Of a stretch of 64,000 nt of DNA, positions 1 through 64,000 are shown piece by piece; within the stretch, counting starts at the first letter, position 1, and each line of letters begins with the position of its first letter. Below the pieces are notes generated by a model. The model searched no databases. It was not told where the DNA came from and worked only from the letters and a program-made list of their open reading frames with translations. Where the stretch lies: positions 18,993 to 82,992 of the forward strand of contig NZ_SORI01000006.1 in assembly GCF_004366815.1 (NCBI RefSeq), read 5' to 3'. This DNA comes from Aminivibrio pyruvatiphilus. Its GTDB lineage: Bacteria > Synergistota > Synergistia > Synergistales > Aminobacteriaceae. The translations under genes and the position numbers were made by a program.

Positions 1-2
1 AC

Positions 3-1010
3 TCCAACGGCAAGCCGGTCTACACCGACTCCGCCGTCTACAGGGCTCCCTACGACAAGGACAATCCTGACAGAGTGGGCACCGACGGCGGCAACACCCA
101 CGAATACTCCCTGGTGCCCGGCACCTATGACGTTCTCGTCAGGGACCACAACACAAAAGTCGAGCAGTGGATAAAGGATGTGGTCATCGAAGGCGGGAAG
201 ACCGTACGGAAGGAAGTCTCCTTCGCCCAGGGCAAGCTGATCCTCTCGGGCCTCGATTCCAACGGCAAGCCGGTCTACACCGACTCCGCCGTCTACAGGG
301 CTCCCTACGACAAGGACAATCCTGACAGAGTGGGCACCGACGGCGGCAACACCCACGAATACTCCCTGGTGCCCGGCACCTATGACGTTCTCGTCAGGGA
401 CCACAACACAAAAGTCGAGCAGTGGATAAAGGATGTGGTCATCGAAGGCGGGAAGACCGTACGGAAGGAAGTCTCCTTCGCCCAGGGCAAGCTGATCCTC
501 TCGGGCCTCGATTCCAACAGCAAGCCGGTCTACACAGACTCCTACGTCTACAGGGCTCCCTATGACAGGGACAACCCCGACGAAGCGGGGCGGGACGGCG
601 GCAACAGCCACGAGTACTCCCTGGTACCCGGAACCTACGATGTCCTCGTCAGGGACCATAACACAAAAGTCGAGCAGTGGATCAAGGACGTGGTCATCGA
701 AGGCGGGAAGACAGTCCGGAAGGAAGTCTCCTTCGCCCAGGGCAAGCTGATTCTCTCGGGCCTCGACTCCACCGGCAAGCCACTGTACACCGACTCCTAC
801 GTCTACAGGGCCCCCTATGACAGGGACAACCCCGACGAAGCGGGGCGGGACGGCGGCAACACCCACGAGTACTTCCTGGTCCCCGGAACCTACGATGTCC
901 TCGTGGTCGACCATAACACCAGGATCGAACAGTGGGTAAAGGATGTGGTCATCGAGGGCGGAAAGACCGTCCGGAAGGAAGTGTCCTTTTCCCAGGGGAC
1001 CGCCCGGCTG
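3..1010 (+). repeat. 255-bp tandem repeats within the beta-domain gene
   Basis: The period is exactly 255 bp (85 codons), with unit starts at 3, 258, 513 and 768. I see no difference between units 1 and 2, while units 3 and 4 carry scattered substitutions. Identical neighbouring copies indicate recent duplication or gene conversion, and make the copy number easy to misassemble. More copies probably lie upstream of the window. Confidence 0.9.
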
Positions 1011-1508
1011 ACGGCGAAGGGTTTTGAAGGAAAACCGGCCTATTTCTATGCCGAAGTCTTCACGTCCCCGGCGGAAGAAGGCGACGAGCCCGTTTTCTCC
1101 GACAGCGGGGATGGTGAGATTTCCTTTTCCATTGTCCCGGGAACCTACGACGTGAGGGCCAGGACCGAGGAGCCAAAGGCCGAATTGTGGAAAAAGGGTC
1201 TGGAGGTAAAAGCCGGAGCGAAAGCAGCCGCCTCCTTTGCCTTCTCAGCCGCAAGGGTCAGGATCGTGCCTCCCAAAAAGGGCAAGGACAGGATCTATAT
1301 CTTCGTGGACGCATTCCCCCACCCGGCTGGAGAGAACGACGAGGCGACGGTCTCCGAAGCAGGGGCTGACCAGCATGTCCAGTTTTTCCTCGTTCCCGGC
1401 ACCTACGATTTCAGGATCCGGGACGAAGAGGACAGGGAGACCTGGATGAGGGGGATCGAACTGGCTGAGAACGACAAATTCTCCAGGGAAGTGAAGTTCG
1501 AGGACTGA
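3..1508 (+). CDS. Tandem-repeat beta-domain protein, 3' part (5' end outside window)
   Basis: The frame is already open at base 3, so this is the C-terminal 501 residues of a longer protein; the GTG at 75 is only an internal valine. It consists of about six units of 85 residues. Units 1-4 (3-257, 258-512, 513-767, 768-1010) are nearly identical in protein and largely in DNA, while the last two (about 1011-1250 and 1251-1508) have diverged. Each unit carries a LVPGTYDV-like or IVPGTYDV-like strand followed by a charged turn and an aromatic W. This resembles PEGA or carboxypeptidase-regulatory-like Ig-type beta-sandwiches of secreted or surface proteins; that fold call is inference. No C-terminal anchor is visible; the chain ends in KFED. 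The function is unknown and could be adhesion or a spacer stalk. A strong terminator follows. Confidence 0.75.
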   Translation, partial: SNGKPVYTDSAVYRAPYDKDNPDRVGTDGGNTHEYSLVPGTYDVLVRDHNTKVEQWIKDVVIEGGKTVRKEVSFAQGKLILSGLDSNGKPVYTDSAVYRAPYDKDNPDRVGTDGGNTHEYSLVPGTYDVLVRDHNTKVEQWIKDVVIEGGKTVRKEVSFAQGKLILSGLDSNSKPVYTDSYVYRAPYDRDNPDEAGRDGGNSHEYSLVPGTYDVLVRDHNTKVEQWIKDVVIEGGKTVRKEVSFAQGKLILSGLDSTGKPLYTDSYVYRAPYDRDNPDEAGRDGGNTHEYFLVPGTYDVLVVDHNTRIEQWVKDVVIEGGKTVRKEVSFSQGTARLTAKGFEGKPAYFYAEVFTSPAEEGDEPVFSDSGDGEISFSIVPGTYDVRARTEEPKAELWKKGLEVKAGAKAAASFAFSAARVRIVPPKKGKDRIYIFVDAFPHPAGENDEATVSEAGADQHVQFFLVPGTYDFRIRDEEDRETWMRGIELAENDKFSREVKFED

Positions 1509-1524
1509 TTTCCGAAGAGAACAC

Positions 1525-1557
1525 GGGGGGCGCCTGTCTGGCGCCCCCCTTTTCTTT
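1525..1557 (+). terminator. Intrinsic terminator after the repeat-protein gene
   Basis: A perfect 10-bp GC stem (1525-1534 with 1540-1549) and a 5-nt loop are followed by TTTTTCTTT, 16 bases after the stop codon. It lies between converging genes but has a T tract only on the plus strand. Confidence 0.9.
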
Positions 1558-1574
1558 GACCGGAAACCTTTCCG

Positions 1575-2237
1575 TCAGGATTTCCCGTCCTTCCTGGCCA
1601 GCCGGGCGAGGAGGTCGCCCCCGGCCTGACACAGCTGCACCAGCAGAATGAGCACTGCCACGGTGGCGAACATGACGTCCAGGCGGAAGCGCTGGTAGCC
1701 GTACCTGATGGCCAGATCCCCGAGACCGCCGCCGCCCACGGCCCCGGCCATGGCCGAGAAGCCGATGAGACTCACCACCGAGAGGGTGAGGCCGGAGAGA
1801 ATGGCCGGGAAAGCCTCGGGAAGGAGCACCTTCCGGATGACCTGCCATGACGTGGCGCCCATGGCCTGGGCCGCCTCCACCACCCCCCGGTCCACTTCCC
1901 TCAGGGCTCCCTCCACTACCCGACCGACAAAGGGTGCGGCGGCGATGGAGAGAGGAACGATGGCCGCGCCGGTGCCGATGGACGTTCCCGCGATCAGCCG
2001 CGTCACCGGGATCAGCAGCACCATGAGAATGATGAAGGGTGTCGACCTGGCGGCGTTGACCACCGCCGACAGCAGGCCGTTCAGCACCCGCCTCTCCAAG
2101 AGCCCTCCCCTGGACGTCACGTGAAGGATCACTCCCAGAGGAACTCCGGAAGCAAACGCTATGGCCGACGATGCCCCCACCATGAACAGGGTCTCCCCGA
2201 GAGCCTTAAACAGCAACGCTGATACCTGATCCCACAT
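1575..2237 (-). CDS. metI: D-methionine ABC transporter permease MetI
   Basis: A 220-residue inner-membrane permease of the MetI type. It has about five hydrophobic segments and the EAA-loop signature EAAQAMGATSW near residue 140, which docks on the ATPase. The usual family length is about 217. It is the last gene of metQ-metN-metI, and its start overlaps the end of metN by 32 bases. The start at 2237 has the ribosome site GGAGGTGAT just upstream. Together with MetN and MetQ it imports methionine, and some family members also take other small amino acids. The SAM riboswitch upstream of metQ supports methionine as substrate. Confidence 0.93.
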   Translation of the reverse strand: MWDQVSALLFKALGETLFMVGASSAIAFASGVPLGVILHVTSRGGLLERRVLNGLLSAVVNAARSTPFIILMVLLIPVTRLIAGTSIGTGAAIVPLSIAAAPFVGRVVEGALREVDRGVVEAAQAMGATSWQVIRKVLLPEAFPAILSGLTLSVVSLIGFSAMAGAVGGGGLGDLAIRYGYQRFRLDVMFATVAVLILLVQLCQAGGDLLARLARKDGKS

Positions 2238-3267
2238 GGCCGATCACCTCCACTTTCAGATCAAGCGCCCGGAGATAGCCCAGCGCGCTGCTTTTGGCCC
2301 CTTCGTCCCCTGAAAGCCGGATCACCAGGGTGCCGCAGGGCACGTTCCGTATATGGCCGATCCTGGCTCCGAGGATGTTCACGTCCACGTCGAAGCGGCG
2401 GATCATCCCCGAGATTACGGGATCGGCGGCGATATCGCCGAAGAACTGAAGCTGCAGGACAGGGTCTCCCGTCCCCCGGACCCCCGGAGTGAAATCGAGC
2501 CCGGCGAAAGTCTCCGGCAATTCCACTCCCACCACGTCACGGAGCATGTCCAGGGTGGGCTCCCCGCGGGGGTCGGTGAAAATATCCAGCACGGTCCCCC
2601 GCTCGACGATACGCCCCTTGTCGATCACCGCCACGTCGGTGCAGATCTCCCGGATGACATTCATCTCGTGGGTGATCAGGACGATGGTGAGCCCGAGCCT
2701 GGTGTTGATGTCCCTAAGAAGGGACAGGATCGACCGGGTGGTGAGGGGATCCAGGGCGGACGTGGCCTCGTCGGAAAGAAGCACGTCCGGCCTGTTGGCC
2801 AGCGCCCTGGCGATTCCCACCCTCTGCTTCTGCCCGCCGGAGAGCTGGGAGGGATACCGCTCCCGCTTGTCGGCAAGGCCCACGAGATCGAGCAGCTCGT
2901 CAACCCTCGCCGCAATATCCTCCCTGCGCCATCCCGCCAGTTCGAGGGGAAAGGCCACGTTCCCGAAGACCGTGCGGCCCGACAGGAGGTTGAAGTTCTG
3001 AAAGATCATGCCGATCTTTTTCCGGGCCTGCCGGAGCTCCCCTTCGCCGAGGTCAGTGAGTTCCACCCCGCTCACTGACACGGAACCGGAGTCGGGACGC
3101 TCAAGGAGGTTCACGCACCGGACGAGGGTGCTCTTTCCGGCGCCGCTCCGGCCGATGATCCCGAAGATGGAGCTGTCGGGGATTTCAAGGTCAATATTGC
3201 TCAAAGCCTTCAACCGCTTTTCCCCGCTGCCGTAGGTTTTTGTCACGCCCTTCAGGAGAATGCCCAT
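2206..3267 (-). CDS. metN: Methionine ABC transporter ATP-binding protein MetN
   Basis: A 353-residue cytoplasmic ATPase. Walker A is GRSGAGKST (39-47), the Q-loop Gln is at 90, the ABC signature LSGGQKQR lies at 142-149 and Walker B DVLLSDE at 161-167. The C-terminal 85 or so residues form a NIL domain, which in E. coli MetN binds methionine and gives trans-inhibition of transport; retention of this domain suggests the same feedback here. GGGAGG lies 7 bases before the ATG. The gene is 13 bases downstream of metQ and overlaps metI. Confidence 0.95.
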   Translation of the reverse strand: MGILLKGVTKTYGSGEKRLKALSNIDLEIPDSSIFGIIGRSGAGKSTLVRCVNLLERPDSGSVSVSGVELTDLGEGELRQARKKIGMIFQNFNLLSGRTVFGNVAFPLELAGWRREDIAARVDELLDLVGLADKRERYPSQLSGGQKQRVGIARALANRPDVLLSDEATSALDPLTTRSILSLLRDINTRLGLTIVLITHEMNVIREICTDVAVIDKGRIVERGTVLDIFTDPRGEPTLDMLRDVVGVELPETFAGLDFTPGVRGTGDPVLQLQFFGDIAADPVISGMIRRFDVDVNILGARIGHIRNVPCGTLVIRLSGDEGAKSSALGYLRALDLKVEVIGHVGSGISVAV

Positions 3268-3280
3268 GTCCGGTCCTCCC

Positions 3281-4075
3281 CTACCAGGCGGGAATGAAGC
3301 CGCCCTTGTACCGCTCCAGCATGAACTTCGCAGTCTCCTCCGTCTGGTAGGCCTCCACGAGCTTTTTCACCAGGGGATTGTCCCTGTCCTCTTCCCGGAC
3401 GGCGATCACGTTGGCGAAGGGGGAGATTTCGGCATCCTCGAGCAGAATCGCGTCCTTCAGGGGGGACAGGCCTGCCTCCACCGCGTAGTTCACGTTCACG
3501 GCGCCGATGTCCACGTCGTCCAGAACCCTGGGAAGCTGGGGAGCCTCGATCTCGATAAACCTGAGATTCTTCGGGTTTTCCACAATGTCAAGCACCGAGG
3601 CGGTATATCCCGTTCCTTCCCGAAGCTTTATAAACCCTTTCTGTTCCAGCAGTGCCAGGGCTCTGCCCACGTTTGCGGGATCATTGGGAACGGAGACCTT
3701 TGAACCTTCCTTCAGGTCGTCGATGTTCCCTATCTTTTTCGAGTAGAACCCCATGGGGCAGACCACGGTCTTGGCCACGGAGACGAGCCTGTATCCCCGG
3801 TCCCTGTTCTGGGTGTCGAGAAAGAGCTGGTGCTGGTAGGAGTTCGCGTCGAGATCCCCCTGGTCGAGGGCGGCATTGGGAGTGATGTAGTCGCTGAAGG
3901 GAAACACCCTGAGCTCCACGCCTTCGGTCTTCAGCCTCTCAGCCAGGGATTCCAGTATTTCGGCATGGGGCCCCGACGTCGCTCCGACCTTCAGGGGAGC
4001 GAGGGCGGCTTCCGACCCCGCGGCTGCGAAAACGGCTATGGCTGCTGCTGCGCAAATTGCTGCTATTCTTTTCAT
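3281..4075 (-). CDS. metQ: Methionine-binding periplasmic protein MetQ (NlpA family)
   Basis: A 264-residue substrate-binding protein. The start at 4075 was chosen because AAGGAAGG precedes it and a standard Sec signal (MKRIAAIC..., hydrophobic core, cleavage near AGSEAA) begins there; the frame is open further upstream to 4249 but that stretch overlaps the leader terminator. The family hallmarks are the core beginning KVGATSGPHAEI and the segment YITPNAALDQGDLDAN. MetQ proteins are usually lipoproteins with a lipobox Cys. No Cys sits at the predicted cleavage site here (the only N-terminal Cys, residue 8, is inside the signal core), so the protein may be soluble in the periplasm. It is the first structural gene after the SAM riboswitch/attenuator leader. 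Confidence 0.92.
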   Translation of the reverse strand: MKRIAAICAAAAIAVFAAAGSEAALAPLKVGATSGPHAEILESLAERLKTEGVELRVFPFSDYITPNAALDQGDLDANSYQHQLFLDTQNRDRGYRLVSVAKTVVCPMGFYSKKIGNIDDLKEGSKVSVPNDPANVGRALALLEQKGFIKLREGTGYTASVLDIVENPKNLRFIEIEAPQLPRVLDDVDIGAVNVNYAVEAGLSPLKDAILLEDAEISPFANVIAVREEDRDNPLVKKLVEAYQTEETAKFMLERYKGGFIPAW

Positions 4076-4200
4076 TCTCTTTCCTTCCTTTCGTCCTGAA
4101 CTGATGCCTTCCGGACTCTTCCGTCCGGCCCAATTGTCCCCGTCCGCTTCTCTCATGTCGCTCATGCCGTCGTCATCGGCCACTGCATCCCCTCCCTTCC

Positions 4201-4241
4201 AAATAAAAAAACGGGACCCCCTCGAGCTGCGGGGATCCCGT
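4201..4241 (-). terminator. Second leader terminator upstream of metQ
   Basis: On the minus strand an 11-bp near-perfect stem (ACGGGATCCCC with GGGGGTCCCGT, 9-nt loop) is followed by TTTTTTTATTT. It lies 23 bases after the stop of a 30-codon upstream ORF and about 125 bases before the metQ start, so it must be read through for metQNI to be expressed from the riboswitch promoter. Confidence 0.85.
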
Positions 4242-4264
4242 TCCGGCAAAATCAGCGCACGATG

Positions 4265-4357
4265 TCAGCCGCCGACCCTCCCCGGAGGAGATCCGCCGTT
4301 GCCGCACATCATCATGGTGAACAGAGCGCAGAATCCGTTTCTGATGGAACCGGTCAT
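4265..4357 (-). CDS. 30-codon upstream ORF with Met triplet, candidate leader peptide
   Basis: ATG at 4357 is preceded by a strong site, AAAGGAGGATCCCC. The product is 30 residues: three consecutive Met codons (15-17, 4307-4315) followed by CGNGG, with another Cys at position 10. It sits between the SAM-I riboswitch terminator and a second intrinsic terminator. The hexamer CGGGGA at codons 25-27 (4279-4284) is complementary to TCCCCG in the 5' arm of that terminator (4230-4235), which is the geometry of a translation-coupled attenuator. A ribosome stalled at the Met codons would leave the hexamer free; one that finishes translation would cover it. Translation and function are inferred, and a Shine-Dalgarno-like coincidence is the alternative. 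Confidence 0.5.
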   Translation of the reverse strand: MTGSIRNGFCALFTMMMCGNGGSPPGRVGG

Positions 4358-4390
4358 GGGGATCCTCCTTTCCGTCGGGCCGGGCCCGGC

Positions 4391-4429
4391 AAAAATAAAA
4401 ATGCCTCTTCCGGAATGAAGGAAGAGGCG
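4391..4429 (-). terminator. SAM-I riboswitch expression-platform terminator
   Basis: On the minus strand a 9-bp stem GCCTCTTCC/GGAAGAGGC with an 8-nt loop is followed by ATTTTTATTTTT. It begins about 11 bases after the riboswitch P1 helix, the standard arrangement for an OFF switch that terminates when SAM is bound. Confidence 0.9.
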
Positions 4430-4439
4430 TCGCTGGTTC

Positions 4440-4550
4440 ATTCAGCCTCGATCATCTTCCAGGAAAACCTGCAGGAATTGGCACCGTTCAGCATTTCGCT
4501 GAGGTTGCCGCGGCTTCGCAGGGCCTGTCCCTCCGCCGCTCCGGATGAAT
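4440..4550 (-). promoter_or_regulatory. SAM-I (S-box) riboswitch upstream of metQNI
   Basis: The minus strand carries the S-box core almost exactly: GCGGCGGAGGGACAGGCCC, then GAAGCC, CGGCAACC and GGTGCCAATTCCTGCAGG. The outer helix P1 is formed by ATTCA (4546-4550) with TGAAT (4440-4444). Known S-box elements bind S-adenosylmethionine and repress methionine genes. The terminator at 4391-4429 is its expression platform, and metQNI lies downstream. Confidence 0.95.
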
Positions 4551-4576
4551 CGATTCGGTATTAAGGTATGGCGGAG

Positions 4577-4606
4577 ATTATAGGGTACCTCCGCCGGATC
4601 TGTCAA
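4577..4606 (-). promoter_or_regulatory. Consensus promoter for the metQNI leader
   Basis: On the minus strand TTGACA (4601-4606) and TATAAT (4577-4582) are separated by 18 bases. Both boxes are perfect sigma70-type consensus, and transcription would begin about 20 bases before the riboswitch. The -35 box starts 11 bases after the end of the upstream peptidase gene. Confidence 0.85.
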
Positions 4607-4616
4607 CAGGCCGATT

Positions 4617-6272
4617 TCAAAAAACGGACGTTTTTTGCTTCCGCCCTCGCCGGAGAAGCATCAGCCCGAAGGGAACCAGCAGCAGGACCGCCGAAAGGGA
4701 CGGAGCGCCGGTGGTGCATCCTCCCGATTCTTCCCCGGCTCCCAGCGCCTTGAGGCAGAAGTTTCCGCCCGGCACAACCCCGGTGAGGTCGGTCCAGGTC
4801 ACGCCGTCGGCGCTGTAGAAGCTCTGCCCCGGAGCGGCGGAGGCTCCGTCGGAGTACCCCGCCACCGGAACTTCCACGGGGAGAGGGAACTCATAGGCCG
4901 GGGCGGTCACCTTCACTTCCGCGGAAAATCGTGTTCCCCGGGGGAGGTAGACCGGGGTTCCAAGGACGACGGTATGGTACCCCGGTTTTTCCAGCACACC
5001 CCGCTGCCCCCGAAGGGGCACGGACTCTCTATCCGCAGGAGTGGCTCCGGAGAGGATCGCCACAGTGATTTCATATTCCGTTCCGTAGTCGGGCACGTAA
5101 AAGGAAACCGCCTTCAGAGCCTGGTTCTCTTCCGCCGTGAAGATGTTGGCCATCCATGCAGGAGAGCCTGCCGCGGGCGTTTCGAGGGGAGAGACGGACC
5201 GGACCCATCCCAGGGGGTCGTACTGATGGATGATTCCGTATTCCCCCGCGGGCGAGGAGAGATAGACAATGCCGCTGTCGAGGCTCGTGTCCTCGTAGGA
5301 CATGTAGAAATACCCATCCTCCCCGAAAGAGGTTCCCCAGCTGTTCCGGACAATCCACGCCCCGTCGCCTGACGGCTGGGCCGCAAATCGCTCCTTCGGG
5401 AAATAATCATCCCACCCGACGATGTTCACCGCATGGTTCGCACCCCGGGGACCGCTGTAGAAAAAGGCGCCGGTATCTTCGTTCCAGGTGTCTTCGTCGA
5501 AGTCGGCCATCATGCCGATGGACACCGCCCCCCGGGTCATAAGGGCGTGCTTGACCTCCTCAGCGGCGAGATGGGGGTAGCCATCCCTCCAGATTTCCAC
5601 GGCCGGATAGGGCATATACAGAGCACTTGTGAGAAGTTTCTGCCGCGGGAGCCGGGGCTTTTCCGCCGGCAGTGGCCCGCCGTAGGGAAGATCCGTCTCG
5701 TTCACCGGACCGGTGCCTCTTGAGAGGACGGCCACGGCTTTCCAGTCGTCCCCTCCCTGGTCGAAGAGGGCGACTTCTTCGTCAAGGGTGAACGGAGGAA
5801 ATCCTTCCGGGTTTTCTCTGTAAGCCCAGTACGCAAGGTGCCATTCGGAGAAATCCCGGGGTTCTCCGGGAAGAAGGGATGATTCCAGGGCCGCCAGGGC
5901 GGCGAAGGTCCAGCAGGTGCCGTAGGGATCCTGGTCCCGTACGGGAGACAGCTTTCCCTGTTCTCTGAGGTCGAACCTGGCGGGGAAGGGCGCGTCTTCC
6001 CTGAAGGTCCGGGCCGCGAGATGCCGGACAGTCTCTCCCCGGGCCCGGAGGTGGTCCAGATTCAGCGGTGACGGCCGTTTTCCCGCGGGACGCCTTTCCC
6101 CAGCGAAAAAAACGCTCCCCCGAAGCTCCGCTCCGCCGCCGCGGGGAAGAGCCCGGTCACGGAGAAAGGCGGGGTTAAGAGGGGCAAGGGACGGCCCTGC
6201 CGCAGGGGACGGCAGAGCGGCAGCGATGAACAGAAAAAGAGCGGCTGCCGCAAAAACGGCAGTTTTTTTCAT
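4617..6272 (-). CDS. Secreted papain-like (C1A) cysteine peptidase with Synergistes-type C-terminal sorting tail
   Basis: A 551-residue exported peptidase. The ATG at 6272 is used because GGAAG lies 8 bases upstream; the GTG at 6281 is too close to it. In order it has a signal peptide (1-25), a propeptide-like region and a C1A catalytic domain with Cys120 (DPYGTCWTF), His280 (GANHAVNIVGWDD) and Asn310 (RNSWGTSFGEDGY). A beta-rich C-terminal domain follows, then a tail of SGGCTTGAP, a hydrophobic stretch and RRGRK. That Gly-Cys/hydrophobic/basic layout matches the Synerg-CTERM sorting signal, known from Synergistetes surface proteins. The likely role is extracellular protein digestion feeding amino-acid fermentation. 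It has its own context with no operon partner. Confidence 0.88.
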   Translation of the reverse strand: MKKTAVFAAAALFLFIAAALPSPAAGPSLAPLNPAFLRDRALPRGGGAELRGSVFFAGERRPAGKRPSPLNLDHLRARGETVRHLAARTFREDAPFPARFDLREQGKLSPVRDQDPYGTCWTFAALAALESSLLPGEPRDFSEWHLAYWAYRENPEGFPPFTLDEEVALFDQGGDDWKAVAVLSRGTGPVNETDLPYGGPLPAEKPRLPRQKLLTSALYMPYPAVEIWRDGYPHLAAEEVKHALMTRGAVSIGMMADFDEDTWNEDTGAFFYSGPRGANHAVNIVGWDDYFPKERFAAQPSGDGAWIVRNSWGTSFGEDGYFYMSYEDTSLDSGIVYLSSPAGEYGIIHQYDPLGWVRSVSPLETPAAGSPAWMANIFTAEENQALKAVSFYVPDYGTEYEITVAILSGATPADRESVPLRGQRGVLEKPGYHTVVLGTPVYLPRGTRFSAEVKVTAPAYEFPLPVEVPVAGYSDGASAAPGQSFYSADGVTWTDLTGVVPGGNFCLKALGAGEESGGCTTGAPSLSAVLLLVPFGLMLLRRGRKQKTSVF

Positions 6273-6308
6273 GGGGGACACTTCCTTTCGCTGATGTTTT
6301 TCCGGGGC

Positions 6309-7352
6309 TCAGGCCCTCTCCTCGAACTCCTTCTGGTAGACCTTGCCGGACCCCATCATGACGCTGATGAAGTTCAGGGAGGGGATGTTCTCGCAGATGA
6401 TCTTGATGATGGCGGCGATGATGGTGGAAATAAGGGCGCCCACCACGCCCCAGATGAGACTCCAGAAAAGCAGGGAAATGAGCACCACCACCGGGCTGAG
6501 ATTCAGCCGGTCCCCCATGACTTTGGGGGTGATGAAGTTGCCGATAGTCACCTGGATGGTCAGGAGGACAAGAGAGGTGATGACCGCCGGCATGTAGCTA
6601 GGGTAAAACTGCACCAGAGCCACCAGGATCGGAGGGATGGAGGCCACGATGGACCCCACCGTGGGAATGAAATTCAGGATGAAGGCCAGCACGCCCCAGG
6701 TCACCGCAAAGTCCACCTGGAGGTATTCCAGGGCGAACCACACCAGGAAGCCCGTCACCGCACTGATGAGGGCCAGGGCGCTCAGGTACCGTCCGATCTG
6801 GAAGGAGATGGTGCCGAGGATGCGCTTCACCTTTTCCGCGTTGCTGGGAGAAAAGGCCTTCTGAAGCTTGTAGTCGAAATAGGGGGCGCCGAGGAGGAGA
6901 AACACGAGGAACACGATCACCATGACGAGCTTGGAAACGATGGTGACAAAGGACCCGGACAGCTCGATGAGATATCCCCGGGCGGTAACGCCCCAGTCGA
7001 TGGACAGCCAGAAGTCGGGAGGAAGTTCGAGGTTGATCGTGAGGGTCTTCCCTATGTCAAGGAGACGGGCGTAGTATTTCGGGAACGCCTCGGTGAAGGT
7101 GAGAATCCTGGCGTTGAGAAAGAGAGCTCCGAGGAAGCAGACGCCGAAGAAAAGCGCAAGGACGGCGACGACGTTGAGAAAGTTCGGGATCTTGAGTCTC
7201 GACAGGAAGCGAACGACCGGGCCGAAGAGATAGGAGAGGAGCCATGCGATGATCAGCGGGATGAACACCGCCTGGGCGAAGTTTAGGACCAGCCCCGTGG
7301 CCACAATGGAGATGATGCCTATGAGACCGATGATAACCTGGAAGTTCCCCAC
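6309..7352 (-). CDS. AI-2E family transporter (PerM/YdiK-like permease)
   Basis: A 347-residue polytopic membrane protein with about seven to eight hydrophobic segments and a central extracytoplasmic region (around 90-150). The C-terminal segments carry the GxxxNFxPTVGSIVASIPP-like hairpin typical of the family. The start was set at the GTG at 7352, which has AAGGGAG 8 bases upstream and gives the normal family length; the frame is open back to 7526 but that extension is polar and runs into the preceding terminator. Family members have been linked to autoinducer-2 export or Na+/H+ antiport, so the substrate here is unknown. It is 36 bases upstream of the peptidase gene on the same strand and may be co-transcribed. 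Confidence 0.85.
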   Translation of the reverse strand: MGNFQVIIGLIGIISIVATGLVLNFAQAVFIPLIIAWLLSYLFGPVVRFLSRLKIPNFLNVVAVLALFFGVCFLGALFLNARILTFTEAFPKYYARLLDIGKTLTINLELPPDFWLSIDWGVTARGYLIELSGSFVTIVSKLVMVIVFLVFLLLGAPYFDYKLQKAFSPSNAEKVKRILGTISFQIGRYLSALALISAVTGFLVWFALEYLQVDFAVTWGVLAFILNFIPTVGSIVASIPPILVALVQFYPSYMPAVITSLVLLTIQVTIGNFITPKVMGDRLNLSPVVVLISLLFWSLIWGVVGALISTIIAAIIKIICENIPSLNFISVMMGSGKVYQKEFEERA

Positions 7353-7495
7353 AGTATCCACTCCCTTGATGAAAAGCCTTTTTCCGTATCCTATTTTACA
7401 GGATGAAAGGCATTTGGGAAGAAGGTTTTTTTCCGTTTCTTCGGAAAAATTGCACTTGTACGGGATAAAACAGGGTGACCCGGTCATCCAGAGAC

Positions 7496-7542
7496 ACAAG
7501 GGAAAGAGGAAGTGCCCGGCGGGCACTTCCTCTTTCCCTTGT
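7496..7542 (-). terminator. Perfect 22-bp inverted repeat after the M20 hydrolase gene
   Basis: The arms 7496-7517 and 7521-7542 are perfect reverse complements with a 3-nt spacer. It lies 17 bases beyond the stop of the minus-strand amidohydrolase gene and probably ends that long operon. The flanks lack a good T tract, so it may act as an mRNA-stabilising 3' hairpin rather than a classical terminator. Confidence 0.6.
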
Positions 7543-7559
7543 CATTTTCCCGGCCGTTC

Positions 7560-8750
7560 CTACAGTCTCCGGTCGGCTTCTAGGACGGCCCGGGCAAGAA
7601 TGTCAGCCCCCCGGGCAAGATCTTCCGGAGCCGTATACTCCTCTTTTGAGTGGCTGATACCGCCCGCGCTCGGCACGAAGATCATTCCCGCCCTCGTGAT
7701 CCTGGCCATGGGGTTCGCGTCGTGGGATGCGCCGCTCGGCATACGGACCGAGGAGACTTTCGCCTCCTCACAGGCTGTTTCCACTGCCGTCTGGAGAAGG
7801 GGATCGAGCTCCACCGCCCCTTTCCTGACCACGGGCTCCATGAAAATGGAAACGTTCTTTCTTTTTTCGAGGAAGGAGCGGAATTTCGCCGCGATCTCGT
7901 CCATGACCGAATCCTTCAGGGAACGGATTTCGAGAAGAAAATCAGCTCTCCCCGGAACAATGGCCACAGCTCCGGGGTGGAGAGAGAAGACTCCCACGTT
8001 GCAGACGAAGTCATCCCTCGTATCCGTCCAGGCGAACCACTCGGAGAGCAGTTCCGCGGCCTCTCTCATGGCGTCCCTGCGCTCTTTCATGGGCGTGGTG
8101 CCCGCGTGGTTGGCCTCGCCTTCAAGGCGCACGGCGTACCTGCTGATGCCCACGATGCCCGTGGGAATGCCGACGGAGATGTTCCTCCGCTCGAGGTAGG
8201 GCCCCTGCTCGATGTGGAGCTCGAAGTAGCATGCGATCCGGCCGGGACCGGCCTTTGCGGAACGGACCCCTTCCGGCGTCAGCCCCACCCTGGCCAGCTT
8301 TTCGGCCGGCATGGGCTCCTCAAGCAGCCCCGCGAAGGCCCTGCTCCCGAAGGTGCCCCCCATCTCGCCGCCCTCTTCGCCAGTGAACCCGGCGACCACA
8401 AGGGGGTGCCGCAGGGGGAGGCTCTTTTCCCGGATGGTCCGGGCTGCCTCCAGGGCCGCCATCACGCCCAGGGGGCCGTCATACTTTCCTCCCCCGGGCA
8501 CGGCATCCAGGTGGGAACCTGCATATATGGCAGGCAGGGAGGGATCGCTCCCATCCAGTGTTCCGAAAATGTTCCCGACCCCGTCAACAGTCACGGCGAG
8601 GCCGGCATCCTTCATCCGGTCCTCCACGAACTTCCTGGCTATCCCATAGGAAGGGGAAAAGGCGGGGCGATCCATGCCTTCCCCGTCCACCCAGCCTATC
8701 CGGCCGAGGTCTTCCAGATCCGCGAGAAAACGGTCCGGGGAGATGATCAT
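7560..8750 (-). CDS. M20-family N-carbamoyl-L-amino acid hydrolase / allantoate amidohydrolase
   Basis: A 396-residue dinuclear-metal amidohydrolase. Metal-ligand motifs are visible: GSHLDAVPGGGKYDG (His, Asp), GFTGEEGG (Glu), ELHIEQG (His) and the C-terminal GGISHSKEE (His). The lid/dimerisation insertion includes GANHAG-like EANHAGTTPM. HyuC/AtcC and AllC belong to this same family and split the carbamoyl group off N-carbamoyl amino acids or allantoate, releasing ammonia and CO2. It is the last gene of the operon that also encodes two cyclic amidases and a racemase, and it starts 4 bases after the aldolase gene. The exact substrate cannot be read from sequence. Confidence 0.85.
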   Translation of the reverse strand: MIISPDRFLADLEDLGRIGWVDGEGMDRPAFSPSYGIARKFVEDRMKDAGLAVTVDGVGNIFGTLDGSDPSLPAIYAGSHLDAVPGGGKYDGPLGVMAALEAARTIREKSLPLRHPLVVAGFTGEEGGEMGGTFGSRAFAGLLEEPMPAEKLARVGLTPEGVRSAKAGPGRIACYFELHIEQGPYLERRNISVGIPTGIVGISRYAVRLEGEANHAGTTPMKERRDAMREAAELLSEWFAWTDTRDDFVCNVGVFSLHPGAVAIVPGRADFLLEIRSLKDSVMDEIAAKFRSFLEKRKNVSIFMEPVVRKGAVELDPLLQTAVETACEEAKVSSVRMPSGASHDANPMARITRAGMIFVPSAGGISHSKEEYTAPEDLARGADILARAVLEADRRL

Positions 8751-8754
8751 GGGA

Positions 8755-9648
8755 CTAGACCGTGGGGATCCCCAGCTCCTTGAGGATCCTTGCGATTTCT
8801 TTCCTCGTCTCCTCTCCGGCGGGAAGGATGGGCAGGCGGGGCAGTCCGCCCTTGAAGCCGACCATGTCCATGGCGGCCTTCATGCCGCCGATGCCGAAGC
8901 GGCTGGTGACAGCGGCGTTGAGGGGAAGGAGGGCGAGCTGCATTTTCCGGGCCTTCTCAAGATCGCCCTTCTCGAAGTTCTCCTGGATCTCGGCGCAATA
9001 GTCGGGAACTACGTTGGCCACCGCCAGGGTTCCGCCGACGCCGCCAAGCAGGAGGGTGGCGAGAAGATAGCTCCCGGAGCCGGCAAAGACCGAGAAACCT
9101 TCGGGAGCCTTCGCGAGCACTTCGGAGATCTGAACGATGTTGCCGCCGCTGTCCTTGATGCCGGTGATGTTCGGGTGGGCGGCGAGCTTCAGGGTCAGAG
9201 ACGAGGGAACGTTCACCCCGGAGTTGCCGGGCATGTTGTAGATCATCACGGGGATGGGGGAGGCGTCGGCGAGCATGGTATAGAAATTCCCGAGGGCGGC
9301 TTCGTTCATGTCCTTCTTGTAGTAGTTGGGGGTCACCACCAGGGCCACGTCGGCACCCACGGCGGCGCATTCCTTCGTAAGCTGCAGGGTCTCCCTGAAG
9401 GACTCGCATCCCGTTCCGGCGATGACCATTTTTTCCGCCGGAAGGTGGTTTCTCGCTGTCTCCACGAGCTTTACCTTTTCCTCGTGGGACAGCAGGGTGA
9501 ACTCGCCGTTGCTGCCGAGCACCACGAGACCGGACAGTTTCGTGGCGCCGAAAGCCACCGTGTTCTCTGCAAAGGTCGAATAATCCACCTCTCCGGAAGC
9601 GTCGAAGGCGGTGGCGATGGGGGCGAAAATTCCATGGACTTTTTTCAT
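8755..9648 (-). CDS. DapA/HOGA-family class I aldolase
   Basis: A 297-residue TIM-barrel enzyme of the dihydrodipicolinate synthase/N-acetylneuraminate lyase superfamily. The catalytic residues are visible: the Schiff-base Lys in GIKDSGGN and the Tyr in TPNYYKKD. The pyruvate-binding loop reads GSNGEF instead of the GTTGE of true DapA, as in 4-hydroxy-2-oxoglutarate aldolases. With its place in a hydantoin/ureide operon, a catabolic aldolase splitting a pyruvate- or glyoxylate-yielding keto acid is likelier than lysine biosynthesis. GAGGAGAG precedes the ATG. It lies 92 bases downstream of the TRAP permease gene. Confidence 0.8.
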   Translation of the reverse strand: MKKVHGIFAPIATAFDASGEVDYSTFAENTVAFGATKLSGLVVLGSNGEFTLLSHEEKVKLVETARNHLPAEKMVIAGTGCESFRETLQLTKECAAVGADVALVVTPNYYKKDMNEAALGNFYTMLADASPIPVMIYNMPGNSGVNVPSSLTLKLAAHPNITGIKDSGGNIVQISEVLAKAPEGFSVFAGSGSYLLATLLLGGVGGTLAVANVVPDYCAEIQENFEKGDLEKARKMQLALLPLNAAVTSRFGIGGMKAAMDMVGFKGGLPRLPILPAGEETRKEIARILKELGIPTV

Positions 9649-9740
9649 TTCGTTTCTCTCCTCGTCAAAAATATATGATATTCCGTATATGATACTTCAA
9701 AACCCGGCGAACCGAAAGATATCTCCCGGCACTTTGCTTC

Positions 9741-11024
9741 CTATCTGAAGAACTGCAGCGGCCAGAGCGACAGCATGGGAATGTAGGTGATCAGAAGGAC
9801 CGCCGCGAGATTCCAGAGCATGAAGGGCACAGATCCCCGCAGTACTTTCTCGAAGGGGGTTTTGCAGATGTTGGACGCGACAAACAGGTCCACGCCCATG
9901 GGCGGTGTCGCCATGCCGAGGGCAAGGTTGGCCACCACGAAGGTTCCGAAATGAATGGGGTCCACGCCGATCTTCAGCGCCAGGGGAAGGAAGATGGGGC
10001 AGAAGATGAGGATGTTGGACAGCGTATCGATAAACATGCCGCCCACCAGGAAGACCGCGTTGAACAGGAGGAGGATAAGGAACTTGTTGGTGGTGAGCGA
10101 GAAAATGAGGTTCGAAATGAGGTTCGGCACGTCCTTCATGTGGAGAAGCTTCGCGAAGGCGCTCGCCGTGCCCATGAGGAAGATGCATGAGCCCGTGATG
10201 ATGGCCGCTTCCACCATGGCGGTGCACAGCCCCTTCACCGTCAGCCCCCCCGTGGCGAAGCCGAGGACGATGGCGTAGGCCACGGCCACGATTCCCGCTT
10301 CTGTCGGAGTGAAAACCCCGGAGTAAATCCCGCCGAGAATGATGAGGGGCATGAGGAGGGCGGATTTCGCCTGCCAGACTCTCTTCAGGACCCAGCCGGC
10401 CCCCCCTCCGCGGGGCATGCCGGCATAGCCTTTTTTCCTGGAGATGAAATAGGCGGGTACCATGAGGAAAAGCCCCACGAGAATTCCCGGGAACAACCCC
10501 GCAATGAACAGGTCGGTGATGGAAACGCCGCTGTTCACGCCGTAGACGATCATGGGAACGCTCGGCGGGATGAGGACGCCTATTCCCCCGGCGCAGGCCA
10601 CCAGGCCTCCGGAAAAACCGACGCCGTATCCCCTGGAGATCATGGCCGGCAGGATGATGGTGCCGATGGCGGCCACGGTGGCAGGTCCCGACCCGGACAC
10701 GGCGCCGAAGAACATGCAGGCAACGATGGCCGCTATGCCCAGGCCTCCGGGAAAGTCGCCGGCCACGGCTTCGGCCAGGTCAGTGAGCTTTTTGGCGATT
10801 CCGCCGTGGGACATGAGGGTCCCGGCAAGAATGAAGAAAGGAAGGGCAAGGAGAGTGAAGGAGTCGGCAGTGACCACCATCCGCTGCCCCACGAAGAACA
10901 TGACCCGGTCGAGTCCCCCGGGAATCCAGGGAATGAAGGCAAGGCAGCTGAATCCGATGGCGGCCGCTATGGGGATGCTCAGAAGCAGCGCGAGGAACAT
11001 TCCTCCGAATACGGCGGTCAGCAT
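9741..11024 (-). CDS. TRAP transporter large permease (DctM)
   Basis: A 427-residue membrane protein of the usual DctM length with about 12 hydrophobic helices. Typical motifs are MFFGAVSGSGPATVAAIG in the first half and PTEAGIVAVAY and LGMATPPMGVDLF in the second. It forms the ion-driven transport channel together with the small DctQ subunit, whose gene ends 13 bases upstream. Given the neighbouring enzymes, the cargo is probably the hydantoin, allantoin or ureido acid metabolised by this operon. Confidence 0.93.
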   Translation of the reverse strand: MLTAVFGGMFLALLLSIPIAAAIGFSCLAFIPWIPGGLDRVMFFVGQRMVVTADSFTLLALPFFILAGTLMSHGGIAKKLTDLAEAVAGDFPGGLGIAAIVACMFFGAVSGSGPATVAAIGTIILPAMISRGYGVGFSGGLVACAGGIGVLIPPSVPMIVYGVNSGVSITDLFIAGLFPGILVGLFLMVPAYFISRKKGYAGMPRGGGAGWVLKRVWQAKSALLMPLIILGGIYSGVFTPTEAGIVAVAYAIVLGFATGGLTVKGLCTAMVEAAIITGSCIFLMGTASAFAKLLHMKDVPNLISNLIFSLTTNKFLILLLFNAVFLVGGMFIDTLSNILIFCPIFLPLALKIGVDPIHFGTFVVANLALGMATPPMGVDLFVASNICKTPFEKVLRGSVPFMLWNLAAVLLITYIPMLSLWPLQFFR

Positions 11025-11037
11025 TCCGGCATCCTCC

Positions 11038-11535
11038 TCATGACGAGAGCTCCGTCTCTTCCCTGCCGGGGAAGAGAACGGGCAGGATATCCTTCTGTAC
11101 GATGCGGAAGGCCATCAGCAAAAACAGGACGGGGCCGAGGGCGAAGTAGGTCCACGTGGGCATGTCCATGGCTGCTGTGGTCTGCCCGCTTTCGTACTGC
11201 AGGCGGGTAATGTTGTAGGAGTATTTCACGACGAGAAGGGTAAAGCCCAGAAAGGCCGCCGAGGCGAAAAGCGACATCGCCTTTCCGAGCTTCGGGGGCA
11301 GGCTCATCGTGAGGATTTCCACTTTAACGTGCTGCCTTCGCTTTGCGCAGAGAGAGAAGCTCACGAGGCTCAGGGCGACGAAGAGAATCCGCATCAGCTC
11401 TTCCGACCAGGAGTGGACGAACCTGAGCAGATAGCGGGACATAACCTGCTCCATACCTATGAGCAGTATGGAGGAAAAAAGAACCACCGCGAGGGCTTCC
11501 TCGAAATACCGGTCCAAAAGGCTCAGAATTTTCAC
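11038..11535 (-). CDS. TRAP transporter small permease (DctQ)
   Basis: A 165-residue protein with four predicted helices. The DctQ pattern is visible as QVMSRYLLRF followed by SWSEELMRILFV. It partners DctM and takes cargo from the periplasmic DctP protein. It sits between dctP (59 bases upstream) and dctM (13 bases downstream). A strong hairpin in the dctP-dctQ gap suggests uneven expression of binding protein and permease. Confidence 0.9.
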   Translation of the reverse strand: MKILSLLDRYFEEALAVVLFSSILLIGMEQVMSRYLLRFVHSWSEELMRILFVALSLVSFSLCAKRRQHVKVEILTMSLPPKLGKAMSLFASAAFLGFTLLVVKYSYNITRLQYESGQTTAAMDMPTWTYFALGPVLFLLMAFRIVQKDILPVLFPGREETELSS

Positions 11536-11554
11536 TGTCGGGCACCTCCGGTAC

Positions 11555-11582
11555 AGATCGGGGGAGAGGGTCCCTCTCCCCC
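11555..11582 (-). promoter_or_regulatory. Hairpin between TRAP dctP and dctQ
   Basis: On the minus strand GGGGGAGAGGG and CTCTCCCCC form a stem with a very short loop, with no T tract after it. The position just after the binding-protein gene fits an mRNA-stabilising or processing hairpin that raises DctP over the membrane subunits. Confidence 0.5.
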
Positions 11583-11594
11583 GGAATTAATGGC

Positions 11595-12611
11595 CTAGCT
11601 GTTGGGGGCCTCTTCGGGATAGGCCTCCTGGAACTTCATGATCTTCTCGTAGATGGCCATGTCGATATCCTTCTCGTGATCCTTGAGGACGGACTTGCTT
11701 GCCTCGCGGAATCCCTGCCGCTGCTCGGCGGTAAGCTCGATGACTTCCGGAGAGGGCGCGGCCTTGAACTCCTCCATGATTTTCTTGTTGTTCGCGAGAA
11801 CGTTGTCCTGTTCCCATTTGCAGGTCTCGTCCACGGCCTTCTGAAGCACGGCCTTTTCTTCGTCGGAAAGCTTGTCCCATGACTTTTTCGACATGACGAT
11901 CAGCATGGGGTCGAGAATGTGGCCGTCGGTGGTGATGTACTTCTGCACCGTGTGGAATCCCTGGGACTTGATGTTCTCGAAGGTGTTCTCACCGGCGTCG
12001 ATCACGCCCTGCTGGAGGGAGGTGAACACCTCGCCGAAATCCATGGGAATGGGATTTGCCCCCATGGCCTTGAAAATGGCCATGCGGATGGGGGCGGGCT
12101 CGGTGCGGATCTTCACGCCCTTCAGGTCCTCGGGGGTCCGGATGGCGATATTGCTGTGGGTGTGCCGCCACCCCATGATGAAATAGCCGAGGGGCTTGAT
12201 TCCCTTTTCTTCGAGGGGCTTTACCACTTCCATGGCGAGGTCGCTGTTCACGAAATCAAGGGCGGCCTTCTCGCTCTTGAAAAGGTAGGGGATGTCGTAG
12301 ACCGTTACCGCCTTTGTAAAGGGAGCCAGAAGGCCCGTCGAGATGAGCCAAAAATCGGTGACCCCCTGCTGGATCTGTTCGATGCCTTCCCTGTTGTTTC
12401 CCAGGGCGGCCGCCCCCATGACCTGGACCTTCATTTTTCCGCCGGAATGCTTGTCAAGCAGCTCGGCGAATTTTTCACCTGCCTGGGCGAAGGTCACCAG
12501 GGGCTGCCCCGTGTGGCCCATAACGAATTCCCTCGCAAAGGACGCCGCGGGAAAGGATAGAACAAGCGCAGCCAGAAGAGCGCAGATACCCAACCGTTTC
12601 ATCGTAGTCAT
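11595..12611 (-). CDS. TRAP transporter substrate-binding protein (DctP)
   Basis: A 338-residue periplasmic solute receptor with a Sec signal (ATG at 12611, GGGAGG 11 bases upstream; the open frame to 12650 adds a polar stretch). The family pattern is visible in the segment MGANPIPMDFGEVFTSLQQG, with the conserved DxxEN-like DAGENT after it, and KGVKIRTEP before it, which includes the Arg that binds a carboxylate in known DctP proteins. A carboxylated ligand is therefore expected, such as a ureido or hydantoin acid. It heads the transporter part of the operon, 103 bases after the racemase gene. Confidence 0.92.
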   Translation of the reverse strand: MTTMKRLGICALLAALVLSFPAASFAREFVMGHTGQPLVTFAQAGEKFAELLDKHSGGKMKVQVMGAAALGNNREGIEQIQQGVTDFWLISTGLLAPFTKAVTVYDIPYLFKSEKAALDFVNSDLAMEVVKPLEEKGIKPLGYFIMGWRHTHSNIAIRTPEDLKGVKIRTEPAPIRMAIFKAMGANPIPMDFGEVFTSLQQGVIDAGENTFENIKSQGFHTVQKYITTDGHILDPMLIVMSKKSWDKLSDEEKAVLQKAVDETCKWEQDNVLANNKKIMEEFKAAPSPEVIELTAEQRQGFREASKSVLKDHEKDIDMAIYEKIMKFQEAYPEEAPNS

Positions 12612-12714
12612 CTTTCGTGTCGCCTCCCTTGTATTTTTGTGCTGTACCATGATCCATACTCCAGGAGAATCCTTTCTCTTTCCTCTGTCCCCCCCTTCCT
12701 GTTCAGGCCGTATT

Positions 12715-13401
12715 TCAGCGTTTGCCGAAGGTGTTGTCGTACCGCCTCTTTTTGCTGATGGAAACGCCGTACTTCACCAGCCCCGAAGCGATGATGAGGG
12801 CGCAGATGACGCCGTCCAGCACCGGGACTCCCAGTTCCTTCTCCATTCTCTTGTCGAGGCCGGCGAAACCGGCACAGCCGAGGACCAGCACTTCCGCCAT
12901 GTCCTCCTCCACTGCCCGCCGCCCCGCCGCGATGAGCCGCTCCGCCTCGTCCGCCCCCTGCTCGATGATTGCGGGACGGACGGAAGCCATGTCCCTCGAT
13001 AGGCCGTACTTGTCGACGAGGGCTTTCTTGTTTGGAACCGTTCGCTCCACGGGGGCAATCACGGAAAAGCTGTGCCCCAGCATGGTGGCCATTTTCATGG
13101 AGGCTTCCGCGATGCCCACCACCGGTTTGACGGTGATTTCCTTCATGAGGTCGATGTTCGGGTCGCCGTGGCAGGCGATAATAAACGCGTCGAAGCCGGC
13201 TTCGTTCTCCCGCAGAAGCCGGACCATTCCCGGGGCGGCCATGGCGTGATCCTCGTAGGTAGCGATGAAGGGCGAGGTTCCCGGCGTGGGAACCGTGACA
13301 ACCTCCATATCCTCTCCGGCGAAGGCGGCGGCGTTCCGGTGGATCGCCCCGGTCATCTCCTCGCTGCTGTTGGGGTTGATGATGAGGATCCGGGGCTTCA
13401 T
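12715..13401 (-). CDS. Asp/Glu/hydantoin racemase family protein
   Basis: A 228-residue protein of the cofactor-independent two-cysteine racemase family, which includes hydantoin racemase HyuE, allantoin racemase HpxA and maleate isomerase. The N-terminal motif ILIINPNSSEEMT is characteristic of the hydantoin/allantoin branch. The two catalytic cysteines are visible in the segments DAFIIACHGDP and VLVLGCAGFAG. Its ATG overlaps the stop of the upstream cyclic amidase (ATGA), indicating translational coupling. Racemisation of the ring compound before hydrolysis is the expected role. Confidence 0.88.
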   Translation of the reverse strand: MKPRILIINPNSSEEMTGAIHRNAAAFAGEDMEVVTVPTPGTSPFIATYEDHAMAAPGMVRLLRENEAGFDAFIIACHGDPNIDLMKEITVKPVVGIAEASMKMATMLGHSFSVIAPVERTVPNKKALVDKYGLSRDMASVRPAIIEQGADEAERLIAAGRRAVEEDMAEVLVLGCAGFAGLDKRMEKELGVPVLDGVICALIIASGLVKYGVSISKKRRYDNTFGKR

Positions 13402-14801
13402 GCGGTCCTCCCCGAACCCCAGCCGGGCAGCATCACTTTCCCCCAGCCCTCGGCGGAGTCGTCGATCACCCGGTTCTTCATGATGATCCTGCCCCGGACT
13501 ATGGTGTGCAGGGGCTTCCCGACGAGGCGGAACCCGTTGTACATGGGGGACGTGTCCCTGGAGTGGGTCACGAAATCCTTGTTGTTCACCGTGTATTCGT
13601 TTTTCATGTCCGCGATGACGTAGTCGGCGTCCCCGCCTACCCGGATGGCACCCTTGCGGGGCCAGAGGCCGAAGACCCGGGCGGGATTCTCGCAGAGAAG
13701 CTCCACCATGCGCCTCATGGAAAGCTTGCCGTCCCGCACGGCGGTGAGCATGAGGGGCAGGGTCATCTCAATGCAGGCAGGGCCGGCGGCGGCGGTGAAA
13801 ATGTCCTTCATTCCCTTCTCCTTCTCCGAGACGAGGAAGGGACCATGGTCGCTGCCGATGAAATCCACCGATCCGTCGTTGACATAATCCCAGAGCTTCT
13901 CCATGGACTCCCTGCTGCGGAGAGGCGGGTTCCCCTTCGCATAGGGGCCGTACTTGTCAATCATTTCTTCCGTGAGGAAAAGATAGTGGGGGCAGGTCTC
14001 CAGGTAGACGTCCATGCCGTCCAGCTTCGCCCGCTTCACCAGCTCCGCCGCCTCGGGGGTGGAGATGTGGGCGAAACTCACCCTGGTACCGGTTTCCTTC
14101 GCGAACATAAGGAGCTTGGCCACAGTCTCGATCTCCGTAATGGGAGGGCGGGACTTGTAGTGGTATTCGAAGCCCACCTTCCCCTCGGCGCGGAACTGCC
14201 GGATCAGACGCTGGATGATGTCGTTGTTCTCCGCGTGGATCGTCAGGATGAGCCCCGTCTTCGCAACAGCCCGGAAGCCGTCGAGCATCTCCCCGTCGTT
14301 TGCCATGGTGAGCCCGCGGAATTCCTCGTCCCGGCCTTCGGGTGCCTCGTGGAGGAACGTCTTGAAGGCCACGATCCCCTCTTTGGCCACCTTCTCCACT
14401 TCATCGGGGAACTCGGCGCCGGCGGCGCCGAAAAAGGCATAATCCACCAGTGCCTGGGGAGTGGCCACCCGGACCCTGTTCCTGAGTATTTCCGGAGAAT
14501 AAGGAGGAGGAGACGAAATAGGGTGTTCCAGGAAGCAGGTCACGCCTCCCGCGGCAGCCGCCTTCGTTTCGGTGACGAAGGTTCCCCGCTCCCGGTGTCC
14601 CGGGTCCCGCACATGGACATGGGTATCCACTACCCCCGGCATCACCGGGTTGCCTTCGGCGTCGAGCACCGTTTCCGCTTCCGGAAGATACCTGTCTTCG
14701 CAGATCGCCACCGTCTTGCCGTCCTTTACCGCCACTCCGCCTTCAAAAAACTCTCCATTGACAAAAATCTGACCGTTTCGGATCACCAGATCGGCTTTCA
14801 C
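13398..14801 (-). CDS. Cyclic amidase (allantoinase/hydantoinase/dihydroorotase family), copy 2
   Basis: A 467-residue metal-dependent amidohydrolase. The start is the GTG at 14801, with AGGGAGG 8 bases upstream inside the end of copy 1; the long open frame back to 15311 runs antisense-free through copy 1 but is not its own protein. The binuclear metal site is visible: DTHVHVRDPG, the carboxylated-Lys segment FKTFL, HAEN, FAHIST and the Asp of GSDHGPF. These hydrolyse cyclic imides and ureides such as allantoin, hydantoins and dihydropyrimidines. It is a paralogue of the gene just upstream and is coupled to the racemase gene. Confidence 0.88.
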   Translation of the reverse strand: MKADLVIRNGQIFVNGEFFEGGVAVKDGKTVAICEDRYLPEAETVLDAEGNPVMPGVVDTHVHVRDPGHRERGTFVTETKAAAAGGVTCFLEHPISSPPPYSPEILRNRVRVATPQALVDYAFFGAAGAEFPDEVEKVAKEGIVAFKTFLHEAPEGRDEEFRGLTMANDGEMLDGFRAVAKTGLILTIHAENNDIIQRLIRQFRAEGKVGFEYHYKSRPPITEIETVAKLLMFAKETGTRVSFAHISTPEAAELVKRAKLDGMDVYLETCPHYLFLTEEMIDKYGPYAKGNPPLRSRESMEKLWDYVNDGSVDFIGSDHGPFLVSEKEKGMKDIFTAAAGPACIEMTLPLMLTAVRDGKLSMRRMVELLCENPARVFGLWPRKGAIRVGGDADYVIADMKNEYTVNNKDFVTHSRDTSPMYNGFRLVGKPLHTIVRGRIIMKNRVIDDSAEGWGKVMLPGWGSGRTA

Positions 14802-14806
14802 ATTAC

Positions 14807-16219
14807 CTACCTCCCTTGAAATGCACCTTCCGAAGAAGAACGATAAAAAAGATCCCGCCCCCGGCCGGAGGCCTGAGGAAGAGTTCCGTCCCTTGAAAAA
14901 ACAATTCCGCCCCTGACCATGGTCATCCCCACCACGCCGAACAGGCGCCGTCCCTCGTACAGCCTGGCAATACCCTTCCCCGCCGTTTTCATCCTTGAAG
15001 CCCTCACGAGAAACGGTTCGTGAAGGTTCACCGCAACGAGGTCGGCGTCTGACCCCACGGAGATGGTTCCCTTTTGCGGGTACAGGCCGAAGATCCTGGC
15101 GGCGTTTGTGGAGAGAAGATCCACCATGCGCCGGAGGGAGAGCTTTCTTTCCCGAACGGCGGTGACGAAAAGGGGAAGCCGTTCCTCGAATCCCGTGGAT
15201 CCCGCCGGGGCTGCAAAAATATCCTCCGCTCCCGGCTCCTTTTCGGAGAGGAGAAAGGGACCGTGGTCGCTTCCGATATAATCCACCGTGCCGTTTCTCA
15301 CGTACTTCCACAGCGCTTCGCTGTCAGCCTTTTTCCTGATGGGAGGATTGAACTTGGCGAAGGGCCCGAGTGGAGCGGCGGACTCCTCGTCGCAGAAGAG
15401 GTACTGGGGGCATGTTTCCGCATATACGGGCCTTCCGCCAGCCTTTTCCCTCCGTATGAGCTCCATGGCCTCCGGGGTGGAGACGTGGCAGATGCCGAGC
15501 CGGACACCCGTCGACCGGGCAAAGGCGAGGACCTTCGCCACCGCGGAAACTTCAGCAAGAGGGGGCCTCGCCCTTCCGTGGGCGGCCAGATCCCTGCCGC
15601 CTCCTGCCCTCACATCCCGGGTGAAACTCCTGATGAGGTCGTCGTTTTCAGCATGGACCGCGCACAGTTTCCCTGTCTTCGCCACCGCTTCGAAGATTTC
15701 GAGAAGATTCCCGTCCCCTTCGGCGCAGGTTCCCTCGAATTCCCCTTCCCTTCCCGCATGGGGCCTGAAGAGAAAGGTTTTGAAGGCCGCCACGCCCCGC
15801 CCGGCCAGCCCGGCGATATGCTCCGGGCGGTTTCCTGCGGCCCCGTAGAAGCCGAAATCCACCGATGAACGCTCCGAGGCGCAGCGGCTCCTGTTTTCCA
15901 GAATATCCACGGTGTACTGGGGAGGGCTCGAAATCGGCATCTCCAGTATGGTGGTAATCCCTCCGGCGGCGGCAGCGGCCGATTCGGTGGCAAAATCTCC
16001 CCTCTCCCGCCTGCCGGGGTCCCGGACGTGGACATGGGTGTCCACACCCCCGGGAAACAGGGCGGCACCCTGGAGATCAATCTCGCTTTTTGCGGGCGGA
16101 AGAAAGGGAGTTCCGCCCATGGCCGCTATTTTGCCGTCAGAAATGGCCACTCCTCCCTCGACCAGGCCGCCGGGGGTGAAAACCATGCAGTTTCTGAGAA
16201 CCACGTCAGCCCTGTTCAC
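14807..16219 (-). CDS. Cyclic amidase (allantoinase/hydantoinase/dihydroorotase family), copy 1
   Basis: A 470-residue paralogue of the next gene with the same metal motifs: DTHVHVRDPGRRERG, FKTFLF, HAEND, CHVSTPEA and GSDHGPF. Its ATG overlaps the stop of the IclR gene by four bases, and copy 2 starts 5 bases after its stop. The two copies keep all catalytic residues but differ widely elsewhere, for example in the loops around residues 125-160. They may therefore have different side-chain or stereochemical preference, or form a mixed oligomer. The substrate is not determined. Confidence 0.86.
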   Translation of the reverse strand: MNRADVVLRNCMVFTPGGLVEGGVAISDGKIAAMGGTPFLPPAKSEIDLQGAALFPGGVDTHVHVRDPGRRERGDFATESAAAAAGGITTILEMPISSPPQYTVDILENRSRCASERSSVDFGFYGAAGNRPEHIAGLAGRGVAAFKTFLFRPHAGREGEFEGTCAEGDGNLLEIFEAVAKTGKLCAVHAENDDLIRSFTRDVRAGGGRDLAAHGRARPPLAEVSAVAKVLAFARSTGVRLGICHVSTPEAMELIRREKAGGRPVYAETCPQYLFCDEESAAPLGPFAKFNPPIRKKADSEALWKYVRNGTVDYIGSDHGPFLLSEKEPGAEDIFAAPAGSTGFEERLPLFVTAVRERKLSLRRMVDLLSTNAARIFGLYPQKGTISVGSDADLVAVNLHEPFLVRASRMKTAGKGIARLYEGRRLFGVVGMTMVRGGIVFSRDGTLPQASGRGRDLFYRSSSEGAFQGR

Positions 16220-17004
16220 GGCCTTTCCCCTCTCTTTTGCGCCAGGCTGACTTTTTTCTCCATGGCCGATGCCGTTTCCAGCACCGCATCCACTGCTTTT
16301 CTCAGGATTTCTCCCTGGGCACGGTGTTCCGGCATGGTAATGCCCACGCTGCCGTAAGAGTTTTCGGCGGCGAAGAACAGGGGAGCGGCGATACCCGTCA
16401 CGCCCGGATCGACAGCTCCCGTGGAAACAACGTATCCTGCATCCTTCAGGGAGTGATATCGTTCAAGAATTTTATGGGGGTCTGTTTCCGTCTTTGAGGT
16501 AAAGGAGGGAAGATCGGCCCGGAACAGAAACTCTCGGACCTGCTCCTCGGGCATTCCAAGGAGAACGGCAAATCCCGTGGCCCCTGCGTGGAGAGGAAAA
16601 TGCTGGCCTATTTCCGATGAGATTTTCAGCCGCTGGGAGGACTCTATCTTGTCCACGCATACTGCGGCAACATTGTCCGACATGGAAAGAATGGCCGTTT
16701 CCCCCGTTTTTGACGCAAGCTCCTCCAGAAGAGGACGGACGGACTGACAGGAGGACAGCCCCTGGTCGGCAATGCGCCCGAGGGTGAAGACTTTGATGCC
16801 GAGGGTGTATTTCTCCGTGCCGGGGAGTTTGCGCAGCCATCCCGCGCTTTCAAGGGTGACGACCAGTCTATGAACGGTGCTCCGGTGAAGCCCGACCCTC
16901 CTGGCGATTTCCGGAATGGAGAGGGATGGATGGGGTTCCGCAAAAGCTTCCAGAATGCGCAGAGAGCGAAGGATGGAATGGTTGAGATATCTTGAAGGAT
17001 CCAT
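16216..17004 (-). CDS. IclR-family transcriptional regulator of the ureide operon
   Basis: A 262-residue regulator. An N-terminal winged helix-turn-helix (recognition helix around LHRSTVHRLV, residues 35-50) is followed by an IclR effector domain. The ATG at 17004 was chosen because AAGGAGGG lies 5 bases upstream; the frame is open to 17025. It is the first gene of the operon and its stop overlaps the start of cyclic amidase copy 1, so it is co-expressed with the catabolic genes it probably controls. A sigma70-like promoter and an imperfect inverted repeat lie just upstream. Confidence 0.88.
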   Translation of the reverse strand: MDPSRYLNHSILRSLRILEAFAEPHPSLSIPEIARRVGLHRSTVHRLVVTLESAGWLRKLPGTEKYTLGIKVFTLGRIADQGLSSCQSVRPLLEELASKTGETAILSMSDNVAAVCVDKIESSQRLKISSEIGQHFPLHAGATGFAVLLGMPEEQVREFLFRADLPSFTSKTETDPHKILERYHSLKDAGYVVSTGAVDPGVTGIAAPLFFAAENSYGSVGITMPEHRAQGEILRKAVDAVLETASAMEKKVSLAQKRGERP

Positions 17005-17016
17005 GAGGCCCTCCTT

Positions 17017-17084
17017 ATGTCTCATTATGCAAGACGTTGCTTTATTACATGAAACATTATATGCCTCTTTCTTCGGGGCGTCAA
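17017..17084 (-). promoter_or_regulatory. Promoter and candidate IclR operator
   Basis: On the minus strand TTGACG (17079-17084) and TATAAT (17056-17061) are 17 bases apart. Downstream, ATGTTTCAT (17049-17057) and ATGAGACAT (17017-17025) form an inverted repeat with one mismatch and a 23-base centre, placed to block transcription. The promoter call is strong; the operator is a guess. The rest of 17085-17348 holds no ORF I would support, only the leader of hflK. Confidence 0.65.
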
Positions 17085-17348
17085 CGATTTTCCATTCTAT
17101 ATTCGCTTTTTTTTCAGAAAATAGACTCCCTCCCCTGAAAAAACCCTGCCGTGCCTCTCTCCCCCGGCAGTTCCGCCGCAGGAAGAAGAGGGGAGCAGGA
17201 GAAAAAATAGCGGAAGGGGCGTGATATAGGCTACAATAAGACAGCCTCCGGCGGGAGGAAGAAACGCCAGCTTTTCGCGATCCACCGCCGGGAGCGGATT
17301 CGCATTCCTTTCGGGGAAAGAGTCACATTCCAGGAGTGGAGGGGAAAT

Positions 17349-18419
17349 ATGAGAAATCTTTTTGAAGAACTTCTCGGGATGCTTGAGAAGGGGGCAAGGA
17401 AGGAACAGAGGTTCGACGGTGAGGAGTGGGGAACGCCTCCGCCAAGAGAGAGGAAAAAGCTGAACCTGGGCTTTCTCAAGTACGCGGTTCTGCTGATCGT
17501 TGCCGCCCTGGTGGCCTACCAGGGATTCTACATCGTTCCCGCAGGGTCCCGGGGCGTGGTCTTCAGGCTGGGAAGGGTCTCCGGCGTGGCGGATCAGGGC
17601 ATCAACTTCAAGCTGCCCGTCATCGACCTCGTCACCATAGTGAACACGGAGCAGATCCAGCGTTTCGAATACGGCTACAGGACGGTGAACCCCGGCCCGC
17701 CGGCGACTTTTGCCGACCGGCCCGACGAGTCCAAGATGCTCACAGGGGACAACAAAATCGTGGAGATCGACTGGGTGCTCCAGTTCCAGGCGGGAGACCC
17801 GGTCTCCTTCGTGGTGAACCTCCCCGAGGACAGGGCCTACAGGGAAAAGATGATCCGGGACATCGCCGAATCGACCCTCCGGGAGGTCATCGCCTCCAGG
17901 GAACTTGACGACGTGCTCACCACCGAAAAGGAGGCCTCCCAGACGGAAGCGAAGAAGCTCATCCAGGAAAAACTGGATCTTCTCAAAACCGGGGTGTTCA
18001 TCGTGGCGGTCCAGTTCCAGGACGTAACCCCCCCGAAAGCGGTCCAGGCGGCCTTCAGCGAGATCAACACCGCGAGGGCCGAGCGGGAGCGCATGATTCT
18101 CGAGGCGGACAAGTACTCCAACGAAATACTGTCCAGGGCGGAGGGAGAGGCCGACAAGCTCCTCAACGAGGCCGAGGCCTACAAGTTCCGCCGCATCTCC
18201 CTGGCGGAGGGCGAGGCGGCCAGGATCAGCTCCCTTCAGGACGCCTACCGGGAAAACCCGGATCTGGTGCTGAACAATCTCTGGCTGGAGAACATGGAAA
18301 AAATCTGGCCGCAAATGAAGGTATTCATTATCGACGCAGGGGAGAATGCCCTCCAGGTGCTGCCCCTGGACCAGTTCTTCAAATCCGCGGGAGCGGCGTC
18401 TCCCGACGGGAAACAGTAG
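17349..18419 (+). CDS. hflK: HflK-like SPFH membrane protein
   Basis: A 356-residue protein. A cytosolic N-terminus (1-40) is followed by one transmembrane helix (about 42-62) and a prohibitin/SPFH domain starting at GFYIVPAGSRGVVFRLGRV. A long Ala/Glu-rich coiled coil (about 235-310) containing ARAERERMI follows. In E. coli HflK and HflC form a cage around the FtsH protease and modulate it. GGAGGGG lies before the ATG. hflC follows 12 bases later. No ftsH is in the window. Confidence 0.9.
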   Translation: MRNLFEELLGMLEKGARKEQRFDGEEWGTPPPRERKKLNLGFLKYAVLLIVAALVAYQGFYIVPAGSRGVVFRLGRVSGVADQGINFKLPVIDLVTIVNTEQIQRFEYGYRTVNPGPPATFADRPDESKMLTGDNKIVEIDWVLQFQAGDPVSFVVNLPEDRAYREKMIRDIAESTLREVIASRELDDVLTTEKEASQTEAKKLIQEKLDLLKTGVFIVAVQFQDVTPPKAVQAAFSEINTARAERERMILEADKYSNEILSRAEGEADKLLNEAEAYKFRRISLAEGEAARISSLQDAYRENPDLVLNNLWLENMEKIWPQMKVFIIDAGENALQVLPLDQFFKSAGAASPDGKQ

Positions 18420-18431
18420 GAGGGAACCGGG

Positions 18432-19301
18432 ATGAAAAGAAAACTGTTTTTCCTGGCGCTGTTTGCGGTCTTCCTGGTGCTCTCCGGATGCTTCTACATC
18501 CTCCGGGCCGATGAACAGACCGTTGTCCTGAGGCTGGGAAAGGTGAACGCCACCAGGACCGATCCCGGGATGTACTTCAAGCTTCCCTTTGTCGACCAGC
18601 TCACGAGATACTCGAAGAAGCTGATAGAATACGATGCCGATCCCGTGGCGGTGGTCACCAGCGACAAGAAAAACCTGGTGTTCGATACTTTCGCCCTCTT
18701 CCGGATCTCCGACCCCGAGACCTTCTTCCGGAGGGTGCGTACGGTAGGTTCAGTCCAGCAGCGGCTGGACGACTCCATCTACTCGGCGGTCCGCATCGTG
18801 TCCGGGCGGCTCACCCTTGACGAACTGGTGAAGGACAGGCGGCAGTATGCCATCGAGCAGGCCACCTTCATCGCCCGGGAACAGGCGAAAGAATACGGGG
18901 TTGAAATCCTGTCGGTGGCCTTCAAGCGGGTTTTCCTGCCCCAGGACAACGAACAGGCGGTCTACCGCTCCATGCAGGCGGAACGGAACAGGGTGGCGGG
19001 GCAGCTTCGGGCGGAAGGCCAGGCGGAGGCCATTACCCGCAGGTCCATCGCCGACAGGAAGGAAGTGGAAATGATCGCCGAGGCGAGACGAAAGGCCGAG
19101 GAGATCAAGGGACAGGGCGACCGCACCGCCCAGGACACCCTGTCGAAGGCCATCGCCGAGGCGAAGGATCTCTACCTTTTCATCAAGACCATGGACTTCT
19201 ACCAGACCGCCCTTCCGGGCACCCCGATCCTGCTCCGCCCGGGCGAGGGCATCCTGAAATATCTCAAGGGCGTGGGAACTCCGCCGGCGAGGAACGAATA
19301 G
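18432..19301 (+). CDS. hflC: HflC-like SPFH membrane protein
   Basis: A 289-residue partner of HflK. It has an N-terminal membrane anchor (about 4-22), the SPFH domain starting DEQTVVLRLGKV, and the conserved segment SVAFKRVFLP then YRSMQAERNRVAGQLRAEG before the C-terminal helix. The hydrophobic anchor contains LSGC, which looks like a lipobox, but family members are normally anchored by the helix, so lipidation is only a possibility. A hairpin (19306-19326) follows the stop codon. Confidence 0.9.
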   Translation: MKRKLFFLALFAVFLVLSGCFYILRADEQTVVLRLGKVNATRTDPGMYFKLPFVDQLTRYSKKLIEYDADPVAVVTSDKKNLVFDTFALFRISDPETFFRRVRTVGSVQQRLDDSIYSAVRIVSGRLTLDELVKDRRQYAIEQATFIAREQAKEYGVEILSVAFKRVFLPQDNEQAVYRSMQAERNRVAGQLRAEGQAEAITRRSIADRKEVEMIAEARRKAEEIKGQGDRTAQDTLSKAIAEAKDLYLFIKTMDFYQTALPGTPILLRPGEGILKYLKGVGTPPARNE

Positions 19302-19345
19302 AAAAGCGGCATCAGCCTGATGCCGCCGAAAAAGGAGGAAGAAGA

Positions 19346-19987
19346 ATGAACGAGTTTACCCCCTGGCACAACGAGGCTCTTGGAAAAAAGGTCGTGGAAT
19401 CCCTGAAGAAAAACGGCTTTGAAGCGGAGTACTGCCCCTCCGCCGCCGAGGCCGCAGAAAAGATCCTGGCGCTTATTCCCGAATCGGCGTCGGTGGGCTT
19501 CGGCGGTTCCTGGACGGTAAAGGCCCTTGGAATCCAGGAGAAACTGGCCGGCAAGGGAAACACGATCCTCGACCACGGCGCTCCCGGCCTCTCCAACGAG
19601 GAGCGGCAGGACGTCAGGAAAAAGCAGCTCACCTGCGACGTGTTCCTCTCCGGAACGAACGCAGTGACTCTCGACGGAAAGCTCGTCAACACCGACGGGA
19701 ACGGGAACAGGGTGGCGGCCATGATCTTCGGCCCCGGCAAGGTCATCGTCGTTCTCGGGACGAACAAGATCGTGAAAGACCTTGACGCCGCCGAGGAGCG
19801 CATCCAGATGGTCGCCGCCCCCGTCAACAACAAGAGAATCGGCCTGCCCAACCCCTGCACCCAGACCGGGCTCTGCATGAACTGCCAGACCGAGACGAGG
19901 ATCTGCAACGTCACCACCATCATCAGCAAGCGCCCGAGATCCACGCCCTTCCACGTATTCGTCGTCGGGGAAGAACTGGGCTTCTAG
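19346..19987 (+). CDS. LUD-domain protein (LutC/YkgG-like) with a C-terminal Cys cluster
   Basis: A 213-residue single-domain LUD (formerly DUF162) protein. The family motifs are VGFGGSWTV near residue 52, SGTNAVTLDGKLVNTDGNGNR near 110 and VIVVLGTNKIVKDLDAA near 134. Four cysteines in the pattern C-x5-C-x2-C-x6-C around residue 170 could hold a metal or an iron-sulfur cluster. LUD proteins take part in L-lactate oxidation as LutBC, but stand-alone copies like this one are common in anaerobes and have no settled function. AAAGGAGG precedes the ATG. It has no lutA/lutB neighbours. Confidence 0.8.
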   Translation: MNEFTPWHNEALGKKVVESLKKNGFEAEYCPSAAEAAEKILALIPESASVGFGGSWTVKALGIQEKLAGKGNTILDHGAPGLSNEERQDVRKKQLTCDVFLSGTNAVTLDGKLVNTDGNGNRVAAMIFGPGKVIVVLGTNKIVKDLDAAEERIQMVAAPVNNKRIGLPNPCTQTGLCMNCQTETRICNVTTIISKRPRSTPFHVFVVGEELGF

Positions 19988-20012
19988 CCGGACGCCTTCA
20001 GCGGGAAACAAA

Positions 20013-20048
20013 AACCCGGACCGGGTGAACCTCCGGTCCGGGTTTTTT
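20013..20048. terminator. Bidirectional intrinsic terminator
   Basis: A 12-bp perfect stem AACCCGGACCGG/CCGGTCCGGGTT with an 8-nt loop has TTTTTT after it on the plus strand and TTTTTGTTT after it on the minus strand. It ends the LUD gene and the converging selenoprotein gene. Confidence 0.9.
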
Positions 20049-20065
20049 CGTGTCCCTTCGGGATA

Positions 20066-20479
20066 CTATTCCGCTTCCCCTTCCATCTCTTCGAGGATAG
20101 CGGCGGCGTCTTCGACAAGGGCAGGACACCGCGTACGGAAGAGGTTCAGTTCCTTCGCCTTTGCCAGCCCCTCCGGGGTGCTCGTGTCAAGCCCGAGGAG
20201 ATCGCGGCAGAGAAGAAATCCGTTCCGCTCCCGAAACCGCCTGGTGAACTCCTCCACCTTCCCGTACACCGCCGCTCTCCCTGCCGCCGTGACGCACTCT
20301 TCGGACCCGTAGCGAAGCCCCAGGACCATAACGGCACCCGCCACGGCGCCGCAGGTGTCTCCCGTGCGCATTCCGCTTGCGAAACCGGAGCCGATCCGGA
20401 CCGCCGTTTCCCTCGATATTCCCAGTCCTTTCCCGCAGGCCGCGAGAACGGCCTGCGCTCAGGCAAAGCCGTCAAGCAT
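20066..20479 (-). CDS. C-GCAxxG-C-C family protein with in-frame UGA (probable selenoprotein)
   Basis: Read from the ATG at 20479 (AGGAAG 11 bases upstream), the frame gives MLDGFA, then TGA (20459-20461), then AQAVLAACGKGLG and continues without a stop for 130 codons to 20066, 137 residues in all. The UGA sits exactly where this family has its first conserved cysteine (the CAQAVL motif). The rest of the family pattern is intact: GDTCGAVAGAVMVLGLRYG, then a later Cys in FLLCRDLLG and RTRCP. Immediately after the UGA is a perfect 8-bp hairpin (20434-20457). Selenocysteine-containing members of this family are known. A conventional gene call starts at 20371 and loses the first third. Likely a small redox protein. 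A nonsense mutation is the alternative. Confidence 0.75.
20434..20457 (-). promoter_or_regulatory. Candidate bacterial SECIS hairpin
   Basis: On the minus strand CGCAGGCC/GGCCUGCG form a perfect 8-bp stem around the loop GUUCUCGC, starting 2 bases after the in-frame UGA. Bacterial SECIS elements are hairpins just 3' of the UGA with G (often GU) at the start of the apical loop; this loop begins GU. The loop lies closer to the UGA than in the E. coli fdhF element, so recognition by SelB is inferred. Confidence 0.5.
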
Positions 20480-20548
20480 GAGTTGTGGAGCTTCCTGTAC
20501 AGAACTCACAAAAACACCTCCCCGGAAAAATGGCCGAAATACGAAAAG

Positions 20549-20576
20549 AAAGGGGACGGAATCTCCGCCCCCTCTT
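20549..20576 (-). terminator. Intrinsic terminator after the class V aminotransferase gene
   Basis: On the minus strand GGGGGCGGA/TCCGTCCCC (one G-U pair) with a 3-nt loop is followed by TTTCTTTTC, about 20 bases after the stop codon at 20594. Confidence 0.75.
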
Positions 20577-20593
20577 TCTTCTTCACAGGAACG

Positions 20594-21751
20594 CTACTCG
20601 TTCACGAGCCCTTTCTGGAGAACGCCCAGGGCCTTTCCGAGCTCTACTGCATACCCGCACTTCACGCAGCTCCGCTCCACGGCGGCAATGGCCGAGACGA
20701 GGGTGTGCTTGTCGATGTTGCCCATGTGGCCCATGCGGAAGCCCTTGCCGGCGAATCCGCCCAGGCACCCCGCAGTCTGGGCGCCCTCGCCGGCGAGGAC
20801 GGTGCGGAACTTGGCGTCGTCGATGCCGGAACCTTCAGGGTAGAGGTAGACGGAGAGCGTGGGCGCGCGGAAAGCCTTCTCCGCGGCGACCCTGAAACCG
20901 ATGGCCTCAAGGGCGGCGTCGAACATGGCGGCCTGTCGGCGGTGGCGGGCATAGCGCTCCTCGAGGCCCTCCTCCTTCATGATGCGCACGGATTCCTTCA
21001 GCGCCCAGACAAGGTTGATGGCGGGTGTTCCCCAGTACTTCGAGGGATCGTGCATGACGGGGAGCCACTTGTCGAAATCGATGTAGGACTCGGGAATGGC
21101 ACCGAGGCTCTTTCTCTTTTCCATGGCCTTCGCGCTGGCCCATACCATGGTCAGGCCAGGCGCCACGCCGAAGGCCTTCTGGGTGCAGGAAAGCACCACG
21201 TCGATGCCCATGGTGTCCATGTACTGGTCGGCGCCGCCGGAAGCGGCCACTCCGTCCACGATGTAGATGATCTCAGGGTGTTTCTTCATCACTTCGCCGA
21301 TAGCCGCGATGGGGGCCTCGACACCGGTGGAAGTCTCCACGTGGGTCACCGTCACCACCTGGTACTGTTTCTCCGCCAGCTTCTTCTCCACCATCTCCGG
21401 AGTCACCGATGCGCCCCATTCGGCGGAGATGACATCGGTGTTGAGCCCCTTCCGGGTGCACATGTCGATGAACCTGTCGCCGAAGTAGCCGTTGGAGCAG
21501 ATGAGGACGTTATCCCCCCGCTTCGTGGTGTTGGCGATGGCCATTTCCATGCCCATGGTGCCGGAGCCGGCCACGACGAACACTTCGCCGTCGCACCGCC
21601 ACATGGCCTTCAGGTCGGCGATGACCTCGGAAAAATCCTTCACGAAAGCGGCATCGCCGAAGGCCACGGTTTCCCTGGCCATCTGGTCCTGGATGGAACG
21701 CACCACGGGTGTGGGTCCGGGTATCATGACGAGCTTGTTGGTCTTGATCAT
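20594..21751 (-). CDS. Class V aminotransferase (alanine-glyoxylate / serine-pyruvate type)
   Basis: A 385-residue PLP enzyme of the purine-catabolism PucG/AGXT-like class V group. It starts with the typical MIPGPTPVV motif. The PLP-binding Lys lies in SCTQKAFGVAPG (about residue 195), with the Asp of IYIVDGVAASGG upstream. Usual substrates are alanine or serine with glyoxylate or pyruvate. PucG-type members act on ureidoglycine, which is interesting beside the ureide operon but is not demonstrated. It is 33 bases downstream of an IclR-family regulator on the same strand and likely forms an operon with it. Confidence 0.87.
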   Translation of the reverse strand: MIKTNKLVMIPGPTPVVRSIQDQMARETVAFGDAAFVKDFSEVIADLKAMWRCDGEVFVVAGSGTMGMEMAIANTTKRGDNVLICSNGYFGDRFIDMCTRKGLNTDVISAEWGASVTPEMVEKKLAEKQYQVVTVTHVETSTGVEAPIAAIGEVMKKHPEIIYIVDGVAASGGADQYMDTMGIDVVLSCTQKAFGVAPGLTMVWASAKAMEKRKSLGAIPESYIDFDKWLPVMHDPSKYWGTPAINLVWALKESVRIMKEEGLEERYARHRRQAAMFDAALEAIGFRVAAEKAFRAPTLSVYLYPEGSGIDDAKFRTVLAGEGAQTAGCLGGFAGKGFRMGHMGNIDKHTLVSAIAAVERSCVKCGYAVELGKALGVLQKGLVNE

Positions 21752-21784
21752 ACTGTCTTCCTCCTTCTGGTTTCCCTTTTTCTT

Positions 21785-22540
21785 TTATCCGGCGGACCGC
21801 CCGCCGGAACACGGACATGCTTCAAAGCACGAAATTTCCCTGCCGATGGCCTCCGCCGATCGTACAACGAGAGAACCATATTTCTCCAGGAGATCGGCCG
21901 GAAACCGGTACACCGGCGCGGAGACGCTCACGGCGCCCCTAGGCCTTCCCGAGCCGTCATGGATGGCCGCTCCCACGCAGCGGAGCCCCTGTTCGTTCTG
22001 CTCGTCGTCCACGGCATATCCCCTGGAACGAATGTCGGGGAATTCAGCGGCAACTTCGTCGGGAACAGGCTCAGGAAGTTCTTTCAGATCGTCCGGGGAC
22101 ATCCCGGCGAGAAGGGCCTTTCCGGCGGAGAGGCGGAAAAGGGAGGCCCGGCCGCCGATGCGGGAGTGCATGCGCACCTGGTAGGGGCTTTCGATCTTGT
22201 CCAGGTAGTAAAACTCTCCCCTTTCGTAGACGAAGAGGTGGACCGTTTCCTTCGTTTCGTTCCTGAGGGAGAGAAGGTGAGACCGGGCGGCCTCGGCAAA
22301 ACCCACCTGGCTTCGGTAGGCATCCGCCAGCAACAGCGTCACGGGACCGAGTTCGTACTCGCCGCCCCGGTTCAGGACGGCCCGCTCGGCCTCGAGGCTG
22401 TCGAGAATGCGGTACACCGTGGCCTTTGGAAGAGAGACGGAGGATGCAATCTCCGTGATGCCCAGAGGCCGTTTCTCCTTCGCCAGGTGGACCAGTATTG
22501 AAAAAGCCCGTGAGATGACCCTGATGTTTCCGTTTTCCAT
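21785..22540 (-). CDS. IclR-family transcriptional regulator
   Basis: A 251-residue regulator. The N-terminal winged helix-turn-helix includes LPKATVYRILDSLE (about 30-45), and the IclR effector domain has the usual GKALLAGM segment around 145. The ATG at 22540 has GGAG 10 bases upstream and begins exactly at the domain; the open frame to 22972 is not protein-like. It is transcribed with the aminotransferase gene and probably autoregulated, because a perfect AATGCA-TTT-TGCATT palindrome overlaps its -10 box. Confidence 0.87.
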   Translation of the reverse strand: MENGNIRVISRAFSILVHLAKEKRPLGITEIASSVSLPKATVYRILDSLEAERAVLNRGGEYELGPVTLLLADAYRSQVGFAEAARSHLLSLRNETKETVHLFVYERGEFYYLDKIESPYQVRMHSRIGGRASLFRLSAGKALLAGMSPDDLKELPEPVPDEVAAEFPDIRSRGYAVDDEQNEQGLRCVGAAIHDGSGRPRGAVSVSAPVYRFPADLLEKYGSLVVRSAEAIGREISCFEACPCSGGRSAG

Positions 22541-22571
22541 TGTCGTTTCGCTCCATGGATTTTTTATCCGC

Positions 22572-22612
22572 AATGCAAAATGCATTTTAGCCATTCGTCC
22601 GCCGAATGTCAA
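22572..22612 (-). promoter_or_regulatory. Promoter overlapped by a palindromic operator
   Basis: On the minus strand TTGACA (22607-22612) and TAAAAT (22584-22589) are 17 bases apart. The palindrome AATGCA-TTT-TGCATT (22572-22586) overlaps the -10 box, the expected place for repression by the IclR protein encoded directly downstream. Confidence 0.75.
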
Positions 22613-22713
22613 GGACAGCCGCAGCGGCCGAAAAAAGCCTCTGCCGCAGTAGGGAAAAGGAGGAATGAAGGTGAATGGATTACAAGCCCGGGATTTGCGT
22701 GAGGGAGAAACCG

Positions 22714-23199
22714 TCAGACCCTGACGAAATCCACCATGTAATTGTGCCCGTAGATCCTGGCGCACCTGGGGCAGGTGGTAAAGAAGAAAAAATGTTCCTT
22801 CGGTGTCTTGTCTATGCTTCGCAGCCAGGCATCTGCCTCCGCCATGAATTTCGGGACGTCGTTGTACGGTCCGTCGAAAACCCTGCAGATGAAGGTTCCG
22901 GAGAATGTGACCATATCCTTCTCCAGGTCGGGGTGCACGCCGGTCACTGCAAGATAATAGCGCGACTTCCACGGCGAAGGGTCATGGACCAGCAGAAGGA
23001 AATCCTCCATGTCCGGCGCTATGGAGTATTCCTGCGCCCTCTGCCACAGGCGGGTCATCGTCCTGTTGACGAGCCGCGGGAAAGGCATGTGGAACAGCAC
23101 AGGCATCGTCGCCGCCAGAAAAGGCTTCTCATTCCACTCGTTTGTCTTCCCATCCCAGGGTTCCGGGTCAAACCGGGGGCAGCACGGTGTTTCTTGCAT
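22714..23199 (-). CDS. Conserved protein of unknown function with CPRF...PWDGK and CxxC motifs
   Basis: A 161-residue soluble protein. The ATG at 23199 has a strong AAGGAGG 9 bases upstream; the frame runs open to 23265. Recognisable conserved blocks are PCCPRFDPEPWDGK near the N-terminus, FSGTFICRVFDGPYND in the middle and FFFTTCPRCARIYGHNY near the end, the last holding a CxxC. I recognise the block pattern from uncharacterised bacterial proteins sometimes labelled hydrolase, but know no activity; the F-x-GPY segment faintly recalls GyrI-like folds. It is monocistronic on the minus strand. Confidence 0.7.
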   Translation of the reverse strand: MQETPCCPRFDPEPWDGKTNEWNEKPFLAATMPVLFHMPFPRLVNRTMTRLWQRAQEYSIAPDMEDFLLLVHDPSPWKSRYYLAVTGVHPDLEKDMVTFSGTFICRVFDGPYNDVPKFMAEADAWLRSIDKTPKEHFFFFTTCPRCARIYGHNYMVDFVRV

Positions 23200-23642
23200 T
23201 TTCGGAAACCTCCTTGCGTTATTCAGTTTTTTGCAGCACCTCGAATACAAGCCCGATACCCTCATCCTGCCGGAAGGAACTCAGGCGGGGAGAGATCCGG
23301 TTGTTTTCAAATCGCCGGAAAGGTCGTTCGATGAGGGGCATGGGACCCACCGGCGACCGGGGCGCAAACATATAGTAAACTGTTTCCCCTTTTTTGCAAG
23401 AGTGAAAATCTCCTTTCCATTTCTCTTATCCGCCCGGTGACCGTTGTATTTCGGGCCGGGCGGGCCTGAGCCATGATTCGTCCAATCGGTGCACACTGAG
23501 GAAACAGGGAGGAAAGGTACTATTGTTCTATCTGTCAGAACGTTATTTTGTCCTGTCGAACATTGACGAATTCCCTCTTGGTCGGTAATATGGAATCCGA
23601 GCCGGGAAACCGCTCTCTTTTTTCTCACCGGAGAAAGGCGTG
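23200..23642. other. 443-bp intergenic region between divergent genes
   Basis: No supported ORF is present. It contains the leader of the minus-strand unknown gene, a weak inverted repeat GTTCT-N7-AGAAC (23525-23541) that might be an operator, and the plus-strand promoter listed separately. The left part is AT-richer than its surroundings and shows nothing else I can support. Confidence 0.5.
23563..23591 (+). promoter_or_regulatory. Promoter of the diketogulonate reductase/TRAP operon
   Basis: TTGACG (23563-23568) and TAATAT (23586-23591) with a 17-base spacer place a transcription start about 45 bases before the coding sequence. Confidence 0.7.
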
Positions 23643-24653
23643 ATGCCCATGCGTATACCCTATGATGAAATGAAGGAGACTTTCGAAAAAATCCTCCTCA
23701 AGTACGGCTTCCCCGAAAAGACGGCTGCCCGGGCAGCCGTGATGTTCACCGACAACAGCTGCGACGGCGTCGCCTCCCACGGACTGAACCGTTTTCCCCG
23801 GGTTCTTTCCTATATTGCGAAGGGACACATCGACCCCCATGCCGAGCCTGCCCCTGAAGCCTCCTTCGGCGCCCTGGAGCGCTGGAACGGCAACCGGGGA
23901 ATGGGGTGCACCAACGCAGCGGCGGCCATGGACAGGGCCATGGAGCTCGCCGGGCAGTACGGCCTCGGGTGCGTTGCCCTTGGAAACACGAACCACTGGA
24001 TGAGAGGCGGATCCTACGGGTACCAGGCGGCGAAGGCGGGCTTCATGGCCTTCTGCTGGACCAATACCACGCCGAACATGCCCCCCTGGGGGGCGAAGGA
24101 ATGCCGGGTGGGAAACAATCCCCTGGTCATGGCCTTTCCCTGGAAGGACACTCCCGTGGTCATCGACGGCGCCCTGGCCCAGTACTCCTACGGCGCCCTC
24201 GACGGGTACAGGATGGCGGGAAAGCAGCTCCCCTTTCCCGGCGGGTACGACCGGGAGGGAAAGCTGACCACCGACCCGGCGGCCGTGCTGGAAACCTGGC
24301 GGGTTCTGCCCATCGGCTTCTGGAAGGGCTCGGGCTATTCCCTCGTGCTGGACCTCATCGGGTCGGTGCTGTCGAAGGGGAACTCGGTCCACCAGATCGG
24401 GAAACTCGGCGACGAGATCGCCGTGACCCAGGTCTTTCTCGCCTTTGACGTGGAAAATACCTCCGGAAAGGAATATGCCGAAACAGCGGCGGCGGCCATC
24501 CTGGAGGATTTCAGGAGTTCCGAGCCGGCGGAGCCGGGAGGAAGCTATTACTATCCGGGCGAAAAAGCGGCCCTCACCCGGAGGGAAAACCTCGGGAAGG
24601 GAATTCCCGTAGTGGAGGAAATCTGGAACGATCTGCTGAAGGAACTGAACTGA
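23643..24653 (+). CDS. yiaK: 2,3-diketo-L-gulonate reductase-like NAD(P)H dehydrogenase (YiaK family)
   Basis: A 336-residue member of the LDH2/malate/ureidoglycolate dehydrogenase family. It matches E. coli YiaK/DlgD closely in the blocks SHGLNRFPR, NHWMRGGSYG, MPPWGAKECR, NPLVMAFP, DGALAQYSYG and PIGFWKGSGYSLVLDLI. YiaK reduces 2,3-diketo-L-gulonate in ascorbate and rare-sugar-acid breakdown. The ATG at 23643 is preceded by GGAG; a GTG one codon earlier and an ATG two codons later are alternatives. As in E. coli yiaKLMNO, a TRAP transporter follows, but no kinase, epimerase or decarboxylase genes are present, so the in vivo substrate may be another 2-keto acid. Confidence 0.85.
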   Translation: MPMRIPYDEMKETFEKILLKYGFPEKTAARAAVMFTDNSCDGVASHGLNRFPRVLSYIAKGHIDPHAEPAPEASFGALERWNGNRGMGCTNAAAAMDRAMELAGQYGLGCVALGNTNHWMRGGSYGYQAAKAGFMAFCWTNTTPNMPPWGAKECRVGNNPLVMAFPWKDTPVVIDGALAQYSYGALDGYRMAGKQLPFPGGYDREGKLTTDPAAVLETWRVLPIGFWKGSGYSLVLDLIGSVLSKGNSVHQIGKLGDEIAVTQVFLAFDVENTSGKEYAETAAAAILEDFRSSEPAEPGGSYYYPGEKAALTRRENLGKGIPVVEEIWNDLLKELN

Positions 24654-24711
24654 CACCGGAAGCTCTTTGCGGCAATCCCGCAAAAATTCACATACGAAAG
24701 GGGTACCAAAC

Positions 24712-25710
24712 ATGAAGAAACCTGTTGTACTGCTCCTCGCTGCTGTACTTGCGCTCGTTTTCGTCCTGCCCGTGCAGGCGGCTCCCCTGAAGCTGGTGGC
24801 GGCCCATAACCAGACCTCCCAGGAGAATCCCTACCAGTACGGAATGCTGAAGTTCAAGGAAGTGGTCGAGAAACTCTCGAACGGCGAAATCTCCGTGGAC
24901 GTCCACGCCGGCACCATCGGCACCAACGAAGACGAGCTCGTGGAGAAGCTGAAGCTGGGCGCCGCCGACGTGGTGGTGGCCTCCCCCGGCTTCATGACGA
25001 AGATCGGCATTCCCGAGGTGGACCTGTTCTCCCTGCTGTACCTTTTCAACAGCTTCGACCACTGGGAGAAGGCCGTGGACGGCGAAGCCGGACAGACCCT
25101 CGCCAAAATCATCAACGAGAAGTCCAAGAACACCTTCCGTATCGCCGCCTACTGGTCAGCCGGCGTCCGGAACTACTACGGCAAGAAGCCAATCAACACC
25201 ATGGACGACCTGAAGGGCATGAAGATCCGCACCCAGATGTCCGGCGTCGTGGCCGATTTCTGGAAGCAGACCGGCGCCATCCCCACCCAGGTTGCCTGGG
25301 GAGAGCTGTACCAGGCCCTGCAGCAGGGCATTGTGGACTGCGCGGAGAACGACTACACCAACTTCAGCCTTCTTGACCACCACAAGACGGCCAACGGCAA
25401 GTTCATCACCGAGACGGAGCACGACTTCACCACCCGTTTCGTCCTCATGAACGGCAGGAAGTTCGACGGCCTCACCGACCAGCAGAAGGAATGGATCACC
25501 GAGGCCCTGAAGCAGGCCACCGCCGAGGAACGGCAGATCACCTACGGCATGCTCTCCAAGTCCAAGGAGAAGGTCATCGCCGACGGCGGCACCGTGAACT
25601 CCATCGACAAGGCTCCCTTCATCGCCATCGCCGTTCCCATCCAGGACAAGCTCGCCGAAAAACTGGGCATCCAGGATCTCGTGGAGAAGGTCCGCGCCGC
25701 CGGGAAATAG
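24712..25710 (+). CDS. yiaO: TRAP transporter substrate-binding protein (YiaO/DctP)
   Basis: A 332-residue periplasmic receptor. The start at ATG 24712 has AAGGGG 8 bases upstream and begins a clear signal peptide (MKKPVVLLLAAV..., cleavage near VQAAP); the open frame from 24667 lies upstream of that site. The DctP hallmarks are MKIRTQMS and the segment VAWGELYQALQQGIVDCAEN. It follows the yiaK-like gene by 58 bases. An intrinsic terminator after it probably lets most transcripts end before the permease genes. Confidence 0.9.
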   Translation: MKKPVVLLLAAVLALVFVLPVQAAPLKLVAAHNQTSQENPYQYGMLKFKEVVEKLSNGEISVDVHAGTIGTNEDELVEKLKLGAADVVVASPGFMTKIGIPEVDLFSLLYLFNSFDHWEKAVDGEAGQTLAKIINEKSKNTFRIAAYWSAGVRNYYGKKPINTMDDLKGMKIRTQMSGVVADFWKQTGAIPTQVAWGELYQALQQGIVDCAENDYTNFSLLDHHKTANGKFITETEHDFTTRFVLMNGRKFDGLTDQQKEWITEALKQATAEERQITYGMLSKSKEKVIADGGTVNSIDKAPFIAIAVPIQDKLAEKLGIQDLVEKVRAAGK

Positions 25711-25743
25711 AGCGGCACCCTGAAGCGAAAAATCCGATCTGTT

Positions 25744-25784
25744 CCCCGCGCTCCCGCCAGGGAGTGCGGGGAGTTCCTTTTTTT
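25744..25784 (+). terminator. Attenuating terminator between dctP and dctQ
   Basis: CCCCGCGCTCCC (25744-25755) pairs with GGGAGTGCGGGG (25760-25771) over a 4-base loop, with one mismatch, and is followed by AGTTCCTTTTTTT. It lies inside the operon, so read-through must supply DctQM while DctP is made in excess. Confidence 0.75.
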
Positions 25785-25830
25785 CGGAAGAGCCTGGTCC
25801 GCGGCAGGATTTCAAAAGAGGAGGAGAACC

Positions 25831-26316
25831 GTGAAAAAAAAGATCGAACTGCTGGTCCGCTTCCAGGAAACCCTGGGAATGGTCCTGCTCAGCATTTTCT
25901 TTCTGGCCATCCTGGTCCAGATCATCGCCCGCTATTCAGCCATACCGCTGCTCTGGACTGAAGAGCTGGCAAACTATTCCTTCATCTGGGCCGTCTTCAT
26001 GGGGGCTTCCGTCATGGTCCACTACAAGGCCCACTTTGCCTTCACCTTTTTCAGTGACAAATTCCGGGGGAAGAAGGGCGCCGTCTACGACGTCTTCATA
26101 TCCGCCGTTCTGCTCTGCTTCACCGTCCCCATGACCCTCTACGGAATTCGGGTGGTCATCGAGTTCTGGGACTACAACTGGATCACCCTCACGTGGGTCA
26201 AGATGGGGTATACATGGCTCTGCCTCCCCATCGCCGGAGGGGCCATGACGCTCTATCTGGCGGGCCACATCGCCGAGGATCTCAGGACGTTAAAGTCAGG
26301 GGAGGCCGTATCATGA
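25831..26316 (+). CDS. yiaM: TRAP transporter small permease (YiaM/DctQ)
   Basis: A 161-residue, four-helix protein. The start is GTG 25831 with GAGGAGG upstream. The DctQ pattern is visible as QIIARYSA then LLWTEELANYSFIWAVFMG. Its stop overlaps the dctM start (ATGA), so the two membrane subunits are translationally coupled. Confidence 0.88.
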   Translation: MKKKIELLVRFQETLGMVLLSIFFLAILVQIIARYSAIPLLWTEELANYSFIWAVFMGASVMVHYKAHFAFTFFSDKFRGKKGAVYDVFISAVLLCFTVPMTLYGIRVVIEFWDYNWITLTWVKMGYTWLCLPIAGGAMTLYLAGHIAEDLRTLKSGEAVS

Positions 26317-27596
26317 CAGCGTTTTTGATAATAGGTTCCTTCGTGTTGCTCATCACCCTCGGTGTTCCCATCGCCTTCGTCATCGGCATAATCTCCCTGG
26401 CAGGCATCTCCACCATCCCCTTTATCCCGAACCTCACAGTGTTCATGAAGATGTTCAACGGCCTCAACTCCTTCGTCCTCCTGGCCATCCCACTCTTTAT
26501 CCTGGCGGCGAACATCATGAACCACGGAAAGATCACCGAGATGCTCGTGAAATTCTGCATCGCCCTCACGGGAAGCGTGAGGGGAGGGCTGGCCCACGCC
26601 AATATCCTGGTTTCCATGATCTTCGCAGGTGTTTCCGGGTCGTCCCAGGCGGACACCGCCGGGGTCGGCAAGATGCTCATCCCTGCCATGATCAAGACCG
26701 GGTATGACAAGGAAAATTCCGTAGGCGTCACGGCGGCGTCATCCACCATCGGCGTCATCATCCCGCCGAGCATTCCCATGGTAGTCTATTCCGGCCTCAC
26801 CAACGCTTCCGTGGCCGCTCTCTTCATCGGGGGAATGGTTCCGGGAATCCTGGTCGGGCTTGTAATGATGCTCATCGTTCACATCCTCGGCGAGAGGAAA
26901 AATTTCCCCAGGTACGAGAAGGCGGCCCCCGGAGAAGTGGGCAGGCTCTTCAGGGAATCCTTTCCGGCCCTCCTGACGCCCCTCATCATTGTCGGAGGCA
27001 TCACCACCGGCTGGTATACCCCCACGGAGGCGGCGGCCTTCGCATCAGTGTACGCAATGCTCATCAGCCTTTTCTACTACAAGACCCTCAGGATCAGGGA
27101 AATGCCTGGAATCATCAAGGAGACCCTGAAGCTCAGCTCCCTGTCCCTCTTCGCGCTGGCCACGGCCAGCGCCCTGGGGGAACTGCTTGGCTATTACAAG
27201 GCGTCTGAGCATGTCGCGGGCTTTTTCGCCGCCCACGTGGGGAGTCCCGAGATGTTCATGCTCATCGTCATCGCCTTCTTCCTCTTCGTGGGGACCTTCA
27301 TGGACGCCATCCCCGCCATGATCCTCTTCATGCCGGTCATCCTGCCCTACGCCCTGAAGCTGGGCATTTCGTCGGTGCATCTCGGCGTGGTGGTGGTCAT
27401 GACCCTCGCGCTTGGCCTCGTGACGCCTCCCTACGGATTATGTCTTCTTATCGCCAGTTCCATTGCGGACCTTTCCATCGAGAAATCGTTCATCGGCGTG
27501 CTGCCCTACATTTCCGCCCTCATGATCATCATCCTTGTGGTGGCCATGTTCCCGAACGTGGCCTTCTTCCTTCCGAAGATGCTGGGACTCATGTAG
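26313..27596 (+). CDS. yiaN: TRAP transporter large permease (YiaN/DctM)
   Basis: A 427-residue, roughly 12-helix permease. The ATG at 26313 overlaps the dctQ stop; the longer open frame from 26193 lies within dctQ in another frame and is not real. Motifs: MIFAGVSGSSQADTAGVG, IGVIIPPSIPMVVYS, PTEAAAFASVYA and LGLVTPPYGLCL. By its place behind a YiaK-like gene it probably carries a sugar acid or keto acid. A strong terminator follows. Confidence 0.92.
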   Translation: MTAFLIIGSFVLLITLGVPIAFVIGIISLAGISTIPFIPNLTVFMKMFNGLNSFVLLAIPLFILAANIMNHGKITEMLVKFCIALTGSVRGGLAHANILVSMIFAGVSGSSQADTAGVGKMLIPAMIKTGYDKENSVGVTAASSTIGVIIPPSIPMVVYSGLTNASVAALFIGGMVPGILVGLVMMLIVHILGERKNFPRYEKAAPGEVGRLFRESFPALLTPLIIVGGITTGWYTPTEAAAFASVYAMLISLFYYKTLRIREMPGIIKETLKLSSLSLFALATASALGELLGYYKASEHVAGFFAAHVGSPEMFMLIVIAFFLFVGTFMDAIPAMILFMPVILPYALKLGISSVHLGVVVVMTLALGLVTPPYGLCLLIASSIADLSIEKSFIGVLPYISALMIIILVVAMFPNVAFFLPKMLGLM

Positions 27597-27616
27597 CGGG
27601 ATCACCATAAGAGACA

Positions 27617-27653
27617 GGGGAGGACGCCTTCGGACGTCCTCCCCTCTTTTTTT
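27617..27653 (+). terminator. Intrinsic terminator of the yiaK-TRAP operon
   Basis: GGGGAGGACG (27617-27626) and CGTCCTCCCC (27635-27644) form a perfect 10-bp stem followed by TCTTTTTTT. Confidence 0.9.
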
Positions 27654-27682
27654 GTACCTGTTTTCCGGAAAAGAGCCGCCCG

Positions 27683-28750
27683 TCAGTCGTACTGCCGTGC
27701 CGTCTCCTCGCCCCTCAGGACCCTGAAGGTTCCATCGGCAAGAGCCTTCATTTCGTCCTCTCCGGGGTAAATCTTCACCGGGGCGACAAAAGAGACCCTG
27801 CCTGCGATGAGGCCGGTGAACTCCTCGCTGTAGGCAAGACCGCCCGTGAGAATGACCGCGTCCACCTTTCCCTCCAGGACTGCCGCACAGGCTCCGATCT
27901 CCTTGGACACCTGGTAGGCCAGGGCCTCGAAGAGCAGCTTCGCCTTTTCGTCCCCCTCGGCCATTCGCCGCCGGACCTCCCGGAAGTCGCTGGTCCCGAG
28001 GTGGGCGACAATTCCGCCCCGGCCGGTGATCATCTTCAGCAGGGTCGGCTGGTCGTACCGGCCGCTGAAGGCGAGCCGCACAAGCCCGCCTGCGGGAAGG
28101 CTGCCCGCCCGTTCGGGGGAGAAGGGACCATCGCCGTCCAGGGCGTTGTTCACGTCGGTGACCCGCCCGTGGTCGTGGGCCCCCACGGAGATGCCGCCTC
28201 CCATGTGGGCAATGATGAAATTGCACTGTTCATAAGGCTTTCCAAGATCCGACGCCGCCCTTCGGGCCACGGACTTCTGGTTCAGGGCGTGGAAGATGGA
28301 CCGCCGCTCGATCTCCGGCAGGCCCGAGTACCGGGCGAGGGGCCCCAGCTCGTCCACCACCACGGGATCCACGATGAAGGCCTTCCTGCATCCTCCTTCG
28401 TGGGCAAGGCGCACCGCCAGGGGAGCACCGAGGTTGCTGGCATGGGCCCCCCACTTGCAGGACCGCACATCGGCGAGCATTTTGTCGTTCACTTCGTAGG
28501 TTCCGCTTTCAATGGGCCTCAGCAGCCCGCCTCTCCCCACGACGGCGTCGAGCTCAGTAAGGGCGGTTTCGTGAGCCCCGAGACACTTCCGTATCTCCCC
28601 GAGCCGGAATCCCTCCTGGTCGGGAATGGAGGCGAACTTCCCGATGACGTCCGTGTCGTACCGCTGGGTTTCGCTCCACAGCTCTTTGCCGTCCTCGAAG
28701 AGGGCGACCTTGGTGCTTGTGGAGCCGGGGTTCAGCGCAAGAACCTTCAT
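27683..28750 (-). CDS. buk: Butyrate kinase, copy 1
   Basis: A 355-residue acetokinase-family enzyme. It starts with the phosphate-binding NPGSTSTK and has VGRGGLLRPI and HMGGGISVGAHDHGRVTDVNNAL, which mark butyrate kinase rather than acetate kinase. It makes ATP from butyryl phosphate (or branched-chain acyl phosphate) and ADP. It is the last gene of a four-gene unit and starts 11 bases after ptb copy 1. In an amino-acid fermenter the acyl-CoA would come from glutamate, lysine or branched-chain amino acids. Confidence 0.93.
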   Translation of the reverse strand: MKVLALNPGSTSTKVALFEDGKELWSETQRYDTDVIGKFASIPDQEGFRLGEIRKCLGAHETALTELDAVVGRGGLLRPIESGTYEVNDKMLADVRSCKWGAHASNLGAPLAVRLAHEGGCRKAFIVDPVVVDELGPLARYSGLPEIERRSIFHALNQKSVARRAASDLGKPYEQCNFIIAHMGGGISVGAHDHGRVTDVNNALDGDGPFSPERAGSLPAGGLVRLAFSGRYDQPTLLKMITGRGGIVAHLGTSDFREVRRRMAEGDEKAKLLFEALAYQVSKEIGACAAVLEGKVDAVILTGGLAYSEEFTGLIAGRVSFVAPVKIYPGEDEMKALADGTFRVLRGEETARQYD

Positions 28751-28761
28751 GGCCGGCCGTC

Positions 28762-29691
28762 TTACTTCTGGAAATCGGACAGGGCGACGGCGGCGGCGAT
28801 GGAGAGAAGCTTCGCCCTGGCGGAGTCGGCCCTGCTGGTGAGCACGATGGGCGCCGACGCGCCGAGGATCAGGCCTGCGGTCTCGTTCTTCGAGAAGTAG
28901 ACGATGGCCTTGGCGAGCATGTTCCCCGCGTCGATGTTGGGGACGATGAAGACGTCGGCCTTGCCGGCCACGGGAGAGACGATGCCCTTGGTCTTCGCGG
29001 ACTCTTCGCTCACCGCATTGTCCAGGGCGAAGGGACCGTCCACGACGCAGTTCTTTATCTGGCCCCGGCGGTTCATCTGGGTGAGGGCGGCGGCGTCCAG
29101 GGTGGCGGGCATGTCGGGGTTCACCACTTCCACAGCGGCGAGTACGGCCACCTTGGGCTCGGCCACGCCGAAGGCCCTGGCCAGGTTCACCGTGTTCTGG
29201 GTGATGTCGGCCTTGGCGGCGAGGTCGGGGTACATATTGAAGGCGGCGTCGGACACGAAGAAGATCCGGTCGTACCCTTCAACGCTGTGGAAGTAGCAGT
29301 GGGAGATGGTGTTCTTGCCCTTCCGGAGCCCCACTTCCTTGTTGAGCATTGCCCTGAGGAAGTTGTTGGTGTGAATCTGCCCCTTCATGTAGATGTCGGC
29401 CTTCTTCGAGGACACCTGGGAGACGGCGGTGATGCCCATGGCGGGCTCGTCCCGCTCGTCAATGACCTCGTAGTTGGCGAGGTTCACGCCGGCCTGGTCG
29501 GCGGCGGCCTTGATCTTGTCCGCGTTGCCTACAAGAATGGCCTGGGCGAATCCGGCCTGCCTGGCCTCCTCGATGGCGGAGAGCAGCCCGGCCTCTTCGG
29601 CCATGGCTACGGAAATCTTCTTCGGGCCCTTTTCGGCGCCAATCTTCTTTGCATATTCAAGCAGCTGTGACAGTGAGCGGATCTGTTCCAT
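28762..29691 (-). CDS. ptb: Phosphate butyryltransferase, copy 1
   Basis: A 309-residue phosphate acyltransferase that turns butyryl-CoA (or related acyl-CoA) into acyl phosphate for butyrate kinase. Family blocks visible are MKGQIHTNNFLRAML, NPDMPATLDAAALTQMNRRGQI, DGPFALDNAVSEESAKTKGI and the C-terminal GAGAPIVLTSRADS-like segment. It is adjacent to buk copy 1 downstream and ptb copy 2 upstream (35 bases). Confidence 0.92.
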   Translation of the reverse strand: MEQIRSLSQLLEYAKKIGAEKGPKKISVAMAEEAGLLSAIEEARQAGFAQAILVGNADKIKAAADQAGVNLANYEVIDERDEPAMGITAVSQVSSKKADIYMKGQIHTNNFLRAMLNKEVGLRKGKNTISHCYFHSVEGYDRIFFVSDAAFNMYPDLAAKADITQNTVNLARAFGVAEPKVAVLAAVEVVNPDMPATLDAAALTQMNRRGQIKNCVVDGPFALDNAVSEESAKTKGIVSPVAGKADVFIVPNIDAGNMLAKAIVYFSKNETAGLILGASAPIVLTSRADSARAKLLSIAAAVALSDFQK

Positions 29692-29726
29692 TGAAAAATT
29701 CCTCCTCTGAAATTGGTCTGAATGGT

Positions 29727-30635
29727 TCAGCTCCGGGCAACTACGGCGCCCAGGGCGATTGAAAGCAGCTTGGTCTCCATGCTGTCGAAACGGCTGGTGA
29801 GGACGATGGGCTTCCGGGCCCCCAGGATGACCCCTGCGCCCTTGCCTCCTGTCATGTAGAGCAGCACCTTGCCCACGAAGTTCCCCGACTCGATGTCCGG
29901 GACCAGAAGCATGTCGGCGTTTCCGGCCACGGGGGAACTGATGCCCTTGATCTTCGCCGATTCCTCGCTCACAGCGTTGTCAAGCGCCAGGGGGCCGTCC
30001 ACGATGCATCCCCGGATCTGCCCCCGCTCGTTCATCTTCGCCAGGGCTGCGGCGTCCAGGGTGGCCTGCATGTCGGGGTTGACGGCCTCCACTGCGGCAA
30101 GGGCGGCGATCCTCGGCTGGGGAACACCTATTTTGTGATAGCACGCAACCGCGTTTTCTATGATCTTCGCCTTGGCGTTCAGATCGGGGTAGGTGTTCAT
30201 CCCCCCGTCGGAGATGCCGATGACCCGCCGGTTCATGGCAGGAATCTCGAAGAGGAAAAGATGGGAGAGAAGGGATCCTGTCCGGAGGCCCCATTCCTTG
30301 TCGAGGACCGCCTTGAGAAGGGTGGATGTCTTCACGAGCCCCTTCATGAGAAGGTCCGCCTCGCCGGAGGAGACCATCCGGACGCTCAGCTCCACCGCCT
30401 TTTCTTCGTTCTTCTCATCCACGATGTCGACCCCGGAGAGATCACACCCGTCATTCTCGGCGAGGGCACGGATTCTGGAGCCGTCGCCGACGAGCACCGT
30501 CTTCACCACTCCCTCCCGGCCTGCCCGGGCGACGGCGGCCAGGGCGTCGTCACCGTAGGGGCAGGCGAGGGCGAGGGTCATGGGCCGCCCCTTCCTGCTT
30601 TCTTCAAGGAGAAAATCCAGTTTCTGCATGGTCAT
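29727..30635 (-). CDS. ptb: Phosphate butyryltransferase, copy 2
   Basis: A 302-residue paralogue of the neighbouring ptb with the same blocks (MKGLVKTSTLLKAVL, NPDMQATLDAAALAKMNERGQI, GPLALDNAVSEESAKIKGI). The ATG at 30635 overlaps the stop of buk copy 2 (ATGA) with GGGAGG 9 bases upstream; the frame extends to 30677 inside buk. The second ATG two codons later is possible. The differences from copy 1 around the acyl pocket suggest another chain-length or branching preference, which I cannot verify. Confidence 0.9.
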   Translation of the reverse strand: MTMQKLDFLLEESRKGRPMTLALACPYGDDALAAVARAGREGVVKTVLVGDGSRIRALAENDGCDLSGVDIVDEKNEEKAVELSVRMVSSGEADLLMKGLVKTSTLLKAVLDKEWGLRTGSLLSHLFLFEIPAMNRRVIGISDGGMNTYPDLNAKAKIIENAVACYHKIGVPQPRIAALAAVEAVNPDMQATLDAAALAKMNERGQIRGCIVDGPLALDNAVSEESAKIKGISSPVAGNADMLLVPDIESGNFVGKVLLYMTGGKGAGVILGARKPIVLTSRFDSMETKLLSIALGAVVARS

Positions 30636-31726
30636 GCCTTTTCGCCTCCCGAAATAAACCGGCCATAGATTTTGCATTCCTCTTCACCGCGGAGAACCCG
30701 GAGGGCCCCTTCCGCGAGGGCGGGCATTTCATCCTCACCGGGGTAGACCAGCACCGGGGCTATCCACTGGACCCTTTTCTGCACGGCGGCAACGAAGTCG
30801 CTGTCGAAGGCCACTCCCCCGGTGAAGAGGATGGCGTCAACCCTGCCGGAAAGGACCGCGGCCTGGGCCCCGATCTCCTTCGCAATGCCGTAGGCCATGG
30901 CGTCCAGGGCTTCCCTTGCACGCTCGTCGCCTCCGGCGGCCATGGCTTTCACTTCCCTGACATCCGACGTTCCTGTATAGGCCATGAGTCCCCCCCTGCC
31001 GACCATTTTCCGGAGCATGTCCTTTTCCGTCATGCTTTCGCCGAAGCACATCCGGACAAGATCCCCCGCGGGAAGGCCTCCCGCTCTTTCGGGAGAGAAG
31101 GGGCCGAACTCGTTGGCGTTGTTCAGGTCGGTCATCCGCCCCTTTTCGTGGGCGCAGACGGTGATGCCCCCGCCGATGTGGGCCACGACGAAGTTCAGTT
31201 CGTCCCATGGCTTCCCGAGGTCCTTCGCGGCCCGGCGCACCGTGGCCTTGATGTTGAGGGCGTGGCCCAGGGAGACCTTCGGCAGTTCCGGCAGGCCGGT
31301 GACCTTTGCCACGGGGTTCATTTCGTCCACCGCCACGGGGTCCACAATGAAGGCGGGAATGTTCCGGGGACGGCAGATGGCGTCGGCAAGGATACCCCCG
31401 AGGTTGGAGGCGTGCTCCCAGGGCTTGCCCATGCGGAGGCGCTTCAGCAGCGCGTCGTCCACGGCGTAGGTTCCGCCGGGGATGGGCTCCACGAGGCCGC
31501 CCCGGCCCGCCACCGCAGACAGTTCGTCAAAGGATGCTTCGTGGGAGGCCAGGGCCTCCTCTATGGTCCCGAGGCGGAAGGAAAACTGGTCGGCCACGGA
31601 GGGGAAGGCGGCGAGGGCGTCGGGGTCGTGGCGGACTGTTTCCCTCCATACTTCCGTGCCGTCGGAATACCATGCGATTTTTGTGCTGGTGGAACCGGGA
31701 TTGATAGCAAGGATCTGAAAGGCCAT
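30632..31726 (-). CDS. buk: Butyrate kinase, copy 2
   Basis: A 364-residue butyrate kinase with NPGSTSTK, VAGRGGLVEPIPGGTY and HIGGGITVCAHEKGRMTDLNNAN. It is the first gene of the buk-ptb-ptb-buk unit, so the two pairs are in mirror order rather than a simple tandem duplication. GGGGAGG precedes the ATG. A TATAAT box lies at 31798-31803 on the minus strand, but I see no good -35 for it. Confidence 0.92.
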   Translation of the reverse strand: MAFQILAINPGSTSTKIAWYSDGTEVWRETVRHDPDALAAFPSVADQFSFRLGTIEEALASHEASFDELSAVAGRGGLVEPIPGGTYAVDDALLKRLRMGKPWEHASNLGGILADAICRPRNIPAFIVDPVAVDEMNPVAKVTGLPELPKVSLGHALNIKATVRRAAKDLGKPWDELNFVVAHIGGGITVCAHEKGRMTDLNNANEFGPFSPERAGGLPAGDLVRMCFGESMTEKDMLRKMVGRGGLMAYTGTSDVREVKAMAAGGDERAREALDAMAYGIAKEIGAQAAVLSGRVDAILFTGGVAFDSDFVAAVQKRVQWIAPVLVYPGEDEMPALAEGALRVLRGEEECKIYGRFISGGEKA

Positions 31727-31827
31727 GGCTCGTTCCTCCCCTTTGTGCAGCGAATCCTGTCTAAAGTTTTCTGATTCCGCATGTCGAAACTGAACTTATT
31801 ATACAGTATATCCTTTTTTCGGGACAC

Positions 31828-34479
31828 TTACGGAAGGAAAAGACGGTAACTTCCCCCGTCGAAGGCATACCCCTCCTCTATGACGGCAATACAGAGGTCC
31901 ACCGCCTCCGGGTCGAACCAGGCTCCCCGGCGGGACCGAATTTCGTCAAGGGCGGCACCGATTCCCAGTCCGGGCCGGTAGGGCCTGTGGGAGGTCATGG
32001 CTTCCACCACGTCGGCCACGGAAAGGAAGCGGGCTTCCCGTCCGATGGCGTCCCCCCGGAGTCCCCTGGGGTACCCCGACCCGTCCAGGCGCTCGTGGTG
32101 CTGGACCACGATGTCCGCAAGAGGCCAGGGCAGATCCACGGAGGAGAGGATGTCCCACCCGTAGAGGGCATGATTCCGGATAATGGCAAACTCGATGTCG
32201 GTGAGCTTCCCCGGCTTGGACAGGATGGCCGAGGGAATGGTGATCTTCCCCAGATCATGGACAAGCCCCGCGTAGTATACCCTCTCCTGGAAAGCCTCGT
32301 CATATCCTCCCTTTTGTGCCATTTCCCTCGCCAGGCCGGCCACGTTGATCTGGTGCCCCACCGTATAGGGATCCTTCATGGCAAGGGCGTGGCCGAGAAT
32401 CTCCACGATGCCCCTGGAGGCTCCGTCGAGCACCCTGCCGGTTTCTTCCATCAGATTCATCCGCTCTTCCCGGAGGAAAGCGCTTCCGGCAAGGTCGCAG
32501 TACATGGCCAGGAGAGCCTCGTCGCCGTGGGACAGGGCCAAGCCTGCGGACCGTAAGACCAGGAATCCTTTCACAGCTCCTCCTGAATAGACGGGCTGGA
32601 TGTGCAGGGGCGCCCCCCAGACCTGCAGAATTTCTGCGGCAAAGGACGGAAGGGCAGCATCTCCCGGACCGGAACCTTCCAGGATCAGTCTTCCCTTTTC
32701 CCAGAGATGCCGGACCAGCTCATTGAGGGAATCCCGGGAAATCCCGGAGGAAAATTCCGGCGGCGACAGGGTTTCCACCATTCCTCCGGCAAGGGAGAAT
32801 TCCCGGACGGGAAGCCCGTCTTCGTCCATCTCCACCAGGCATCCCTCCGGGATGCCGAGAAAGGCGGCGAGGTCCGCCAGGGAGCAAGGAACCCCTCCCC
32901 GGACCCCCTCCTCGAGAAGCCGGGCGGAGACGGAGGATATGAGAGCTTCTCTTTTCAGGTTTCGCAGCATCTCGTCCTCGGCCTTTTTCCGCTCCGAAAT
33001 GTCCCTGTAGATGGCGAAGCCGGTAAAGGTCTCATCCCTCATGGGGAAAACCACTCCTATGATTTCCGCTGGAAACAGGGTGCCGTCCTTTTTTCTCCGG
33101 TAGGTTTCACCGGCAACGACCTCCCCGGAAAGCACCCTGGCGGAGATTTTTTCCGCCTCGGCTTTTATCTCGGGGGAATCCGCCACCACGGAGTCCAGGT
33201 TTTTTCCGGCCACCTCGTCGGGGGTGTACCCGAAGAGCCTGGTGAATCCATCGTTCACCGTCACGATGTCGTTGGCCCCGTCGAAGACCGCGTAGGCCTC
33301 CGGTGCATTGCGGAAGAGGCCTTCCCACTGGGCCATCTTCAGTTCCAGGTCCTTTTCCGCCGCCTTCTTCATCCGTTCGTTGACGAACAGGGCAAGGAGA
33401 TAGACAAAGGCGGCCGAGAAAACCAGGGCGTTGGCGAGAAGGAGCTTCCAGTGCCTGTAGAGAAACGTCTCGGGCTCCGACAGAATAACCGCCCCTGCGG
33501 GGATGTCGAACCGGGAGAGGCCGAACCGGACCATCTCCCCGTGGTTGAACACAGGAGTCAGGTGCCGGTCCGTAACGGGGGGAATCTCCGAAGGAGGGGT
33601 TCCCTGCAGGATGCGGACCGCCATTTCCGCGGCCTGGGCCCCGTGCTCTTCAGCGATAAGAACGCTTCCGCCAAGGGCCCCACCCTCCACCATCATGGAC
33701 CAGAGACCGAAGACCGGGAAGGGACCGGCGCTGTTGACAAGGCCGACACTCCTGGCCGGAGAATAGTACTCCCCTGCGTCATCCTGGAAATACACCAGCA
33801 GCAGCACCGCCGTGTCGGGAGGGAGCATGGAGAGTTCATACCGGAGATCCTCTCCGGAGAGACCGAGGAGATCGATCACCTTCAGCCGGTGGAGAAAGGG
33901 AGCCAGGGCTTTCCTGGCAAGGCTGACGGCCCCCATGCCGGAGATGGAAAGGTCGCTGACCAGGGCAAGGTTCCGGGTGCCGGGAAAGAGCCGGAAGATC
34001 AGCTCCACCGTTCCCGGGATGTCCATCACCTCGAGGACTCCCGTAACATGACTGTCTCCCCCGGCATCGATGAAACCGGGATTGTTCAGTCCGCAGAAGA
34101 CCAGGGGAACGCCTGGAAAGAGTTCCCTGCCGTGGCGGAGCATAAAGACAAGGGCGTCGTCGTCGGAGCAGAGGAGGATGTCGGGGCGCTTTCCGGAGTA
34201 TTTGGCACGAAAATACTCCGCGAAGGCCGCCGCCGAACGGACCGACATGATGCGCTTCGTGTCCATGTACTCCACGTCAAGATTGACCCTCAGGCCGCGG
34301 GATTCGAAAGTGCTTCGGATGCCCCTGGTAACACCGTCGGTCCACGGAAAACTGCTGTGATAGGAATTCAGAAGAAGGGCGGAATATGTCGTCCCGCTTC
34401 CGGAGGCGTACCGGGGAAGCAGAAGGAGAAAGAGCGCCAGAACCGCACTTCCCAGGTGGATACACACCGTCCTCTTCAT
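31828..34479 (-). CDS. Membrane sensor with ABC-binding-protein-like input, PAS and HD-GYP output
   Basis: An 883-residue predicted c-di-GMP phosphodiesterase sensor. Domains in order: signal peptide (1-27), a periplasmic ligand-binding region of the ABC-sugar/tryptophan-binding-protein type (about 32-325; ALLLNSYHSSFPWTDGV... DILLCSDDDAL), one transmembrane helix (345-366), a PAS domain (about 385-505), a GAF-like region (about 510-690), and an HD-GYP domain with HDLGK (741-745) and HHERLDGSGYP (794-804), all metal-binding residues present. The extracellular half resembles ligand receptors found on other histidine kinases and cyclases. The ligand is unknown. Monocistronic. Confidence 0.88.
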   Translation of the reverse strand: MKRTVCIHLGSAVLALFLLLLPRYASGSGTTYSALLLNSYHSSFPWTDGVTRGIRSTFESRGLRVNLDVEYMDTKRIMSVRSAAAFAEYFRAKYSGKRPDILLCSDDDALVFMLRHGRELFPGVPLVFCGLNNPGFIDAGGDSHVTGVLEVMDIPGTVELIFRLFPGTRNLALVSDLSISGMGAVSLARKALAPFLHRLKVIDLLGLSGEDLRYELSMLPPDTAVLLLVYFQDDAGEYYSPARSVGLVNSAGPFPVFGLWSMMVEGGALGGSVLIAEEHGAQAAEMAVRILQGTPPSEIPPVTDRHLTPVFNHGEMVRFGLSRFDIPAGAVILSEPETFLYRHWKLLLANALVFSAAFVYLLALFVNERMKKAAEKDLELKMAQWEGLFRNAPEAYAVFDGANDIVTVNDGFTRLFGYTPDEVAGKNLDSVVADSPEIKAEAEKISARVLSGEVVAGETYRRKKDGTLFPAEIIGVVFPMRDETFTGFAIYRDISERKKAEDEMLRNLKREALISSVSARLLEEGVRGGVPCSLADLAAFLGIPEGCLVEMDEDGLPVREFSLAGGMVETLSPPEFSSGISRDSLNELVRHLWEKGRLILEGSGPGDAALPSFAAEILQVWGAPLHIQPVYSGGAVKGFLVLRSAGLALSHGDEALLAMYCDLAGSAFLREERMNLMEETGRVLDGASRGIVEILGHALAMKDPYTVGHQINVAGLAREMAQKGGYDEAFQERVYYAGLVHDLGKITIPSAILSKPGKLTDIEFAIIRNHALYGWDILSSVDLPWPLADIVVQHHERLDGSGYPRGLRGDAIGREARFLSVADVVEAMTSHRPYRPGLGIGAALDEIRSRRGAWFDPEAVDLCIAVIEEGYAFDGGSYRLFLP

Positions 34480-34527
34480 CGCCTCTCCCCTTTCTCCGCC
34501 CGCGAAAAAAGCCCGTGCATATTTTCT

Positions 34528-34556
34528 ATAATACCCTTATACTGCAAAGGTTCCAA
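34528..34556 (-). promoter_or_regulatory. Promoter of the HD-GYP sensor gene
   Basis: On the minus strand TTGGAA (34551-34556) and TATTAT (34528-34533) are 17 bases apart, about 50 bases before the coding sequence. The same 100-base gap must also serve the divergent aminotransferase. Confidence 0.6.
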
Positions 34557-34581
34557 GACCGATTTTTCGAGGTGATCGTTC

Positions 34582-35406
34582 ATGTCTCTCTGCTATATCA
34601 ACGGGACCTTCCTGCCGCTGGAGAAGGCATCCCTTCCTGTTTCCGATTACATCATCCTCAGGGGGGTGGGGGTCTTTGAATCCATCTGCACCTTTCACCG
34701 GCGGCCCATGATGCTGACCCCCCACCTGGAACGGCTCGTCCGGTCGGCGGAAAGCGCCTCCATAGCCCTCCCTCTTCCGGTGGATGACATCAAGGACCTC
34801 ATCAGGGAGGGCATTTCCCGGATGAAGGAGGACTGCCTGGTCCGGCCCTATATCACCGGCGGGGACATCTTCCACGAGGGGGGCTTTCCGGCGTCGCGGC
34901 TCTTCATCCTTTTCGAGAAGGTGAGAAAACCCGCGCCCGAGGTGTACGACAAGGGGGTACTCCTGCTGCCCGTGGACGGCGGGAGACACATTCCGGGGGT
35001 CAAGAGCATCGACTACATGTTCTCCTATTCAGGGTACGGCAAGCGTCACGACGCCTACGAGATCCTCTACTGCCCCGACGGGGAGATCACCGAAGCGGCC
35101 CACAGCACGTTCTTCCTCTACAAGGGCGGGACGCTGATCACGGCTCCCCTGTCAAGGGTGCTGAAGGGGACCACGAGAGACATCATCCTGCAGCTGGCCA
35201 GGGAAAAGAGAATGAAGGTGGAGGAGCGATGCCCCCTGGTCTCGGAGATTCCGGAGGCCGACGAGGCATTCATCACCGGATCGGTGAAGGAAGTGGTGCC
35301 CGTGGTGCAGATCGGCGACCAGGTGGTGGGCACCGGTAAGCCGGGCCCGGTCACCAGGATGCTCCATCATACCTTCCTTGAGGAAATCATCCGCTGGCTG
35401 GAGTGA
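34582..35406 (+). CDS. Class IV PLP aminotransferase (BCAT / D-amino-acid transaminase / ADC lyase family)
   Basis: A 274-residue fold-type IV PLP enzyme. It begins MSLCYINGTFLPLEKASLPVSD-like, as do BCAT-family proteins. The PLP Lys is expected in GVKSIDYMFSYSG (about residue 140), and the cofactor-binding Glu/Ala pair is in EITEAAHSTFFL. A Tyr-Gly-Lys-Arg segment follows. The length and motifs fit branched-chain, D-alanine or 4-amino-4-deoxychorismate lyase activities, which cannot be separated here. GAGGTGAT precedes the ATG. Its 3' end overlaps the converging citXG gene by 20 bases. Confidence 0.82.
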   Translation: MSLCYINGTFLPLEKASLPVSDYIILRGVGVFESICTFHRRPMMLTPHLERLVRSAESASIALPLPVDDIKDLIREGISRMKEDCLVRPYITGGDIFHEGGFPASRLFILFEKVRKPAPEVYDKGVLLLPVDGGRHIPGVKSIDYMFSYSGYGKRHDAYEILYCPDGEITEAAHSTFFLYKGGTLITAPLSRVLKGTTRDIILQLAREKRMKVEERCPLVSEIPEADEAFITGSVKEVVPVVQIGDQVVGTGKPGPVTRMLHHTFLEEIIRWLE

Positions 35407-36766
35407 GCAGGTGAAGAAACACTGTCACGGCGAGGAGATCCGCGCTTCCGCCGGGACTGAGATTGTTCCGGGTGTAGAGGCCGTTCATTTTCCGGACGGC
35501 CTCTTTTCCTTTTTTCGACGACATGCCGCCCAGTTCCATGGCACGGGCCGCCCCTTCCCGGACGGTCCGCTCCCCTTCCCTGCCGCCCCGGGAAAGGATA
35601 TTCGTGTCCTCCACCACGGTCATGAGGGCAAGCAGCCCGTCCACCATGGCGTCGTTCAGGGAAAGGCCTTTTGCCAGGGATGAACGGAGAGCGGGAAGAC
35701 CGGTTCCAGTGACCGAGGGAAAGCCTTTCTCCGCCTCGCCCCGGATGCCGGTAACCCCTTCGCTCAGGTAGAACCGCTCCCCGGCAGTGAGACGGCGCCC
35801 TCCCCCGGTGCCCTTCAGGGAGGCGAAATCCCGCTCCGTGATGCCCCGGACGATGGCGCCTCCCCGGGAAGCGCATGCCTCCGGCGAAAGGGGGATTCCC
35901 TCAGAGGCGAGCATGCCCGCCGACGCACAGAGAACACCCAGGGAAAAAATCAGTCCCTTGTGGGTATTGATTCCTCCCGTGGCGGAGAACATCATCCGCT
36001 CCGCCCGAAGCCCTTCCTCCCGGAGGGAAGGGAGAAGTCCGGCGGGTTCGTTTCCCCTGAAGCGGGATCCCAGCCGGGCAAACAGCTCCCATTCCGGAGC
36101 CAGGGCCGCCGCGGACGCGAGGAAGGTGAAATAGTCCATGTCCCCGTGGGCTCCCCGGGACAGGGGATCCACGAGCCCCGGCTTGGGAGAGGCGGCCGTT
36201 TCGAACAGCACCGCCTTCCGGGCCGCTCCGGCTATGGAGGCGACGGGCCCTTCTCCAGGAACGCCGCCGGGTATTGAGAGAATCCGCTCAACAGAGGTCC
36301 GGATCTCCTCAGTGCCGTGGGTTCTGCCCGCGACGCATTCCGCAGCCCTGCGGCCGCAAACGAGGCACCGTCTCGGGGGCAGCCCCAGGCTTTCCCTCCC
36401 GATTTCCCCGCAGAGAGAGTCCATGACGTCGCCGTCGGCCAGGCAGCCCCTCGGGTGGTCCTCCTCGAACTCCACCGCGGCCCCCTTCACTGCCGAGGCG
36501 TCTCCCCGGACCGCGCAGAGCCCCTCGGGTCCGTCGGCCCGCACGGCAAAAGCCGGGGATTCCACGGCAAATCCCAGGCTGCCGAGATGAAACACCAGGT
36601 CCATGAAAAGCCCCTTCGCCTGCAGGTCGAACCCGCCCCCCAGCCGCAGGAAGGCAGGCATCCGGAGGGTGAAGGACAGGACGGACCAGCCCGACGGGAG
36701 CGATGCCGCCAGGGCCCGCCTCCGGTTCCAGCGATCCTCCCGGGCATCGAGGACGGAACTGTTCAT
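35387..36766 (-). CDS. citXG: Citrate lyase prosthetic-group enzyme CitX-CitG fusion
   Basis: A 459-residue fusion. The N-terminal ~170 residues match CitX (apo-citrate lyase phosphoribosyl-dephospho-CoA transferase): ending in PPRRCLVCGRRAAEC and GRTHGTEEI. The C-terminal ~285 residues match CitG (triphosphoribosyl-dephospho-CoA synthase): ETAASPKPGLVDPLSRGAHG, TFLASAAAL and GINTHKGLIFSLG. Together they make the 2'-(5''-phosphoribosyl)-3'-dephospho-CoA cofactor and attach it to CitD. Fused CitXG is known in some bacteria. The start overlaps the citD stop (ATGA). It is the last gene of citC-citD-citXG. Confidence 0.92.
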   Translation of the reverse strand: MNSSVLDAREDRWNRRRALAASLPSGWSVLSFTLRMPAFLRLGGGFDLQAKGLFMDLVFHLGSLGFAVESPAFAVRADGPEGLCAVRGDASAVKGAAVEFEEDHPRGCLADGDVMDSLCGEIGRESLGLPPRRCLVCGRRAAECVAGRTHGTEEIRTSVERILSIPGGVPGEGPVASIAGAARKAVLFETAASPKPGLVDPLSRGAHGDMDYFTFLASAAALAPEWELFARLGSRFRGNEPAGLLPSLREEGLRAERMMFSATGGINTHKGLIFSLGVLCASAGMLASEGIPLSPEACASRGGAIVRGITERDFASLKGTGGGRRLTAGERFYLSEGVTGIRGEAEKGFPSVTGTGLPALRSSLAKGLSLNDAMVDGLLALMTVVEDTNILSRGGREGERTVREGAARAMELGGMSSKKGKEAVRKMNGLYTRNNLSPGGSADLLAVTVFLHLLTPASG

Positions 36767-37035
36767 GCCTTTCCGGCAGCCCTCTCGATGGCCGTCTCAA
36801 GCCGGGCCCGGAGAGTGCACTCCAGGGCTCCCCTGTCCTGAATTCTCACGGCGGCCCCCGCAAGGCCCGAGGAGGCGATCACTTCCTCCGCCACCGAGCG
36901 GATCCGCCCGCCGAACTGCCTGAACACGATGCTGTCCACGGAGAGGGTGTTTTCCTCCCCCTCCGCCGGGGTCACCGTCACCAGCACGTCGCTCGATTCG
37001 AGAGACCCGGCCGCCGCGTCCTTCACTGCCTTCAT
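36763..37035 (-). CDS. citD: Citrate lyase acyl carrier protein (gamma subunit)
   Basis: A 90-residue CitD. The N-terminal AAAGSLESSDVLVTVTP contains the Ser that carries the prosthetic group (GSLESSD). The rest is the small CitD fold with SIVFRQFGGRI. GGGAG lies 8 bases before the ATG. It is the substrate of CitXG, and it carries the acetyl/citryl thioester during the CitE/CitF reactions. Confidence 0.93.
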   Translation of the reverse strand: MKAVKDAAAGSLESSDVLVTVTPAEGEENTLSVDSIVFRQFGGRIRSVAEEVIASSGLAGAAVRIQDRGALECTLRARLETAIERAAGKA

Positions 37036-37075
37036 GATCCATTCTCCCTTCGGGGCCAGGAGGCCCGTATTCTGC

Positions 37076-38155
37076 CTAGTGCCGGGAACCGCTCGTCCGT
37101 ATCCTCTCCAGGACGGGAGCGGCTTCTTCCGATTTCAGCCATTTCGCCGTCGTTTTCGGGACAAGGGCCGCCGCTTCCGCGAGCCGCCCTTCCCGGATAA
37201 GCTCCCTGACCCTGGATGCGCTCACCGGCCGGCCGGCCATTTCGAACCGGGGAATCTCCCGGACTTCCACCGGAGGACACTCCTCTCCCCCGGCCGGAAG
37301 AATCCGCTTCATAAGGTCATTATAAACGGACGTCACCGGACAGTAGGGTTCCGTCCCCACGTAGCGGACGGCTACTCCGAGGGCGGGTGCCACATGCAGC
37401 CGGAACATCTCCAGGTCAAGGGCGGCGTAGAGCTCGGTGATCTTCCGGGGGTCTCCGCCGGCCGGAACCCTGGTGAAATAGGACGGAAAGGTGGCGGAGG
37501 AGATGACATAGGGCCCTCCGGGCAGCACCGTCACGTTCGCCAGGTCCGCGGCTCCTTCCCGGACAAGGTGCAGCCGGACGTCGAAGGGAAAGAGGGACCG
37601 GTCTTCCTGGACCACGAGGACGTACAGCCACGGGCTCGCCCCCGCGGCGTGCTCGAGAAGCCGCCTGTGCCCCAGGGTGAAGGGGTTGCAGTTCACCACC
37701 ACGGCCCCCGCCCCGGCAGGCTTGCCTTCGGCGATCTTCGCCATCCGCGCCTTCCAGCTTTCTATTCCCTCGGTCCCCCATTCCAGCAGGGAAGCTGCCA
37801 GGCCGGACCGTTCCGCCGCCTCGGCGAGGAGAGAGAAGCCCAGTTCCCGGAAAAGCCGGGCCTCCTGGGGTTTGGAGTAAAGGAAGACCTTCCTCATTCC
37901 CCGTTCCACGGCCTTTTTGAGCAGGGCCGACGTCACAGCCGCGGCAGCGCCTTCTCCCTCCATTTCCCTGGTAACGGCAATGCCCTGGAGAATGTTCCCC
38001 ACCAGCGCTCCCGTGGCGACCAGCCGGTCGTCCAGAAAAAAGCCGAGGACCAGGTCCTCGCCTCCCGGCACCGCAAGATCCCGGGAGGCGAGCAGGGCGG
38101 CCCGTTCCTCCAGGTCTCTTTTCGTGTCAAGAATTCGTTCCTCAAGCCCGAACAG
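37076..38155 (-). CDS. citC: [Citrate (pro-3S)-lyase] ligase
   Basis: An N-terminal GNAT-like domain (FFLDDRLVATGALVGNILQGIAV) is followed by a nucleotidyltransferase-like ligase domain with NCNPFTLGHRRLLEHAA, YVGTEPYCPVTSVYN and ISASRVR-like VSASRVREL. CitC acetylates the CitD prosthetic group using ATP, activating citrate lyase. The start is uncertain: the frame is open to a TTG at 38260 with no ribosome site. The best Shine-Dalgarno (AAGGAGG, 38164-38170) would serve a CTG at 38155, giving 359 residues and an N-terminus matching that of E. coli CitC. A GTG at 38164 overlaps the site. First gene of the leftward citrate lyase unit. Confidence 0.85.
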   Translation of the reverse strand: MFGLEERILDTKRDLEERAALLASRDLAVPGGEDLVLGFFLDDRLVATGALVGNILQGIAVTREMEGEGAAAAVTSALLKKAVERGMRKVFLYSKPQEARLFRELGFSLLAEAAERSGLAASLLEWGTEGIESWKARMAKIAEGKPAGAGAVVVNCNPFTLGHRRLLEHAAGASPWLYVLVVQEDRSLFPFDVRLHLVREGAADLANVTVLPGGPYVISSATFPSYFTRVPAGGDPRKITELYAALDLEMFRLHVAPALGVAVRYVGTEPYCPVTSVYNDLMKRILPAGGEECPPVEVREIPRFEMAGRPVSASRVRELIREGRLAEAAALVPKTTAKWLKSEEAAPVLERIRTSGSRH

Positions 38156-38265
38156 GACTTCCACCTCCTTTCCGGACAGCCTCCGCAGGCGGCCCGGCGT
38201 GCCTTTCGGCCGGACAGGCCTGCGGCCCGTCCTGAAAATATACAAAAAAATGAGAATCAAACCAC

Positions 38266-38324
38266 TTTACACTTTGTCCTTCCGGGGCTATTATACGATA
38301 TGGATGCTGGATGTTGGATCCAAC
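38266..38324 (+). promoter_or_regulatory. gntR promoter and perfect palindromic operator
   Basis: TTTACA (38266-38271) and TATTAT (38289-38294) are 17 bases apart. A perfect 12-bp palindrome GTTGGATCCAAC (38313-38324) lies just downstream, about 45 bases before the gntR start. The minus strand has an overlapping TATAAT (38290-38295) that could serve citC. The palindrome is well placed for a GntR dimer to control both directions, as CitO does in lactic bacteria; the link is inference. Confidence 0.65.
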
Positions 38325-38367
38325 TTTTATCGGAAAAGACAAAAATCTTTTTTCCGGAGGAACGAAT

Positions 38368-39078
38368 ATGCCCCTGCTGAAAAACGTTCCGGATCTCCGC
38401 ACCAAACCCATGAGGGACATCATCTATGAACACCTCCGCAAGGCCATCGTCCGCGGCGAGCTCAAGGCTGACTCCACCTTCACCGACGGCGAGATCGCCG
38501 AGGAATTCGGCGTCAGCCGCACCCCCGTCCGGGAGGCCGTCCAGAAACTCGAGGCCGACGGCTACATCGAGCGGGTTCCCATGAAGGGAAACAGGGTCTG
38601 CGGCATCTCCCCCTACGAACTGGCCCACTCCATGGCCATCCGGAAGGCCCTGGAAACCCTGGCCGTCCGCTACGCCGCCCTCCGGATCACCGCCGATGAA
38701 CTGCTCCGGCTGGAAGAACTCCTGACCCAGGCTGACAGCGTCTTTACCCAATACATCGGCGACGAGCTTCTCGAGCGTTTTTTCCCCATAGTGAAGAGCT
38801 TCAACCATACCGTCTTCGAGGCATGCAGATCCACCAGCCTCTCCGCCCTCATCTGGGCCCAGCGGGAGATTTTCGACCGCTACCGGGTCATGCGGGTCAT
38901 TCTGCCCAACCGCATCCACAAAAGCCTCTCCCGCCGGAAGGACCTCTACGCCGCCCTGCGGGACGGCGACCCTGACCGGGCCTGTGCCGTCTGGACGGAT
39001 CACCTGAACGAATCCTTCACCATCTGGAGGGATAAGTCGGGGTACGCAAAGGAACTGGAAGGATTCAGGTTTTTCTAG
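38368..39078 (+). CDS. GntR/FadR-family regulator of the citrate locus
   Basis: A 236-residue regulator. The winged helix-turn-helix spans about 10-75, with the recognition segment EFGVSRTPVREAVQKLE, followed by an FCD-type all-helical effector domain with the metal/ligand-binding residues in VKSFNHTVFEA. The ATG at 38368 has CCGGAGG 7 bases upstream; the frame is open from 38311 but that part covers the palindromic operator. It lies between the two halves of the citrate lyase locus and directly upstream of the transporter genes, so a citrate-responsive regulator is likely. Confidence 0.87.
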   Translation: MPLLKNVPDLRTKPMRDIIYEHLRKAIVRGELKADSTFTDGEIAEEFGVSRTPVREAVQKLEADGYIERVPMKGNRVCGISPYELAHSMAIRKALETLAVRYAALRITADELLRLEELLTQADSVFTQYIGDELLERFFPIVKSFNHTVFEACRSTSLSALIWAQREIFDRYRVMRVILPNRIHKSLSRRKDLYAALRDGDPDRACAVWTDHLNESFTIWRDKSGYAKELEGFRFF

Positions 39079-39143
39079 GGCTTTTCCCGCGCACGGCAGT
39101 GCGCGGAGACTCATCATCATATTTTAAAGGGGGAAACAGAGGA

Positions 39144-40121
39144 ATGAAAAAGTTGTTCGCAGTTCTTATGCTCATCGCTGTGTTCGCGACCGCGGGGGCG
39201 GCTTCGGCGGAATGGAAGCCCTCCCGCACCATCGAACTCATCGCCCCGGCCAACCCCGGCGGAGGATGGGACATGCTCTGCCGTACTGTCCAGAAGGCGC
39301 TTGTAGACGAAAAACTCGTCGAGAAGAACGTCATCGTGGTCAACAAGCCTGGCGGCGGCGGCGCCACCGGATGGAACTACCTGAAGGGCAAGAAGGGGCA
39401 GGGCGAGTACCTCGCCGCAACATCCACTCTTCTCATGCTCAACAACCTCCTCGGCAAGAGTGAACTGACCCACCACGACTTCACTCCCCTGGCCGCCCTG
39501 CAGACCGAATGGATCTCCGTAGCCGTGGAGCAGGATTCTCCATGGAAGACCGTGAAGGACCTCTTCGAGGCCATCAAGACCAATCCCTCCGCAGTACCCG
39601 TGGGCGTTGGTCCCACCCTCGGCAACAATGACCACCTTGTCTTCCTCGAGCTCGCCCAGGCCAACGGCGTGGATCCCGCAAGCATCAAGTTCATCGTCTA
39701 CCCCGGCGCCGGCGGCGAGATCGTCCCCGCACTCCTCGGCGGCCACGTGAAGGCCACGGTCATCGGCCTCGCCGAGGTTCTCGAGCAGCACAAGGCGGGC
39801 AAAATGAGGGTCATCGGCGTCAGCTCCGAGAAAACCCTTGCCGAGATCCTTCCCGGTGTTCCGAGCTTCAAGGAGCAGGGAGTGGACGTGGTATTCCCTC
39901 ACTGGAGAGGCATCATCGGCGCACCGGACCTCACCGAGGACCAGGTGAAATACTGGGACGGCGTCTTCTCGAAGATGATGGAGACCGAGACCTGGAAAAC
40001 CCTCGTCAAGAACCTCGGCTGGGACAGCTTCTACCAGAATTCCGCCGAGCACAAGGCCTTCCTCGAGGGGAGCACCAAGGATTTCGACGAACTCCTCACC
40101 CAGGTCGGCCTGAAGAAATAG
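39144..40121 (+). CDS. tctC: Tripartite tricarboxylate transporter receptor (TctC family)
   Basis: A 325-residue periplasmic Bug/TctC protein. The start at 39144 begins a clear signal peptide (cleavage near ASAEW), with GGGGG 10 bases upstream. The TctC signature is present: ELIAPANPGGGWD, then VVNKPGGGGATGWNY. The position between a GntR gene and tctBA, in a citrate lyase locus, makes citrate or a related tricarboxylate the expected ligand. A hairpin follows the gene. Confidence 0.92.
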   Translation: MKKLFAVLMLIAVFATAGAASAEWKPSRTIELIAPANPGGGWDMLCRTVQKALVDEKLVEKNVIVVNKPGGGGATGWNYLKGKKGQGEYLAATSTLLMLNNLLGKSELTHHDFTPLAALQTEWISVAVEQDSPWKTVKDLFEAIKTNPSAVPVGVGPTLGNNDHLVFLELAQANGVDPASIKFIVYPGAGGEIVPALLGGHVKATVIGLAEVLEQHKAGKMRVIGVSSEKTLAEILPGVPSFKEQGVDVVFPHWRGIIGAPDLTEDQVKYWDGVFSKMMETETWKTLVKNLGWDSFYQNSAEHKAFLEGSTKDFDELLTQVGLKK

Positions 40122-40138
40122 CCGAACCGGACATTCCC

Positions 40139-40178
40139 GGCGGAAGGGGCGTTTCTCCGGCCTCTTCCGCCCCTTTTC
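40139..40178 (+). terminator. Hairpin/attenuator between tctC and tctB
   Basis: GGCGGAAG (40139-40146) pairs with CTTCCGCC (40164-40171) around a 17-base loop and is followed by CCTTTTCGTTT. It probably allows surplus production of the receptor. Confidence 0.55.
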
Positions 40179-40209
40179 GTTTGAAATCTCTGGAGACGGA
40201 GGGAGTTCA

Positions 40210-40683
40210 ATGAACAAAAATTTCACCAGCGGCTTGATTTCCATCATCCTGGGAGCCATATATTTCTACACCGCCATGCAGTTTCCCGAGGTTCAGGCGG
40301 GGGACAACACGGGGCCGAAACTCTTCCCCTTGATCATCGGGGCCGTGGCAGTCATCGCCGGCATCCTGCTGTGTATTTCTGACAGGCGTTCCGGTAATGC
40401 GGAGCCCGCGGCATGGAATTTCGTTTCTGACCGTACCGTCTGGATAAAGATTTTCTTCACCATGGTCCTGGGAATAACCTATGGAGTCGTCCTCGATACC
40501 TGGGGCTACCTGCTCGCCACAACGGCCTTCATGTTCTTCGCGACCATGATGATCAATCGGGGGCGGTTCATCCAGAACGTCCTCATTGCCGTCCTGTTCC
40601 CCACGGTCACCTACGGAGCCTTCGCCATAGCCCTCCAATTGAGCCTGCCCCGGGGGATCATAGAAAACATGCTTCCCTTCTAG
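40210..40683 (+). CDS. tctB: Tripartite tricarboxylate transporter small membrane subunit (TctB)
   Basis: A 157-residue protein with four hydrophobic helices, the usual TctB size. The block GDNTGPKLFPLIIGAVAVIAG near residue 30 is typical (family G-P-x-x-FP motif). GGAGGG precedes the ATG. It lies 13 bases before tctA and would form the membrane complex with it. Confidence 0.85.
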   Translation: MNKNFTSGLISIILGAIYFYTAMQFPEVQAGDNTGPKLFPLIIGAVAVIAGILLCISDRRSGNAEPAAWNFVSDRTVWIKIFFTMVLGITYGVVLDTWGYLLATTAFMFFATMMINRGRFIQNVLIAVLFPTVTYGAFAIALQLSLPRGIIENMLPF

Positions 40684-40696
40684 GAGGAAGAACATC

Positions 40697-42184
40697 ATGG
40701 ACGTCATTTTCGAAAATCTTTCCATAGGCTTCGCCACGGCCATAACGGCCACCAACATTCTGTGGGTCTTCATCGGCGGCCTGCTGGGCACCATCATGGG
40801 CATGCTGCCCGGCCTCGGGCCCGCCACGGGGGTGGCCATCCTCATTCCCATTACCTACGGGATGAACCCGTCCACAGCCCTCATCACCATGTGCGCTGTC
40901 TACTACGGCGCCATGTTCGGCGGCTCCAGGGCATCCATCATGATCAACACTCCCGGCGACGCGTCGGCCATCGTGTCGTGCTTCGACGGCTATCCCATGA
41001 CCAAGAACGGTGAAGCGGGAGCGGCCCTGGCCATCTCCGCCATCGCGTCCTTCATCGGCGGCACCATCGGCATGGTCTTCCTCGTCTTCCTGACGGGTCC
41101 CATCGCCGCTGCGGCGCTGAAGTTCGGCCCTGCGGAAATGTTCTCCCTCATGCTCTTCGCCCTCGTGGCCACCATCACCCTGGCTGAAGGCAGCCTGCTC
41201 AAGGGCGTCATCGCCATGTGCATCGGCTTCATGCTTTCCACCATCGGCATCGACCCCCTCACGGGCATCATCCGCTTCACCTTCGGCGTGGAGGAACTGC
41301 AGGACGGCATCGATTTCCTCGTCGTGATGATCGGCGTCTACGCCATCTGCGAGGTTTTCAAGAACTACAAAAACCTCGACACCAAATACAGCCTCGACTC
41401 CCGCAGCATAGGCAAAGTCTGGGTGAGCTGGGCCCAGTTCAAAAAATGCATTATGCCCATGCTCCGCAGCTCTCCCCTCGGGTTCTTCGTGGGAGTGCTC
41501 CCGGGCATGGGAGCCAGCATCGCCACCTTCATGTCCTACGCCATGGAGAAGAACCTGAGCAAAACCCCCGAGAAGTTCGGCAAGGGAGCCATCGAGGGTC
41601 TTGCCGCCCCCGAGGCCGCCAACAATTCCTGCGCCGCCGGGGCCATGGTGCCTCTGCTGACCCTCGGCATTCCGGGATCGGGCACCACGGCGGTCATGCT
41701 CGGCGCCCTCATGATGCTCGGCGTCAGGCCGGGACCCATCCTCTTCTCCCAGTTCCCCGAGATCGCGTGGGGCGTCATCGCGTCCATACTGATCGGGAAC
41801 ATCATCCTCGTCATCATCAACCTCCCCCTGGCCATTCCGCTGGTACAGCTCCTCAAGATCCCCCAGAGGATCATGCTTCCCCTGATCCTCGGCATGGGCT
41901 TTATGGGGACCTATTTCCTGAACTACAGCTCCTTCGATTTCATTCTTGTCATGGCCTTCGCCCTCGGGGGGTACATCTTCTCCAAGCTGGAGATTCCCCT
42001 GCCGCCCCTGGTGCTGGCCCTGATCCTCGGAGGCACCACGGAACAGTCCTTCAGAAATTCCATGTCCCTCTCCGACGGTTCGCTGGCCATCTTCTTCCAG
42101 AAGCCCATCTCCGTGACCCTCATTGTCCTCGCCGCCGTGTCCCTGGTCTATTCGCTTCTGAAGAGGCGGAAGTACGCATCATGA
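40697..42184 (+). CDS. tctA: Tripartite tricarboxylate transporter large permease (TctA)
   Basis: A 495-residue permease with about 11-12 helices. The two TctA signature loops are present: GMLPGLGPATGVAILIP near residue 34 and GVLPGMGASIATFMSYA near 258. GGAGG lies before the ATG. It couples cation flux to uptake of the tricarboxylate delivered by TctC. Its stop overlaps the citE start (ATGA), tying transport to cleavage. Confidence 0.93.
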   Translation: MDVIFENLSIGFATAITATNILWVFIGGLLGTIMGMLPGLGPATGVAILIPITYGMNPSTALITMCAVYYGAMFGGSRASIMINTPGDASAIVSCFDGYPMTKNGEAGAALAISAIASFIGGTIGMVFLVFLTGPIAAAALKFGPAEMFSLMLFALVATITLAEGSLLKGVIAMCIGFMLSTIGIDPLTGIIRFTFGVEELQDGIDFLVVMIGVYAICEVFKNYKNLDTKYSLDSRSIGKVWVSWAQFKKCIMPMLRSSPLGFFVGVLPGMGASIATFMSYAMEKNLSKTPEKFGKGAIEGLAAPEAANNSCAAGAMVPLLTLGIPGSGTTAVMLGALMMLGVRPGPILFSQFPEIAWGVIASILIGNIILVIINLPLAIPLVQLLKIPQRIMLPLILGMGFMGTYFLNYSSFDFILVMAFALGGYIFSKLEIPLPPLVLALILGGTTEQSFRNSMSLSDGSLAIFFQKPISVTLIVLAAVSLVYSLLKRRKYAS

Positions 42185-43080
42185 ACCGAATTGACGGCCG
42201 GCCCCGGCGGTCACTGCTCTACATCCCGGGGAACAACCCGGGCATGATCCAGAACTGCGCCATCTACGGCTCGGACGGAGTCCTCCTCGACCTGGAGGAC
42301 TCCATCTCCATAACGGAGAAGGACGCCGCCCGGAAACTGGTGAAACATGCCCTGAGAACCCTGAATTTCGGCACCGTGGAACGGGTGGTGCGGATCAACG
42401 GCCGGGACACCCCCTTCTTTGAACGGGACCTCGGGGAGATCATCCCGGCCCGGCCGGACGCAGTCCGCATACCCAAGATCGACTCCCCTGACGACGTCAG
42501 GGCGGCGGACGACATCATCACCCGCCTTGAAGAAGAAAACGGCATGGAAAGGGGCTCCGTGAGGATCCATGCCATGCTTGAAACCGCCCGGGCCATCGTG
42601 AACGCATCCGCCATCGCGTCGTCGTCCCCCCGCATCCTGGGGCTCACCATCGGCGGCCAGGACCTGGCGGCCGACCTCGGAATCAAAATAACCAGGGAAG
42701 GCCTGGAGATGCTCTACGCCCGGAGCGCCGTTGTCCTGGCGGCGAAGGCTGCAGGCCTTCTTGCCTTCGACACTGTCTACACCGATATCGAGGATCTGGA
42801 GGGACTCCGCGAACAGGCCGCCATGAGCGTCGCCCTCGGCTTTTCCGGCAAGGCCGCCATCCACCCGTCCCAGATCGCCGTCATCCACGAGGCTTTCCGG
42901 CCCGACGAAAAGGACGTGCGGAAAGCGGAACGGATCGTCCGGGGGGCCCGGGAGGCGGAGGAACGGGGACTGGGAGTGGTGGCCGTGGACGGCCGCATGG
43001 TGGACGCCCCCGTGGTGGCCCAGGCGCAAAGGACCCTGGAACTCGCCCGCCTCGCGGGAATGGAGGTGGACGCCGAATGA
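42181..43080 (+). CDS. citE: Citrate lyase beta subunit (citryl-ACP lyase)
   Basis: A 299-residue CitE TIM-barrel enzyme. Motifs: SLLYIPGNNPGMI, the metal-site DLEDS, HAMLETA and GGQDLAADLG, then GKAAIHPSQI. It splits citryl-ACP into oxaloacetate and acetyl-ACP. The ATG overlaps the tctA stop; the longer open frame from 41218 lies inside tctA in a different frame and is not part of the protein. Its stop overlaps the citF start. Confidence 0.93.
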   Translation: MNRIDGRPRRSLLYIPGNNPGMIQNCAIYGSDGVLLDLEDSISITEKDAARKLVKHALRTLNFGTVERVVRINGRDTPFFERDLGEIIPARPDAVRIPKIDSPDDVRAADDIITRLEEENGMERGSVRIHAMLETARAIVNASAIASSSPRILGLTIGGQDLAADLGIKITREGLEMLYARSAVVLAAKAAGLLAFDTVYTDIEDLEGLREQAAMSVALGFSGKAAIHPSQIAVIHEAFRPDEKDVRKAERIVRGAREAEERGLGVVAVDGRMVDAPVVAQAQRTLELARLAGMEVDAE

Positions 43081-44642
43081 AAATCGAAACAGTGAAGAAC
43101 TCCATCGGCAGGGAGGTGCCTGTCCTCGTTCCCGGGCTCGGAGAATTCGCCCCCTTCGCGGGCCCCTATGCCCGGCTGGAAGGGGACTATGCATGGACGC
43201 CCCGGCTCTTCCCCAGGAAGGTGGCCGCCCCGTCCACGGACAAGGTCGCCGAAAGCCTCGAGGAGGCCATCCGCCGCTCGGGACTGGAGAGTGGCATGAC
43301 CATCTCCTTCCATCATCACATGCGGAACGGCGACTCCCTGGTCTGCCGGGTCCTGTTTCTTCTTGAAAAGATGGGCATCCGGAACATCACCCTCGCCCCG
43401 AGCTCCCTGGGCGACTGCCACGACTGCGTGGCCGAGATGGTCCGGAAGGGCGTGGTCAGCCGGCTGAACACCTCGGGCGTAAGGGGCGAGGTGGGCAGGG
43501 CCATCTCCGGCGGAAAATTCGAAGTGCCTGTGATGATCCGGAGCCACGGAGGACGGGCCCGGGCCATCGAGGAGGGCAGCCTGCACATCCACGCGGCCTT
43601 TCTCGCCGCCCCGGCCTGCGACAGGCTCGGAAACTTCACCGGCTCCTCGGGAAAGACCGCCTGCGGCTCCATGGGCTACGCCATGGTGGACGCCAGGTAC
43701 GCCGACCACGTCATCGCCGTCACCGACAATCTCGTGGAGTACCCCCTCGCGCCGAGGATCTCCGTGCCCCAGTACCTGGTGGACCAGGTGGCCGTGGTGG
43801 ATTCCATCGGCGACCCGTCGAAGATAGCCACCGGCGCCACCCGGGTCACCCGGGACCCGGTGCAGCTCCGCATCGCAGAGCTGGCCTTCGGTCTCATCCG
43901 TGCATCGGGTATGCTGAAGAACGGCTGTTCCTTCCAGACGGGAGGCGGCGGGCCGAGCCTTGCCGTGGCCCGGTACGTTAGGGAGTACATGAAAGAGCGG
44001 TCAATCAGGGGAAGCTACTGCATCGGGGGCATCACGGGCTACATGGCCGACATGCTCCGGGAGGGCCTCTTCACCGCCCTCTTCGACGTGCAGAGTTTCG
44101 ACGCCGCAGTGACCACATCCATGGCGGACAATCCGTACCACATGGAAGTGGACGTCTCCTGCTACGCCAACCCCTTCAACAAGGGATGCCTGGTGAACGA
44201 CCTGGACGTGGTGGTGCTGGCGGCCCTGGACGTGGACGCCGACTTCAACGTGGACGTCCTCACGGGGCACGACGGCATACTCCGGGGGGCGTCGGGAGGG
44301 CACTCCGACACGGCGGCGGGGGCTAAGCTCTCCGTCATCACCATCCCCTCCATGCGGAACGGCGTACCGTCCATCCGGGAGCGGGTCCAGACTGTGGTCA
44401 CCCCGGGAGAGACCGTGGACGCCATCGTCACCGAGCGGGGTATCGCAATCAATCCCCGGAGGGAGGACCTCCGGTCCGCCGCCCTGGACGCAGGCCTTCC
44501 GGTGAAGGATATCCGGCAGCTCAAGGCGGAGATCGAGAAGATCACGGGAATCCCCGACGAGGTGAAGTTCTCCGGTGAGATCGTGGGGCTCGTGGAATAC
44601 CGGGACGGCACCATCATCGACACCATCCGGAAGGTTCTGTAA
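43077..44642 (+). CDS. citF: Citrate lyase alpha subunit (citrate:acetyl-ACP transferase)
   Basis: A 521-residue CitF, the expected length. Recognisable blocks are the N-terminal GREVPVLVPGLG, FHHHMRNGDSL, NTSGVRGEVGRAISGGKF, SIRGSYCIGGITGYM and GHDGILRGASGGHSDTAAG. It exchanges the acetyl group on CitD for citrate before CitE cleavage. It overlaps citE by 4 bases and ends at a strong terminator. With citC, citD and citXG across the gntR gap, the full citrate lyase set is present. Confidence 0.94.
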   Translation: MKIETVKNSIGREVPVLVPGLGEFAPFAGPYARLEGDYAWTPRLFPRKVAAPSTDKVAESLEEAIRRSGLESGMTISFHHHMRNGDSLVCRVLFLLEKMGIRNITLAPSSLGDCHDCVAEMVRKGVVSRLNTSGVRGEVGRAISGGKFEVPVMIRSHGGRARAIEEGSLHIHAAFLAAPACDRLGNFTGSSGKTACGSMGYAMVDARYADHVIAVTDNLVEYPLAPRISVPQYLVDQVAVVDSIGDPSKIATGATRVTRDPVQLRIAELAFGLIRASGMLKNGCSFQTGGGGPSLAVARYVREYMKERSIRGSYCIGGITGYMADMLREGLFTALFDVQSFDAAVTTSMADNPYHMEVDVSCYANPFNKGCLVNDLDVVVLAALDVDADFNVDVLTGHDGILRGASGGHSDTAAGAKLSVITIPSMRNGVPSIRERVQTVVTPGETVDAIVTERGIAINPRREDLRSAALDAGLPVKDIRQLKAEIEKITGIPDEVKFSGEIVGLVEYRDGTIIDTIRKVL

Positions 44643-44658
44643 GCCCTCTGAAGCAAAC

Positions 44659-44696
44659 GGGCCCGCCCAAACAACCGGGGCGGGCCCTGTTTTTTC
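44659..44696 (+). terminator. Intrinsic terminator after citF
   Basis: GGGCCCGCCC (44659-44668) and GGGCGGGCCC (44678-44687) form a perfect 10-bp stem followed by TGTTTTTT, in the 59-base gap between converging genes. Confidence 0.9.
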
Positions 44697-44701
44697 ATTC
44701 G

Positions 44702-45493
44702 TCACGGCACCGCCTTCACCATACCTCCGTCAGCGAGGATGGTCTGCCCGGTAATGTAGGTGTTCGCCTCTGAGCCCAGAAAGACGGCGAGCCTGCCGTA
44801 CTCCGCCGGGTCGCCGTACCGCCCCAGGGGAATGCGGGAGAGGGCGGTCCTGCTCACGTCCTCCACGGGAAGGCCTTTCCGCTCGGCCAGCGCCCGGTCA
44901 AGCTGCCGGATCCGCTCTGTGTCGAACCGGCCCGGCCCGATGGCGTTCACCAGGATGCCGTAGGGGGCGAACTCCGCCGACAGGGTCTTGGTCAGACCAA
45001 CGACTCCGAGACGGAAGGTGTTGGAGAGAATCAGGTTTTCCAGCACTTCCCTGACGGAGGAGGATGTGGAGTTGATGATCCTCCCCCATCCCTTCGCCTT
45101 CATCAGGGGCAGCACCTCACGGGTCGCCCGCACGCAGCTCAGCAGGGTCAGCTCAAAGGCCTTCACCCACGTCTCGTCGTCAAAGCTCTCGAAGGTGCCC
45201 GCAGGAGGCCCGCCGGCATTGTTCACCAGAACATCCACGGAACCGGTCTTCTCCGAGGCGAAAGCCACAAGCCGCTTCAGATCCCCGGGCCGGGTGACGT
45301 CGCACGGGAGATAGCGGGGACGCCTGCCGGAGATTTTTTCCAGGTCCGCCGCCGCGGCTGCGAGCTTTTCTTCTCCCCTGCCGGAAATCACCACGAGAGC
45401 ACCCTCCTTCAGGAATTCTCCCGCCACCGCCTTGCCCAATCCCGACCCCGAGGCCAGGACAAGGACCGTTTTGTCTGTGAGTCCAAAATCCAT
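44702..45493 (-). CDS. Atypical short-chain dehydrogenase/reductase lacking the catalytic Tyr-Lys pair
   Basis: A 263-residue SDR-fold protein. The ATG at 45493 has AAGGAGGG 6 bases upstream. The cofactor loop is altered to ASGSGLGKA (normally TGxxxGIG) and the structural NNAG is present (LVNNAGGPP). In the active-site region the usual S...YxxxK is replaced: NSTSSSVREVLENLILSNTFR, with Leu-Ser-Asn-Thr-Phe-Arg where Tyr and Lys are expected. This fits the known BKR-like SDR subgroup that does not match the catalytic tetrad. Its reaction is unknown and it may not be an ordinary oxidoreductase. Monocistronic. Confidence 0.82.
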   Translation of the reverse strand: MDFGLTDKTVLVLASGSGLGKAVAGEFLKEGALVVISGRGEEKLAAAAADLEKISGRRPRYLPCDVTRPGDLKRLVAFASEKTGSVDVLVNNAGGPPAGTFESFDDETWVKAFELTLLSCVRATREVLPLMKAKGWGRIINSTSSSVREVLENLILSNTFRLGVVGLTKTLSAEFAPYGILVNAIGPGRFDTERIRQLDRALAERKGLPVEDVSRTALSRIPLGRYGDPAEYGRLAVFLGSEANTYITGQTILADGGMVKAVP

Positions 45494-45530
45494 GATCATC
45501 CCTCCTTCGGAATATCACAGCATTGAACCA

Positions 45531-45560
45531 ATTATACCCCACCCCCTTTATTTATGTTAA
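45531..45560 (-). promoter_or_regulatory. Promoter of the atypical SDR gene
   Basis: On the minus strand TTAACA (45555-45560) and TATAAT (45531-45536) are separated by 18 bases, about 35 bases before the coding sequence. Confidence 0.65.
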
Positions 45561-45657
45561 ATGCATTGCATGCCCTGCGGACTATTCCCAAATCACCGGG
45601 AATGCCGTACAATAAGGCACCACAGCGGAAAATCCTTTGAAAAACAGGAGGTATCCC

Positions 45658-47433
45658 ATGAACAAACTTACCCTGCGAGCCCGTCTCTGGATCCTTGCGC
45701 TGGTTCCCGTCCTCGGCGTTATCGGGACGTCGGTTTTCTCCATGTACTCGGCAAACTCGGTCTATTCGGACCTCCTTGAACGGATCCACAAGGAAGCCTT
45801 CGTGGCCCAGAGCCTGGTCATCAACGGCGACCGGGATCTCTACCAGGCCCTGGTCGCCAAGCAGGCCCTCCTTGCCGGGGGTCCGGGGCCCGATTTCGAG
45901 AAAAATCTGAAGGATTTCCGGGAGAACGTGGTCCAGGTGAAGGACAGGCTCAACCGGGCGGAACAGATTCTTTCAGCCCACAGGAGCGGCTGGTCCGACT
46001 TCCGCCTCGAGGGGAAGCCGGAGTCCATATTCGACGAATTTACCGCCCTGAAGGCCGATTTCCCGCGATGGGAAACCGCATCGGAGAAACAGATCGAGGA
46101 CGTCAGGACCGGAAAGACCGCACCGGGTGCCTCGGGCGAGATCGAGGACGCCCTGTTCAAGACAGTCCGGGGCAATATCAACGACATCGGCGAAATACTC
46201 GACCTCGGTGCGGAGGACAGTGCCGCGGACAACCGCTCCAGGATGGACAGGACGAACATGACCGTTTTCGCCGTGGTTCTGGCTGTGGCCCTGGCAGCCC
46301 TGGTCCTCGCCTTCACCACCATCCGGGCGATCCGCCGGGCCGTGGACCGCATTCTCTCCGCTTCGGAGGCCGGCAGGGAGGGGAATCTCACGGTCCGGAC
46401 CTCCCTGGACGGCTCCGACGAGCTCGCGGCGGTGGGCGGAGCCCTCGACGGCATGCTCGACAGCCTCAGAAAAGTGGTGACGGACATCCAGCAGAAGTCG
46501 GCCGCGCTTTCGGCCCTCTCGGAAACCACGGCGGCTTCCTGCGAGGAAGTGACCAGCACCACCAACGAGGTGGCGGAGAGCAACTCCCGCCTTGCGGAAG
46601 AGGTGAACAGGGGCAGGACCGGCGCCGGGGAGGCGTCGAAAATGGTCCGGGAGATGAACTCCATCATCCTCTCCGCCAAGGAACTGGCGTCAAGCGCCGA
46701 CCAGAACTCCCGCCAGATGGCGGCCGCGGCGGCCAGGGGCAAAGAGACGGTGGCCCAGTCCATCGGCCACATGGAAAACATCCGGAACGCCGTGGGCGAG
46801 ACGGAAAAACTCATCACCGACCTCAACAACTACTCGGCCAGGATCGGCGTGGTGGGCACCACCATCACCTCCCTGGCCGACCAGACCAATCTTCTCGCCC
46901 TGAACGCCGCCATCGAGGCGGCCCGGGCAGGAGAGGCCGGACGGGGATTCGCCGTGGTGGCCGAGGAAGTCCGGAAGCTGGCGGAACAGTCCCAGCAGGG
47001 TGCCCGGGAAGTGGCGGAGCTTGTGGGCAAGATCCTGGAGGGGACGGAGTCGGCGGTAAAATCCATGGAGACGAGCCGGAAGGGCGTGGAAGAAGGTGTG
47101 TCCATCGCCCACGTGGCGGGAGAAGCCCTGGAGAAGATCATGGACGCCACGAAAAGCTCCGTGGAGGACATCCGGCGCATCATCGCCGCCACCGATAAGG
47201 AGGCGGAACAGTCCGGCCGCGTCATAGCCCTAATCGAGGACACGGCATCGGTCATGGGCAACGCCGACGAGCAGGTCCAGAACGTGGCCGCTTCCATGGA
47301 GGAAACCGCCGCCGCCATGGAGAGCGTGGCCACAGGGGCCACGGAGGTGAGCGCCACCGCGGAGGACCTGCGGAAGATCACGGAGCGCTTCATCGTCGAC
47401 GGCACCCCGCCCCGGGGTCTCGCCCTCCGGTAA
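45658..47433 (+). CDS. Methyl-accepting chemotaxis protein
   Basis: A 591-residue transmembrane chemoreceptor. TM1 is about 9-30, a helical periplasmic sensor spans 31-200, TM2 is 201-221, and a HAMP domain follows. The cytoplasmic signalling helices have the conserved tip E420[21 protein letters not shown]. Alanine/glutamate pairs suitable for methylation lie on both flanks. The ATG at 45658 has AGGAGG 6 bases upstream. No other chemotaxis genes are in the window; the ligand is unknown, and the sensor region resembles helical-bundle domains such as 4HB or HBM. Confidence 0.92.
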
Positions 47434-47450
47434 AAGTAAAAAGTCGGAAA

Positions 47451-47480
47451 AAAAGGGGCCTTCCGGCCCCTTTTTCTTTT
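47451..47480. terminator. Bidirectional terminator between the chemoreceptor and ridA
   Basis: AAAAGGGGCC and GGCCCCTTTT form a perfect stem around TTCC, with T runs on both strands. Confidence 0.88.
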
Positions 47481-47493
47481 TGCTCTGCCGCCC

Positions 47494-47868
47494 TCAGTCC
47501 AGCTCGGCGATGACGTCGATCTCGACAAGGATGTCGAGGAGGTCGCTTCCCACCGTCGTCCTCACGGGGAAGGGTTCGTTGAAGAACTCCCTGTAGACCT
47601 CGTTGAACGCCCTGAAATCTTTCGTGACCTCCTGGAGATGGGCCGTCACCTTCACCACGTGGTCCATGGAGGCTCCTGCGGCCTCCAGGATGGCCTGCAC
47701 GTTCTTCAGGGTCTGCCGTGTCTGTTCGGCAACACCCTCGGGCTTCGTTCCCGTTTCGGCATTGAAGGGCCCCTGCCCCGACACGTATACCCGCTTTCCG
47801 CAGATGAGCCCCTGGGAATAGGGTCCCACCGGATTCGGCGCCTTGTCTGTCCGGACAACTTTTTTCAT
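47494..47868 (-). CDS. ridA: RidA family reactive-intermediate deaminase
   Basis: A 124-residue YjgF/YER057c/UK114-family protein. It starts TDKAPNPVGPYSQG and has VYVSGQGPFN and the catalytic-type Arg in the C-terminal PVRTTVGSDL region, with VEIDVIAEL at the end. RidA proteins hydrolyse enamines and imines released by PLP enzymes, here perhaps by the SelA-like lyase encoded upstream in the same unit. The ATG at 47868 has GGAGG 8 bases upstream. It is the last gene of the dpp-like operon, 44 bases after the dppF-like gene. Confidence 0.88.
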   Translation of the reverse strand: MKKVVRTDKAPNPVGPYSQGLICGKRVYVSGQGPFNAETGTKPEGVAEQTRQTLKNVQAILEAAGASMDHVVKVTAHLQEVTKDFRAFNEVYREFFNEPFPVRTTVGSDLLDILVEIDVIAELD

Positions 47869-47912
47869 GTGTTCTTCCTCCTTTTCGATTATCTCCGTTG
47901 TTCCAGTGCACA

Positions 47913-48884
47913 TCAGTCATACAGATGGCATGCGGCGAAGTGGCCCTCTTTTCGCTCCACAAGATCTGGCACTTCCCGGCTGCAGCGGTCCATCACCCTG
48001 AAACACCTGGGATGGAACGGGCATCCCTGCGGAGGGTTGAGGGGGCTCGGCACGTCCCCCTTCAATATGATCCTCTCGCTCTTTTTCCCCGGCTCCGGGA
48101 CAGGCGCGGCGGAAAGCAGGGCCTGGGTATAGGGATGCAGGGGGGAGGAGAAAAGAACATCCGTCCGGGCCGTCTCGACAATGCGCCCGAGGTACATGAC
48201 GGCCACTCTGTCGCTGATGTGTTTCACCACGCTGAGATCATGGGCTATGAACAGGTAGGTCAGGGACAGTTTTTCCCGCAGTTCCGCCAGGAGGTTGATG
48301 ACCTGGGCCTGAATCGAGACATCCAGGGCCGACACAGGCTCGTCGGCCACCACCAGGGACGGGTGGAGAACAAGGGCTCTGGCGATGCCGATGCGCTGCC
48401 GCTGGCCTCCGCTGAACTCGAAAGCGTATCGGTTCAGAACTGACGAATCCAGCCCCACCTCTTCCAGGATCTGAACGACCCTGTCATCCCGCTCCGCCCG
48501 TGATGAGGCGAGACCATGGGCTGCCAGCGGCTCCCCCACGATGGCGGAGACGGTCATCCGGGGGTCGAGGGACGCGAAGGGGTCCTGGAACACCATCTGG
48601 AAATTCCGTCTCGCCCGGCGAAGCTCCTCGCCTCCGAGGGCCAGCAGGTTCTTCTCCCGGAACAGCACCTCCCCGGAGGTTACCGGCAGGAGCCGCAGCA
48701 CCGCCCGTCCGGTGGTGGACTTGCCGCAGCCCGACTCGCCCACGAGGCCCAGGGTCTCCCCTTTGTCCAGGTGGAAGGAAACTCCGTCCACCGCCTTCAC
48801 ATGGGCCGTAACGCGCTGCAGAAGCCCCGACCGCACGGGAAAATGCTTCTTCAGGTTTCTGACGTCAAGCAGGCGGTCCGTCAT
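47913..48884 (-). CDS. dppF: Oligopeptide/dipeptide ABC transporter ATPase (DppF/OppF)
   Basis: A 323-residue ATPase: Walker [10 protein letters not shown], signature [15 protein letters not shown], Walker [13 protein letters not shown], and the C-terminal oligopeptide-transporter extension with GCPFHPRC. It pairs with the DppD-like ATPase encoded upstream, whose stop overlaps its start (ATGA). Dpp/Opp systems take up peptides, but in this neighbourhood the cargo may be an N-acylated amino acid or amino-sugar acid. Confidence 0.92.
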
Positions 48885-49897
48885 TTCGCTCCCCCTCCTT
48901 CCATCGGGGCCCGAAGTTCATGCCAGCGCCTGCACCGCACAAAGTGTCCGGGTCCGGCCTCGTGCAGGGGAGGTTCCGCGGCGCCGCAGAGGTCTTCGGC
49001 ATAGACGCAGCGGTTCCTGAACTTGCACCCGGAGGGCAGCGTTTCAAGGGAAGGGACCATTCCGGGGATTGCCCTCAGGTGTTTCACCCTTCCCTCCATC
49101 CTGGGTATGGAATCCAGCAGGCCCCTCGTGTAGGGGTGCAGGGGGGTGCGGAACAGCTCTTCGGTGGAGGCGTGCTCCAGGATTCTGCCGGCGTACATCA
49201 CGGCCACTCTCTGGGCTGACTCCGCCACTATTCCCAGGTTATGGGTGATGAGGAGCACCGACATGGTGCGCTCTTTTTTCAGGCCTTCCATCAGGTCCAG
49301 TATCTGGGCCTGGATGGTCACGTCGAGGGCCGTGGTGGGCTCGTCGGCGATGAGCAGCTCCGGATCAAGGGAGAGGGCCATGGCGATCATCACCCGCTGC
49401 CGCATCCCTCCGCTCAGAAGATGAGGGTAGGAGTCCACCCGTTTTTCCGGCCCCGGAATGCCCACTTTCGCCAGCATTTCGACGGCCCTGTCCCGGGCTT
49501 CCCTTCGTGACATGGCTCCGTGGGCCAGGATACCCTCCACTATCTGGTCTCCCACCGTGTAGACGGGGTTCAGGGACGTCATGGGTTCCTGGAAGATCAT
49601 GGAGATGTCCTTTCCCCGGATGTTCATCATCTCTTCGTTGCTCAGCTCCGCCAGGTTTCTGCCCTTGAACGTTATGCCGCCGCCGCAGATCTTTCCGTGG
49701 GGACGGGGCACAAGGCCCATCACCGCCAGGGACGTCATGGATTTGCCGCTCCCCGACTCCCCCACCAGTCCGAGGGTTTCTCCCCTCGCTATGGAGAGGC
49801 TCACTCCGTCCACCGGAAAAATGTGCCCTGAAGCCGAAGGAAAGCTGACCCTGAGATCCCGTATTTCAAGGAGGGGTGTATTTGTTTTCGGCAGCAT
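48881..49897 (-). CDS. dppD: Oligopeptide/dipeptide ABC transporter ATPase (DppD/OppD)
   Basis: A 338-residue ATPase: Walker [10 protein letters not shown], signature [15 protein letters not shown], Walker [13 protein letters not shown], and a C-terminal extension with the cysteine pair in [15 protein letters not shown], which in some members binds an iron-sulfur cluster. It is 3 bases after dppC and overlaps dppF. Confidence 0.92.
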
Positions 49898-49900
49898 GGC

Positions 49901-50740
49901 TCACACCCCCTCGATGTCCCGGCGGAAGTGCGGGTCAAGCCGGTCGCGGAGGACATCTCCCACAAGGTTGAAGGAAAGGACGGTCAGGACGATGCAGGCT
50001 CCCGGGAAAATAAGGAGCCACGGCGCCCTCGTGAGGTACATCCTGCCCTCGCTCAGCATGTTGCCCCAGCTCGGGATGGACGGCGGAATGCCGAGACCGA
50101 GAAAGTCCAGGGCCGCCATGTCCAGGAGGGAAAAGGCGAAGGTGAACGTGGCCTGGACGATGAGGGGGGACATCATGTTGGGCAGAATATGCTTCAGGAT
50201 GATCCATTTCTGCTTCACTCCCGAAGCAATGGCGGCTTCGATGTACGGCTCCTCCCGGAGCTTCAGGGTCAGGCCGTAGACGATCCGGGTTGTCCGGGTG
50301 AGATAGGTGGCCCCCACGGCAATGATCACATTCCCCATGCCCCGCCCGAGGATGGAGACGAGCACCAGGGCGAGGAGCAGCGGAGGAAAGGCCATGAGGA
50401 CATCGATTAGGCGCATGAGGTACGGCTCGATCCTTCTGAAGTACCCGGACGACACGCCGATGAGCACGCCGATGGAAAGTGAAAAAAGGATGACCCCCGC
50501 GGATCCTGTGAGGCTCGTCCGTGCTCCGAACACCACCCGGCTGAAAATGTCCCTGCCGAAATTGTCGGTCCCGAAATAGTAGGTCCCGTCAGGGGAGCGG
50601 AGCTTGTCCACGGTGTTCATCTCCTGGGGATCGAAGGTGGCGAGATACGGGGCGAGCAGGGCCGAAACGACCAGCACCCCTATGATGAGGAGCCCGGCGA
50701 GAGCAATTTTTCTCCTGTAAAAGGCCGAAAGAAATTTCAT
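49901..50740 (-). CDS. dppC: Peptide ABC transporter permease (DppC)
   Basis: A 279-residue permease with an N-terminal OppC-type helix and five further helices. The EAA loop reads EAAIASGVKQKWIILKHILP (about residue 175). The segment YYFGTDNFGRDIFSRV is typical of DppC/OppC. It lies 12 bases after dppB. Confidence 0.92.
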   Translation of the reverse strand: MKFLSAFYRRKIALAGLLIIGVLVVSALLAPYLATFDPQEMNTVDKLRSPDGTYYFGTDNFGRDIFSRVVFGARTSLTGSAGVILFSLSIGVLIGVSSGYFRRIEPYLMRLIDVLMAFPPLLLALVLVSILGRGMGNVIIAVGATYLTRTTRIVYGLTLKLREEPYIEAAIASGVKQKWIILKHILPNMMSPLIVQATFTFAFSLLDMAALDFLGLGIPPSIPSWGNMLSEGRMYLTRAPWLLIFPGACIVLTVLSFNLVGDVLRDRLDPHFRRDIEGV

Positions 50741-50752
50741 GGTCCGCCCCTC

Positions 50753-51700
50753 CTAGCTGTACCGGATCCGCGGATCCAGAAGGGCAAAGGACAGGTCCAC
50801 CAGGAGATTGATCACCATGTACAGAAAAGCTATGATGAGAATGATTCCCTGGATGGTGGGATAGTCCCTTCTCAGAACCGATTCCACCACGAGCCGCCCG
50901 ATCCCCGGAAGGGAGAAGACCGTTTCGGTCACCACGGTTCCCGCCATGAGGGCCACGAAAGTAAACCCAAGGGCGGATACCACGGAGATGAGCGAATTCC
51001 GGAAGATGTGCCGTATATTGACGGCTCCCTCGGACAATCCCTTTGCCCGGGCGGTCTTCACGTAATCTGCCTTGGCCACGTCAAGCATGCTCGACCGTGT
51101 CAGGCGGATGATGAGGGCCGAATTGGGAGCGGCCAGGGTGATGCAGGGGAGAACGAGATAGCGGAGGTTCGACCATTCCCCTGATTCCAGAATGGAAGGA
51201 AACCCCGAGGTGGGAAGCCACCGCAGCATCACCGAGAAAAGGAGCATCAGGTTCAGCCCGAGCCAGAAGGTGGGCACCGATGCGAAAAACATGGAAAGGC
51301 CTGAAAAAAGCTGGTCGAGCCGGCTGTTGTACCGGACGGCCGAAAGGATTCCTATGGGGACCCCCACGAGAACGATGAGCATCATGGAAAAAACGGCAAT
51401 GAGAACGCTTGTTTCAGCGCGGTCGAGGATGACGTGGAGCACCGGCTGGTGAAAAAATATGGATGTCCCGAAATCTCCCCTCACCACTCCCGAGAGCCAG
51501 CGGCCGTACTGCACGTATAAAGGACGGTCGAGGCCCATGGCTTCCCGGAGACCCTGGACCTGTTCCGGCGTCGCCTGGTCTCCCAGCATGATCTGGGCGG
51601 GGTCTCCAGGAATCAGGTGAATAAATGAAAATACGATGATCGAGGCGAGAAGGAGAGACGGAATCATGCTCCCGATCCGCCTGGCTATATATGAAAACAC
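50753..51700 (-). CDS. dppB: Peptide ABC transporter permease (DppB)
   Basis: A 315-residue, six-helix permease. The N-terminal block FIHLIPGDPAQIMLGDQAT is typical of DppB/OppB, and the EAA-type loop is KTARAKGLSEGAVNIRHIF. It forms the membrane channel with DppC. Confidence 0.92.
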   Translation of the reverse strand: MFSYIARRIGSMIPSLLLASIIVFSFIHLIPGDPAQIMLGDQATPEQVQGLREAMGLDRPLYVQYGRWLSGVVRGDFGTSIFFHQPVLHVILDRAETSVLIAVFSMMLIVLVGVPIGILSAVRYNSRLDQLFSGLSMFFASVPTFWLGLNLMLLFSVMLRWLPTSGFPSILESGEWSNLRYLVLPCITLAAPNSALIIRLTRSSMLDVAKADYVKTARAKGLSEGAVNIRHIFRNSLISVVSALGFTFVALMAGTVVTETVFSLPGIGRLVVESVLRRDYPTIQGIILIIAFLYMVINLLVDLSFALLDPRIRYS

Positions 51701-51727
51701 GGAGGCTCCCCCCTTTCGTCGGATGCT

Positions 51728-51756
51728 GAGGGGGAGGGAACTGTCCCTCCCCCTGT
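51728..51756 (-). promoter_or_regulatory. Hairpin between dppA and dppB
   Basis: On the minus strand AGGGGGAGGGA and TCCCTCCCCCT form an 11-bp stem with a short loop and no T tract. It lies just after the binding-protein gene, where such stems commonly protect the upstream mRNA. Confidence 0.5.
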
Positions 51757-51763
51757 TTTCAGG

Positions 51764-53317
51764 CTACTTCCCAAACGAAACGCCCCAGAATTTGGGCCAG
51801 ATGAGGGACGACGCGGAGAGTCCCTGAACCTTCGGGCTGTAGATGTCGTAGGTAAAGTGATCTCCCGTCTTCATCACGGGTACTTCTTCGTAGACAAGTG
51901 CCTGGATCTTGTCCCATACTGCCTTGCGCTTTGCCGCGTCCAGGGTACCGGCGAATTCGGCGGCAAGGGCCCTCTTCGTTTCCGTGATCCACCACCCTGG
52001 GTAGGACTCGCTCATAAATGTATATAGGATGGGATCTGGAACAAAACCGTGGTGGGTGAAGAAAATATCCCACTGTGCCGGGTCGCCGCGCTTGGAGATG
52101 AGGGTCGCCCAGTCATAGATCTGGTGGTCGATGTTGAAGCCTGCCGCCTGGAGCTGCTTCACGATCACGAGAGTGCTGTCGTAATGAAACTTGTATGACG
52201 TGGACGCCATGAGGGTAATCTTCTCGCCGTTGTACCCCGCCTCTTTCGCGAGTTTTTTTGCGAGTTCGGGATTGTTGGCGCTGAACCTGTCGAGCCCGGC
52301 CTTCGAATACCAGAGAGTGCTCTCGGGCATAAAGGAGCCGGAAGCTTTCCACAGTTCCGCAGGACCGATGGCCGACTGGAGCACCGGCTCCATGTTCACG
52401 GCAGCCTGGAGGGCCTGGCGGAGCTTGGAATTAACCTTCAGCACTCCCTCTCTCGAGTTGAAGAACATCATCCCCTGGTTTGCGCCCTGGTTGACGGTGG
52501 TGACCACCGAAGGATCTTCTTTCAGGGAGTCGAAGAGGTCGCCCAGGATCTGCTCGGCATAATCGTAATCTCCAGCCTTGACGCCGTTGACCCGCGTTCC
52601 CACGTCGGGGACGGGAATGAAGCGGATTTCGTCAAAGAGGGCTTCCCGCTTGCCGGCATAACCGTCGGCGGCCTCTGTCCTGGCGGTATATTCTTCGTTG
52701 CGGACCAGCTTGATGTAGCGCCCCGGGTTCCTCTCGGCAAATTTGTAGGGCCCCGTGCCGATGTACTGCTCGGGGGTGATCGGCGTTTTCTCGGCGCCGG
52801 ACGCCACATCCTTCGGGTAGATCACGGGACCGCCGTTCATGAAGGCCAGGAGGTTCTTCCACGGAGCGAAGGGAGCCTTGAAGGTAAGGGTCACTTCGTA
52901 CTTGCCCGTGGCTTCCACCTTTTCCAGGTTGCTGAAGAGCACGGGACCGCGGGCGCCGAACTTGCCCCAGCGCTCCATGGAGGCGAGCACGTCTTCCGCA
53001 TCCAGCTCCTTGCCGTTATGGAACTTCACGCCTTCGCGGAGCGTAAGAACAGCTGTTTTTCCATCGTCCTTCATTTCTTCGGATTTCACCAGGAGCGGAA
53101 CGGGACTGTACTTGGAATCGAAAGTATAGAGCCCCTCGAAAATATGCTGGGCGATCATGGTGGTCAGGTCGGAAGTCACCACGTGCTGGTCGAGGGTGGG
53201 AGGCTCGTCGATGACGGCGACACGGAGGACCCCGCCCTTTTCCGCAGCGAATGCCGCTCCGGCGGCGATGACAAGGAAACACAGGCTCCACAACAGGATA
53301 GTTCTCATCCGATTCAT
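51764..53317 (-). CDS. dppA: Dipeptide/oligopeptide-type substrate-binding protein (DppA/OppA)
   Basis: A 517-residue SBP_bac_5 protein. The ATG at 53317 has AAGGAG 8 bases upstream and begins a signal peptide (cleavage near AFAAEKGG); a GTG at 53326 and an ATG at 53308 are alternatives. The family segment LTLREGVKFHNGKELDAEDV is present. No lipobox Cys is seen. The ligand is not certain: besides peptides this family binds opines, glutathione and nickel. It follows the amidohydrolase gene by 100 bases. Confidence 0.9.
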   Translation of the reverse strand: MNRMRTILLWSLCFLVIAAGAAFAAEKGGVLRVAVIDEPPTLDQHVVTSDLTTMIAQHIFEGLYTFDSKYSPVPLLVKSEEMKDDGKTAVLTLREGVKFHNGKELDAEDVLASMERWGKFGARGPVLFSNLEKVEATGKYEVTLTFKAPFAPWKNLLAFMNGGPVIYPKDVASGAEKTPITPEQYIGTGPYKFAERNPGRYIKLVRNEEYTARTEAADGYAGKREALFDEIRFIPVPDVGTRVNGVKAGDYDYAEQILGDLFDSLKEDPSVVTTVNQGANQGMMFFNSREGVLKVNSKLRQALQAAVNMEPVLQSAIGPAELWKASGSFMPESTLWYSKAGLDRFSANNPELAKKLAKEAGYNGEKITLMASTSYKFHYDSTLVIVKQLQAAGFNIDHQIYDWATLISKRGDPAQWDIFFTHHGFVPDPILYTFMSESYPGWWITETKRALAAEFAGTLDAAKRKAVWDKIQALVYEEVPVMKTGDHFTYDIYSPKVQGLSASSLIWPKFWGVSFGK

Positions 53318-53417
53318 ATCAATCACTCCTTTTCAGATCTCTCAATCGAATTGCGCCCCAAATACTTTCAACATCCCTTTTGCCCGTACCACCCCCTCCC
53401 CCGCTGCCGGAAAAAAC

Positions 53418-54683
53418 TCAACGCTCCGGAGGAATGAAAAACTCGCCTTCCCGTATCCCTTCCCCAAAGGGGATCTCGCCGAATTCCGTCCCGTCCCGGG
53501 CGTTGAGGTCCCAGACCACTTCCCCTCCGAGGATCGTCATTTCGCACTCGAGCCTCCGGTCAGACCGAAGGCGCCCCCCGACGGAATCCTTGAAGCCGAA
53601 GGTCCCCTCCCTAAGATTCCAGAGCGTCACGTCCCCCGGAGCCCCGGGCGAAAGATGCCCCAGCTCCGGATGGCCGATCATGCGGGCCGGGACAGCGGAG
53701 GAGCGGGCGATAACCTCGCCGAGGGGCATCCCCATGGCGAGACACTTGGACATGGTGGTGGGCATGTCCATCATGGCAGCGTTCATGCTCTGGACGTGAA
53801 GGTCCGAGGAGATGGAATCGGGGTAGAATCCCTGGGCAAAGGCCGGCACGGCGTTCCGGAAGAGGAAGCTCCCCCCGCCGTGGCCCAGGTCGAACAGGAC
53901 TCCTCTTTCCCGGGCTTCGAAGAGGTACGGGAACACTTTCCCATTCCCGTCCACCACGGGGACGGGCCCCCTGTAGCAGTGGGTGCTGATGTCGCCCTTC
54001 CTGAGCTTTTCCGACACAAGCCGCCAGTAGGGACGCTCCTTCATAAAATAGCCGAAATCCACCATCACCGGCAGGCCCGACAGCTCCCCTGCCTCCACGG
54101 CCCGGTCCACGGACTCCCACCCCGGGTGCCAGTAATGGGCGCTTTTGATGCCCACAATGACATCCCGGTGTTTCTCCGCCTTTGCCGCCGTCGTCTTCGG
54201 ATCGAAGTCGGGGGCGTGCTGTTCGATGATGTCGCTCACCATCCCGAAGCTGGCGATATTCAGGAAGGAGAACACCCGGGTCTTCGCCCGGTCGATCACC
54301 GATACCCGAAACAGGTCGAAGTTCCGCCATCCTGCGCTTCCGGCGTCCACCATGGTGGTCACTCCGCTCCGGAAGCTGAACCCGTCGGGAAACACACTGT
54401 ACTCGCCCGCCCAGGCGTTGGGGTTTCCCGGCGTGGCAAACAGGTGGCTGTGGATATCGACAATCCCCGGTGTGACTATCAGCCCCTCTGCGTCGATCAC
54501 CTTCGATGCGCCGCACCACGGAAGGGCCTTTCCTCTCCCGGCGACCCTGCCGCCGGACAGGGCGAGATCGCAGACCTCGTCCACTCCGTTCGCGGGATCA
54601 ATAACCCTGCCGCCCCTGATGATCACGCTCCCCTCGGGGGGAAGAAAAAAATCCTTTTCGGGAACCTGCTGCTCCGCTCTCAT
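53418..54683 (-). CDS. Amidohydrolase/deacetylase (EF_0837/Atu3266-like)
   Basis: A 421-residue metallo-amidohydrolase. It begins with the small beta-sandwich IIRGGRVIDPANGVDEVCD, then the metal site GIVDIHSHLF, a Lys in GIKSAHYWHPG (carboxylated-Lys position plus His), and a later Asp in SISSDLHVQSMN. The C-terminal AVPARMIGHPELGHLSPGAPGDVTLW returns to the sandwich. Relatives remove acetyl groups from N-acetyl-D-amino acids or acetylated 2-hydroxy acids. It lies 6 bases after the SelA-like PLP gene; that pairing recurs in the EF_0837-EF_0839 clusters. Confidence 0.85.
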   Translation of the reverse strand: MRAEQQVPEKDFFLPPEGSVIIRGGRVIDPANGVDEVCDLALSGGRVAGRGKALPWCGASKVIDAEGLIVTPGIVDIHSHLFATPGNPNAWAGEYSVFPDGFSFRSGVTTMVDAGSAGWRNFDLFRVSVIDRAKTRVFSFLNIASFGMVSDIIEQHAPDFDPKTTAAKAEKHRDVIVGIKSAHYWHPGWESVDRAVEAGELSGLPVMVDFGYFMKERPYWRLVSEKLRKGDISTHCYRGPVPVVDGNGKVFPYLFEARERGVLFDLGHGGGSFLFRNAVPAFAQGFYPDSISSDLHVQSMNAAMMDMPTTMSKCLAMGMPLGEVIARSSAVPARMIGHPELGHLSPGAPGDVTLWNLREGTFGFKDSVGGRLRSDRRLECEMTILGGEVVWDLNARDGTEFGEIPFGEGIREGEFFIPPER

Positions 54684-54689
54684 GGCTGT

Positions 54690-55838
54690 TCATTTCCCTC
54701 CTTTGTTCAGGAAAAGGGCCTCTATCTCCTTCATCCGCTCAACAATGGAATCCAGCTCAGCGTCCCTCAGGGTTATGGGGTTCACGAACACCGACTCCCC
54801 GTCGGCGGCCATGGTAAATATGGACGGGTCCCCCTCCCGAAGCAGCCGGAGTATCTCTTCCGAACATCCCGGGACGGCGAAGCGGAAGGCCATCTGGGGA
54901 AAGGGCTGGCCCGCCTCGTTCGGATAGAGCCGCTCCACAGTAACCATGGAACTGCCGGCAAAGGCTTTCATCGCCGCCGCGATGCGGTCCTCGGCCCACT
55001 GGACGCGGGACTCCCCGTCCATGGAGACGTACTGTTCCACGGCTGCCAGAAGACCAACGATCTCCTCTCTGCCTACCTTGAACATCCGCCCCACACCGTA
55101 GGTGGGGAAGGCTGTTTTTTCAACCCACGAGAAGAAATCCTTTGTGCCCACCATGAGGCCGCTCGCCTGGGGTCCCCTCAGGTCCTTGCCGCCGCTGAAA
55201 ATGCAGGCGTCCGCTCCCTGGCCGGTGATCCTCCAGAGGTTTTCCGCCGGGGGCACCTGGGCCGCAGCGTCCACGATCACGGGAATCCCGTGCCGGGAGG
55301 CGACCCGGATGGTGGCTTCGAGGGAGAGGGCTCCCTTCGCCACCCACCCTCCCGGGGGCATGAAGAAATAGAACACCGCCGCCGTATTGTCCGTGATGGC
55401 GTATTCCAGGTCGTCTTCCGTGGTGGGAAGAATCATGTTGGGGAATCCGATCTCCGTCATGCGGCAGTTCAGAAGGCGGAGGGACCAGTCGTAGGGGTTG
55501 CGGTGGGCGCGATGGACGATGATTTCGCTTTTTGATATCTGTTCCGGGGAAAGGGAAGGGAAAGGGCGGCCCCATTTCCGGGCTATGGCCGAAGCTCCCG
55601 CGATGTGCAGGGCCGCGGCCGCGCCGTTCGTGACAAAAGCTGCCTCGTTTCTCGTGATGGAGGCAAGACGTTCATGGACTTTCCGCTGCAGCTCCTTTAT
55701 CACCACGTGGCTTCTCGCCGCCGACGCCATGGCCGAGAGCGTCTCCTCGCTCATGCGGGAGCCCCCCACCATGGTGTAGGTGCCCGCCGCGTTGATAACC
55801 GTACGAACTCCGAGTTCCCTGTAAATGTCACGGGTCAC
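54690..55838 (-). CDS. SelA-related PLP enzyme (D-glucosaminate-6-P ammonia-lyase-like)
   Basis: A 382-residue fold-type I PLP enzyme of the SelA-like group. It begins YRELGVRTVINAAGTYTMVGGSRM-like and has the PLP Lys in IFSGGKDLRGPQASG (about residue 215) with the Asp of PVIVDAAAQVPP before it. Real SelA proteins are longer with a tRNA-binding N-terminus; this length matches the DgaE/EF_0838 ammonia-lyase or alpha/beta-elimination type. It is not expected to make selenocysteyl-tRNA. It lies between the regulator and amidohydrolase genes on one strand. Confidence 0.83.
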   Translation of the reverse strand: MTRDIYRELGVRTVINAAGTYTMVGGSRMSEETLSAMASAARSHVVIKELQRKVHERLASITRNEAAFVTNGAAAALHIAGASAIARKWGRPFPSLSPEQISKSEIIVHRAHRNPYDWSLRLLNCRMTEIGFPNMILPTTEDDLEYAITDNTAAVFYFFMPPGGWVAKGALSLEATIRVASRHGIPVIVDAAAQVPPAENLWRITGQGADACIFSGGKDLRGPQASGLMVGTKDFFSWVEKTAFPTYGVGRMFKVGREEIVGLLAAVEQYVSMDGESRVQWAEDRIAAAMKAFAGSSMVTVERLYPNEAGQPFPQMAFRFAVPGCSEEILRLLREGDPSIFTMAADGESVFVNPITLRDAELDSIVERMKEIEALFLNKGGK

Positions 55839-55852
55839 TTCGCATCGCCGCC

Positions 55853-56521
55853 TTATTTTGAAGGTTGAATTTCTGAATGGATCTCGTCAAGATAGGAGTA
55901 CAGCGTAAACTTGGAAATATCGAGAAACTGGCAGATCCGGTTTCCCGACTTGGTGATGAGGAATGCGCCCTTCTGGTCGAGGTATTTCACCACCCTGATC
56001 CTGTCGTCCCTGGTCATGTAGGAAACCGGCTTGCCCACCTCCTCCATGGCTTTTTGCAGCAGGGCGTCCAGAAGCTGGTTCACGTCGTTGACGAAGAATT
56101 CCTCTTCCTTTTCCCCCTCGCCGCTGGAAATGAGGGAACGGATGGTCTTGTCGGCAACCATGAGGTTCGAGACGTCGAAGTTGATGCACAGGCACCCGAT
56201 GACCTTTCCTTCGTCGTCGCGGACATAAACGGACGATGAACGGAGTACCCTCCCGTCCCGGGTGTTGGTAAAATAACCGTACTTGTCTCCGTTGCGCACG
56301 GTACCGCGGAGGACTTCCAGGCCGAGGTTGCTTCCGCAGTCTCCCACGCGCCGGTCTGTGACGTGGCCGTTCTCGATCATGACCACAGTGCTTTCGTAGC
56401 TTTCGGTGAGATCATGGAGCACCACTTCGCAGTTCGTTCCGAAGATGGCGGTGAGTCCTTTCATGAGGGACTCGAAAAAAGCGAATTCTTCCTGGACTCG
56501 TTTCAAAAGGAACTCCTCCAA
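55853..56521 (-). CDS. YheO/DauR-like transcriptional regulator (PAS plus HTH)
   Basis: A 222-residue regulator. An N-terminal PAS-like YheO domain (about 10-125; NCEVVLHDLTESYESTVVMI, SSSVYVRDDEGKVIGCLCIN) is followed by a C-terminal helix-turn-helix (about 165-215) with KSGNRICQFLDISKFTLYSYLDEI. DauR, a known relative, controls D-arginine breakdown genes. The gene heads the leftward operon (PLP enzyme, amidohydrolase, Dpp transporter, RidA) and lies opposite the aldolase/dehydratase genes, so it may control both. Confidence 0.85.
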   Translation of the reverse strand: MEEFLLKRVQEEFAFFESLMKGLTAIFGTNCEVVLHDLTESYESTVVMIENGHVTDRRVGDCGSNLGLEVLRGTVRNGDKYGYFTNTRDGRVLRSSSVYVRDDEGKVIGCLCINFDVSNLMVADKTIRSLISSGEGEKEEEFFVNDVNQLLDALLQKAMEEVGKPVSYMTRDDRIRVVKYLDQKGAFLITKSGNRICQFLDISKFTLYSYLDEIHSEIQPSK

Positions 56522-56536
56522 AAAAATATTTAGTTT

Positions 56537-56581
56537 GTCTGAATTTATGTTATTATACTGTCTGAAAAATCTAACGTCAAC
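56537..56581 (-). promoter_or_regulatory. Divergent promoter region with TGTCTGAA direct repeats
   Basis: On the minus strand TTGACG (56576-56581) and TATAAT (56553-56558) are 17 bases apart. Two copies of TGTCTGAA (plus strand 56537-56544 and 56560-56567), 23 bases apart, flank the -10 box and are candidate binding sites for the regulator. The plus strand has an overlapping TATTAT/TATACT box for the aldolase gene. Confidence 0.6.
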
Positions 56582-56607
56582 AAAAAAAGGAAGGGAGAGA
56601 CTATCTC

Positions 56608-57264
56608 ATGAACATCAGAAAATATGAAGTCCTGCACCGCATCCACGAACTCGGCGTCGTCGGCATTATCCGGACCCCCGACGTGGCCAACGGTATTTCC
56701 TCCGCCGAGGCGATCTTCCAGGGAGGGATCACCGCCCTGGAAGTCTCCACCACATTCCCCGGAGCCCTGGACATCATGAAGAGCGCCGCCGCCTCCCACA
56801 AGAGCAGCGGGCTCATCCTGGGCGCCGGAACGGTGGCCGATTCGGAGACGGCAAAACTGTGCATCGACGCCGGGGCCGAGTTCATCGTCTCCCACTGTTT
56901 CAGCGAAGAGGTGGCGAAGCTGTGCAACCGCTACGGCGTGGCCTACATGCCCGGCGTGGGCACGGTGACGGAGATTGTCCGGGCCATGGAATGGGGGGCG
57001 GAAGTGGTGAAGGCCTTCCCCGGGGAAGTGCTGGGGCCCAAGTTCATCAAGGCGGTCCACGGGCCTCTCCCGAATGCGCAGATAATGCCCATCGGAGGCG
57101 TCAGCCCGAACAACCTGGAAGACTGGTTCCTCGCGGGGGCTTTTGCCGTCGGCCTGAGAAGCGCCCTCGTCAAACCTGAGGGGCGGGAGGGGGACTACCC
57201 CGCCATCCGGCAGACGGCCGAAGAGATCGTCGCCCGTATCGCCCGGATCCGCTGCCACGTGTAA
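56608..57264 (+). CDS. KDPG/KDPGal-type 2-keto-3-deoxy acid aldolase
   Basis: A 218-residue class I aldolase of the Eda/DgoA family. The catalytic Lys is in EVVKAFPGE (about residue 133), the Glu in ITALEVSTTFP, and the GAGTV and IGGVSPNN phosphate-site segments are present. It splits 2-keto-3-deoxy-6-phospho-sugar acids, and some members the unphosphorylated acids, into pyruvate and an aldehyde. GGAAGGGAG precedes the ATG. It sits directly upstream of the galactonate dehydratase gene; no KDGal kinase gene is in the window. Confidence 0.88.
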   Translation: MNIRKYEVLHRIHELGVVGIIRTPDVANGISSAEAIFQGGITALEVSTTFPGALDIMKSAAASHKSSGLILGAGTVADSETAKLCIDAGAEFIVSHCFSEEVAKLCNRYGVAYMPGVGTVTEIVRAMEWGAEVVKAFPGEVLGPKFIKAVHGPLPNAQIMPIGGVSPNNLEDWFLAGAFAVGLRSALVKPEGREGDYPAIRQTAEEIVARIARIRCHV

Positions 57265-57269
57265 ACACC

Positions 57270-58421
57270 ATGGCCAGGATCGAACGGCTTGACCTCTACA
57301 AAGTCCCGCCCCGGTGGCTCTTTCTGAAGATCACCACCGACGGGGGCGTGGAAGGCTGGGGAGAACCCGTGGTCGAGGGACGGGCAGACACCGTGGCGGC
57401 GGCCGTGAAGGAGATGGGCGACTATCTCGTCGGCGCGGACCCCACGAAGATCGAGGATCTCTGGCAGACCCTCTACCGGGGCGGCTTCTACCGGGGCGGT
57501 CCCATCCTCATGAGCGCCATCTCAGGCATCGAGCAGGCCCTCTGGGACATTACCGGAAAAATGGCCGGCCTGCCCATCCACAGGATGATGGGCGGCGCCG
57601 TGCGGGACAAAATGAGGGTCTACTCCTGGATCGGCGGCGACCGTCCCGACGACGTCGTGACGGAGGCCAAAAAGCGGGTCGATGCGGGGATGACCGCCGT
57701 CAAGATGAACGGCACGGAGGAAATGGCCTGGATCGACAGCTTCACAAAGGTGGAGGAAGTGCTTGCCCGGGTGCAGGCCCTGCGGGACGCCTTCGGCCAT
57801 TCCCTGGACATCGCCGTGGACTTCCACGGAAGGGTTCACACCGCCATGGCCCGGGTGCTCATGAAGGAGCTGGAACCCTACCGCCTCATGTTCATCGAGG
57901 AGCCTGTGCTGGTGGAGAACCGGGAGGCCTTCAGGGAGCTCCGGCGGCACACCGTCACCCCCATCGCCACGGGAGAGCGGAACTTCGGCCGGTGGGACTT
58001 CAAGGACCTCATCACCGGCGGAGGGGTGGACATTCTCCAGCCCGACCTCAGCCATGCGGGAGGCATCTGGGAGGTCCGTAAGATCGCCGCCATGGCTGAA
58101 GCCTACGATATCGCCATCGCTCCCCACTGCCCTCTCGGCCCCATAGCCCTGGCGGCGTGCCTGCAGCTCGACTTCTGCACGCCCAACGCCTTCATCCAGG
58201 AGCAGAGCCTGGGCATTCACTACAACCAGGGAGCGGACCTGCTGGACTACCTGGAGGACCCGTCAGTCTTCCATTACAGGGACGGACATGTTTCCCCGCC
58301 TGAAGGGCCGGGACTGGGCATAGCGGTCAGCGGGGCAACGGTGCTGGAAAAGAGCCGGGTGGGACACAACTGGAAAAACCCGGTCTGGCGGAACGCCGAC
58401 GGATCGGTGGCAGAGTGGTAG
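57270..58421 (+). CDS. dgoD: D-galactonate dehydratase
   Basis: A 383-residue enolase-superfamily enzyme closely resembling E. coli DgoD. Shared blocks are YKVPPRWLFLKI, EGWGEPVVEGRA, YRGGFYRGGPILMSAI, DFHGRVHTAMARVLMKELEPYR, FIEEPVL, LQPDLSHAGGI, APHCPLGPIALAACLQ, the C-terminal WRNADGSVAEW. The metal ligands (Asp of DFHGR, Glu of FIEEP, Glu of GER) and the catalytic His of APHCPLGP are present. It turns galactonate into 2-keto-3-deoxygalactonate, the substrate (after phosphorylation or directly) of the aldolase 5 bases upstream. Confidence 0.93.
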   Translation: MARIERLDLYKVPPRWLFLKITTDGGVEGWGEPVVEGRADTVAAAVKEMGDYLVGADPTKIEDLWQTLYRGGFYRGGPILMSAISGIEQALWDITGKMAGLPIHRMMGGAVRDKMRVYSWIGGDRPDDVVTEAKKRVDAGMTAVKMNGTEEMAWIDSFTKVEEVLARVQALRDAFGHSLDIAVDFHGRVHTAMARVLMKELEPYRLMFIEEPVLVENREAFRELRRHTVTPIATGERNFGRWDFKDLITGGGVDILQPDLSHAGGIWEVRKIAAMAEAYDIAIAPHCPLGPIALAACLQLDFCTPNAFIQEQSLGIHYNQGADLLDYLEDPSVFHYRDGHVSPPEGPGLGIAVSGATVLEKSRVGHNWKNPVWRNADGSVAEW

Positions 58422-58426
58422 AAGAA

Positions 58427-58458
58427 GCCGGGGGGACCCAAAGGTCCCCCCGGCTCTT
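58427..58458. terminator. Terminator between dgoD and the TRAP dctM gene
   Basis: GCCGGGGGGACC (58427-58438) and GGTCCCCCCGGC (58443-58454) form a perfect 12-bp stem with a 4-base loop, followed by TCTTTG. It separates converging genes and may act on both strands. Confidence 0.8.
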
Positions 58459-58475
58459 TGTAACGGCCGTATGCT

Positions 58476-59750
58476 CTACAGGAAGGACGGAAGCCAGAGC
58501 ACGAGGAAGGGCACGTAGGTGACCAGCAGCACCACCGCGAAGAGAACCACGTACATGGGAAGCAGCTCTTTCACCAGCTGCCCCAGGGAAATCTTGGCGA
58601 TGGAGTTGGTGACGTAGAGCACCGTACCCACGGGGGGAGTGATGAGCCCCACGCAGAGGTTGGTCACCATGATCACGCCGAAGTGGACGGGATCGAGGCC
58701 ATAGGCCCTGGCCACGGGCAGGAGGATGGGAACCAGCAGGAACAGGGACGGCGTGAGGTCGATGAACATGCCCACCAGGAAGAGCAGGACATTCAGGATG
58801 AACAGGAAGACAAGCCTGTCGCTGGTCAGGCCCGTGATGAAGGCCGTCAGCAGCTGGGGCACCTGTCCCACGGCCAGGTACCAGGTCAGGGCCATGGCGG
58901 TGGCGCAGACGAGCATGACCACCCCGGTGTTCAGGGCAGCGGCGCGGAAGATCTCCGGGTAGGCGTTGAACTTCACCCCGTAGACGAAGTAGGAGACGAT
59001 ACAGGCGTAGACCACGGCCACCGCGCCGGCTTCCGTGGCCGTGAATATCCCCCCGAGAACGCCGCCCAGGATGATGAGAGGCAGAATGAGGGCCCAGATG
59101 GTCTTGGCGAAGATCCGGAAGAACTCCCGAATGCTGACCCGCTCGCCGGCGGGATACTGCCTTTTCCGGGAGAGATACCAGCAGACCCCCATCAGGGCGA
59201 AACCTATGAGGATGCCGGGGATGGCCCCGCCGAGAAACAGTTTCGAGATGGAGATCTGGCCGATGGAGCCCAGGATGATCATGGGGATGCTCGGAGGGAT
59301 GATGGGCCCGATAATCGAGGAGGCCGCAGTGATGGCGGCGGAAAAACCCCGGTCGTACCCTGATTCCTCCATCATGGGCATTTCCAGGGACCCCAGGGCG
59401 GCGGCGTCGGCGACGGCAGACCCGCTGATGCCCGCAAAGAGCATGCTGCCCACCACGTTCACGTAGGCCAGTCCGCCTCTGACCCTGCCGATGAGGGCAT
59501 TGGCGAAGAGCAGGATGTCCTTCACCAGCCCGGCCCTGTTCATGAATTCACCGGCAAGCATGAAGAAGGGGATGGCCAGGAGAGTGTACACGTCCACCCC
59601 CGAGATCATCCGCCGGGCCAGTACCATGGCGTCGGGAGTGCCCAGGACGAACATGAGCACCATGCTCGTCAGCCCGATGGCAAAACCGATGGGAAGCCCT
59701 GCAAGCGAAAGGACGAGCAGGGAACCCAGAAAGGTCGAAAGCACAAGCAT
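58476..59750 (-). CDS. TRAP transporter large permease (DctM)
   Basis: A 424-residue, roughly 12-helix permease. The ATG at 59750 touches the dctQ stop; the longer open frame to 60065 is dctQ DNA read in another frame. Motifs: SMLFAGISGSAVADAAALGS, IIGPIIPPSIPMII, ATEAGAVAVVYA and VGLITPPVGTVLYV. It is encoded in the unit facing dgoD, so a sugar acid such as galactonate is a reasonable cargo, though this is inference from position. Confidence 0.92.
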   Translation of the reverse strand: MLVLSTFLGSLLVLSLAGLPIGFAIGLTSMVLMFVLGTPDAMVLARRMISGVDVYTLLAIPFFMLAGEFMNRAGLVKDILLFANALIGRVRGGLAYVNVVGSMLFAGISGSAVADAAALGSLEMPMMEESGYDRGFSAAITAASSIIGPIIPPSIPMIILGSIGQISISKLFLGGAIPGILIGFALMGVCWYLSRKRQYPAGERVSIREFFRIFAKTIWALILPLIILGGVLGGIFTATEAGAVAVVYACIVSYFVYGVKFNAYPEIFRAAALNTGVVMLVCATAMALTWYLAVGQVPQLLTAFITGLTSDRLVFLFILNVLLFLVGMFIDLTPSLFLLVPILLPVARAYGLDPVHFGVIMVTNLCVGLITPPVGTVLYVTNSIAKISLGQLVKELLPMYVVLFAVVLLVTYVPFLVLWLPSFL

Positions 59751-60235
59751 CAGAGGCTTCCCTCCTTCGCGGGGAACCACGTGTCCTTGAGCTGCTTGAC
59801 TATCTCCACCAGCATCAGGGCGGACATGATCGGGACGGCGGAATACTGCCAGGCCACGGAGATAAGAAGGATCGACGTCTTCTGGATCCGAATCCGGTAG
59901 ACGTACTGGGCCCCTCCCACAAGGACAAAGGCCGTGAAGACGAGAATGAGGCCGAGAATGACAGTTCTGTACACCTGGCCGCTCCTGCCGGTGAAGCGGT
60001 CCGAAATCATGGTGAACGCGGGGTGCATCATGCGCCTCATTCCGGCGACAAACGCGCTGAAACAAAGCCAGACAAAGGCAAAACGGCTCACCTCGTCCAC
60101 CCAGGTAAAGGCATGATCAAAATAGCGGAAGAAAACGTTGGTGAAAACCGACAGCACCATGACGATCAGGCTGACGATCATGATCACGTCAATGAGCCGA
60201 TAGATACCGTCGTACAGCGACTTCCAGATACGCAA
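59750..60235 (-). CDS. TRAP transporter small permease (DctQ)
   Basis: A 161-residue, four-helix protein. The start was set at TTG 60235, which has GGGAGG 8 bases upstream; the frame is open to 60256 but those codons contain the ribosome site itself. The DctQ pattern is VFFRYFDHAFTWVDEVSRFAFVW. It overlaps dctM by one base. Confidence 0.85.
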   Translation of the reverse strand: MRIWKSLYDGIYRLIDVIMIVSLIVMVLSVFTNVFFRYFDHAFTWVDEVSRFAFVWLCFSAFVAGMRRMMHPAFTMISDRFTGRSGQVYRTVILGLILVFTAFVLVGGAQYVYRIRIQKTSILLISVAWQYSAVPIMSALMLVEIVKQLKDTWFPAKEGSL

Positions 60236-60254
60236 CCGGAGGTCCTCCCTTCTC

Positions 60255-60293
60255 AAAGAAAAAAGGGGGCGTACAGAACAGACCGTACGCCCC
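60255..60293 (-). terminator. Attenuating terminator between dctP and dctQ
   Basis: On the minus strand GGGGCGTAC (60285-60293) and GTACGCCCC (60266-60274) form a perfect 9-bp stem, followed by CTTTTTTCTTT. It follows the dctP stop by about 17 bases and must be read through for dctQM expression. Confidence 0.85.
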
Positions 60294-60310
60294 TGCGAGT
60301 TCAGGAACCG

Positions 60311-61309
60311 CTACTTCTTTTCGAATTTTTTGCCGGCTTCCACGATCTCCCTGTAGATGGGCTCGGCATCGGGGGTCTTCTTCAGGAATTCCTCGATGAT
60401 GGGTACGGCGGCCTGACGGAAGGGTGCAAGGTCGGGATAGGTGACCTTGAGGCCCTTTTCCTCGGTGAGCCTGATGAGTTCCGCATCGCCCTTCTTGGTG
60501 GCCTCGGTGATTTCCTTGATGGACACGGCAACGGCCTTGTTGATGGCGTCTCTCTGGGAGTCGGTGAGGCCGTCCCAGAACTTCTGGTTGACCACGAAAT
60601 ACTGGAATCCGAAGATGTGGTTGGTGATGGCCACGTGCTTCTGCACATCATACCAGCCGGAGTAGTAGGAGGTCTCCAGGGGATTGTCCTGTCCCTCGAC
60701 GACGCCCTGCTGGAGAGCGGTGAACACTTCGCTCATGGGCATGACCACGGTGCTGAAGCCGAAGCCCTGCATGAGCTTGATGATGACTTCGCCCTGCCAG
60801 ACCCGCATCTTGATTCCCTTGCAGTCGTCCATGGAGTTGATGGGCTTCTTGTTGTTGGAGATGACCCGGAATCCCCTGGGGAAGGCGCCGAGAATCTTCA
60901 CGCCGAGGGGCTCGAGGTGCTTGTACACCTTCTGGCCGATGGGGCCGTTGAACACCTCGTCGGCGTGTTCGTAGCTGTTCACGAGGTAGGGAAGCTGGAG
61001 GAGCTTGAAGATGTCCACGGTATTCTCCCAGAGATTTCCCGTCATGGCCATCTCGATGGTGCCGAGCTGCACTCCCTCGACGAATTCCTGCTCAGCTCCG
61101 AGCTGGCTGTTGGGGTAGACCTGGATCTCGAGCTCGCCGTTGGTCTCCTTTTCGACCATGGGCTTGAAGGTTTCATACAGGACCTTGTTGGCGAAATTCT
61201 CCGCGGGGAAATAGTTGGCGATCTTGATGACCTTCGCCGCCGAAGCGGACCCGACGAACGAAACGAGAACAACAAGCGCGAGGAACAGGACACCGGAACG
61301 TTTCATCAT
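60311..61309 (-). CDS. TRAP transporter substrate-binding protein (DctP)
   Basis: A 332-residue periplasmic receptor with a Sec signal (cleavage near ASAAK). Family pattern: KMRVWQGEV, then the segment MPMSEVFTALQQGVVEGQDN. GGAGG lies 11 bases before the first of two adjacent ATGs. The conserved Arg (MRVW) suggests a carboxylate ligand. First gene of the third TRAP operon. Confidence 0.9.
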   Translation of the reverse strand: MMKRSGVLFLALVVLVSFVGSASAAKVIKIANYFPAENFANKVLYETFKPMVEKETNGELEIQVYPNSQLGAEQEFVEGVQLGTIEMAMTGNLWENTVDIFKLLQLPYLVNSYEHADEVFNGPIGQKVYKHLEPLGVKILGAFPRGFRVISNNKKPINSMDDCKGIKMRVWQGEVIIKLMQGFGFSTVVMPMSEVFTALQQGVVEGQDNPLETSYYSGWYDVQKHVAITNHIFGFQYFVVNQKFWDGLTDSQRDAINKAVAVSIKEITEATKKGDAELIRLTEEKGLKVTYPDLAPFRQAAVPIIEEFLKKTPDAEPIYREIVEAGKKFEKK

Positions 61310-61424
61310 ACTCTTCTCAACCTCCTTGGAATGGAACTGCCTTCCGAAGAAATCCTTCGGATATTCAGCATTCTATATCCCTGAAGCGGGGAAGTCAAAA
61401 AAATGCTCCGTCTGCCCCATTCTT

Positions 61425-62003
61425 TCAGTCGAGATAGGCGATGCGCTTGTTCTTCTCCTCGATGAACCGCTCCCGGAAGAGATGCTCCACTATGAGTTCT
61501 ATGTCCTCCTTCGTGGCCTGCCCCTGGAAGAGAGTGTCGATGCTTGATGAAAGGGTCTTCCGTGACTTGGGGCGGCGGGTCTTGTCCTGTTTCTTCAGTA
61601 TTTCCAGTACCTTGGCGTATTTCGGCGCCAGGTCCTTGCTGAGGGTGGGCTTCTCCTTGATGTCCTCCAGGGTGATGATGCGCTTCACCTTCTGGCCGAA
61701 GAGGGCCACGTGCTTGATCAGCGGGTCGTATCCCGCGTCCATGGAGACGATGTAGTGGCAGGACGACGGATCGGTATGGTTCTTCGCAAGGTAATAGGCG
61801 ATATGAAAATCCAGGGCGTTCCGCCCCACGCCGCTGATGGTCACCCACTCCACCCGGTCGCCCATGGGCTGGGTCTTCCTGATGGTCTCCGTGGGTATTT
61901 TCTTCTGGTTCTCGCCGAGGAAGATGAGAACCTTCGCGTCCTCGATATTCTCCACCTGGACTCCCGGCAGATTCTCGTAGTCGATGTAAATATACTTCTT
62001 CAT
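61425..62003 (-). CDS. NYN/PIN-like domain protein
   Basis: A 192-residue soluble protein. The N-terminal 120 residues have the PIN-like NYN pattern with acidic motifs YIDYENLPG (residues 6-14), GRNALDFHIAYYLAK (about 60-74) and SMDAGYDPL (about 87), spaced as in metal-dependent nucleases. The C-terminal 70 residues are Lys-rich and helical, perhaps for RNA binding. RNase activity is inferred from the fold. Its start overlaps the stop of the alpha/beta hydrolase gene (ATGA). Confidence 0.78.
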   Translation of the reverse strand: MKKYIYIDYENLPGVQVENIEDAKVLIFLGENQKKIPTETIRKTQPMGDRVEWVTISGVGRNALDFHIAYYLAKNHTDPSSCHYIVSMDAGYDPLIKHVALFGQKVKRIITLEDIKEKPTLSKDLAPKYAKVLEILKKQDKTRRPKSRKTLSSSIDTLFQGQATKEDIELIVEHLFRERFIEEKNKRIAYLD

Positions 62004-62827
62004 GGATTCTCTCCCTCTTTCAGAAAGGAAACCACCGCTTCGGCGAATTCCTTCGGTTTTTCCGCATGAATGGAATGGGCTGCTCCCTCAACGGACAGGT
62101 ACTTCCCCCGGGGAAGCTTTTCTGCCAGTTCCCGCCCGGCGGAAGAGGCAAACAGCAGATCTTCCGCGGCGGAAAGGACCAGCGTCGGAGCACTGACGGA
62201 GACGGCAAGGTTCCGGCCGTCGAAGGCGGCGATGGCGTTCACCTGGTTCCGGAACGAGACTGGAGCCTGGGGGAAGGGATAGGAGAGGGCAAACTCCACG
62301 GCGCCTTTCACCGTGTCCTTGTCCTCGAAAAAGGCGGGGGAAAAAATCCAGTAGAAGACGGTCCGGAAAAAGCCGGCCGGATCTTCCTCCCTCTCGTACA
62401 GGTCGGCCAGATCGGAAAAGAGCAGGGTATTCCTGGAGGAACTTTTTTCACCCGTGGCAGCGAGGACCAGCTTTTTCACCCTGTCGGGGTACCGGGCGGC
62501 AAGGCTGAGGGCGGTGAAGCCTCCCATGGAATGGCCCAGCACGTGGACGGGGCCGTACCCGAGATAGTCGATCAGGGCGGCGCAGTCGTCCGCCATGAGA
62601 TCCACAGAAACCGGCGCGTCCTCCGGAACGGAACGGCCGATTCCCCGGTTGTCCACGACGATCACCCGAAAATGCTCCGACAGGGCGGGCAGAACCGTCT
62701 GCCAGCTCGAAACGTCCGACGCCAGGCCGGCGACAAGCAACAAGGGAGGCCCGTCTCCTCCGTGCACCTCATAATACAGCTCCACGTCGCTCAGCATCAG
62801 CATGGAAGCCAGGATCAGCGTAGCCAT
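62000..62827 (-). CDS. Alpha/beta hydrolase
   Basis: A 275-residue alpha/beta-hydrolase. The nucleophile elbow is GHSMGGF (Ser near residue 105), the acid is the Asp in LSAAEDLLF and the His is in GAAHSIH. The oxyanion-hole segment VAGLASDVSSW and VVDNRGIGRS are typical of esterase/3-oxoadipate-enol-lactonase-like members. The ATG at 62827 has AAGGGG 7 bases upstream; the frame is open to 62866. The substrate is unknown. It is coupled to the NYN gene by a 4-base overlap. Confidence 0.82.
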   Translation of the reverse strand: MATLILASMLMLSDVELYYEVHGGDGPPLLLVAGLASDVSSWQTVLPALSEHFRVIVVDNRGIGRSVPEDAPVSVDLMADDCAALIDYLGYGPVHVLGHSMGGFTALSLAARYPDRVKKLVLAATGEKSSSRNTLLFSDLADLYEREEDPAGFFRTVFYWIFSPAFFEDKDTVKGAVEFALSYPFPQAPVSFRNQVNAIAAFDGRNLAVSVSAPTLVLSAAEDLLFASSAGRELAEKLPRGKYLSVEGAAHSIHAEKPKEFAEAVVSFLKEGENP

Positions 62828-62913
62828 TCCACAACCCCTTTCGGCAGGATAGAAACATCTTAACACCGTTGCCTGCCCGAAAAAAGGGCGAATGTGCCGG
62901 TACGTGTTTCCGG

Positions 62914-63813
62914 CTACCGCTTCATGGTCCTCCAGCCGAGGGATTGGGCCAGCCTGCTCCCGTTGGCGATGAGGACGCAGCGGTCAACGTCTTTCTGCTG
63001 CCAGGCCTCGTTGATGGCCTTGCCCAGGCTGTCCAGTGCATCCCGCTGCTCCCGTATTCCCTTATATTCGTTGTAGAGAGCCTTCCGGTTTTCGTTCTCC
63101 CGGTTGAAAGCCTCCACCTTCGCGTTGTAATCGGCCTGCCTGAACTTGAACGTCTGGAGCATGGACGAGCGCACCGCCTTGTTCTGCTCGTTCCGGATCG
63201 CGTCCGCCATCCTGTCCAGCTCCGCCCGTTCGGCGTCGAGCCGGGCTTTCCTGCTCTTCTGCTGTTCGTCCAGACCCTTTATCCTGTCCGCCTGCTGCTT
63301 CATTGTGCCGCCCAGGCGGTTCCGTTCGTTCGATATAGCTTTTCCAAGGGCCTGCAGCTGTTTTTTGGCCCGTTCGACGTACTCCCTGTCAAGATTTTTG
63401 TTGTTCCCCCGCTGGATGATTTTCAGCGAGAAGCGGGTCAGGTTGTTCGTCGACGCGAGGATGCTGACCTTGTAGTGATGGTAGGCCGCGTTATTGGCAG
63501 GTTTTCCGGAGGGTGCGGTGTAGCTCAGCTCGTGGGATGTTCTCTGGTCGCTTCCAGCCACGGAGTTCTGTGCCCACTCGTTTCCCGCCGGGGTCATGAA
63601 GAGAATGTCCACCGATGTAGGGTAGTCCGACCCCACGCTGACCGAAAAGCTGTCGCCGGGATTGCATTTTATCGTGTAGGTGTAGGGATAGGGTCCCCCG
63701 ACGGTGCCGGAGGTGGAATAGTCCGCGGATGAGGGCTGAACGGCGGCACAAAGGACACACAGTGCAGAAAGCAGGACAAACAAAGACGTTCTGGGGATGT
63801 TCGTTTTTTTCAT
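62914..63813 (-). CDS. Secreted coiled-coil protein of unknown function
   Basis: A 299-residue exported protein. The ATG at 63813 has AAAGGAG 6 bases upstream and begins a signal peptide ending near PSSADYS. Residues about 32-145 look like a beta-rich domain (GTVGGPYPYTYTIKCNPGD, SVDILFMTPAGNEW). Residues about 150-275 are a highly charged coiled coil (REYVERAKKQLQALG... RKARLDAERAELDRMADAI). I do not recognise the family. Position just after another incomplete gene on the same strand suggests an operon continuing beyond the window. Confidence 0.72.
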   Translation of the reverse strand: MKKTNIPRTSLFVLLSALCVLCAAVQPSSADYSTSGTVGGPYPYTYTIKCNPGDSFSVSVGSDYPTSVDILFMTPAGNEWAQNSVAGSDQRTSHELSYTAPSGKPANNAAYHHYKVSILASTNNLTRFSLKIIQRGNNKNLDREYVERAKKQLQALGKAISNERNRLGGTMKQQADRIKGLDEQQKSRKARLDAERAELDRMADAIRNEQNKAVRSSMLQTFKFRQADYNAKVEAFNRENENRKALYNEYKGIREQRDALDSLGKAINEAWQQKDVDRCVLIANGSRLAQSLGWRTMKR

Positions 63814-63850
63814 ATCGCTCTCCTTTCCGGGGGGTGAGCACAACCGTCTC

Positions 63851-64000
63851 TCAAAGATCCAGCCAGGCGTTCCCCATTCCATACCGTATCTTATCGGCAT
63901 TGTCTATAAAGAGACTCTCCATCACGTCATTCAGATACGTGTAGCTTGTTATGGAACCGCCGTCCGCGGCGACTGTCACGTAGACAAGATCGCCCTTTTC
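63851..64000 (-). CDS. 3' end of an unidentified gene, cut by the window edge
   Basis: On the minus strand one frame is open from the window end to a TGA at 63851-63853, giving 49 residues that include YVTVAADGGSITSYTYLNDV and end GNAWLDL. Position and strand fit a gene upstream of the secreted coiled-coil gene (37 bases before it). Too short to identify; other frames here lack a supported start. Confidence 0.5.
   Translation of the reverse strand, partial: EKGDLVYVTVAADGGSITSYTYLNDVMESLFIDNADKIRYGMGNAWLDL

Follow-up and report, generated by a model that had tools for sequence, protein, structure and literature searches.

Is the methionine importer operon metQNI of Aminivibrio pyruvatiphilus (Synergistota) governed by one switch or by two in series? 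SAM riboswitches, Met T-boxes, and repressors are known controls of methionine genes, and classical ribosome-mediated attenuators, such as the trp, his, leu, and ilv leader peptides, have been described for many different amino acids. We analyzed a 64,000-nucleotide stretch of contig NZ_SORI01000006.1 (the window), in which the original prediction had described a consensus promoter, an S-box aptamer with its terminator, a 30-codon open reading frame (ORF) with a strong ribosome site and three Met codons, and a second terminator, all ahead of metQNI. We confirmed that every one of these leader elements is present and that NCBIfam models identify the downstream genes as metQ, metN, and metI. The order on the minus strand is promoter, SAM-I aptamer, terminator 1, Shine-Dalgarno sequence, ORF, terminator 2, and metQ-metN-metI, as follows.

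4577..4606, minus strand: sigma-70 type promoter, TTGACA-N18-TATAAT, matching the consensus at 12/12 positions
4449..4551, minus strand: SAM-I (S-box) riboswitch aptamer, RF00162, 87.4 bits, E value 2.3e-19, gathering score 44.4
4391..4428, minus strand: intrinsic terminator 1 (terminator scan), GCCTCTTCC..GGAAGAGGC plus U-rich tail; the stem (4428-4403) is followed by ATTTTTATTTTT
4363..4371, minus strand: Shine-Dalgarno sequence of the leader ORF, AAAGGAGGA, read from the sequence
4265..4357, minus strand: leader ORF of 30 codons, MTGSIRNGFCALFTMMMCGNGGSPPGRVGG, supported by sequence and Synergistota homologues
4304..4315, minus strand: control codons Met15-Met16-Met17-Cys18, from the conserved Met run and its fixed spacing to the antiterminator
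4275..4294, minus strand: antiterminator strand, ORF codons 22-28, GGATCTCCTCCGGGGAGGGT, from duplex energy, covariation, and codon bias
4231..4252, minus strand: partner strand of the antiterminator, which shares bases with the 5′ arm of terminator 2, from pairing computation
4201..4244, minus strand: intrinsic terminator 2 with U tract (stem 4244-4208), from sequence and family conservation
3281..4075, minus strand: metQ (start at 4075), methionine ABC transporter substrate-binding lipoprotein, TIGR00363 above cut-off, PF03180
2206..3267, minus strand: metN, methionine ABC transporter ATPase, TIGR02314 as best match, its 415 bits falling short of the curated cut-off (499.7)
1575..2237, minus strand: metI, methionine ABC transporter permease, NF008049 above cut-off

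Directly upstream of the metQ promoter, also on the minus strand (4617-6281), lies a gene for a 554-residue protein with a papain-type protease likeness by eye, a hydrophobic C terminus, and a basic tail; it had no match in an NCBIfam search. Elsewhere in the window, about four near-identical 255-bp tandem repeats (3-997) fall within a long plus-strand ORF (75-1508), and a 20-bp inverted repeat (7497-7541) that separates two convergent genes is probably a two-way terminator.

The SAM-I match in the window is full length and above the curated RF00162 score. Terminator 1 begins ∼20 nt downstream of the aptamer, as an adjacent expression platform, and the aptamer and terminator fold together with a z-score of −3.35. 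Neither the window nor any of 56 related loci matched a T-box in Rfam, and the matches from a plasmid search were short, partial, and confined to the SAM-box region.

We searched 185 genomes of the same phylum, first using the 30-residue peptide as query and then an alignment built from 15 relatives, which yielded matches in 51 genomes from 29 genera at E values up to 0.1, the weakest being chance matches. The compiled family set comprises 51 distinct Synergistota leaders. Members were chosen by a motif that included Met and GS[SP]P, so the conservation of these residues is partly a selection effect; terminators, downstream genes, and pairing played no part in the choice. The peptide consensus is M...MMMC-xxx-GS[SP]P[GE]xxG, preceded by a variable N-terminal half. 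A run of three Met is found in 46 leaders and missing from 5, compared with a Met content of 1.7% in the downstream proteins. The Cys after the run usually belongs to the conserved control stretch and is replaced by Arg or Gln in 8 of the 51 leaders. Nearly all members have a strong Shine-Dalgarno sequence, and every one (51/51) has an intrinsic terminator 11 to 28 nt past the stop codon; terminators of comparable quality lie within 35 nt of 98% of leaders but of only 0.7% of positions drawn at random from these loci. The first gene after the leader is metQ in 25 cases, metY in 15, metX in 2, a cystathionine-synthase/lyase gene in 2, metN in 1, a sulfonate or amino-acid ABC transporter gene in 3, and unassigned in 3. 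The ORF, its Met run, and its alternative helices, which the original prediction had proposed to seek in relatives, are conserved in about 50 Synergistota leaders. Within the window's own genus, three of four other genomes lack the leader, and several have SAM-I without it. When 84,980 species were scanned with the pattern, the matches outside the phylum (Paenibacillus and others) sat in unrelated frames and had no leader, and we rejected them as homologues.

A few family members depart from the common context. At L157, L178, and L108, the leader precedes sulfonate or cystine-type ABC transporters, and the codons Cys-Met-Cys of L178 in place of the Met run suggest a cysteine-sensing offshoot. 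At locus L173 (G009), leader and terminator are intact, but the gene that comes next is a transposase (rve domain) and not a methionine gene; an insertion may have split this leader from its gene.

What could couple the ORF to terminator 2? The original prediction paired CGGGGA of the ORF with TCCCCG of the terminator arm and cautioned that this helix was only 6 bp. The pairing exists in the window, but the main antiterminator is in another, conserved register, which supersedes it: GGAUCUC...CCGG, from codon 22, pairs with CCGG...GGGAUCC over 16 to 17 bp, at −31.9 kcal/mol for 17 bp. The duplex of the 4275..4294 strand with the terminator 2 arm has an energy of −21.8 kcal/mol. Across the family, the strand complementary to the GS[SP]P[GE] codons comprises the terminator's 5′ arm and a few bases ahead of it. 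Pairing was assessed by swap tests; column-wise pair counting on a MAFFT alignment was dropped because the arm falls out of pairing register between subgroups. Mean duplex energies were −21.5 kcal/mol for a leader's own strands, −17.2 kcal/mol for swapped strands, and approximately −11.5 kcal/mol for shuffled strands (own versus swapped, 0/5000). The difference between own and swapped strands persisted among 24 leaders of <68% identity (z = −7.2; 0/10,000 permutations) and among 10 leaders of <62% identity (z = −4.0; 1/10,000). Coding position 12 pairs as UA in 29 leaders, AU in 8, GC in 6, and CG in 3 across lineages, with compensatory changes at this twelfth base such as CCUG/CAGG and CCAG/CUGG; the window has CCGG/CCGG. 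The peptide variants GAPE and GSYP retain pairing. Codon usage follows the same pattern when set against the downstream genes as background: Gly is encoded by GGC in 3/51 leaders (background, 45%), Ser never by AGY (background, 31%), and Pro by CCT in 33/49 (background, 14%). Since codon choice fits the RNA, it appears to be conservation of the RNA strand that keeps the GS[SP]P residues constant. Two further helices were considered. Pairing is possible between the Met codons and the spacer that follows the stop codon (own versus swapped, z = −4.2 in 35 leaders and about −2 in divergent sets); such a helix may act as a 1:2 helix that, in the absence of a translating ribosome, competes with the antiterminator and favors termination. 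A helix between the GS[SP]P strand and the Shine-Dalgarno sequence is energetically possible and showed no coevolution in the swap test.

Ribosome geometry was computed with an assumed footprint of 11 to 13 nt beyond the start of the A-site codon. On this assumption, the window's antiterminator is intact with a ribosome at codons 15 to 18, erodes from codon 19 onward, and is gone from codon 26. The last Met is five codons from the GGN codon in most leaders, with fewer only where an extra Met trails the run. When a stall was simulated before emergence of the 3′ arm, the antiterminator formed in 50/51 leaders; with the ribosome placed at the stop codon, the terminator remained in 50/51. By computation, then, the antiterminator is exclusive with the terminator, exposed upon stalling, and covered upon completion. 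In the equilibrium fold of the window, terminator 2 wins over the antiterminator even when a ribosome is stalled, and antitermination must therefore be kinetic. Kinetic read-through is presumably usual for attenuators.

SAM-I lies 78 to 131 nt upstream of the leader in 10 of the 51 cases, drawn from four families. The pair precedes metQ in the window's genus and in two other families, and metY or metX elsewhere. Most tandem leaders have a similar promoter at the same place as in the window, and the position of terminator 1 is common to them; the terminator is weak in G028, which belongs to the window's genus. The other 41 leaders have neither SAM-I nor a T-box upstream and constitute a peptide attenuator alone. 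Viewed from the transporter gene, a leader lies 120 to 310 nt upstream of 31 of the 117 MetQ genes examined; it stands alone in 24 cases and is accompanied by SAM-I in 7. Of the remaining MetQ genes, 3 have SAM-I alone within 1 kb, and 83 have neither. At locus L036 of G028 (∼1408-1480), the SAM-I terminator is degenerate and the downstream Met leader attenuator is intact, as if control were shifting from the SAM sensor to the attenuator.

We propose the following model. With SAM bound, the riboswitch would end transcription at terminator 1, and polymerases that pass this point would go on to transcribe the short leader ORF. When charged tRNA-Met is plentiful, the ribosome would run through Met-Met-Met-Cys to the stop codon and cover the GS-P-P codons, the antiterminator would not form, and terminator 2 would halt transcription. 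When tRNA-Met is uncharged, the ribosome would stall at codons 15 to 18 and leave codons 22 to 28 exposed to pair with the emerging 5′ arm of terminator 2; the resulting 17-bp antiterminator would let transcription proceed into metQ. Expression of metQNI would accordingly need both low SAM and scarce charged tRNA-Met, an AND logic, and the same attenuator, mostly without a SAM switch, would serve metQ, metY, metX, and related operons across the Synergistota. The parts, their conservation, the pairing, its coevolution, and, given the assumed ribosome footprint, the geometry are read directly from the genomes; from these we infer that the ORF is translated, that ribosomes stall in it when tRNA-Met is uncharged, that SAM is bound, and that the two signals combine as described. 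That a SAM-I switch and a methionyl-tRNA-sensing attenuator gate metQNI in series is, on the sequence evidence, highly probable. The second switch is very likely real because it recurs across the Synergistota with compensating mutations. The originally suggested gating by SAM and Met-tRNA thus gains support from the conservation of the ORF, the Met run, and the helix, with the register and length of that helix corrected and with most relatives doing without the SAM switch.

Because MMMC and GS[SP]P[GE]xxG are conserved as residues, the ORF might instead encode a small protein with a function of its own, such as a Met/Cys metal-binding peptide, whose place in the leader is coincidental. Such a protein would not be expected from an unconserved N-terminal half, from the replacement of Cys by Arg or Gln in eight members, from GAPE and GSYP variants that preserve RNA pairing, from codon choice that tracks this pairing, or from the fact that every member ends 11 to 28 nt ahead of a terminator. 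The codon bias and the variable N terminus led us to reject this reading, which we rate very unlikely. Alternatively, methionine or SAM could trigger ribosome arrest by the nascent peptide itself, rather than through codon decoding, in the manner of the MTO1 region of plant CGS1. Conserved residues past the Met run, and Pro-Pro in part of the family, would fit such an arrest, yet these residues come after the stall position that frees the antiterminator, their conservation is accounted for by the RNA strand, and the residues ahead of the Met run vary; we consider peptide-mediated arrest improbable.

The SAM-I switch could also be the sole regulator, with the ORF and terminator 2 an inert remnant, a reading to which the same-genus genomes with SAM-I and no leader lend some weight. 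It is opposed by the 41 leaders that exist without SAM-I, by the coevolution of the antiterminator pairing, and by G028, in which the degenerate terminator is terminator 1, and we judge it extremely unlikely. Codon-dependent attenuation downstream of the SAM-I switch is the reading that we retain.

How does this leader compare with known systems? It shares with the trp, his, leu, and ilv attenuators a run of control codons within a short ORF, a terminator before the first gene, and an antiterminator and terminator that compete for one strand. It differs from them in that its control codons specify methionine (with cysteine), the first antiterminator strand lies within the end of the ORF, and the leader is conserved phylum-wide, sometimes after a SAM-I switch. 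In Streptomyces lividans, a metL leader was proposed before metNIQ on thin evidence (PMC8079986). It too is a Met-containing short peptide before a methionine importer operon, but its Met codons are scattered, its start is leaderless, no typical Rho-independent terminator was found, and no comparative support was given (PMC8079986). The Xanthomonas campestris SAM-I riboswitch detects uncharged initiator tRNA as well, which it binds directly, so that a single leader answers to SAM and a methionine tRNA (PMC7270179); there, the tRNA binds an RNA platform and translation is controlled, whereas in our proposal a ribosome on an ORF would control transcription. In Salmonella, mgtCBR with its tandem attenuators and mgtA, whose leader has a proline-codon ORF, likewise combine two independent sensors in one leader, one of them reading tRNA charging via a short ORF, but their signals are ATP or Mg2+ plus proline, act additively, and do not use two serial intrinsic terminators (PMC3641672). 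As described in PMC3641672, the methionine gene metE of Bacillus clausii is preceded by SAM and B12 riboswitches in tandem, two serial sensors that each have a terminator; they differ in that both are metabolite aptamers and neither senses tRNA charging. A comparative study of Actinobacteria found no methionine attenuator (PMC1262725), and leader peptides go unmentioned in a 2025 survey of contiguous riboswitches (PMC12452182). We found no well-supported classical Met-codon attenuator in the open-access papers covered or as an Rfam family, and an earlier report could exist. The original remark that such control was not known for metQNI stands for the combination of SAM and tRNA sensing, which appears new, and is qualified by the S. 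lividans metL proposal (PMC8079986). The second switch is apparently undescribed: a classical mechanism in a new family and a new combination.

We think it likely that the Synergistota evolved a phylum-wide Met/Cys-codon attenuator as a main control of methionine uptake and synthesis, and that in at least four families it sits directly behind SAM-I, with a single transcript integrating free SAM and methionyl-tRNA charging by way of two serial terminators. Met is also the initiator residue, and attenuation at Met codons asks how the elongator and initiator tRNA pools stay separate under methionine scarcity. The serial SAM and tRNA arrangement, if true, would be a compact natural AND gate, and natural variants with both sensors, the peptide only, or SAM only exist for comparison.

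Follow-up and report, generated by a model that had tools for sequence, protein, structure and literature searches.

Proteins of the C_GCAxxG_C_C family are catalogued as containing predicted selenoproteins, under the names 'form 1' and 'form 2' (PMC13188914, Table 1), and the family is also listed as a selenoprotein in PMC9312934. Synergistota has itself been placed among the phyla richest in selenoproteins (PMC13188914). Our search of the literature on the C_GCAxxG_C_C family found no functional study, only expression notes.

Here we describe a gene for a small, cysteine-rich protein of this family in a stretch of 64,000 nucleotides from the anaerobe Aminivibrio pyruvatiphilus, referred to below as the window. 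Like the catalogued C-GCAxxG-C-C (seleno)proteins (TIGR01909 / PF09719), its predicted product consists of the same domain over the whole length and has a single selenocysteine (Sec). It differs from the catalogued forms in belonging to one Synergistaceae genus, where it is nested among Cys proteins and apparently reflects a separate change. The selenoprotein family is already known; what the locus offers is a further member, a revised start codon and a more convincing candidate for the SECIS element.

A family member hidden from ordinary gene calling

The features of the gene are as follows.

20066..20509, minus strand: predicted full gene of the C_GCAxxG_C_C selenoprotein, 147 aa, GTG start 20509-20507, TAG stop 20068-20066, TGA translated as Sec
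20517..20523, minus strand: putative ribosome-binding site GGGGAGG, 7 nt before the GTG
20459..20461, minus strand: in-frame UGA, predicted Sec17 (7th codon if counted from ATG 20479)
20066..20371, minus strand: truncated ORF, 101 aa, the product of ordinary ORF calling

The minus-strand frame that the first-pass annotation had traced from an ATG through a UGA to a normal stop is real: between 20479 and 20066 it is interrupted by a single TGA (20461-20459) before ending at the TAG. The start codon proposed there, ATG 20479 with its own ribosome site, has to be revised, since this ATG has no good ribosome site nearby and a better candidate, GTG 20509, stands ten codons upstream. The GGGGAGG before this GTG is the same in three genomes of the genus (G001, G002 and G003), the equivalent codon is ATG in the congener G001, and the Cys orthologues of two relatives outside the genus, G014 and G017, have starts colinear with it (MSAIQEASRLLLSGYACSQAV, MNRIHEASERFLKGYACSQAV). 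These observations suggest that GTG 20509 is probably the true start of a protein of 147 residues, which would begin MSSVQEAPQLMLDGFAUAQAVL and have Sec at residue 17.

Membership in the C-GCAxxG-C-C family, as originally proposed, is well founded. With TGA translated as Sec, the 137-aa form matches PF09719 with 106.6 bits (cut-off 27) and TIGR01909 with 81.8 bits (cut-off 47.4), both above the curated thresholds, and the NCBI name of the latter is 'C-GCAxxG-C-C family (seleno)protein'. Positions 17, 53, 101 and 128 are occupied by Cys (or Sec) in all members of both a narrow alignment (A1) and an alignment of 14 diverse members (A2), and the CGAxxG motif is present. Because selenocysteine would stand in place of a conserved cysteine, gene finders take the UGA for a stop. 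A plain ORF caller indeed reproduced the conventional start at 20371, and ordinary callers will mis-annotate the gene by cutting off residues 1-46 of 147, Sec17 at the first conserved position included.

Conservation of the UGA and its counterpart Cys codons

The UGA and the open frame around it are common to four genomes of the genus (G000, G001, G002 and G003). The gene is identical in G000 and G003, while in G001 and G002 it has about 91% protein identity and 89% DNA identity to the window; in G004, another genome of the same genus, no copy of the selenoprotein gene was seen. Single-base errors that turn TGC or TGT into TGA do happen in assemblies, but the same TGA in four separately assembled genomes, two of them this divergent, rules out such a misreading at 20459-20461 for practical purposes and leaves it a negligible probability.

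A genuine stop, leaving either a pseudogene or a short 101-aa protein from 20371, is what ordinary ORF calling yields and what UGA means in table 11. Against this reading, the codons that flank the UGA show coding evolution on both sides in three distinct species, and the UGA itself is invariant. Over the whole gene, third positions account for 32-37 of the 48-55 base differences per pair, and in the stretch 5' of the UGA at least half of the 4-6 differences per pair fall in third positions. Moreover, the short protein would miss the first conserved motif, and a well-placed ribosome site and start codon would be wasted. As the genome also encodes the selenocysteine machinery (see below), we consider a genuine stop highly improbable.

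The proposal that the UGA replaces the first conserved Cys of the family agrees with what is found in other genera. G014 and G017, the nearest relatives outside the genus, have TGT at this codon, and the column holds Cys in the other closest relatives too. In G017, from another Synergistaceae genus, the Cys gene is preceded by genes for an IclR-type regulator and an aminotransferase and followed by a LUD-domain gene; this gene order matches that of the window, except that G017 has one extra small ORF in between. The window gene and the G017 gene are thus, judging by sequence and gene order, a Sec/Cys orthologue pair. The extra ORF (G017 L085, 2325-2774) is Cys-rich, codes for 149 aa and lies between the aminotransferase gene and the Cys orthologue, a place where the window has no such ORF. 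The LUD-domain gene of the window (19346-19987, plus strand; PF02589, 170.5 bits) is convergent with the selenoprotein gene, keeps this synteny, and encodes a protein with a Cys-rich C-terminus (NPCTQTGLCMNCQTETRICN).

Selenocysteine machinery

A search of the genome for selA, selB, selC and selD, suggested by the first-pass annotation, recovered all four. The tRNA-Sec (selC) scores 74.5 bits (cut-off 47) and has the anticodon TCA according to ARAGORN; SelA scores 557.8 bits, SelB 341.5 bits (joined) and SelD 328.7 bits. On contig C4 selA adjoins selB; selD lies on C18 and has an in-frame TGA of its own. In-frame TGA codons are also present in two grdA genes of the genome.

The conserved UGA, the Cys of relatives and the complete machinery together make Sec insertion very likely, in support of the original reading, and we hold with high confidence that UGA 20461-20459 is decoded as Sec17. 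For translation of the UGA as tryptophan or another residue, through an altered code or a suppressor, we found no supporting point. The column contains only Cys or UGA among the sampled relatives, and tRNA-Sec and SelB are both encoded in the genome, so that the chance of such decoding appears vanishingly small.

Two overlapping hairpins downstream of the UGA

Downstream of the UGA two overlapping hairpins compete with each other.

20434..20457, minus strand: perfect hairpin described in the first-pass annotation, 20457-20448 paired with 20443-20434, competing with the proposed SECIS
20430..20448, minus strand: proposed SECIS hairpin UUCUCGC-GGCCU-GCGGGAA, apical loop from 17 nt after the UGA, GG first

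According to the published bSECIS model, the loop has 3-9 nt and the stem 4-16 bp, a G is found in the first two loop positions, the distance from the UGA is 16-37 nt and the energy is -7.5 kcal/mol or lower (PMC13188914). The perfect GC hairpin exists and is stable (-20.7 kcal/mol, z -3.3), but it begins 1 base after the UGA and not 2, as had been stated, and its assignment as the SECIS signal probably does not stand. Its loop, UCUC, follows the UGA at about 11 nt and has no G at positions 1-2, which breaks the model on both counts. In the congener G001 an A-C mismatch interrupts the stem, and folding prediction there gives the hairpin at 20448-20430 instead. This second hairpin satisfies all rules of the model, with a loop of 5 nt, a stem of 7 bp, GG first, a distance of 17 nt and an energy of -8.0 kcal/mol. 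The earlier remark that the hairpin sits nearer to the UGA than the E. coli consensus is true of the perfect hairpin, but the objection disappears with the 17-nt one.

The hairpin at 20448-20430 is identical in the three distinct species of the genus, and its seven codons form one of the two longest invariant runs in a gene in which 44% of the degenerate codons vary among these species. When synonymous codons were shuffled, 5-6% of the shuffles folded as well as this hairpin (p about 0.06, this gene alone) and about 8-10% also attained -7.5 kcal/mol. Since shuffles of a single gene give no better p than this, we placed the weight of evidence on a comparative test among relatives.

In isolation the perfect hairpin is the stabler structure, being the fold of lowest energy in both G000 and G002, and this could be taken to mean that it, and not the hairpin with the 17-nt spacing, signals Sec read-through. 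The mismatch in G001 argues otherwise, as does the retention of the other hairpin in relatives. In addition, a ribosome whose A site holds the UGA is expected to cover about the first dozen downstream bases. The 5' arm of the perfect hairpin would then sit within the ribosome, and because of this coverage the hairpin is probably melted when the UGA is reached. We therefore regard it as an improbable signal; the functional SECIS is probably the hairpin at 20448-20430. The case illustrates how a perfect hairpin right after a UGA can divert attention from the true SECIS.

Known elements are built in a comparable way. In selD of the same genome the SECIS loop also starts 17 nt after the UGA with G first, on a stem of different sequence. 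In E. coli fdhF, whose letters as used for the scan were confirmed in E. coli genomes, the same scan places a G-first loop 18 nt after the UGA; this loop, GGUC, has 4 nt where that of the window gene has 5, and the stem sequence is again another.

If the 20448-20430 assignment is correct, SelB and Sec-tRNA(Sec) would be recruited by a hairpin whose loop lies 17 nt downstream of UGA 20461-20459, and the codon would be read as Sec17 in a 147-residue, all-helical C_GCAxxG_C_C protein.

G-first hairpins among relatives

For the comparative test, relatives were taken from the phylum of Smithella sp. PtaU1.Bin162 and from the window genus, giving 46 genes with UGA and 28 with Cys at the column of the first conserved Cys. 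A hairpin of -4 kcal/mol or lower whose G-first loop lies 16-21 nt downstream of the codon was present in 37 of the 46 Sec genes and in 9 of the 28 Cys genes (Fisher p 5e-5, a value that overstates the case because the compared genes are related and not independent of phylogeny). Stem sequences vary and still pair: GC, CG, AU and UA pairs all occur at several positions, and at most stem positions there are at least three pair types. Covariation in these predicted hairpins is plain.

Thus, where the first-pass annotation had asked whether homologues carry Cys or UGA at this column, the answer is that four genomes of the genus have UGA, the nearest other genera have Cys, and 43 genes of the Smithella phylum, where Sec at the first Cys is common, again have UGA. 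The members of that phylum with Sec at the first Cys (L107, L114, L118, L121, L122, L124, L142-L150 and L152-L179) have the UGA at the same column as the window gene, within motifs such as FSUAQAV, NUAES, HUSQA and YUAQA, and, like it, a G-first hairpin, mostly 17-20 nt downstream. They differ from the window protein in sequence (<50% protein identity), and the hairpin sequence differs as well.

Three genes of this set deserve separate mention. The Cys genes L123 and L126 retain, 19 nt after the codon in question, a strong SECIS-like hairpin; in their close Sec sister, L124, that codon is UGA. As these Cys genes still have the hairpin of the Sec gene, the trio seems to record a recent switch between Sec and Cys, and the hairpin in L123 and L126 suggests a fossil or a ready-made SECIS.

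A few family members have a UGA elsewhere. In L181 (G449:C24), a member from Synergistota, it is at the second conserved Cys (HAUGIVTG) and not the first, which indicates that Sec can take the place of different Cys residues of the site. In L151 (G230:C30) and L180 (G043:C8) the in-frame TGA falls off the conserved Cys positions (EHUQAMK and FGGUMGIE, respectively), and these two are possibly errors or pseudogenes.

Evolution of Sec in the family

A tree of 74 proteins, computed with the Sec column excluded, places the window genus as a Sec group (support 99) within a nine-row group that otherwise has Cys (support 95). Overall, the supported branches force at least four changes between the Sec and Cys states. 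Since the Sec group of the window genus is nested among Cys proteins, its Sec probably goes back to a change of its own, distinct from those behind the large Sec groups of the Smithella phylum, the alternative being losses elsewhere.

Fold and possible function

The AlphaFold2 model of the protein is all-helical, with a mean pLDDT of 91.6. The candidate structural relative is 1h21, split-Soret cytochrome c of Desulfovibrio desulfuricans, whose Cys-bearing domain may share the fold and has a CGA-x-x-G motif. VIA-align superimposes the model on 1h21 with Z 12.7 over 134 residues at 22% identity, the next entry having 3.0, a score that helical proteins can reach through a common arrangement of helices. 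Foldseek against the PDB returned no match at E <0.001, and 1h21 was absent from its 10 matches. At the sequence level, a profile of the A2 alignment matches the 1h21 chain at E 0.0024 via the CGAxxG motif; searches of PDB sequences with the protein alone or with A1 gave nothing credible. The two proteins also differ: 1h21 has a haem domain that the window protein lacks, and no Sec is reported for it.

The 1h21 entry is titled 'A novel iron centre', and split-Soret cytochrome c reportedly holds a probable 2Fe-2S centre besides its haems. This likeness raises the prospect of a metal centre with a Sec ligand. In the window protein Sec17 would occupy the first of the four invariant cysteine positions (17, 53, 101 and 128) and would work with the other three. 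It could form a fast selenol/selenylsulfide centre, or it could serve as ligand in a metal centre of the split-Soret cytochrome c type. Taking the two forms jointly, with no firm preference for either, we consider a redox role for the protein likely. The narrower proposal by analogy, in which Sec17, Cys53, Cys101 and Cys128 would be the four ligands of an iron-sulfur or other metal centre, is rather unlikely, though worth stating. If it were true, bacteria would repeatedly swap S for Se in a cluster ligand of one family, creating natural Cys/Sec pairs. The family offers such pairs, among them syntenic orthologues in one bacterial family and the closely related L123/L124/L126 trio, which could be used to test how selenium alters an uncharacterised redox or metal site.

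Other features of the window

At gathering thresholds, Rfam found no SECIS and no tRNA in the whole window, its sole match being a SAM riboswitch (4449-4551, minus strand; RF00162, 87.4 bits). Two adjacent amidohydrolase genes (13398-14756 and 14807-16219, minus strand) have IclR-type regulators close by, and genes for a TRAP transporter binding protein and a 3-dehydro-L-gulonate 2-dehydrogenase lie near the pair (13398-16219). The amidohydrolase/IclR/TRAP region looks like a catabolic cluster.
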